Of a stretch of DNA of 32,027 bases, positions 1 to 32,027 are shown piece after piece. The stretch lies in assembly GCA_019244235.1 (NCBI GenBank), contig JAFASY010000146.1:1-32027 (forward strand). The letters run 5' to 3'. The position numbers were made by a program, and so were the translations under genes. The notes beneath the pieces are model-generated. The model was not told the origin of the DNA, made no database searches, and worked only from the letters and a program-made list of their open reading frames with translations. The stretch comes from Chroococcidiopsidaceae cyanobacterium CP_BM_ER_R8_30. Lineage in GTDB: Bacteria; Cyanobacteriota; Cyanobacteriia; Cyanobacteriales; Chroococcidiopsidaceae. Position 1 is the first letter of the stretch. Each line of letters starts with the position of its first letter.

Positions 1-106
1 TCAAGTTATAAAACTTGTCGGAATTGTTGGAGCGGCGCATGTAAACCCGCTTGGAGGTTCGATATTGTCTTGCAATTTGTTAGACCATATCAGGGCTACT
101 GAAAAG

Positions 107-139
107 CCCCCACTATACCGCGAATGCGGTTAGTGGGGG
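107..139 (-). terminator. Hairpin terminator downstream of the Rieske gene
   Basis: CCCCCACTA pairs with TAGTGGGGG, and ACCGC pairs with GCGGT around a GAAT loop. This makes a stem of 14 pairs with one bulged T. Read on the minus strand, it lies about 30 bases after the stop codon of the Rieske gene and is followed by CTTTTC, a short T run. A rho-independent terminator is the simplest reading. A dispersed palindromic repeat is the alternative. Confidence 0.55.
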
Positions 140-170
140 TAGTTTACTCTCTAGGCCATAATGGGCAACG

Positions 171-1184
171 TTAAGTTTCTCCTTTGCCACCATAGTAGAT
201 CGACTGAAGCAGCCGACGATTGTGTATGACTGGTTTGTCAAATTTCCCCAGATGCATCCCTTCCAACTCAAGCGGGGTATCGGCTACGTTAACAATAAAG
301 CTGGCATCTGCTGCTAATTCTCTGCGGCCTGCCTGCAACAAAGCCCAGCGAACGACAGGAACAAACTGATGCAACAATGACTTATTAGCAATCTTGAAGA
401 AGACGAAGGTGTGAAAGCGTGTACGGCTTGATGTTTCAGGAACCATAAATATTGCTGTTCGCGTAATCAGAGGGCGTTGCCTGCCAGTCTTAGGCTCTAC
501 CCAGAACATGGTGAAAACCGCGTGGACTGGATCAAAGCGGGTGATCCAATCATTGTGGAATTGGTCCCCTGCCTTAACTCCCAAAAATGGGAGCCAGGGT
601 GATCGCCGTTGTGGACCCTGGTAATGCACTTCGGTTCGCTCGCTAAAAGTCTCCGCTTTGAAAGAAACTTGTGAGAGTCCACCTTCATCCCATCCCAGAG
701 AACTATGTACACTTGGCAAGTGTTCATCTTCCGAGAAATTGTCGAGCGCAACGTGAAGGGGGGCTTTAAACAGTGTCGAGAACGAGCCAGCAAATTCAAA
801 ACCGTCCCAACCAAGTTTAGTCAGAGCACTGATAGAGGTTTGTTTAGCTGCTAGCCAGAGGTAGCCATAATTTTCCACCAGCTGGTAGGCAATGGTATCG
901 CAATGAGTAAGTGTAGGTTGAGCTGGACTGCGCCCGTGACCAAAGGCATCAAAATTCCAGCCATGGTAGGGACAAGCTAACCTGCCGTCAGAACGCACAA
1001 AACCCTTTGACAGCGGTGCTTGACGGTGCGGACAGGCGTCATCGAGAGCGGCAGCACGTCCATGCTGGTCACGAAAGAGTACGTAGCGACGTTCCCCTAT
1101 TTCAATACAAACGGGAGTCTTCCCTAGTTGTCTGGCTGGCAGCACCGGGTGGAAGAAGCGAGTCATATCAGGGGCAGCCTTCAT
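171..1184 (-). CDS. Rieske-type (2Fe-2S) aromatic-ring oxygenase alpha-subunit family protein
   Basis: The product is a 337-residue non-haem iron oxygenase. The N-terminal Rieske domain has CPHRQAPLSKG (Cys51, His53) and CPYHGW (Cys71, His74), the four ligands of the 2Fe-2S cluster. Further on, DNFSEDEHLPSVH (about residues 148-160) matches the helix that supplies the two histidines, here His155 and His160, for the mononuclear iron in Rieske oxygenases. The length fits a single-subunit oxygenase of the chlorophyll-catabolic or demethylase-like type. The substrate cannot be read from sequence. The start is supported by AGGAGG (complement of 1191-1196) seven bases upstream; an internal Met7 is an alternative. 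No reductase or ferredoxin gene lies next to it, so electrons probably come from a general ferredoxin system. It is transcribed away from hflX. The family is secure and the reaction unknown. Confidence 0.9.
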   Translation of the reverse strand: MKAAPDMTRFFHPVLPARQLGKTPVCIEIGERRYVLFRDQHGRAAALDDACPHRQAPLSKGFVRSDGRLACPYHGWNFDAFGHGRSPAQPTLTHCDTIAYQLVENYGYLWLAAKQTSISALTKLGWDGFEFAGSFSTLFKAPLHVALDNFSEDEHLPSVHSSLGWDEGGLSQVSFKAETFSERTEVHYQGPQRRSPWLPFLGVKAGDQFHNDWITRFDPVHAVFTMFWVEPKTGRQRPLITRTAIFMVPETSSRTRFHTFVFFKIANKSLLHQFVPVVRWALLQAGRRELAADASFIVNVADTPLELEGMHLGKFDKPVIHNRRLLQSIYYGGKGET

Positions 1185-1386
1185 CTAATTCCTCCTCGTC
1201 TTGTTCTTCTCTCAGTTTCTTAAATTTTCAACAAAAACATTCAAGGAGGTCAGGGTACCCAGGTTTTAAAACAAGCGGATTGAATCTTGGACGTCTGACG
1301 CACAACCGCCAGTCTCCTGCCGTGACAAAGCGGCGGATCGCGAGTCGGCTTCGCGCTTAGTTTATCTTCCTTCCCAGCAATCCTGA
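1185..1386. other. Intergenic region with a dispersed palindromic repeat
   Basis: No gene is supported here. The segment at about 1324-1358 reads ACAAAGCGGCGGATCGCGAG and continues TCGGCTTCGCGC. It resembles one arm of the palindrome found inside the cheA gene at 18371-18401 (shared AAAGCGGCGGA followed by GCGAGT), so it is probably a member of the same small repeat family. The divergent promoters of the Rieske gene and hflX must lie in or near this stretch, but no clear promoter boxes were identified. Confidence 0.4.
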
Positions 1387-1602
1387 CCCCTTCTTTGTAA
1401 AATAGAAGAACCAACAAATTCAGAAAGCCAGTCTACTGGTATACGCTATATCGAAACTATCTACGGTAATCTTCAAGGTCTAAAAGCGAGCCAACTCAAG
1501 CAACTACAGCGCCTATATCATCAGCGGCTACCAGGCGATCTCATCACTACGCCTGAATTCGCTCAAAGGCTAGCGGCAATCAGCACAGAGATCAATCAAC
1601 CC
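1387..1602 (+). other. Upstream in-frame extension of hflX lacking a canonical start codon
   Basis: The frame of hflX is open back to the TGA at 1384-1386. From about 1450 it encodes ETIYGNLQGLK, then QLQRLYHQRLPGD, then TTPEFAQRLAAIS, then INQPVCAYIN. As I recall, this is the conserved N-terminal region of cyanobacterial HflX proteins. There is no ATG anywhere between 1385 and 1602, and no in-frame GTG or TTG before 1603. Translation would need ATA (1402 or 1441) or ATC (1450), or the native start has been lost. Confidence refers to this being former or actual coding sequence. Confidence 0.6.
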
Positions 1603-3135
1603 GTGTGCGCATATATCAACCGCCGAGGACAAGTCATTCGTGTCGGAGTCGGTACGCCGCGTCAAACTCAGATTCCGCCTCTAGAACTGCCTAGGTACGG
1701 TGCAGAACGACTGAGTGGGATTCGCTGCATTGCCACTCAGTTGAAGTCGGAAGCCCCCACAGAAGCAGTTCTAACTGCTATGGCGCTTCAAAGATTGGAC
1801 GTCCTAGTTATCTTAAATATTACGGGTTCTGGCTCCTACCGTGCAGGGCGTGGAGCCACAGGTTATGTGAAAGAAACTTATATTGCCAACCTCATACCTC
1901 AACTCCCTACTTGGCACGTGTCGCCGCCCCTAAGTTTAGATGTGCTGACGAATCAGGATTTTGTTGGCTTAGTAGAGGGGCTAGAAGCGGAGTTTCGGCG
2001 AGAGTTTGTGGCGCGGCAGGTGGATGCCGATCGCGATCGAGTATTGCTAGTCGGGGTAATCACAGATGACACCACACCGCAACAATTCCAAGACACGCTA
2101 ACGGAACTAGCGCGGTTGGTAGAAACAGCCGGGGGAGAGGTATTGCAGACAATGCAGCAGAAGCGATCGCGCCCTCATCCTCAGACTGTTGTTGGCGAAG
2201 GCAAGCTGCAAGAAGTTGCTCTTAGTGCCCAGACAATAGGAGCTAATTTAATTGTATTTGATCGCGACCTCTCACCAGCTCAGGTCCGTAACTTAGAAAC
2301 ACAAATTGGGTTAAGAGTGGTAGATCGGACTGAGGTGATTCTAGATATTTTTGCCCAACGTGCCCAGTCCCGTGCTGGTAAACTGCAAGTAGAACTCGCT
2401 CAACTAGAGTACATGCTGCCACGACTGACTGGCAGAGGGCAAGCGATGTCACGTCTAGGCGGTGGTATTGGCACGCGCGGACCTGGTGAAACAAAACTAG
2501 AAACCGAACGTCGCGCCATTGGACGCCGGATTGCCCGGTTGCAACAGGAAGTTGACCAGCTACAAGCCCATCGTTCGCGCCTACGGCAACATAGACAACA
2601 TCGGGAAGTTCCATCAGTGGCGATAGTTGGTTACACGAACGCTGGCAAGTCTACCCTGCTGAATGCTTTAACTAATGCTGAAGTTTACACAGCTGACCAA
2701 CTATTTGCAACTCTCGATCCGACAACGCGCCGTCTCGTCATTCCCGATGCTGTCACAAGCAAACCATTAGAAGTTGTGTTGACAGATACGGTAGGCTTTA
2801 TTCACGAATTGCCTGCTTCATTGATGGACGCCTTTCGTGCCACGTTAGAGGAAGTGACAGAAGCCGATGCTCTACTCCATGTGGTGGACCTATCACATCC
2901 TGCCTGGCAAAGTCAGATTCGTTCAGTTATGAGCATTTTATCAGAAATGCCAGTGACTCCTGGTCCAGCGCTAGTAGCGTTGAACAAAATTGATCAAGTC
3001 GATAGCGACACCCTAGCTCTAGCCCAAGAGGAATTTCCTCAAGCAGTGTTTATTTCAGCTGGTGAACGTCTCGGTTTAGAAACTCTGCGCCAAAGACTTG
3101 CTCAATTGATTCGCTACGCTGTTGCACCACGGTAG
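1603..3135 (+). CDS. hflX: GTPase HflX
   Basis: HflX is a ribosome-associated GTPase of the Obg-HflX family that splits or rescues stalled 70S ribosomes. The reading from GTG 1603 gives 510 residues. The N-terminal HflX domain includes ERLSGIRCIATQ, the glycine-rich linker GGGIGTRGPGETKLE and an arginine-rich coiled coil. The G domain follows with G1 GYTNAGKST (about residue 343), G2 LFATLDPTTRR, G3 DTVGFI, G4 NKID and a G5-like SAGE. All nucleotide-binding motifs look intact. GTG 1603 is simply the first standard start; conserved sequence continues upstream (see 1387-1602), so this N-terminus is doubtful. A G-rich tandem repeat begins right at the stop codon. The gene stands alone between the Rieske gene and the chemotaxis operon. 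Confidence 0.93.
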   Translation: MCAYINRRGQVIRVGVGTPRQTQIPPLELPRYGAERLSGIRCIATQLKSEAPTEAVLTAMALQRLDVLVILNITGSGSYRAGRGATGYVKETYIANLIPQLPTWHVSPPLSLDVLTNQDFVGLVEGLEAEFRREFVARQVDADRDRVLLVGVITDDTTPQQFQDTLTELARLVETAGGEVLQTMQQKRSRPHPQTVVGEGKLQEVALSAQTIGANLIVFDRDLSPAQVRNLETQIGLRVVDRTEVILDIFAQRAQSRAGKLQVELAQLEYMLPRLTGRGQAMSRLGGGIGTRGPGETKLETERRAIGRRIARLQQEVDQLQAHRSRLRQHRQHREVPSVAIVGYTNAGKSTLLNALTNAEVYTADQLFATLDPTTRRLVIPDAVTSKPLEVVLTDTVGFIHELPASLMDAFRATLEEVTEADALLHVVDLSHPAWQSQIRSVMSILSEMPVTPGPALVALNKIDQVDSDTLALAQEEFPQAVFISAGERLGLETLRQRLAQLIRYAVAPR

Positions 3136-3202
3136 AAGAGAGCGGGGGGAGTAGAAGAGAGCTGTTCTTGAGCGGGGGGAGCGGGGGAGAGAAGAGGGGA
3201 AA
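3132..3202 (+). repeat. G-rich short tandem repeat
   Basis: Starting in the last bases of hflX, copies of AGCGGGGGGAG alternate with AGAAGAG-type spacers. The same composition, on one strand or the other, recurs at 5787-5819 and within cheA at 18766-18943. These look like the short tandemly repeated repetitive sequences known from filamentous and related cyanobacteria. Confidence 0.6.
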
Positions 3203-3539
3203 GTGTTTTTAAGTTCAGTATGAATACGGTTTCTTGACTATGGAATGCAATGCCATGATCAATGCAAATCGGAATTTTTGTTCTGGCTAAGACAGTTGCA
3301 AGTCTTCGGTCTTCAATCAACAACTACTCTGATCTCAGTTTTCAATCATACTCAGTCATCATTGATAGTTTATCTCAACCTTATTTGTTAAAAAGAAAGC
3401 GAATTAGGTCAGTCACTTTCTATGAAAATGCAAACAACAGCTCTAAAGATACCATGCAAACTATTCTCAAGCTCAAATGAATAATTGAAATGTTTAGCAT
3501 TAAAAGATAGCAATAGATCTATGGAGGAAAAGAAAGAAA
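3203..3539. other. Intergenic leader of the chemotaxis operon
   Basis: An AT-rich stretch with no convincing gene lies between the repeat behind hflX and the first chemotaxis gene. A 72-codon open frame at 3262-3480 has no recognisable family and low-complexity composition. The operon promoter is expected here, but no clear -10/-35 pair was identified. GGAGGA at 3523-3528 is the ribosome binding site of the next gene. Confidence 0.4.
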
Positions 3540-4709
3540 GTGATGACATTAACTTCTATCAATAGCGGTGATTTTCTTGGTCAGTTTACCGCTCTAAAGC
3601 AAGGTCAATTTAGCGGACAGGTGCTACTGAAAGGTCCATTAGATCAGACATGGATTTTCTACATGTTTCTCGGTCGGATTCTGTATGCTACTGGCGGTGT
3701 TCACCCAGTTAGGAGATGGCGAAGGAATTTACTAACTTATTGGCCTCAAATAGATATAGATAAGTTATGTCTTTCTACCAATCATTCTATTAATTCATTC
3801 AATATTTGTTGGGAATATCAGCTATTACACTTATGGATGGAACAGCAAAAACTTAGCAGAGAGCAAGCAGCGAAAGTAGTTGTGTCGATTGTCACTGAAG
3901 TGTTGTTTGATGTGACTCAAGCAATGCATGTGACCTATCAGTCTACACCAGAGAATCTATCACTGCCACAGCTCGTGTTTCTCGATTCTGAACAGTTGAT
4001 TACAGAAGTGAAGCGAGGCTGGGCTGCTTGGTGTGAAGCCAAAATTGCCGATCGCTCTCCCAATCGAGCCCCCATCATTCAGCAGCCGGAGCAACTCCAG
4101 AGCCGAACCTCACCTTCGCTTTTCCAAGTTTTAACAACTCTACTCGATGGACAGGGTACCTTGCGAGATTTAGCAGTAAAGATGAAGCGAGATGTGGTAT
4201 CTGTCACCCATTCGCTCTTGCCTTACATCCAAGCTGGATTAGTAGAGCTAACTGACATTCCTGATTTAGCAGCACCAGTTGCTCCCGTCTCACCAGGAAA
4301 GTCATCAATTTCTCCGGTGAATCCTCAAGGACCAATCATTGCTTGTGTAGATGACAGTCCTTTAGTTTGTCAAAGTATGGAAAGGATTCTGACAGATGCA
4401 GGCTATCAGTTTGTTGCAATTCAAGACTCGCTCCGGGCGATCGCCACTCTTTTGATCCGCAAGCCTGATTTGATCTTTCTAGATTTGGTCATGCCAAATA
4501 CCAACGGCTATGAGATTTGCACCCAGTTGCGTAAGGTTTCGGCTTTTCGTGACATCCCAATCATTATCCTAACAGGAAATGACGGCATCATCGATCGAGT
4601 TCGGGCAAAATTGGTTAGAGCTTCAGGTTTTTTGAGCAAACCAATTAATGCAGAAATAGTCTTAGAGACAGTACGTCAGTACTTAAACAATAGCTCTTTA
4701 GTAATGTAG
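3540..4709 (+). CDS. pixG: PATAN-domain response regulator, PixG/PatA-like
   Basis: This 389-residue regulator has an N-terminal PATAN (DUF4388-type) region (about residues 1-110; GQFSGQVLLKG, then FLGRILYATGG), a helical middle part, a proline-rich linker near residues 250-265 and a C-terminal receiver domain (about 270-385). The receiver has VDDS, the phosphoacceptor motif FLDLVMP, the threonine in ILTGN and the lysine in SKP. Such proteins open the pix and ptx phototaxis loci and act downstream of CheA on type IV pilus motility. GGAGGA at 3523-3528 fits either GTG 3540 or ATG 3543 as start. It is the first gene of a long run on the plus strand; the cheY follows after 76 bases. The assignment as a PixG-type regulator rests on domain order plus gene order. 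Confidence 0.87.
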   Translation: MMTLTSINSGDFLGQFTALKQGQFSGQVLLKGPLDQTWIFYMFLGRILYATGGVHPVRRWRRNLLTYWPQIDIDKLCLSTNHSINSFNICWEYQLLHLWMEQQKLSREQAAKVVVSIVTEVLFDVTQAMHVTYQSTPENLSLPQLVFLDSEQLITEVKRGWAAWCEAKIADRSPNRAPIIQQPEQLQSRTSPSLFQVLTTLLDGQGTLRDLAVKMKRDVVSVTHSLLPYIQAGLVELTDIPDLAAPVAPVSPGKSSISPVNPQGPIIACVDDSPLVCQSMERILTDAGYQFVAIQDSLRAIATLLIRKPDLIFLDLVMPNTNGYEICTQLRKVSAFRDIPIIILTGNDGIIDRVRAKLVRASGFLSKPINAEIVLETVRQYLNNSSLVM

Positions 4710-4785
4710 GAAACGCTTAGGTGCTTTTACACTAACTTATCGCGCTGCATTTTATTTAATAACTTTAGTTTTTAGAGGTTAATCC

Positions 4786-5151
4786 ATGAGTACGGCTTTA
4801 GTTGTTGACGACTCCCTTACAGAGAAAGAAGTTCTCAGTCACTGTCTACGGCGGGGTGGCTTAAATGTCGAGACTGCTGGTAGCGCTGATGAAGCTTTGG
4901 CAAAAATTTTGAGTCACAAACCAGATGTCATCATTTTAGATGTTGTACTGCCTGGTCGCAGTGGATTTGAACTCTGTCGTGACCTTAAAGCTGAAGCTGA
5001 GACGAAAAAGATTCCCGTCGTTATTTGTTCAACTAAGGGTACCGAGATCGATAAGTTTTGGGGTATGAAGCAGGGGGCAGATGCCTACTTAGCTAAACCA
5101 ATTGACCAAGAACAATTGCTACGAGTCGTCAAGCAATTGCTGCAAGATTAA
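4786..5151 (+). CDS. pixH: CheY-like response regulator, PixH type
   Basis: A single receiver domain of 121 residues. It has the acidic pair Asp8-Asp9, the phosphoacceptor Asp52 (ILDVVLP), a Ser82-Thr83 pair at the switch position (ICSTKG) and Lys104 (LAKP). The segment DKFWGMKQGADAYLAKPID is typical of PixH-type CheY proteins from cyanobacterial pilus-motility operons. It has no output domain, so it probably acts as a diffusible regulator or phosphate sink for the CheA encoded downstream. AGAGG lies about nine bases before the start. The cheW-like gene starts 40 bases after its stop. Confidence 0.92.
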   Translation: MSTALVVDDSLTEKEVLSHCLRRGGLNVETAGSADEALAKILSHKPDVIILDVVLPGRSGFELCRDLKAEAETKKIPVVICSTKGTEIDKFWGMKQGADAYLAKPIDQEQLLRVVKQLLQD

Positions 5152-5191
5152 GGCGGTCGCGCTATGCCAAAACAATACAGGAGATTGGCTG

Positions 5192-5767
5192 ATGAAATCT
5201 GATTTTTTGCCTGGTGGTATTCTCGTTCCATCAAATACAAACCCAACAGCAGAAGTTGGACAGTCCTCCGCCAACTTACCCTTTTTGCGGTTTCGACTTG
5301 TGCCTGATACTTCCGTCTTGTTGCCTGTGCAACAGATTACAGAAGTGATTACTATAGCAACTCACGAAATTGTGCCAATCCCTAACCTACCAGCCTGGGT
5401 GATGGGAGTTCACAACTGGCGGGGTGAGGTTTTGTGGATGGTAGATCTGGGACAGTTGATCGGACTCGATCCGCTGTACCAACATGCAACCAATCACTCA
5501 AGCTACACAGCCATCGCGATCTCTGAGACACAGCTCATGCCAAACAGACAGGCAGTAGCGTCGCAAACTGCCAATAGAAAACTGTTAGGGCTAGTCGTCA
5601 ACCAGGTGGAAGATATGGAATGGCTCAATCTAGATGCAATTCAATCACCACCACCTGCCTCTGTCACCCCTGAACTCGTGCCATTTTTGCGCGGTCTTTG
5701 GCTGAAATCAAATGGCGAAATTCTCACAGTTCTAGATAGCAGATCTATCCTCGCTGCTATGCCCTAG
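5192..5767 (+). CDS. pixI: CheW-like adaptor, PixI type
   Basis: This CheW-domain protein of 191 residues links chemoreceptors to the histidine kinase CheA. The domain spans about residues 25-185, with FLRFRLVPDTSVLLPV, IPNLPAWVMGVHNWRGEV, a VVNQVEDM segment and a C-terminal FLRGLWLKSNGEILTVLD. These match the five-stranded SH3-like folds of CheW, including the GVHNWRGE stretch that is most conserved. The frame is open further upstream, but AGGAGA at 5179-5184 sits eight bases before ATG 5192, and a start before that would overlap the upstream cheY, so 5192 is chosen. It is one of two CheW genes in the locus. The other (20575-21075) follows cheA. Confidence 0.9.
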   Translation: MKSDFLPGGILVPSNTNPTAEVGQSSANLPFLRFRLVPDTSVLLPVQQITEVITIATHEIVPIPNLPAWVMGVHNWRGEVLWMVDLGQLIGLDPLYQHATNHSSYTAIAISETQLMPNRQAVASQTANRKLLGLVVNQVEDMEWLNLDAIQSPPPASVTPELVPFLRGLWLKSNGEILTVLDSRSILAAMP

Positions 5768-5786
5768 CTAGGAGCAAGAATTCAGT

Positions 5787-5819
5787 CTTCTTCCCCCACT
5801 CCCCCCCTCTCCCCCTCCT
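5787..5819 (-). repeat. C-rich short tandem repeat directly before chemoreceptor 1
   Basis: CTTCTTCCCCCACT followed by CCCCCTCTCCCCCTCC lies between the pixI-like stop codon and the start of the first chemoreceptor. It is the reverse complement type of the G-rich repeats at 3132-3202. It occupies the place where a Shine-Dalgarno sequence would be expected. Confidence 0.55.
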
Positions 5820-5822
5820 AAT

Positions 5823-8800
5823 ATGATTTCCTCTCCTGAACCTAATAAAGCCACGCATCAAGTGACACCTGATGAACAATTTTTTTCTCAAATAATTTCT
5901 GACCAGCAGCAGATACAGTCAATAGACAAAAAAGAACACCAAGAATCAGACATAGAGAACCTGTTTGTCCATGGGCAGATGCTTACAAATCGTCAAGCAC
6001 ACTCTCCTCGCTGGTGGCAAAGACTCAGCTTGAGAGTCAAGACTACAGCTTTGGCAGTTGCCCTGAGTACAATTCCAGTCTTAGCAATTGGTGCTACTAC
6101 TTATGTTTTGGCAAATAGAAAAATTACTCAAGACACATTCAATCAACAAACATCCCAAGCGCTTTACATAGCAAATACTCTCGACCGCTTCACTATTGAG
6201 CGCTATAGAGATATTCAAACCCTCTCTCAATTGAGGATTTTCAACGATCCTCGCGTGCGAGCAGCCACCTCGGTACAAGAGAAGGAAGCAGCACTAACTC
6301 AATTCATGAGTAATAAGGAGGGTTATTACACGATTGCTGTTGCTGATCTTTCCGGTCGCTTACTTGTAGGCGCTGGAACTGGGAAAATTCCTGCTAATTT
6401 TAGCAAGATTGACTATTTTAAAGCGGTTCTAAAAACCAATCGTCCTGTCATTACCCCTCCAAGGGAGTCAGTCATACCAAGACAAGGTTATTGCATCTTT
6501 GTTGCTGCACCTATCATTGATCCGGTAACAGGTAAAACAATTGGTGTTGTACGAACACAAACGCTGGTGCGATCTCTCAGTGGAACTTTTGAGTTAGAAG
6601 CAAAAGCTTTAGGGAGGGGAATTCAAGGATCTATCTCCTATGCAGATCTTGTGCTTAACCAAAATGGAAAAGTTGTCGTATCAACACCGACGAATTATAC
6701 GAATCTAGATATTCAGTCAATTTTCCCTCACGCTGCTCAATTGAAAGCAACAGACAAAGTTGGTAGTACAGTAGATTTCTCTCAGCTTGACCGCAAGGAT
6801 TATATAGTGTCCTACGCTCCCGCTGGTAGACTTCCAGGAGCAGCAGGGTTAAACTGGAGTGCTGTCGTTATCCAACCTACAGCAGTGGGATTTGCCGCCT
6901 CAAGACAGCTGCTATTAACTTTAGGGATTGGCACTGTGCTGGCAGCTTTGCTAGTAGGTGCGATCGCTGCCTACCTGGTCAACCGAGCCACTCGACCAAT
7001 TCTTGCTGCAACTGATGCTGTAGAAAAATTGGGGCAAGGGGAACTCTTCACCCGCATTGCCGTAACAGGAGAAGACGAACTTGCCACTCTGGGATTCAAC
7101 ATTAACCGGATGGCAGACCAAATTCAAACTCTACTTGAGAATCAAACATCTGAAGCTGAACGAGCCCGCTTATTTGCTGAAATTGCTACCTCCCGCACAA
7201 TTGAAGGTTTAGAGGCTGTTCTGGCGCGGTCGGTTAAAGGCATCCGGGAAGTACTTAACGCCGATCGCATTGTCGTCTATCGCTTCAACCCAGATTGGAC
7301 TGGATACATTGCTGCTGAATCTGTACTACCTGGTTGGCCTGTTGCCCTCAATGAGCAGATCGAAGATGCCTGCATTGGAGAGGAACTGCTTGAAGCTTAC
7401 AGAAATGGTCGGGTTGTGCCTACCAATGATGTCTTCGAGGCTGGTTTTCATCCAGATCATCTTAAGTTGATGGAACGTTTGCAGATTAAAGCCAATTTAG
7501 TCACAGCAATTGTGAGCGAAGGTCAGCTCTTCGGTTTACTCATTGCCCATCACTGCTTAGGACCATATTTTTGGCAGCAGCATGAAATCAATTTTTTGGC
7601 GGGAGCTGCTGGTCAGCTAGGATTGATTCTTGACCGCGTGATTCTCTTGGAACGAAAAAAAGTTGAGGCTGAGCGAGCAAGCTTGCTTAAGGACATTACC
7701 CTCCGCCTCACTCAATCTCTTGACTTACAAAATATCCTCAATACAGCTGTTGAAAGTATCCGACAAGGATTTGGCTTAGATCGAGTTGTGGTTTATGGTC
7801 TCGATCCAGTTACCTGGAAGGGAACTGTCATTGCTGAATCAGTTGCTTCAGGTTGGCCGCAGTCTTTGGGCGTTGAAATTGATGATGCCTGCTTGAGGCA
7901 AGGTCAGGTAGAACGATATCGCCAAGGTCAAGTTACCCGAATTAATGATGTTTACAAAGAACCACGGGTCAATGATTGTTACCTCAAGACCTTGTCTCAA
8001 TTTGCTGTGAAGGCCAACTTGGTAGCACCAATTGTGAGAGACAATCAGTTATTCGGCTTATTAATTGCTCACCAATGCGACAAACCACGAATGTGGCAGC
8101 AGGATGAGATTGATGTCTTCACTCAGTTAGCAACACAAATCGGAGTGACTTTAGACCGTGCCAGTCTCTTAGAAAAGTTAGAACAAGCACGGGCTTCAGC
8201 AGAGAGGAATTCGCTAGAGCAACGCCAACAAAAAGAAACTCTGCAGCAACGTGCTTTGGCATTACTAATGGAGGTCGATCCGGTGAGTCGCGGAGATTTG
8301 ACTATCCGTGCCAACGTGACTGAAGACGAAATCGGCACGGTGGCAGACTCATATAATGCCACCATTGGTAGCTTACGTAGAATTGTTACCCAAGTACAAA
8401 CCGCAGCCCAACAAGTGGCAGCAACGACCAATAGCAATGAAGCCTCTGTGCAGGTGCTATCTACTGAAGCCTCCCGACAAGCCGAAGAAATCAGCCTAGT
8501 GCTGGCACAAATTCAGCAAATGTCTGACTCGATTCACGCTGTTGCTGCTAATGCCAAGCAGGCTGAAGCTGTGGTGAGACAGGCAAATCAAACCGTAGAA
8601 GCAGGTGATGTCGCAATGAACCGGACAGTAGACGGGATTGTGGCAATTCAGGAGACAGTGGCAGAAACTGCAAAAAAAGTGAAGCGGTTGGGTGAATCTT
8701 CGCAAAAGATTTCTAAGGTGGTGAAACTGATTAATGCGTTTGCCGATCAAACTAACTTGCTGGCACTCAATGCCGCAATAGAAGCGGCCCGCGCTGGGGA

Positions 8801-9227
8801 ACAAGGTCGCGGTTTTGCAGTGATTGCTGATGAAGTAGGAACGCTCGCTCAACAGTCACAAGAAGCAACAGCAGAAATCGAAGCGCTGGTGGCAGAGATT
8901 CAGACAGAAACTCAGGAAGTGGTAGCAGCGATGGCAGCTGGAACCCAACAGGTTGTTACTGGCACTCAACTGGTAGATGAGACTCGCAGTAGTTTGAACA
9001 AAATTACCGCAGCTAGTGCCCAGATTAGTGCCTTGGTAGAAGCGATCGCTCAGACAGCTGTGGTTCAATCTCAAACTTCTGAGACTGTGACTCAAACTAT
9101 TACTGGTGTAGCAGCGATCGCTAACAAGAATTCAACCGAAGCCACTATGGTATCTGCCTCATTTCAGGAACTGCTTGCTGTAGCACAAGAGCTACAGGCT
9201 AGCGTTGGTCAATTCAAAGTGAGTTAA
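5823..9227 (+). CDS. Chemoreceptor 1 (PixJ-like; dCache-like, HAMP, two GAF, HAMP, MCP signalling domain)
   Basis: A 1134-residue methyl-accepting chemotaxis protein. A cytoplasmic N-terminal stretch is followed by a membrane helix (about 74-96), an extracytoplasmic dCache-like sensor (about 97-360), a second helix (about 362-387) and a HAMP domain. Two GAF domains (about 446-612 and 617-784), a second HAMP (about 809-856) and the MCP signalling hairpin (about 860-1133) complete it. GAF1 has Asp where the chromophore cysteine should be (FHPDHLKLM). GAF2 keeps Cys690 (DACL) and Cys719 (NDCYLKTL), but with Phe to Leu and His to Tyr changes against the DXCF pattern, so pigment binding is uncertain. 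The hairpin tip [20 protein letters not shown] is canonical. A C-rich repeat lies just before ATG and no good ribosome binding site is seen. The lipoprotein gene follows after 14 bases. Confidence 0.92.
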
Positions 9228-9241
9228 GAAAAATAATTCCC

Positions 9242-10267
9242 ATGAAAATCCGTAAACTATTGCCTTTATTTGCAATATTTTTAGCAAGTTTAGTTGTCAC
9301 AGTGAGTTGCGCCTCATCTCAACAATCTACCTCGCTTAATGCTTCCAGTGGTATACCAATTCGACTTGGTTTTAGCACCTGGCCTGGTTGGCTGCCTTTA
9401 CAGGTAGCTCAAGTAGAAAGTGTATTTGAAAAGAACAAAAGTAACATCGATCTAAGATGGTTTGATGGCTATTTAGATTCAATTAATGCACTAGCTTTTA
9501 ACAAGATAGATGCTAATAGTCAAACATTGAATGATACGATTAGTGCCGTTGCTAGTGGTTCAGATCAAGTTGTGATCTTGGTCAACGACAATTCAACTGG
9601 TAACGACAAAATCATTGTGAGGGAAGGAATTAATAGCATTGCTGATTTAAAAGGAAAGAAAGTTTCTGCCGAACCAGGAACAGTCGATCACTTTCTCCTA
9701 CTGCTAGGTCTAGAGAAAGCTGGCTTAACCCAGGCAGATATTCAGTTTCAACCTCTAGAAACAGGAAAAGCCGCAGCAGCGTTTTTGGCTGGACAGGTCG
9801 ATGCCGTAGGGGTTTTTGCTCCTTTTACAACTAAGGCTCTCCTGCGTCCTGGCAGTAAGGAGTTGTTTAGTTCCAGAGAATTTCCGGGCGCAATCTCCGA
9901 TCACATATCGGTCAGTCGTCAACTGATTGAAAAAAGACCTCAAGATGTACAAGCTCTAGTAAATAGCTGGTTTGACACCTTAGACTACATTCGCAATCAT
10001 CCAGAAAAGTCATGTGAAATTATGGCTGAAAGAGCTGGAGTTTCAGTTGCAGAATACAAAGATTATGATGCTGGAACTAAGATTTTTAGTCTGACAGAGA
10101 ACTTGAAAGCTTTTGAGCCTGGTAACGATATGTCTTCTTTACCTTATGCCGCTGAAAAACTCAGCAAATTCTTGGTCAAAAGTGGAATAAACCAAAAAGA
10201 ACCAGATATGAGTAGACTATTCGACGCTCGATTTCTGAAGGCTTACGCTGCCTCCCGTAATAGTTGA
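9242..10267 (+). CDS. Orphan substrate-binding lipoprotein, NMT1/THI5-SsuA-like
   Basis: This 341-residue protein looks like the solute-binding part of an ABC transporter. It starts with a signal peptide (KIRKLLPLFAIFLASLVVTV) and a lipobox ending at Cys23; the -3 residue is Thr, a little off consensus. The mature part matches periplasmic binding proteins of the NMT1/THI5 and nitrate/sulfonate/taurine group: IRLGFSTWPGWLPLQVA near the start, SIADLKGKKVSAEPGTVDHF in the hinge region, then FLAGQVDAVGVFAPFTTKAL. The ligand cannot be inferred. No permease or ATPase gene is next to it. It lies 14 bases after chemoreceptor 1 and 35 bases before chemoreceptor 2, on the same strand, so it is probably co-transcribed with them. 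A role as a ligand-delivering partner of one of the receptors is inference. Confidence 0.88.
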   Translation: MKIRKLLPLFAIFLASLVVTVSCASSQQSTSLNASSGIPIRLGFSTWPGWLPLQVAQVESVFEKNKSNIDLRWFDGYLDSINALAFNKIDANSQTLNDTISAVASGSDQVVILVNDNSTGNDKIIVREGINSIADLKGKKVSAEPGTVDHFLLLLGLEKAGLTQADIQFQPLETGKAAAAFLAGQVDAVGVFAPFTTKALLRPGSKELFSSREFPGAISDHISVSRQLIEKRPQDVQALVNSWFDTLDYIRNHPEKSCEIMAERAGVSVAEYKDYDAGTKIFSLTENLKAFEPGNDMSSLPYAAEKLSKFLVKSGINQKEPDMSRLFDARFLKAYAASRNS

Positions 10268-10302
10268 TAGGTCTATATTGAAAACTTAGCAAGGAAAAAA
10301 CA

Positions 10303-13300
10303 ATGCTGGATTACCATCCTAAAGCATCTGATATCAATGTCAATACTTTAGAATTAGAGTCACCATTACCAGAAATACAAAGTCACACTTCTAATAGACA
10401 AAAATCCAGAAACTCTTTCTTGCAGTGGTTTTATAACCTTTCTATTAATAGAAAGTCTCAGCTCATTCCTTTGGTGAACCTCCTTGTTTTGGGAGGAATT
10501 GTGGGTGTTGGGGCAGTGTTAATTATCACAGAAGGACGAACCCAACTGCTCAAACAATCTAAAGCAGAATTGAGTTTAACGGATGTTAACTACAACATCA
10601 AGCTTAACCAAATGGAACTTGGGTTTCGCGGTGAAGCAAGAAACCCAATCGTCATTGCTGCTGCCAAAGCTGCTGCTCAAGGTAAACCCGTACCTCCTAG
10701 TTTAAAAAATCAGCTAAGGCAAACTTTTCAAGCTGAGACCGAGGCTCGGAATATTGAATATGCGACTCTAGTCGGACCAGATTTACGGATTATTGCCAAT
10801 GCCAATCGTGACCGACAAGGGGAAATTTTTAATCCTGGTGGTCTAGTCAGGCAAGTTTTTCTCACCTCCCAACAAATCAAAACTAGTGCTATTGCTAATG
10901 GAGCAGAACTGAAAAAAGAGTCCCCAACTTTACTCCCAGGCATAGCTAAACAAGATGCCTTAATCCGCTATGTAGTCACTCCAGTGCTCGATCTGAGTAC
11001 AGGTCAAGTTATTGGGGCTCTCGTTGCTGGAGATATTGTCAATGGCAAATTGCCAATTGTTGATGAGACTCAAAACGCTCTTGCTGGCGGCTATAGCGCA
11101 GTTTATTTACGTAAATCTGCTAAAGATTTCGACCTTGCTATAGCTCTAGACATTGTTCAAGGGCGACCCCAACTTAATGTAGGATTGCCCGATGCATCTT
11201 TACTAGAGGCGGCAGATCGAGCGCGGGGACTATCGATTACCAAACGGATGGATGTGAACGGTCAGACTTATACCTTAGCTGCCAAAGCTGTGCTTGACGC
11301 TTATGGCGAACCAATAGCTATTTTAGTGCGGGGAACACCAGAAACAGAACTCAATAACTTACTCAAAGATAACTTATCAATCCAGCTATTGTTATCTGCG
11401 TTGGGATTGGGCGCAATAGTTTTCTTGGCAACGGTTCTCCGGCAGGCAATTGCCAAACCTGTACAGCAATTACAACAAGCAACTCAGGAATTTTCTGGTG
11501 GCGATCGCCAAGTCCGAGCTGAGGTAATGAGTACTGATGAAATCGGGAAGCTCGCTACCACTTTTAATCAGATGGCTGACAGCATTCTGCTTAGCGAGGA
11601 GTTTTTAAAAGAACAAACCCGTCGTAAAGAACGCTACTCTTACCAAGAAAAACTATATGCAGATATTGCTAGCTACGGGATCAATCAATCTCAAGATGTA
11701 GAGCCAGTTTTTCATCAGGCAGTTACAGGAGCCAGGGAAATCCTGAACGCAGATCGAGTCGTTGTTTATCTCTTTAAAGCGAACTGGAGTGGGTACATCG
11801 CAGCCGAATCTGTTCTACCCGATTGGTCCTGTTCCCTTGGGGATAAGATTGAGGACCCCTGTATCAGTTCCCAATTGATCGAAGCCTATAGAAAAGGTCG
11901 GATTGTTCCAACTAATAATGTGTTTGAGGCAGGTTTTGACCCACAACACTTGAAATTAATGGAGCGATTGCAAATCAAGGCAACTTTGGTGACGCCGATT
12001 CTGAAGAACGAGCAACTCTTCGGCTTACTGATTGCACATCACTGCTCGGCTCCTCATGATTGGCAGCAACACGAAATCAGTTTCCTGGCACAGTTAGCAA
12101 CCCAAGTTGGACTCCTGTTAGACCGGGTGAGTTTGCTGGAGCAAAAATCAGCTGAAACCGAGCGATTGCAGATGCTGAGGGAGATTACTGTTAAAATTGG
12201 TCGCTGTACAAGCTTTGAAGATACTGTCAATATAACAGTAGAAGAAGCTCGGCAAGCTCTCAATGCCGACCGAGTTGTTATCTATGGTCTGACCGACAAA
12301 TGGCTTAAGACGATTGTTGCCGAATCAGTCGTTCCCGGTTGGCCTCTTGCGATGAATTCCCAAATCGATGACCCCTGCTTCCACCAACAGTATGCTGAAC
12401 GCTATCGCGCAGGTCGAGTCAAGGCAACTGATAACATCTACAATGCCGGACTCACAGAATGCCACATTAAACAGCTAGAAGCATTTGCTGTGAAGGCAAA
12501 TTTGGTCGCCCCGATTATGCGAGGTGGCGAACTCCTGGGTCTATTGATTGCCCACCAATGTTCTGGTCCACGCACTTGGCAGCAGAGTGAAATTGACTTA
12601 TTCACGCAGATAGCAACTCAAATGGGCTATGCCCTCGACCTAGCAGCGTTGATAGAACAGCAAAAGGTGGCGAAAGAACAACTGCAACAACGAGCGCTGG
12701 AGCTGCTGATGGAAGTGGAACCAGTTAGTCAGGGTGACTTGACTATCCGCGCTAGTGTCACCGATGACGAAATTGGCACAGTGGCAGATTCTTATAACGT
12801 CACGGTAGGAAGCCTCCGCAAAATCGTGACTCAAGTGCAAGCGGTAGCTAGAGCAGTGGCAGCAACGACCAGTAATAATGAAGCCTCTGTTGCTGAGCTA
12901 TCAGCAGAAACCTTGCGGCAAGCTGAAGAGATAGACATGGCGCTCACACAAATTCAGCAGATGTCTGACTCGATTCGCGCCGTTGCCGCTAATGCCAAAC
13001 AGGCTGAAGCTGTGGTGAGACAGGCAAATCAGACCGTAGCAGCAGGTGATATTGCGATGAACCGGACAGTGGAGGGGATTGTCACAATTCGGGAAACTAT
13101 TGCCCAAACGGCGAAGAAAGTGAAGCGGTTGGGTGAATCTTCACAAAAGATTTCTAAGGTTGTGAACCTAATTGGCTCGTTTGCTGACAAAACTAACCTG
13201 TTGGCACTCAATGCTGCTATTGAAGCTGCTAACGCTGGAGAACAAGGACGCGGTTTTGCTGTTGTTGCCGACCAAGTACGCGCTCTAGCTCGGCAGTCAG

Positions 13301-13668
13301 CCGCAGCTACGGTAGAAATCGAAGCGCTAGTAGCAGACATTCAGGCAGAAACAAATGAAGTGGTGGCAGCGATGGAAGCCGGAACCGAACAGGTTGTCAC
13401 TGGCACCAAACTGGTGGATGAAACCCGTAATAGTTTGAACAAAATTACCGCAGCTAGTACCCAGATTGGTGCCTTAGTAGAAGCGATCGCTCAGGCAGCT
13501 GTGGTTCAGTCGCAATCCTCTGAGACTGTAACTCAAACAATTACTGGTGTAGCAGCGATCGCTAACAAGAACTCAACTGAAGCCACCATAGTGTCTGCCT
13601 CATTTGAGGAGCTACTCGCTGTCGCCCAACAACTCCAAGCCAGCGTCGGTCAATTTAAAGTCATGTAG
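10303..13668 (+). CDS. Chemoreceptor 2 with DXCF cyanobacteriochrome GAF domain (PixJ-like)
   Basis: A 1121-residue chemoreceptor. It has a membrane helix (about 54-76), an extracytoplasmic sensor of about 280 residues unlike that of chemoreceptor 1, a second helix (about 361-382), HAMP, GAF1 (about 450-608), GAF2 (about 616-781), a second HAMP (about 796-843) and the MCP signalling hairpin. GAF2 has DPCF (Cys692) and ECH (Cys720), 28 residues apart, the same spacing as the two chromophore cysteines of TePixJ (Cys494 and Cys522 as I recall). It should bind phycocyanobilin or phycoviolobilin and switch between blue- and green-absorbing states. GAF1 has Gln in place of the canonical cysteine (FDPQHLKLM) and is probably blind. 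At the hairpin tip AAN replaces the usual AAR of EAARAG. AAGGA lies before ATG. Function as a phototaxis receptor is well supported by family. Confidence 0.93.
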
Positions 13669-13731
13669 GAGCTATTCATGAATTTCCCCTATCTAAAAGA
13701 CACTTTAATTGATTAACTTAGGATAACAAAC

Positions 13732-16700
13732 ATGCTAAATTATCGCCTTGAGCGGAATGAATCTGAGCCTGATATTCAACTAGAAGAAAATAGCAAGCCG
13801 CAGAGAACAGCTTTACCACCAGATCTAAAACCCAAACCTAATTCTCGTCGTGCTTGGCAGCACCTGCGTCAAACATGGGAAAATTTAAGCTTTCGCACTA
13901 AGCTTACGATTCTTTTATTCAGTAGTACAGCTCTGCCTGTAATTGCCGTAACTCATGGACTGATCGCTTTTGACAAGGCACAGACGATACGCGACTTACA
14001 GCAATCTCTGCAACAGCAAGGTAAAGCCTTTGATGAAGAGTATGTTCTCGGGACACAGGTAGATAGTCAAGTCAAAGCGGAACAGTTAGCTAAGCTCATA
14101 CAGGCAACTGAGGTAAATTTGAGTAACCCTAAAGAGGTGTTAGCGCATCGCGACTTGCTACAAGATTTTCTCAAAATTGAGAACGGTCCAGATCCTGAAG
14201 TCAACAAAAATTTTCAAATTTTCACTGATAGTCAAGGTAGGATAGTTGCTCAAGATATTAAAGTTCTGGATGCAGATACATCTAGTAACCCACCTCTACC
14301 AGATTTAACTAAAGCCTTAACAGAACAAAGATACCGCTCAGTGTCTTTGCCATTAGGAACTTATCTAGGAGATATTCCCATCGTCAAAGATGCCCTGAGA
14401 ACTGGACATCCATTAGATGGTATAGAGTTACTGAAAGGAGAATTACTGCAACGTCTAGGGCTACAGAAACAAGCCGATATCGGTTTACAAACACAAGCAA
14501 CTCACAATCTTTCTGAATCTCAGCGACCCTCCCCACAGGGTACCTACGACATTGATGGAGGAAAAGCCGGATTGCTTGGTATGGCTGTTTATCCTATCAA
14601 AGTCAAGAATAAGTTAGTGGGTACTGTCATTGTTGGGTCACTCTTAAACCGCAATTATGGGTTAGTAGATAAATTTTCCCAAAAGTACAAGGTGCCTTTG
14701 GTGAGTGTATTTGCACAGGACTGGCGGGTCAGCACAAATGTTCCCTACAGCGATGGTCAAACTCGAGCAATTGGGACACGGGCTTCCCAAGAGGTAGCAG
14801 CGAGTGTCCTCAATCACGGGCAAGACTTTTCTGGTTCGGCAAATATTATAGGGAAGCCAGCTTTGACATTCTACACACCTCTATATGACCATCAACAGGA
14901 ACTCAATCCTCAAGCCAAGCCTATAGGAATGGCCTTTGTTGGTGTGTCTTCAGATCAAGTAGAAAGTCGTTTGAGACAGCAACAACTTATTGGTTATGGT
15001 CTTGGGGGAAGTCTATCGCTATTGTTTGGTCTAATTGCTATTCCAACCGCTGCCTCTTTCTCCCGTCCATTACGCCGTCTCACTAGTTATGCCAAGCAAG
15101 TAGGGGCTAGAGAGCAGGTAGCACAACTAGAATTAACCGGGCGTCAAGACGAAATTGGCATTTTGACTCAAGAATTGAGTCAGTTGGCTGATAGCATCTT
15201 CATGAACGAAGAGTCATTGAAAGAAGAGAATCGACGTAAAGAACGCTACTCTTACCAATCACAACTATATGCAGAAATTGCTGGCCACCGGGTTGGTCAA
15301 TTTCAAGATGCTGAGCCGATTTTTCATCAGGCGGCTACAGGGGCAAGGGAGATCCTGAAAGCAGATCGGGTCGTTGTTTATCTCTTCCAACCCGATGGTC
15401 ATAGGTACATTGTTGCTGAGTCTGTTTTGCCTGACTGGCCTCGCGCTGCTGAAGACAAAAATGAGGCACCCCCTCTGGCAGCTCAGCTAATGGAGGCATA
15501 CAGAAATGGGCTTGTCTTTCCGACTAACAATGTATTTGAGGCAGGCTTTGATCCAGAACACTTGAAATTAATGGAGCTACTGCAAGTTAAGGCAAGTTTA
15601 GTGACCCCAATTCAGAAGAACGAGCAACTCTTCGGCTTATTGGTGGCACACCATTGCTCGGCTCCTCATAATTGGCAGCAATATGAAATCAGTTTCTTCT
15701 CTCAATTGGCTAACCAGATTGGGTTGGTGTTAGACCGGGTGAGCTTAATCGAGCAGAAGTCTGCTGAAGCCGAGCGCTTGCGGATGTTGAGGGAGATTAC
15801 TGTTAAAATTGGTCGCTCAGTTGAATTTGAAGCTGTCCTAAATACGGCGGTAGAAGAAACTCGTCTAGCTCTCAATGCCGATCGAGTCGTAGTCTACGGT
15901 CTACTCGACAAATGGCTCAAGACGGTACTCGCGGAATCAGTCACCCCCGGTTGGCCTCGTGCCTTAGGCTCTCAAATCAATGACCCCTGCTTCCACCAAC
16001 AGTATGCTGAACGCTATCGCGCAGGCCGAGTCAAGGCAACTGATAATATCTACAATGCCGGACTCACAGATTGCCACATTAAGCAACTAGAAGCATTTGC
16101 TGTGAAGGCAAACTTGGTGGCCCCAATTATGCGAGGTGGCGAACTTCTGGGTCTATTGATCGCCCACCAATGTTCTGGTCCGCGCACTTGGCAGCAGAGT
16201 GAAATTGACTTATTCACGCAGATAGCAACTCAAATGGGCTATGCTCTTGACCTGGCAACGTTGGTAGAACAGCAAAAGGTGGCGAAAGAACAACTGCAAC
16301 AACGAGCGCTGGAGCTGCTGATGGAAGTGGAACCAGTTAGTCAGGGTGACTTAACTATCCGCGCTAGTGTCACCGATGACGAAATTGGCACAGTGGCAGA
16401 TTCTTATAACGCCACAGTAGGGAGTCTGCGCAAAATCGTGACTCAAGTGCAAGCGGTAGCTAGAGCAGTGGCAACAACGACCAGTAATAATGAAGTCTCT
16501 GTTGCTGAGCTATCAGCAGAAGCCTTACGGCAAGCCGAAGAAATTGCTGCTGCCTTGGGACGGATTCAAGAAGTGTCTAACTCGATTCAAGCGGTTGCTG
16601 CAAGCGCTGAGCAAGCTGAAGACATGGTGCAACAGGCTACCCGAACAGTAGAACAGGGTGATATGGCAATGAACCGGACGGTTGAGGGAATTTTAGCTAT

Positions 16701-17277
16701 CCGCGAAACAGTGGCAGAAACTTCTAAAAAGGTACAGCGACTGGGTGAATCTTCGCAGAAGATTTCTAAGGTTGTAAACCTAATTGGCAGGTTTGCCGCT
16801 CAAACTAACTTGCTAGCACTGAAAGCTTCCATTGAGGCAGCCCGCGCTGGAGATGAAGGACGAGGATTTGCCGTTCTGGCAGAAGAAGTACGGACGCTGG
16901 CAGGTCAATCGGCAGCAGCTACGACTGAGATTGAAAGTTTGGTGGCAACAATTCAGACTGAAACTCAAGAGGTGGTGGCAGCGATGGAAGCTGGGACAGA
17001 GCAGGTCGTTATTGGTACCAAACTGGTGGATGAAACTCGCAATAGCCTCAACCACATTACTGCTGCCAGTACGCAGATTGGTACTTTGGTGGAAGTGATC
17101 GCCCAAGCAGCTGTGTCCCAGTCTCAAGCATCTGTTGCTGTAACCCAAGCCATTACTAATGTGGCGGAGATTGCCAACAAAAATTCCACCGAAGCGACTT
17201 CGGTATCAGCCTCATTTAAGGAGCTGCTTGCCGTAGCTCAACAGCTAGAAGCTAGCGTCGGTCAATTCAAAGTTTAA
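13732..17277 (+). CDS. Chemoreceptor 3 with DXCF cyanobacteriochrome GAF domain (PixJ-like)
   Basis: A 1181-residue chemoreceptor with a third, distinct extracytoplasmic domain (about 80-415) between membrane helices at about 57-79 and 418-440. HAMP, GAF1 (about 507-667), GAF2 (about 677-842), a second HAMP and the MCP signalling hairpin follow. GAF2 carries DPCF (Cys753) and DCH (Cys781), again 28 apart, the DXCF cyanobacteriochrome signature. GAF1 has lost both cysteines (EAPPL, then FDPEHLKLM). The hairpin tip reads [17 protein letters not shown], with Lys for the usual Asn and Asp-Glu for Glu-Gln. From GAF2 through the second HAMP it is almost identical at DNA level to chemoreceptor 2 (compare 12361-12890 with 15970-16495). 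AGGA lies upstream of ATG. The cheA gene follows after 37 bases. Confidence 0.93.
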
Positions 17278-17314
17278 GCTTGCGCCATCTCGTCCACCTA
17301 TTTGTAATAAATGT

Positions 17315-20300
17315 ATGGGGATTGACTCAGATATCCGCGACCAGGCCTACCAGTTCTTTATTCAAGAGGCTCCGGAGCTATTACAGTTGATTGAAACGGA
17401 GTTGCTGACGCTCAGAACCGAGCGCAGTACTGCCAAAGTCCACAACATGATGCGGGCTGCTCACTCGATTAAGGGGGGAGCTGCAAGTGTGGGGTTGGAA
17501 ACGATTAAAACCTTAGCTCACAGCCTCGAAGACATCTTTAAAAGTCTCCACAGTGAGGAGCTGACGATCGATGCTGAAGTGGAAGGTTTATTACTCTCTG
17601 CATATGACTGTCTCCGCTTGCCCTTGATCGAGCAAGTTACCACAGGTCAATTTAACTCTCAGCAGGCAATGGCAATGGCAGAGCCTGTGTTCGCTCAAGT
17701 TGAAGCCTGCTTGGGAGATTTTCTTAGAGGCTCTGCCAATCTCCCTAGCTCTGTTGATTTAGGAGTAGATATTGCCTTATCTATCTTTCAGGTAGATGTC
17801 GATCAAGGACTAGAGCGCTTGGCAACGGTGATTTCTCATCCACAGAGTGAAGAAGTTGCGGGAGAACTGCGTGCTCTGGCGGAGGTCTTTAGCGGCATTG
17901 CCGAGTTATTGGAATTGCCTGGTTTTGGAGAAATTGCCCAGGCAACTTTGGCAGCGCTTGAGGCTCATCCAGAGCAAACCTTACAGATTGCTCAAATCGC
18001 TTTGGCTGATTTTCGTGCGGCTCAGGAGGCAGTCATCAGGGGCGATCGCAAAACTGGCGGGGCTCCTTCCCCAGCTTTAGTAGAACTTGCTGCTGCTGCT
18101 GCTCCTCCTCCTGTCCTGGAACAAAATTATGGAGTTAAAAATCGCAGAGACGCTGAGGACGCAATAGATGACATTCCTGCCATTGCTTCACTAGAAGAAT
18201 TTGCTAACTTTTTCCTACCCTCTCAGTCAACAGCTCCAGAAGAAATATTCTCGCTTCCAGTGGCAGAAGCCGAGCTAGAAGATTCAACGCTCACAAATTT
18301 CAGTGCAGATGAGGAATTGGCAGCTCCTTCACTGGAAGACATTTTCGGTAATCTTGACGAAGTCGAGCCGCGCTCCGCTGCTTTGGCAAAGCGGCGGAGC
18401 GAGTTCGATGACCTGACTGAATCTACAGCTCTAGAGTCGCAGAGAGCAACCGATCCAGCAGCGTTGGTCGTCTATACCCCTGCTGCTCCTGTGTCTCAGC
18501 TATCAGCTGATACCATGCAACAAGAAGCAGCAAGTGGACGCACAACTGCAACTCCTACTCCTCAACTGTCTGTCCGAGTTGACTTAGAGCGGCTAGAACG
18601 GATCAATAATTTGGTGGGTGAGCTTTCCATTAACCGCAACAGTCTTTCTTTGCAAAACGAACAACTTCAAAACACCATTAAAGAGCTACTACAGCGTTTT
18701 GCCAAATTTCAGGAATTGGGTCGGAGTCTGCGAACACTCTCAGACCAAATGCTGGTAGCGCCAGTAGAGGGCAGGGGGAGCAGGGGGAGCAGGGGAAGCA
18801 GAGGAAGGTATGAATCTCCTGCTCAAGTATACGACTACGATGTTGCACATGTAGAGCAAAGAGACGACAAGGGAAATCCTCTTACTCCCCATGCCTCCCC
18901 TGCCCCCCCTGCTCTCTTCTCTTCCCCTGCCCTCTTCGACTCCCTAGAAATGGACAGTTATGGAGAACTCAATTCCTTACTGCAAGAGACGACTGAAGAG
19001 ATGGTGCGATTAGAAGAGACGGTTGGCGATGTTGTCCTCCTTGCAGGGCAGTCAAGTCAGACGCTCGAACTACAGCGTCAAATGCTTGGGAACTTGCGGG
19101 ATGAGGTCATGTGGGCTAGGATGCTGCCTCTCGGTGAAGTGCTTAACCGCTTTCCTCGGATCTTGCGAGACTTGTCTACTGCTTATGGCAAGCCTGTGGA
19201 ACTCAAGCTCAACGGTACAGGAGTTTTAGTTGACAAGGCAGCGATTGAGAAACTCTACGATCCTCTGCTGCACTTACTACGCAATGCCTTTGACCACGGG
19301 ATTGAAGCGCCAGAAGTGCGAATGGCACAAAGGAAACGGGCACAAGGTCAGATCGAAATTCGTGCCTATCACCAGGGAAGTCAAACTATCATTGAAGTCC
19401 GAGATGATGGTCAAGGGATTAACTTAGATCGTATTCGCAGTAAGGTTGCAGCTCTGGGTATATGGTCGCCTGAGAAAATAGCAGCGGCTTCCCCGTCTCG
19501 TTTGATTGAATTGCTATTCGAACCAGGGTTTTCTACTGCTTCTCAGGTTAGTCAACTCTCTGGTCGTGGCGTTGGATTAGATGTTGTGCGTGCCCAAGTG
19601 CGATCGCTGAAGGGTTCAGTCACTGTCACTTCTGAACCAGGGCAAGGGACAACCTTTACCTTGCGAATTCCGCTAACTCTGACAATTGCTAAATTACTCG
19701 TTTGTTTTGTCGGCAATTCTGCTTTTGCATTGCCTTCTGATAGCATCGCAGAAATTTTGATCCCTCAACCCGATCAGGTAAAGTTATCTAGGGGGCAGAG
19801 ATTCCTGCAATGGCGGGAGCAAATTATCTTAATCCATCGCCTATCCGAACTCCTAGAATACTCCCGTCCTGTGCCTGCGACTATTCCCAATCGGGCTTTG
19901 GCGTCATTTCCTACCCCAGAGGAATGGGCTTTACCAATGCTGTTGCTGGAGCAAGATGAGCAAATTCTAGCAATAGAAGTTGACCGTCTGGTGACAGAAC
20001 AAGAACTTGTGATTAAACCTTTTGGAGCAGCAATTACGCCTCCTAGCTATATCTACGGCTGTACTATCTTAGGAGATGGTAGCCTGATTCCGGTGATTGA
20101 CGGTGTCGCTCTGCTTGACATGTTCCTTAGTCAAACTCAGACAGCAATGTATGATGCAACCAAGTCGGAGTTGACGGCTACTGGGACAACAAGAGAAGTC
20201 ACATCCACGCTGTTGGTTGTAGATGACTCTATCACTGTACGGCAAACCTTAGTTCTGACGCTACAAAAAGTCGGTTATCGGGTTTTGCAAGCACGGGATG

Positions 20301-20569
20301 GACGGGAAGCCATTGAGCAGTTGCAGCAGAATTCCTCAGTAGCGCTAGTGATTTGTGATATCGAAATGCCTAACATGAATGGCTTTGAGTTTCTCACTTA
20401 TCGTCGTCAAGATCCAGTCATATCAGAAATTCCTGTCGTCATGCTGACTTCCCGCAGCGGTGATAAACATCGACAGTTAGCGATGTTCTCTGGGGCTAAT
20501 GGGTATTTTACTAAGCCCTACATAGAGCAGGAGTTTCTTACCGCAATCAAACAGTTAGTTAAAAAATAA
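17315..20569 (+). CDS. pixL: Hybrid CheA histidine kinase, PixL type
   Basis: The central kinase of the pathway, 1084 residues. An HPt domain (1-110) has the phosphorylated His50 in AAHSIKGGAA. A helical region to about 260 and an acidic, proline-rich linker follow. The dimerisation domain (about 417-590) has LERLERINNLVGELSINRN. The ATPase domain has HLLRNAFDHGIE, DDGQGIN and SGRGVGLDVV. A CheW-like domain and a C-terminal receiver with Asp1015 (ICDIEMPN), TSRS and TKP end the protein. No P2-type docking domain was recognised. Two repeat insertions are translated: a palindrome at 18371-18401 in the linker and a G/C-rich inverted repeat at 18766-18943 at the turn of the dimerisation hairpin. 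ATG 17315 is used; the overlapping ATG at 17311 soon meets a stop. The ribosome binding site is weak. Confidence 0.94.
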   Translation: MGIDSDIRDQAYQFFIQEAPELLQLIETELLTLRTERSTAKVHNMMRAAHSIKGGAASVGLETIKTLAHSLEDIFKSLHSEELTIDAEVEGLLLSAYDCLRLPLIEQVTTGQFNSQQAMAMAEPVFAQVEACLGDFLRGSANLPSSVDLGVDIALSIFQVDVDQGLERLATVISHPQSEEVAGELRALAEVFSGIAELLELPGFGEIAQATLAALEAHPEQTLQIAQIALADFRAAQEAVIRGDRKTGGAPSPALVELAAAAAPPPVLEQNYGVKNRRDAEDAIDDIPAIASLEEFANFFLPSQSTAPEEIFSLPVAEAELEDSTLTNFSADEELAAPSLEDIFGNLDEVEPRSAALAKRRSEFDDLTESTALESQRATDPAALVVYTPAAPVSQLSADTMQQEAASGRTTATPTPQLSVRVDLERLERINNLVGELSINRNSLSLQNEQLQNTIKELLQRFAKFQELGRSLRTLSDQMLVAPVEGRGSRGSRGSRGRYESPAQVYDYDVAHVEQRDDKGNPLTPHASPAPPALFSSPALFDSLEMDSYGELNSLLQETTEEMVRLEETVGDVVLLAGQSSQTLELQRQMLGNLRDEVMWARMLPLGEVLNRFPRILRDLSTAYGKPVELKLNGTGVLVDKAAIEKLYDPLLHLLRNAFDHGIEAPEVRMAQRKRAQGQIEIRAYHQGSQTIIEVRDDGQGINLDRIRSKVAALGIWSPEKIAAASPSRLIELLFEPGFSTASQVSQLSGRGVGLDVVRAQVRSLKGSVTVTSEPGQGTTFTLRIPLTLTIAKLLVCFVGNSAFALPSDSIAEILIPQPDQVKLSRGQRFLQWREQIILIHRLSELLEYSRPVPATIPNRALASFPTPEEWALPMLLLEQDEQILAIEVDRLVTEQELVIKPFGAAITPPSYIYGCTILGDGSLIPVIDGVALLDMFLSQTQTAMYDATKSELTATGTTREVTSTLLVVDDSITVRQTLVLTLQKVGYRVLQARDGREAIEQLQQNSSVALVICDIEMPNMNGFEFLTYRRQDPVISEIPVVMLTSRSGDKHRQLAMFSGANGYFTKPYIEQEFLTAIKQLVKK
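18371..18401 (+). repeat. Palindromic element translated within cheA
   Basis: CGCTCCGCTGCTTT pairs with AAAGCGGCGGAGCG around the loop GGC, a 14-pair stem with one G-T pair. It is in frame and encodes RSAALAKRRSE in the linker between the HPt and dimerisation domains. The right arm resembles the repeat near 1329 upstream of hflX. It is probably a copy of a small mobile palindrome. Confidence 0.7.
18766..18943 (+). repeat. Inverted G-rich/C-rich repeat insertion in cheA
   Basis: The left arm (about 18766-18806) repeats GCAGGGGGA. The right arm (about 18878-18943) is rich in CCCCTGCC and CTCTTC motifs and is roughly the reverse complement of the left (GAGGGCAGGGG matches CCCCTGCCCTC). The arms could fold into a long hairpin. 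The whole insert is in frame and adds about 60 residues (485-544), rich in Arg-Gly-Ser at one end and Pro-Ala at the other, between the two helices of the CheA dimerisation domain. Confidence 0.7.
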
Positions 20570-20574
20570 CCAAA

Positions 20575-21075
20575 ATGGAAAACTCCCTAGTTCCCTTTAA
20601 ATCTTACAGCCTCAGGTACTCGAATAATGCCAAAGCTGTAGCGTCCCTCAAAGCAATTGTCTTTAACATCGGCAACCTTATTTTGGCGCTGCGGATCGAG
20701 AATGTCTACAAAGTGCTAAGTCAGACTCCTGTTTACGGCAGTGGGCTTAACCGTGTTGGAATTGCTCACGTAGGCGATCGCGAGGTAACTATCATAGATT
20801 TAAATCAGCAGTTATTTAATAGCAATACTGGTGCAGTCGCTCAAGCCAATTACTTAGTTGTTGCCCAAAATACGGCAGGTGAACTCTTTGGTATTCCAGT
20901 TGCCGTTGTTCCAGCGTTGAAGCAGTTAGCTTTATCTAACATCCGAGTTTTGCCAGAGTCTTACCGTGATTCCGACCTGTTAGGGATTGCTAGCCATGTC
21001 TGTCAAATTTCAGAAAAGGAGACAACCCTAACAGTCTTTTTATTAGATGTAGATAGAATTCCAGAATCAAGATAG
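20575..21075 (+). CDS. CheW-like adaptor downstream of cheA
   Basis: A 166-residue CheW-domain protein encoded five bases after cheA, the last gene of the operon. It starts with IVFNIGNLILALRIENVYKV, the typical N-terminal strand and helix of CheW, and has VGIAHVGDREVTIIDL in the place of the GVHNWRGE segment and FLLDVDRI at the end. It is more divergent than the pixI-like protein, so it may favour different receptors or modulate array assembly. The 3' 231 bases are repeated, with about 90% identity by hand alignment, at 25463-25693, beyond the defence-gene island. This intact copy keeps the reading frame. No good Shine-Dalgarno sequence is seen, which fits translational coupling to cheA. Confidence 0.85.
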   Translation: MENSLVPFKSYSLRYSNNAKAVASLKAIVFNIGNLILALRIENVYKVLSQTPVYGSGLNRVGIAHVGDREVTIIDLNQQLFNSNTGAVAQANYLVVAQNTAGELFGIPVAVVPALKQLALSNIRVLPESYRDSDLLGIASHVCQISEKETTLTVFLLDVDRIPESR

Positions 21076-21265
21076 AACATAAATAAAAACCACTGCTAAA
21101 ATCAATTAAATAGGAATGCTATTTTTCATTTTTTACCACTTTGGTAATTAGTTAGAAACAAACTGCCAAAACGCCAGAAAAGAACCTATAGGAGACAGTT
21201 GAGTAAAATTTTCAGATGATAACATATTCACTTTTGGTGAGTTTGCTTTAAAAGCAATAATTTCT

Positions 21266-22324
21266 ATGGAGTACGACAGGATCAAATATGAGTTAGATAA
21301 CTCTCCGAGTTTCAAACTTTTGCGGAGTCGAAACGCTCCTTTGGTTTTGAGCTTTCTACATCGGCAGTTTAAGCAGCAAAAGTGCATCTCAATTTCAAAG
21401 TCAGAGCTAGAAACAAGGTTAGGGGATTATCTAGAGTTTCTTCAGGAAACGCTTGCGGATGCTCATCCACGCTCACCAAATGAGTATCTCAACGAGTGGT
21501 GCGAGGATCGGTTCCTCCGCAAAACCTTTGAAATTGGCAGTGACGATCCTGTATTTACCCTGACTCCTGCCACAGAAAAGGTGATTGGGTGGCTAGAGGA
21601 TTTAGAACAGCGTGAATTTATTGGTACAGAATCTCGCTTTTTGCAAATTTTCTCGTTGCTAAAAGATATTCGAGATAACAGCACAACAGATGTAGAGACA
21701 CGAATTGTTCAGTTAGAGCAGGATCGCGATCGCATCCAGCAAGAGATCGATAAGATTCGACAGACTGGCTTGGTCGAGCGCTACAACCGCACTCAAATCC
21801 AGGAGTGGTTCTTACTAGCAAATCAACTAGCTCGCCAGTTGATTGCAGATTTTGCCGAAGTCGAGCAAAACTTCCGGGCGTTAACTCGTACGGTCCAAGC
21901 AGCCCAAATTCAAGCCAATACTCGTAAAGGCTCCGTAGTTGGTCATGTTTTGGATGCTGATGAAGAATTAAAAGCATCCCCTCAAGGGCGCAGCTTTTGT
22001 GCCTTCTGGACTTTTTTGATGTCGGAGAGCAAGCGGCAAGAACTAAGATCCCTGCTCCAAGCCGTTTACAACTTAGAAGAGTTACGTTCCCTAAGCCAAG
22101 AGTCTGTACTACTACGCCGAATCGAGCGTAGCTTGATCGATGCTGGGGAACATATTGTGCAATCAAATTATCGGTTAGCAGAAAAACTACGTCAGATGCT
22201 GGATGAACGCAACCTGATGGAAAATCGCTCGATTGCCGAACTAATTACTGATGATGAACTACCCCGACCTGCTTACGCTCTTGGTCGGGGTTTCTACATC
22301 CCCGACAGCAAGTTGAGATTTTGA
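21266..22324 (+). pseudogene. jetA: Truncated Wadjet jetA (DUF3375, MksF-like)
   Basis: The frame encodes 352 residues, of which about 332 are native. The start YDRIKYELDNSPSFKLLRS, followed by ARNAPL-type RNAPLVLSFLHRQF and later LTPATEKVIGWLEDLEQREF, GTESRFLQIFSLL, VLDADEELKASPQGRSF and RIERSLIDAGEHIVQSNYRL, is the pattern of DUF3375. This is the JetA (MksF) subunit of Wadjet, an SMC-like complex that recognises and removes plasmid DNA. Family members run to roughly 480-500 residues. Here the gene stops being native after IAELITDD, where the end of an IS605-type element supplies the last 20 codons. jetB and jetC, which should follow, are absent. ATG 21266 is a natural start. It cannot form a working system here. 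The family call is from memory of the family and gains support from the jetD remnant on the other side of the element. Confidence 0.8.
22262..22306 (-). ncRNA. Right-end hairpin region, candidate omega RNA 3' end
   Basis: CCCCGACC, GGTCGGGG and a second CCCCGAC (22300-22306) follow one another, so the middle segment can pair with either flank, giving two exclusive hairpins. In IS605-type elements the guide (omega) RNA of TnpB is transcribed across the end of tnpB and the right end of the element. The location and orientation fit, but no RNA boundary can be read from sequence. The stop codon of tnpB (complement of 22259-22261) lies beyond this hairpin. Confidence 0.35.
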
Positions 22325-23059
22325 ACGTTTCTTCTGTCCCAGTTGCTGCATAGATCCGCAATGCTTACGCATTTTAGTCTTAACAGTAGAGCTAGAAACA
22401 TCGACGTTTGCGAGGACAGTTCCTGACCCCGGTAGAATTCCTCTAGCCCACAAAACCATCACCTCAGCAGCAGCTAAATCGCGGTCTTGAACGCAGCCAC
22501 ATTGTTTACAGAAATGAACTCGCTGACCACGTTCTTTTTCCTTTTGATCTCCGCATTTTGGACAAGTCTGAGATGGCTTAACCTTTTTTGTAGGAACTTC
22601 TACAAAAATGCCGCCACCCTCTTCTAACTTGTACTTAATTGCGCTGGTTAACATTCCCCAACCGACATCTAAGATAGAGCGATTGAGTCCTATTTTCTGG
22701 CGCTTTCTTTTGCTACCTGGTTTCGGTTTTGCAGTCATTTTCTTAGTTTCTAGTTTCTCCGAAGCTATCAGGCTACTACCGCCGATCAATTGTATAGCTT
22801 GGTGATGAACCCAGTTCTGCCTCTGGTTTGCAGCCTGACGTTGCAGTCTGCTCACCTTCTTTGAAGCCTTAAGCCATCTTCTAGAAGCCTTGATTTTCTT
22901 CTTCCGATTTGGCGCACGTTTCCGACGCTTATCCTTGGAAGCTTTTTTGATTTTGGGCAGCATTTGCTTGTACCAACGGGGATTTTCTATGAAGTATCCA
23001 TTCTCCCCATCGGAAATAGCAGCAGCCGTGTTTGTCCCCAAATCAATACCAACAGAAGA

Positions 23060-23147
23060 GGTCAGTTGCGTGCTGAGGTTCCCTCCGTTGAGGAGGGAGC
23101 GCGTTGCGGGGGTTCCCCCCGTTGTAGCGACTCCCGTCAAACTGACC
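23060..23147 (-). repeat. Nested palindromic repeat translated within tnpB
   Basis: GGTCAGTT (23060-23067) and AACTGACC (23140-23147) form an outer stem. Inside are CCCTCC/GGAGGG (about 23081-23097) and GGGGG/CCCCC (about 23108-23120) hairpins. On the minus strand it encodes the glycine- and threonine-rich stretch SLTGVATTGGTPATRSLLNG, out of place before the RuvC-I motif. It resembles palindromic repeats dispersed in filamentous cyanobacterial genomes. Confidence 0.65.
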
Positions 23148-23581
23148 GTCCCAGTACCTAGTTCCCTGGATACTGGTTCGCAATTTATCGTAATTGAGGC
23201 ATACCACTTGCCATGCCGATGAACAATCGTACATGTTGTTGGAGTCCCCCAGACTTTGGCTTTCCCCCTCATTTGGATCTGCCCTAAATTAGACAATTCC
23301 AAATAGCCATTATCACCAATCGTATGAGCTTTCGCTCCCTGCCCTATCAGGATATGTCCAACCACTGTAATGACGAATTGATTTGAATTTTGGGTAGCCT
23401 CCTATTCCCTGAAAGAATCTAGAGTAAGCCATGTCTACGCGCTTTAATGTTGCTTGCAGAGCATGGGAACCCAGCGCTTTGTAGTCAGTCCACACCTTTT
23501 TAAACTCTGGCAGACAATTCTGCTGCTCGAAGTAATCAACAGAGCGTCCGAACCTCTCGTACTGAGTTCTGCGATTACTGA

Positions 23582-23607
23582 TAGCAGCATTGTATAGCAG
23601 CATTGTA
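23582..23607 (-). repeat. 13-base tandem duplication that frameshifts tnpB
   Basis: TAGCAGCATTGTA occurs twice in direct succession (23582-23594 and 23595-23607). Removing one copy restores the frame: on the minus strand ...CYLYNAA joins ISNRRTQY without a stop. The duplication is therefore the likely inactivating lesion, probably by replication slippage. Confidence 0.85.
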
Positions 23608-23696
23608 GAGATAACAGTGCAAACGTCTCCACCCGTAGAGTTGTTGCTCTTGGGTTGCCGTGGGGTAGAGTCGAAAGGTGGCGCGTCGGGTTATCA

Positions 23697-23726
23697 TGAC
23701 ACTAGAATAACATGTTTTTAGTGTCA
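23697..23726. promoter_or_regulatory. Inverted repeat between tnpB and the ribbon-helix-helix gene, possible operator
   Basis: TGACACTA (23697-23704) and TAGTGTCA (23719-23726) are perfect inverted repeats separated by 14 bases. They fill the short space between the divergent starts of tnpB (23697) and the 46-residue DNA-binding-type protein (23732). Ribbon-helix-helix proteins usually bind such symmetric sites next to their own genes. Binding is inferred. Confidence 0.5.
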
Positions 23727-23731
23727 AAGAG

Positions 23732-23872
23732 ATGAAGCGCTTAACTTTAAGACTGTCGGATACGGAACATGATAAGCTCCTCAAATACTGCCAAGAGACT
23801 GAGCAATCGCTCAATGATGTGATTAGACAAATAATTAGAGAGTGGGAGCCGTCAAACCCTGTCCACCGCTAA
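23732..23872 (+). CDS. Small ribbon-helix-helix (CopG/Arc-like) protein of the IS605 element
   Basis: A 46-residue open frame. It begins MKRLTLRLSDTEHDKLLKYC and continues with TEQSLNDVIRQIIREWEP. The first strand with alternating Arg-Leu, followed by two amphipathic helices with SLNDVIRQIIRE, is the pattern of ribbon-helix-helix DNA-binding proteins. Small genes of this kind often sit divergently upstream of tnpB in cyanobacterial IS605-type elements, as here. The 34-base gap between the two starts contains a perfect inverted repeat, a candidate operator. It may repress tnpB and itself. AAAGAG lies just before ATG. The frame is intact although its neighbour tnpB is broken. The hairpin near the element end begins just after the stop codon. 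Confidence 0.7.
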   Translation: MKRLTLRLSDTEHDKLLKYCQETEQSLNDVIRQIIREWEPSNPVHR

Positions 23873-23908
23873 CCCCACCCTACTCCGCTACGCTCCGTTG
23901 AGGGTGAG

Positions 23909-24568
23909 GAACATAAAGCTATTATTCGCGATCTCTTAGAAGCTATATTACCTGCTGAAGCAATTCAGCCAGTAGAGTTTGCAAAGGATCATATATTTGA
24001 AAAGCAATTTTCCTTACGATATAGTGAACCTTTAGTTAGATTAAGAGTTTTGGATAATGCCTTGAGGGTCAGATATTGTTTTCCAGTTTCTGATTTAAGT
24101 ACTCCCATATCCGAATTCAGAAAACTTAATTTAGTGAAGCATCACTTTATCATTACTGAAAATCTCATGAGTTTTCTCACTTTACCTTCTCTATCAGATA
24201 GCTTTGCTCTATTTGGTAAAGGGTATGCTCTACAAGTTCTGAAGTCTGTAAGTTGGCTTACCTACTGTCCGCTTTTCTACTGGGGCGATCTAGATGTTGA
24301 TGGTTTCAAGATTCTCTCACAGCTCAGATCCTATTTCCCTCATACGATTTCGGTGATGATGGATGAGGAAACTTTTAGAAACTTTGAGGAATTTGCAGTG
24401 CCCGTTGCGGAGTCAAATATAGAATATTTACCTTATCTCACAGCAGAAGAGTATAGTCTATTTACATATCTATCTCAGCAAAAGAAACGCTTGGAACAAG
24501 AACATATCAGCCAGGATTTCGCTAATCGATATTTACAAAAAGTTTTACAGCGAGATGCTCAATGCTGA
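23909..24568 (+). pseudogene. jetD: Truncated Wadjet jetD (DUF2220 toprim part)
   Basis: About 220 codons remain, starting EHKAIIRDLLEAILPAEAIQ directly at the IS605 end. They continue through RYSEPLVRLRVLDNALR to the C-terminus. The remnant contains the toprim-like catalytic core: the glutamate in IITENLMSFL and the two aspartates in YWGDLDVDGF, followed by PYLTAEEYSLFTYL. JetD is the topoisomerase VI A-like nuclease of Wadjet and is normally about 400 residues, with an N-terminal DUF3322 part that is missing here. The gene has no native start; the first available start, TTG 24050, would make 172 residues with the catalytic motifs but no N-terminal arm. The rest of the system (end of jetA, all of jetB and jetC, start of jetD) is gone and the IS605 element stands in its place. 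Confidence 0.82.
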
Positions 24569-24659
24569 AAGCGAAAACTGCGTAGATTTAGAACAGATCT
24601 GCTACACTACCAACTTATAAGTAGGTTGTATTATTCGCTCAACCTTCAGAGGCGTTCAG

Positions 24660-25145
24660 ATGTCATTTCAGCAATCCCTCAATACTGGTAACTACTGGGA
24701 AGAGTTCATTGCCAGTCGATTACTCATTAACCGTTGCCCAATATGGCATCCGCGTCAAACAGAGGCAGAATGCAGAGGAAGCTTTCAGGAGAATCAGACT
24801 GACCTTGTAACCTATGTTGATGGTAGATGGCAAGCGTTGGAAGTTAAGTCTCGAAAAGAGCCATTCGACGATGTTCGCAAGTTCCCGTACCCACTAATAG
24901 CTGTCGGGAGCGTCGAGCATTGGGAGGCAATTCGGTTTCAGGTATATGCGCTTATTGTTGTTAGCCAGGTGACTGGGGTATGGGGATGGGTTGATTACAG
25001 TCAGACAAGACCTCTTTGGCAAAAGAGACGACTCAACGACCTTGCCTACTGCGTTCCTAGAACCTTGTTTAGGCGTCCATCCCTTTTAATTCAGTGTCTG
25101 AACATTCAAGTTCAATCTTTGCCTGAGCTATGTCATCCGGAGTAA
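24660..25145 (+). CDS. PD-(D/E)xK nuclease-like protein of unknown function
   Basis: The product has 161 residues and no specific family I can name. NYWEEFIASRLL near the start, QTDLVTYVDGRWQ (Asp48) and LEVKSRK (Glu61, Lys63) give the E, D and ExK pattern of PD-(D/E)xK nuclease folds, such as phage and plasmid resolvase-like or VRR-like enzymes. The C-terminal part has several tryptophans and no further motif. It follows the jetD remnant by 91 bases on the same strand, within the island flanked by cheW copies. Its last 77 bases overlap a reverse-strand ORF. It may be a defence or mobile-element nuclease, or a relic. The nuclease call rests on the short motif only. Confidence 0.55.
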   Translation: MSFQQSLNTGNYWEEFIASRLLINRCPIWHPRQTEAECRGSFQENQTDLVTYVDGRWQALEVKSRKEPFDDVRKFPYPLIAVGSVEHWEAIRFQVYALIVVSQVTGVWGWVDYSQTRPLWQKRRLNDLAYCVPRTLFRRPSLLIQCLNIQVQSLPELCHPE

Positions 25146-25293
25146 GTTCCTCGTCAGGTTCTGCTTCGCAGTTCTCAACGCAATTAGGTAGATAGTTAGG
25201 AAGGCCAATAGGTTTGCCTACCTTCAATCGCTCTAATTGTTCGTCACTAAGGTTGATAAGCATATTTTGCTCAGCTTGAAAAAATACTATCAT
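25069..25293 (-). CDS. Small acidic hypothetical protein, convergent overlap
   Basis: A 74-residue reading frame opposite to and overlapping the last 77 bases of the PD-(D/E)xK-like gene. The initial MIVFFQAEQN may be leader; Met11 (MLINLSDEQLERL) is a plausible start. The protein is acidic, with EPDEELTPDDIAQAK, and resembles short phage or plasmid proteins in composition, but I recognise no family. Its reality is uncertain. The acidic composition and the intact frame are the only arguments. Confidence 0.35.
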   Translation of the reverse strand: MIVFFQAEQNMLINLSDEQLERLKVGKPIGLPNYLPNCVENCEAEPDEELTPDDIAQAKIELECSDTELKGMDA

Positions 25294-25446
25294 TACAATG
25301 TACTACTAGCCAATACTTTTAGCATATAACCCTATATTAAGTATTATTTTCGGAGGGAAGTATCAGACTTGGTTTCGTATTCGACCACTGCAAGCTGACT
25401 CAGGGGTGCCGAGCGATAGGCTAGCTAATAGCCCATAGCCTTTTCC

Positions 25447-25693
25447 CTCTGGAGCCGCTTAAGCCAACTACTTAGTTATTGCCCAAAATACGGCAGGTGA
25501 ACTCTTTGGTATTCCAGTCGCCGTTGTTCCAACCTTGAAGCAGGTGATTTCGTCCGACATCCGAGTTTTGCCAGAGTCTTACCGTGATTCCGACCTGTTA
25601 GGGATTGCTAGCCATGTCTGTCAAATTTCAGAAAAAGAGACAACCCTAACAGTATTCTTGCTAGATGTGGATAGAATTTCAGAAGCCAGATGA
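25447..25693 (+). pseudogene. Truncated copy of the 3' part of cheW
   Basis: From GCC 25463 to TGA 25693 the DNA aligns without gaps to 20845-21075 in the intact cheW: 207 of 231 bases identical by hand count, with an uninterrupted identical stretch over IRVLPESYRDSDLLGIASHV. The similarity fades upstream of about 25447. The codon before 25463 is TAA where the intact gene has CAA, so the frame is closed and has no start. Many differences are synonymous, so the copy was probably once a functional cheW from a related source, or it diverged before it decayed. It is a direct repeat that closes the island 21076-25462. Confidence 0.85.
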
Positions 25694-25698
25694 ATTGT

Positions 25699-26430
25699 CT
25701 AGTTATTCAGCTCAGTTGTCGCCTCGTCTGACATATTGGAGATAAGTAGATTTAAATTTATTACACCAATTGCTTCTTGAATTGAAGGTGTTGGATTTGG
25801 ATACTCCTGCTGATACAGTTTGATCAATTTAAGTAAGTCTCGAATGTTCTGAAGAGCATAATTCATCTCATCGCGGCCAACAAAGTTGCTCAGTTCCGTG
25901 TTGGCGTAGGTGATGCTAGTAGCTAGCTGGTTTGGAACAGCTTTCTCCTTCTGGCTTAATTGATCCTGAGCAATTTGGAGATTGCTAAGTGCTTCCTCTA
26001 GCTGTGAATTTCGTATCTGAAGTTGCGCTTGCAAATTGCGGATTTTTAGTTGAGTTTCAACCCTGATTAAAACTTCTTCAAAATGAAACGGCTTTGTTAT
26101 ATAATCCACTGCTCCAACTTGGAATGCCTGGATTTTATCTAAAACCTCATCTAATGCACTTAGAAAAATAACTGGGATAGAAGAAGTTTGAGCGTCTTCT
26201 TTAAGCATCCTACAAACTGCATAACCATCTATCTTTGGCATATTGACATCTAGCAAGATCAAATCTGGTGGTAAAGATTTAACCGCTGTCATGGCTATTT
26301 GACCACTAATTGCCTTACGGACACTATATCCTCGTTCTACTAGAATGTTTGATAGAAGGCGGATGTTATCTGGTATATCATCCACTATAAGGATATCAGC
26401 TTTAGGAATGCTAGCTAAACGTTGGTTCAT
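25699..26430 (-). CDS. Response regulator with vestigial histidine-kinase dimerisation region
   Basis: 243 residues. The receiver domain (about 12-125) has Asp17-Asp18, phosphoacceptor Asp61 (LLDVNMP) and Lys113 (TKP). A coiled coil (125-165) leads into a stretch that resembles the dimerisation domain of cyanobacterial receiver-containing histidine kinases: QNIRDLLKLIKLYQQEYPNP is the familiar second helix. Where such kinases have the phosphorylated His in an AHEINNP motif, this protein has TYANTEL, with Tyr175 at the His position. There is no ATPase domain. It may dimerise with, or act as a stand-alone partner of, the hybrid kinase encoded 65 bases upstream on the same strand. Its stop lies six bases from the end of the cheW fragment. 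Confidence 0.88.
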   Translation of the reverse strand: MNQRLASIPKADILIVDDIPDNIRLLSNILVERGYSVRKAISGQIAMTAVKSLPPDLILLDVNMPKIDGYAVCRMLKEDAQTSSIPVIFLSALDEVLDKIQAFQVGAVDYITKPFHFEEVLIRVETQLKIRNLQAQLQIRNSQLEEALSNLQIAQDQLSQKEKAVPNQLATSITYANTELSNFVGRDEMNYALQNIRDLLKLIKLYQQEYPNPTPSIQEAIGVINLNLLISNMSDEATTELNN

Positions 26431-26495
26431 AATAACTATAACAGCTTTATCGACTTCTACTAATTAGGAATAACTTTAATCAGACTTGTATTTGG

Positions 26496-29400
26496 TTAGT
26501 TAGAAACATTCTCAAATTCATTGGATAAATCTATCGATTCACGCTTTTTCGCTTGTTGAACCAGTGTTGCAATCTGATCGAATAGAAAGTTTTCAGTCAG
26601 ATTTTTCAAGGCAATAGCAAGAGAGGAGTGTGTCTGAGGAATTTGTTCAACCAATTCAAATATGAATTGATCGTTGCACTGCAAAGCAGCAGTATACAGT
26701 TGTTCTAACCATGATGTTGACATCACTTGTAAATTGGCTGGGTGAAGAATAGAAGATGAGAAAGAATAGTGCTGTTTAGCTTTGTTTCCTACTCTATCGT
26801 TTGCTTCATAAATATATTGCACATTTAAATGTCGAGCCAGCTTTGCTAGCAACTCATCACGACTAAAAGGTTTTGGCAGAAAATCATTGCATCCAGCTAA
26901 AAGGCTGTTCCGCCGCTGTTCTTCGAATACACTAGCTGTTAGCGCAATAACAATTGTAGATTGCCCCTTCGAGGATGCCTTAATTTGTTTTGTGACTTCA
27001 TACCCATCTATTACAGGCATTCGCATGTCCATCCAGATGAGATGCGGCTCCCACTGCTCCCACACCGCTAAGGCTTCCTGCCCATTCTTAGCTTCTCGTA
27101 CCTCAAATCCTAAAACGCTAAGTAATTGAATTAGGAGAAGCCTGTTTGTTGAATCATCTTCTGCAACGAGGATGCGGTATTTTGGCTGCCTAGGAGCCAA
27201 ACCAATGACTTTTCGACCAATCAGTTGATGAGTCTCAACGACTTTCTGTGTAGTAAAAGCTGCCTGAATAGCGAAGCGAAAGGTACTTCCCACTCCTGGT
27301 TGACTACTAACCGTAATTTCTCCGCCCATCAAGTGTACAAAATTTTGGCTAATCGGCAAACCTAAACCTGTTCCTTCAAGGGATTTCAATCCCGTTTCCG
27401 TTTGCTCAAAAGGTTCAAACAGCTTATCTAGCTCCGCCGGGGCAATTCCAGGTCCAGTATCTTTGACTTCAAAGCCAATTGTAACTTGTTCTTTGTCCTG
27501 TGACAATAAGCCATGACGGTTAATTAATGATACCCGGAGCATCACGTATCCCTGCTCCGTAAACTTGATGGCATTCCCCAAAAGGTTAATGAGGACTTGA
27601 CATAGCTTGTTTTCATCCGTTTTTATATACTGTGGAACGCCTGGTTCACAGTCAAATGTCAGCTCTAGGCCTTTATCACAAGCTTTTAGCTGTAGCATGT
27701 CTTCAAGAGTGTTGAGCAAATGATAAAGGTCAAAATTGGTTTCATTCAAAGCCGTTCGTCCTGCTTCGATCTTCGACATCTCTAAGACATCGTTGATCAA
27801 TCTCAAAAGAAGCTCTCCGCTATGACTAATAATATCAAGATACTGCTGATGCTCCGGTGAAAGCGATCCCTCCCGATTCATTAACTGAGTAAAACCCAAA
27901 ATAGCATTTAAGGGGGTTCGCAGTTCGTGGCTCATCTTAGCAAGGAAACTGCTTTTGGCTCTGTTGGCAGCATCAGCAGCTTCCTTTGCCTTTTTGAGAT
28001 CCTCTGCTTGATACTGAGTTTTTGCCAGTATTTCTGCTTGTTGTATGGCAACACCAACTTGAGTTCCAATTTGAACAACCATCAATATTTCATCTGCTTC
28101 CCATGAACGAGGACTATGATTTTGATAAGTTGCTAATAGCCCCCATAATTTGTCACCGTAAAGGATTGGAGCAGTGATATACGCTCGTGCTTGGAAGCGT
28201 TCTAAGAGTTCAATGTAGCAGGGAGTGAATCCAGCCTGATAAATGTCTGAAACACAGATATATGCTTTCCCCTTGCGATAAATGTCACCTTGAGTCTCTT
28301 GCAGATATGTATCTTGAATTAAGTTATCTCCACTTCCTAAGGTTTTGACAACACAACCCTCCTGGTTGACTGCAATTTGAGATTGCGCTCTTGAGTCGCT
28401 GGAGCCGCTAGGAGCGAACCATTGAGTCAGCTCTGCTTGTTGAATTGTTTTTTGCATCAGTGTTTTCCAGCCTGGAGCAACAGATTCAGAGACAAATTCT
28501 CCGCTCCAGTCTGAATTGAAGCGATAGATTAGGACACGATCGCACTTAAGCGCCTGTCGCAATTCTTCAGTTGTAACAGCAAAAATAGCCTCTAGATTTA
28601 GTGTTTGACGCATCTGTTGAATAATATTGGCGATCGCTCGCTCTCGTTCAGCACTGCGTTGGAGAACAGTTTCTGCTTGCTTCTGGCTGGTGATATCGCT
28701 AAATGTACAGATAACCCGCTCTACATGACCATCCTTCTCTATCTGCGGCTCGGCATTGACTAACAGCCAACGCCACTTCTGGCTACCAGCAGGCTCGATT
28801 CTAACTACAACATCATGAATTGGTTGAAGAAGGGCGATCACTCGCTGTACAGGTAGTTCTTCTATTGCAAAAGGTGTACCATCTTCGCGAAGCAGTTGCC
28901 AATCTTTGCCAAATACCTGGAGCAGCACATCTGCTGATTTTAACTCTAGCAAACTGATGGCAGCTTGGTTATAAATGAGAATCTCAGCATTGGCATTCAA
29001 CAGCAGGACACCAACCTGCATCTCTCGGATCAACATTCGAAAGCGTTCCTCACTGTCCTTGAGCGCTTGCTCCCGTATTTGTTGAGCTGCTAACTGCTGA
29101 TCGAACAGAGAGGCAACCAAGGCTAAACCTAAAATGAACAGTGTCGCAATGCTAATGGTGATTCCTAGCTGAAACTGATCGAACGTCAGGGATTGAGTGG
29201 AGAGTGATTCGGTTTGGGGTGCAAAGTGCGTTGCCCACATCCCCGTGTAGTGCATTCCACTGATAGCAACTCCCATTACAACAGCACTGACAAGCTTCTG
29301 CCTAATCAATCCCTGCAGCGATTTATTTTGCAGCTGAAATGCTAGCCAAAGTGCTATGATTGAAGCACTAATGGCGATGACAATTGACAAGACCACCAGT

Positions 29401-29825
29401 CTCCAATCATACTCAATGCGTGCTTGAAGGCGCATAGCTGCCATGCCTGTATAGTGCATCGAGACAATGGCAATGCCCATGCACATACTTCCAATTAAAA
29501 GGGGAGGCTTCGGAACTGAGTGGCTCAGCAACCATAGGGCAATACCAGAAGCACTAATTGCACACACGAGGGAGAGAAACGTAATCCCCACGCTGTAGTT
29601 GACGGGCTGAGGCAGCTGAAATGCCAGCATGGCAACGAAATGCGTTGACCAAATTCCGGTACTCATTGCCACAGTGCCACCTAAGAACCAGAATAGCCAT
29701 CGCCATTTTTGAGAAGATTGGACACGACTTGCGAGGTCCAAAGCAGTATAAGGCGCGATTACGGAGGTTGCAAAGGAAACTGCCACTAACGCTAGGTTGT
29801 AAGTGCCTACTAGTTCACCACTCAT
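26496..29825 (-). CDS. MHYT-PAS-GAF hybrid histidine kinase with receiver domain
   Basis: A 1109-residue membrane sensor kinase. The N-terminal MHYT domain (about 1-240) has seven membrane helices and motifs STHFVAM, SMHYTGM and GMHYTGM, which have been proposed to bind a metal and sense small gases. Next are a PAS domain (about 257-385), a GAF domain (about 395-605), a HisKA domain with KMSHELRTPLN, a HATPase domain with INLLGNAIKF, DTGPGIAP and GTGLGLPIS, and a receiver (about 885-1000) with IWMDMRMP and LPKP. A tail of about 110 residues follows the receiver, with no HPt histidine motif seen. GAF keeps a cysteine at the canonical bilin position (TPCYIELL), but with Tyr instead of His. The REC gene downstream is probably co-transcribed. 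Divergent from the AAA-GGDEF gene. Confidence 0.9.
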   Translation of the reverse strand: MSGELVGTYNLALVAVSFATSVIAPYTALDLASRVQSSQKWRWLFWFLGGTVAMSTGIWSTHFVAMLAFQLPQPVNYSVGITFLSLVCAISASGIALWLLSHSVPKPPLLIGSMCMGIAIVSMHYTGMAAMRLQARIEYDWRLVVLSIVIAISASIIALWLAFQLQNKSLQGLIRQKLVSAVVMGVAISGMHYTGMWATHFAPQTESLSTQSLTFDQFQLGITISIATLFILGLALVASLFDQQLAAQQIREQALKDSEERFRMLIREMQVGVLLLNANAEILIYNQAAISLLELKSADVLLQVFGKDWQLLREDGTPFAIEELPVQRVIALLQPIHDVVVRIEPAGSQKWRWLLVNAEPQIEKDGHVERVICTFSDITSQKQAETVLQRSAERERAIANIIQQMRQTLNLEAIFAVTTEELRQALKCDRVLIYRFNSDWSGEFVSESVAPGWKTLMQKTIQQAELTQWFAPSGSSDSRAQSQIAVNQEGCVVKTLGSGDNLIQDTYLQETQGDIYRKGKAYICVSDIYQAGFTPCYIELLERFQARAYITAPILYGDKLWGLLATYQNHSPRSWEADEILMVVQIGTQVGVAIQQAEILAKTQYQAEDLKKAKEAADAANRAKSSFLAKMSHELRTPLNAILGFTQLMNREGSLSPEHQQYLDIISHSGELLLRLINDVLEMSKIEAGRTALNETNFDLYHLLNTLEDMLQLKACDKGLELTFDCEPGVPQYIKTDENKLCQVLINLLGNAIKFTEQGYVMLRVSLINRHGLLSQDKEQVTIGFEVKDTGPGIAPAELDKLFEPFEQTETGLKSLEGTGLGLPISQNFVHLMGGEITVSSQPGVGSTFRFAIQAAFTTQKVVETHQLIGRKVIGLAPRQPKYRILVAEDDSTNRLLLIQLLSVLGFEVREAKNGQEALAVWEQWEPHLIWMDMRMPVIDGYEVTKQIKASSKGQSTIVIALTASVFEEQRRNSLLAGCNDFLPKPFSRDELLAKLARHLNVQYIYEANDRVGNKAKQHYSFSSSILHPANLQVMSTSWLEQLYTAALQCNDQFIFELVEQIPQTHSSLAIALKNLTENFLFDQIATLVQQAKKRESIDLSNEFENVSN

Positions 29826-30408
29826 GTCTTCTACTTACCTCACTTAAACGTTCTAAGCTGCTTCAATCACTCTATCAGGCTAAGATCTTTAGCTAAACAC
29901 TATAGGCTGTACATCAATGTGAGCTGGGGCAAGATGTGGGTTAGCAAAAAATGAACAAAAAATGAGCATCTTTTAGTCTGGAAAGAGACTTTTGAATATG
30001 TAACGATATTTAGTACACTTTATAAATCTAATTTTGGTGATATTTAAGTCTAGTACATCTACGCAGAGAACTGACGAAAATTTTGCAAGGCACCATTTTT
30101 GCATTACTAAGAACCAATGAAGAATCAATAATGAAAACTTTTTAGCTATAGCTCAAGTACCAATTGATACTGGTTAATAACTGATACAGATGAAGGTCGT
30201 CCTCCAACTCAGTTAGTTTGACTACTTAATATAATGACCAAGTGAGAGTTACTTATGCTCTCAGAGCAGCTCACCTGTACAGCTAGTTTCATGTCTGGGG
30301 TCACTCAGATTTGTATGCTGGACACTATTAGAACTAATATTTCTGTATCACCAGACCATAAAATCTCTTTTACATCAGACCATTCCCGTGTCAAGCTTGC
30401 TTCTCTAC
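29826..30408. other. Long AT-rich intergenic region between divergent genes
   Basis: This stretch separates the hybrid kinase from the AAA-GGDEF gene and should hold both promoters. I see no RNA gene, no CRISPR and no strong inverted repeat. A 54-codon frame at 30255-30419 overlaps the start of the next gene and has no recognisable character. Confidence 0.4.
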
Positions 30409-32027
30409 ATGAATTCTGACAAGGCTCTAGAGGTCATAGAGCAAATTCTGTCATTTAGACCGCTCAAATCTATTGAACGATTTGTATTACGCGAATCATG
30501 GCATGGAAAAACATATAGTGAGATGGCACGGGTATGTAATTATGGAATTGTCTACATTAGGGAAGTTGGTGCCCAGCTATGGCAGGACCTCTCAAAGGTG
30601 CTGGGAAAGCGAGTCAATAAAAAAAATCTGCATGTGGTGATTAATGATTATCAACAAAACCACATAGATGAGCAACGATCTGAACTCAAGCAAAACCTTC
30701 CTACAGAAAATCGTATTTTAGATTTAGGGACGCCTCCAGAAATTGAACTGCAAAGGGCTCTCTTCCAGAGCTGCCACAGGCGTTCCCTTGAATTTCCTGG
30801 CAGTTCTCTTCCAGGAAATTCTCCTCTCTACATCAATCGTCCTCCGATTGAAGAGCTTATCTACTCTGAAATCAGCCAACCAGGAAGCATGATTCAGATT
30901 AAGGCTCCCAGGCAGATGGGAAAAAGTTCCCTTCTGAATCGAGTGATTGCTTATGCCAAAACTCAAGGACATAAAACCGTTTACTTAGACCTACAGGAAG
31001 TGGACCGAGATGTCTTCGCGTCTCTTGATAGGTTCTTGCGCTGGCTGTGTATCAATTTGAGTCGGCAATTGAACCTCAATCCCCAACTAGACGAGTACTG
31101 GAATCAGGAAATAGGCACTAAGGCTAGCTGCAAACTCTACTTTGAAGAGTATCTGCTGGAGCAAGTTCGTCAGCCAATTCTTCTAGCGCTGAATGAAGTC
31201 AATCGAGTTTCTCAACACCCTAACATTGTGCAAGACTTCCTGCCAATGTTGCGATATTGGCATGAGCTGGCAAAGCAAGTTGAGGATTGGCAAAAACTTC
31301 GGTTCGTGTTGGTTCACTCAACAGATATCGATGTTTCTCTTGGGCTCAACCAGTCTCCATTTAGTGTTGGGTTGTCAATTCGGTTGCCTCCGTTTACCTT
31401 AGAGCAGGTACAGGATTTAGCACAACGCTATGGTCTTAATTGGGCGAGGGAGGAGGGAATACAGCAGCTTGTCCCTCTAGTAGAAATGGTGGGTGGACAT
31501 CCTTACTTAGTAAATATAGCGCTGTACCACCTACAGCGGGGAGCAACAACATTAGAGGAGTTACTGCAATTTGCACCAACTCCCGCGGGGATTTATGGCG
31601 ACCATCTACGAGACCTATTGGCATTGCTTCGAGAAGATGCTAAATTGACATCTGCATTGCAACAGGTTGTCACGACTGATGATACTGTTCAACTAGAGGC
31701 GATCACAGCCTATAAATTAGAAAGCTTAGGACTGGTCCAACTCCATGGCAATAAAGCTAGCCCAAGTTGCCAACTATATCATCTCTATTTCCGGGAGCAG
31801 TTGGGAGAAAAATATCAGTTTGCTTCTCATTTCCTACAGCCAGAAAGTGAAGAGCGAGACTGCCAACCGTTGGATACCATAGGACAGACAGACACCACCA
31901 ATATCAATCAACAAGATGGCCTGCCTCAGCTTGTAAGTTGGCACTCTTTTAATACTTACCTCAAAGGTAATTGGCAAAGATGGATGAGAGAAATACCGAT
32001 GCTATCTCTGATCTTATGCGAGATTGA
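30409..32027 (+). CDS. AAA-like ATPase region with C-terminal GGDEF (diguanylate cyclase) domain, partial
   Basis: The frame is open from ATG 30409 to the window end (539 complete codons) without a stop. The N-terminal 85 residues (FVLRESWHGKTYSEMARV, then IREVGAQLWQDLSKVLGK) match the helical or winged-helix front of cyanobacterial AAA-like proteins. The ATPase region starts near 140 (YINRPPIEELIY), with Walker A PRQMGKSSLL. At the Walker B place it reads LLALNEVNRV, where relatives have LDEVDR. Sensor-like GGHPYLVNIALYHLQ follows. After a short linker, WHSFNTYLKGNWQRWMREIP and LSLILCEI are the opening of a GGDEF domain, which makes cyclic di-GMP; the catalytic motif lies beyond the window. 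Confidence is high for the gene and the domains seen. The output function is inference. Confidence 0.88.
   Translation, partial: MNSDKALEVIEQILSFRPLKSIERFVLRESWHGKTYSEMARVCNYGIVYIREVGAQLWQDLSKVLGKRVNKKNLHVVINDYQQNHIDEQRSELKQNLPTENRILDLGTPPEIELQRALFQSCHRRSLEFPGSSLPGNSPLYINRPPIEELIYSEISQPGSMIQIKAPRQMGKSSLLNRVIAYAKTQGHKTVYLDLQEVDRDVFASLDRFLRWLCINLSRQLNLNPQLDEYWNQEIGTKASCKLYFEEYLLEQVRQPILLALNEVNRVSQHPNIVQDFLPMLRYWHELAKQVEDWQKLRFVLVHSTDIDVSLGLNQSPFSVGLSIRLPPFTLEQVQDLAQRYGLNWAREEGIQQLVPLVEMVGGHPYLVNIALYHLQRGATTLEELLQFAPTPAGIYGDHLRDLLALLREDAKLTSALQQVVTTDDTVQLEAITAYKLESLGLVQLHGNKASPSCQLYHLYFREQLGEKYQFASHFLQPESEERDCQPLDTIGQTDTTNINQQDGLPQLVSWHSFNTYLKGNWQRWMREIPMLSLILCEI

Follow-up and report, generated by a model that had tools for sequence, protein, structure and literature searches.

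The window analysed here, a 32,027-nucleotide stretch of contig JAFASY010000146.1 from the cyanobacterium Chroococcidiopsidaceae CP_BM_ER_R8_30, contains a complete Pix/Tax1-type set of genes (PatA, CheY, CheW, PixJ-like MCP and CheA) in one putative operon, in which a gene for a substrate-binding protein (SBP) lies among three receptor (MCP) genes. The genes of this operon are all on the + strand, in the order PatA, CheY, CheW, MCP1, SBP, MCP2, MCP3, CheA and CheW-like:

3540..4709, + strand, PatA/PixG-type response regulator (DUF4388 and receiver; Pfam)
4786..5151, + strand, CheY/PixH-type response regulator (Pfam)
5102..5767, + strand, CheW/PixI-type coupling protein (coordinates from the first start codon)
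5823..9227, + strand, MCP1: dCache_1 sensor, HAMP, two GAF domains (the second TePixJ-like) and MCP signalling domain
9242..10267, + strand, SBP: ATG start, 341 codons
10303..13668, + strand, MCP2: dCache_3-like sensor, HAMP, two GAF domains (the second TePixJ-like) and MCP signalling domain
13732..17277, + strand, MCP3: sCache_3_3 sensor, HAMP, two GAF domains and MCP signalling domain
17315..20569, + strand, CheA/PixL-type hybrid kinase (Hpt, HATPase, CheW and receiver)
20575..21075, + strand, second CheW-like protein, 5 nt after CheA

The listed CheW reading frame overlaps that of CheY, so its true start probably lies further in. A large extracytoplasmic ligand domain was found in all three receptors (dCache_1, dCache_3 and sCache_3_3), the dCache_3 match of MCP2 being weaker (29.7 bits against a cut-off of 25.7). 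To our knowledge, the cues read by the Cache domains of cyanobacterial phototaxis receptors are still an open question. The best PDB sequence match for the second GAF domains of MCP1 and MCP2 is 3vv4, which we take to be TePixJ; in the sequence alignment, the cysteines of both domains align with those of 3vv4, and in the second GAF of MCP2 both cysteines are present where DPCF and TECH align. These two domains thus appear PixJ-like and are predicted to be of the bilin type, and the label ‘photoreceptor-type’, given to all three receptors in an earlier sequence-only reading, applies to MCP1 and MCP2. The PatA- and CheY-type regulators, CheW, PixJ-like MCP and CheA are of the same kinds as in the Synechocystis Pix/Tax1 operon (pixG, H, I, J and L), as set out in passages of PMC5812497; the operon in the window differs in having three Cache-sensor receptors with an SBP among them. 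Over ~150 codons that start inside the second GAF and run on into the linker behind it, the DNA of MCP2 and MCP3 is 94–99% identical, whereas their sensor parts are only about 15–33% identical at the protein level; this points to gene conversion or a partial duplication.

The SBP reading frame, its ATG and its length of 341 amino acids were confirmed, as was its position between receptor genes, 14 nt from the MCP1 stop (9227) and 35 nt from the MCP2 ATG (10303). Its earlier description as NMT1/THI5-like is right in that the protein matches the Pfam models NMT1_2 (9.2e-15) and NMT1 (6.1e-13), but it is too general: membership of the NCBIfam family SsuA_fam fits more closely (4.5e-63; 213.2 bits against a curated cut-off of 163.5). 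Judged by eye, the N-terminus carries an apparent signal sequence and a lipobox cysteine (Cys23), which is Cys in 111 of the 112 rows of the family alignment and a gap in the remaining row. An AlphaFold model (mean pLDDT 86.8) has SsuA and TauA as its best PDB folds, and the closest PDB sequence relative is 2x26, an aliphatic-sulphonate-binding protein. The gene product is a predicted lipoprotein-like, exported binding protein with an SBP fold. Binding of a THI5-type thiamine precursor was dropped as a candidate function, because the best family models are for SsuA-type and ‘putative urea’ proteins and a guanidine riboswitch leads the paralogue described below.

As the sequence-only reading had stated, no transporter genes accompany the SBP: no ABC permease or ATPase was detected by Pfam in the nine other open reading frames of the window that were scanned, and BLAST with the permease and ATPase of the paralogous importer (contig C107, below) found no homologue among the window’s reading frames. 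With neither subunit beside it, the protein is therefore not filed here as part of an importer. The window yielded no Rfam match at the gathering score, and hence no riboswitch at that score. Between 8900 and 10600 there is no terminator-like site, and the three promoter-like sites compare with 3.4 in shuffled sequence; spacing, shared strand and this terminator-free stretch point to probable co-transcription of the SBP with the receptor genes.

The genome that contains the window (5.54 Mb, 97% complete) encodes a close relative of the SBP: its nearest relative there, 68% identical, lies on contig C107, is followed directly by permease and ATPase genes (L089 9246-12326), and the operon has a Guanidine-I riboswitch in front of it (66.2 bits, above the cut-off of 63). 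The possibility raised earlier, a permease/ATPase pair with the window SBP as its only binding protein, does not describe this transporter, which has its own. A transporter elsewhere in the genome that lacks an SBP was also considered and dropped, the other loci read among 36 permease matches holding only distant permease/ATPase relatives (27–47%), in several cases close to an SBP gene. Contig C238 (16515-16620) has a Guanidine-I match below the threshold (41 bits), near another SBP–permease–ATPase locus.

Relatives of the SBP in other genomes are overwhelmingly importer genes. Among the best 80 of 281 GTDB loci, a selection from which near kin of the window copy may be left out, the SBP gene is followed in 77 by a same-strand permease homologue no more than 325 nt away; two of the other three lie at a contig end (L042 and L084, 227 and 173 nt from the SBP) and one has an ATPase (L036). 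An MCP adjoins the SBP in none of these best 80 of 281, the single MCP-like match (L024) lying 7.8 kb away. Neighbours were also read for 22 family-level loci, 22 new order-level loci and ten chosen stretches. Nineteen of the family-level loci (L100–L121) adjoin a permease or ATPase gene, and the other three (in G011, G012 and G013) have neither permease/ATPase nor MCP within about 9–10 kb on each side. At order level, an SBP match is present in 165 of 388 genomes, and every one of the 22 new loci has a permease or ATPase homologue. With a riboswitch-led importer paralogue in the same genome and relatives in importer operons, the window SBP is therefore best read as an old, intact and relocated duplicate that has no transporter, derived from the binding protein of a probable guanidine importer.

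The case for guanidine as ligand comes from these relatives. Guanidine is known as a riboswitch ligand, and its biology is still being worked out. Of 17 other loci scanned, nine have a Guanidine-I riboswitch ahead of the SBP gene and on its strand, at distances of 94 to 3023 nt, and L072 has one on the opposite strand only; in a second scanned set the count is 6 of 20 loci, these being the six second copies of G011–G016. No riboswitch reached the gathering score in 7 of the 17 and 14 of the 20, the upstream stretches being short in many; the 4-kb loci of the second set hold only about 1.5 kb upstream, so that a riboswitch lying beyond a guanidinase gene would escape detection. In L026, L048 and L051, guanidinase-, hypA- and hypB-like genes lie between riboswitch and SBP, the guanidinase-like reading of L048 being split over two frames; a family search classed the guanidinase-like and hypB genes of L026 as agmatinase-family and HypB, and the remaining gene is, from its position, presumably hypA. 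This layout fits the Synechocystis guanidinase–importer set (guanidinase Sll1077, hypA, hypB, sll1080, sll1081 and sll1082), as presented in parts of PMC8390497, where sll1080 is classed as SsuA_fam; guanidine import by an ABC transporter in Synechocystis is likewise described in sections of PMC12186494. The window SBP belongs by description to the same class as Sll1080, which is encoded with Sll1081 and Sll1082 (a comparison by class, not by sequence; excerpts of PMC8390497), and shares the conserved core. It differs in lying in a phototaxis operon without transporter genes and without a riboswitch at the gathering score, whereas its own C107 paralogue has riboswitch, permease and ATPase. Riboswitch-led relatives, guanidinase-type neighbours and the Synechocystis importer together make guanidine, or a close analogue, our best guess for the predicted ligand. 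A nutritional use of guanidine is unsupported, since the 97%-complete genome has no guanidinase orthologue (the one match is 28% identical to an agmatinase) and no urea/guanidine carboxylase over the cut-off; C107 thus presents a riboswitch-led, probable guanidine importer in a genome in which neither enzyme was recognised.

Of 95 four-fold sites, 45 are the same in the window copy and the C107 copy, whose proteins are 68% identical; so low a four-fold agreement with so many residues shared indicates an old split with constraint at the protein level. In a 112-row alignment, in which positions were taken as near-invariant where at least 97% conserved in the other rows, the window SBP keeps 94 of 101 such positions and changes seven, the second most of all rows (median 1); the corresponding figures are 12 of 99 for L148, 6 of 100 for L151 and 3 of 99 for C107. 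Five of the seven changes (W53L, V69I, A142S, E145P and L222I) are unique to the window copy, L112 also has V112I, and Q88K recurs in C107 and L151; W53 is kept in the 111 other rows, and position 145, P in the window copy, is E in 108 of 112. The ligand could therefore have shifted, and an accessory input protein for the receptors that binds another guanidino compound, an amine or a sulfonate, with guanidine not sensed, would also accord with the aliphatic-sulphonate-binding protein 2x26 as best PDB sequence relative and with a genome in which no gene of guanidine catabolism was recognised. Against such a change of ligand stand the motifs that the protein has kept (WPGW, NDNSTGND, GTVDHFLLL, PLETG and APFTT), and we regard it as distinctly unlikely.

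A quick tree unites the window copy with the C107 copy, L026 and L063 in a 55-row set (SH-aLRT 99); of these, C107, L026 and L063 carry riboswitches, while for several other members the stretch scanned gave no match at the gathering score, a point against guanidine as ligand. The two copies from the same genome were left unpaired in this tree; a tree constrained to pair them has a likelihood 14.8 higher (p-AU 0.805). Origin of the window SBP in another lineage was dropped as a candidate, the AU test (p 0.805) permitting, not showing, a clade of the two copies, and their shared Q-to-K change occurring also in L151. Recent foreign insertion was likewise dropped: the GC3 of the window SBP (0.310) is close to that of the C107 SBP (0.317), so low GC3 is not a mark of the window copy alone.

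What occupies the position between receptor genes elsewhere was surveyed in 78 chemotaxis loci from 64 genomes (the window’s own included), hand-chosen from matches, not random. These were searched by BLAST with the two SBPs of the window’s genome (E 1e-5), and longer reading frames in gaps were also inspected; these queries could overlook an SBP from an entirely different family. Tandem MCP genes occur in 42 of the 78 loci (42 other genomes). An SBP-like reading frame was found by BLAST in none of the 78, and hence in none of the 42 tandem-MCP operons, so that the search for such a binding protein between MCP genes of other cyanobacteria, proposed in the sequence-only reading, gave none either here or among the best 80 of 281 SBP loci. 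The position is filled in another way in nine of the 42 operons (G141, G178, G265, G300, G321, G324, G333, G344 and G356), in which a gene for a CxxCH lipoprotein-like protein lies between MCP genes. The loci with CxxCH lipoprotein genes are:

L255, L261, L264, L271, L272, L273, L275, L276 and L279, and also L253, L274 and L295

In G306 and G347, the same gene adjoins MCP2 at a contig end, and in G234 a CxxCH lipoprotein gene lies between CheY and CheW. The three proteins scanned, those of L264 and L279 among them, are Tll0287-like (PF11845). This family comprises c-haem Cache domains, with NO-sensor properties when fused and probably redox-related when alone, according to sections of PMC12889525 (a preprint). 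The Tll0287-like (DUF3365) proteins occupy the same slot and are lipoprotein-like by eye; the window SBP is of an unrelated family, a two-lobed SBP as against a haem Cache. The slot between receptors may thus be one in which accessory proteins that provide periplasmic input are encoded. Among the literature matches listed there is no report of CxxCH lipoprotein genes between tandem PixJ-type MCPs.

Related operons without the SBP bear on whether the gene has a role in sensing at all. All three receptor types recur in G015 and G016, where the sensor parts give the order 1-3-2 and the receptor genes follow one another with no other gene inserted. Related loci without the gene, as foreseen in the sequence-only reading, thus exist in a loose sense: the types are the same, but the sensor parts are only 34–57% identical to those of the window’s receptors. 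Three tandem MCPs without an SBP also occur in G011 and G013 (sensor types not matched to those of the window). MCP1- and MCP3-type genes, by best full-length match, are directly adjacent in six family operons (G001, G002, G003, G005, G008 and G010), so that SBP and MCP2 are what the operon in the window has beyond them, which favours MCP2 as the partner. MCP2-type sensors are also found in separate operons of G002–G005 without an SBP; an SBP is thus not a requirement for such receptors. An arrangement present in one genome, and same-type receptors that do without the SBP, would suit a duplicated gene that landed in the operon and is merely expressed with it; the old divergence, intact frame, protein-level constraint and tight spacing to the MCP genes argue against such a hitchhiker, which we consider very improbable.

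The explanation that we prefer, at about even confidence, is that the SBP is a retained duplicate of a probable guanidine-importer SBP and supplies accessory input to one of the PixJ-type receptors, with MCP2 as the likeliest. The duplication would be old, and the copy would have entered a PixJ-type phototaxis operon and persisted there with no transporter subunits; as a lipoprotein on the outer face, it would bind guanidine or a close analogue and, once loaded, dock on the extracytoplasmic Cache domain of one of the adjacent receptors, again most probably MCP2. This receptor would combine the SBP signal with the light input of its bilin-type GAF and relay the result via CheW and CheA to the PatA and CheY motility regulators. 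We go no higher because we infer docking, ligand and behaviour, as well as partner and co-transcription, and because the arrangement occurs in one genome. Mechanistic precedent is given by PstS, which signals to the chemoreceptor CtpL, and by the receptor dependence of the maltose-, ribose- and dipeptide-binding proteins of E. coli (both in parts of PMC4926252); the proposed logic is the same, with a loaded SBP docking on a periplasmic domain. PstS, however, is part of its transporter in that account, whereas the window SBP is a copy distinct from that of the importer, with its gene among those of photoreceptor-type MCPs, and its docking is conjectural. In the genomes studied in PMC9602780, 13 of 22 SBP families were found to interact with signalling receptors.

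The same precedent also serves a different interpretation, namely that the window protein is a second SBP for the C107 importer, acting in trans, its place in the operon giving motility-linked expression only. An importer of the same family is present in the genome, most near-invariant positions are kept, and a double role of one SBP is known, as for PstS (PMC4926252). However, the C107 importer is already served by an SBP of its own, W53 is missing from the window copy alone, which also has P at 145 (E in 108 of 112 rows), and the slot in common with the haem lipoproteins would be left unexplained; supply of the importer in trans therefore seems to us unlikely. Input to a receptor thus stays the favoured interpretation, and the earlier proposal that the SBP joins chemical input to a light-sensing array is still the best reading, the same slot holding an accessory lipoprotein in nine operons; what it had not included is that the protein is a paralogue of an importer SBP.

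A more general version, which we put forward tentatively and with some doubt, is that the position between PixJ-type receptors is a socket for outer-face lipoproteins, haem-binding (redox or NO) in some lineages and guanidine-binding here, with one receptor integrating light and a chemical cue in what would be guanidine-sensing taxis. SBP-to-chemoreceptor signalling is already known elsewhere, and its pairing with a pix-type operon is seen in one genome only. Neither an SBP in a pix-type operon nor guanidine taxis is reported among the literature matches listed, mostly open-access papers; the arrangement, put forward in the sequence-only reading as a candidate for an undescribed one, was thus not found in the other genomes or the literature searched, but its conservation is unsupported, the one genome in which it occurs being the only example among those examined. 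With an SBP of predicted ligand co-encoded with the receptors, one Cache input becomes directly testable; if the proposal is true, guanidine gains a possible behavioural role. That haem lipoproteins are encoded at this position in other operons suggests that the pattern is wider.

A further SBP relative without transporter genes (57–58% identity) was seen in G185 (L208 2027-5961), ~100 nt downstream, on the same strand, of genes for a 490-amino-acid Hpt protein, which matches the N-terminal part of CheA, and a PatA-type regulator. It also deviates strongly at near-invariant positions, and the genome has another SBP copy with permease and ATPase (L207). This orphan may be an independent recruitment, or a product of assembly or decay.

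Downstream of the operon, the window holds Wadjet-like remnants (21266-24568). A DUF3375 reading frame, presumably of the JetA type, ends there at profile position 322 of 474; an IS605 TnpB-like reading frame on the opposite strand overlaps its end, and a JetD C-terminal reading frame is also present. The stretch is possibly a defence locus disrupted by a transposon.
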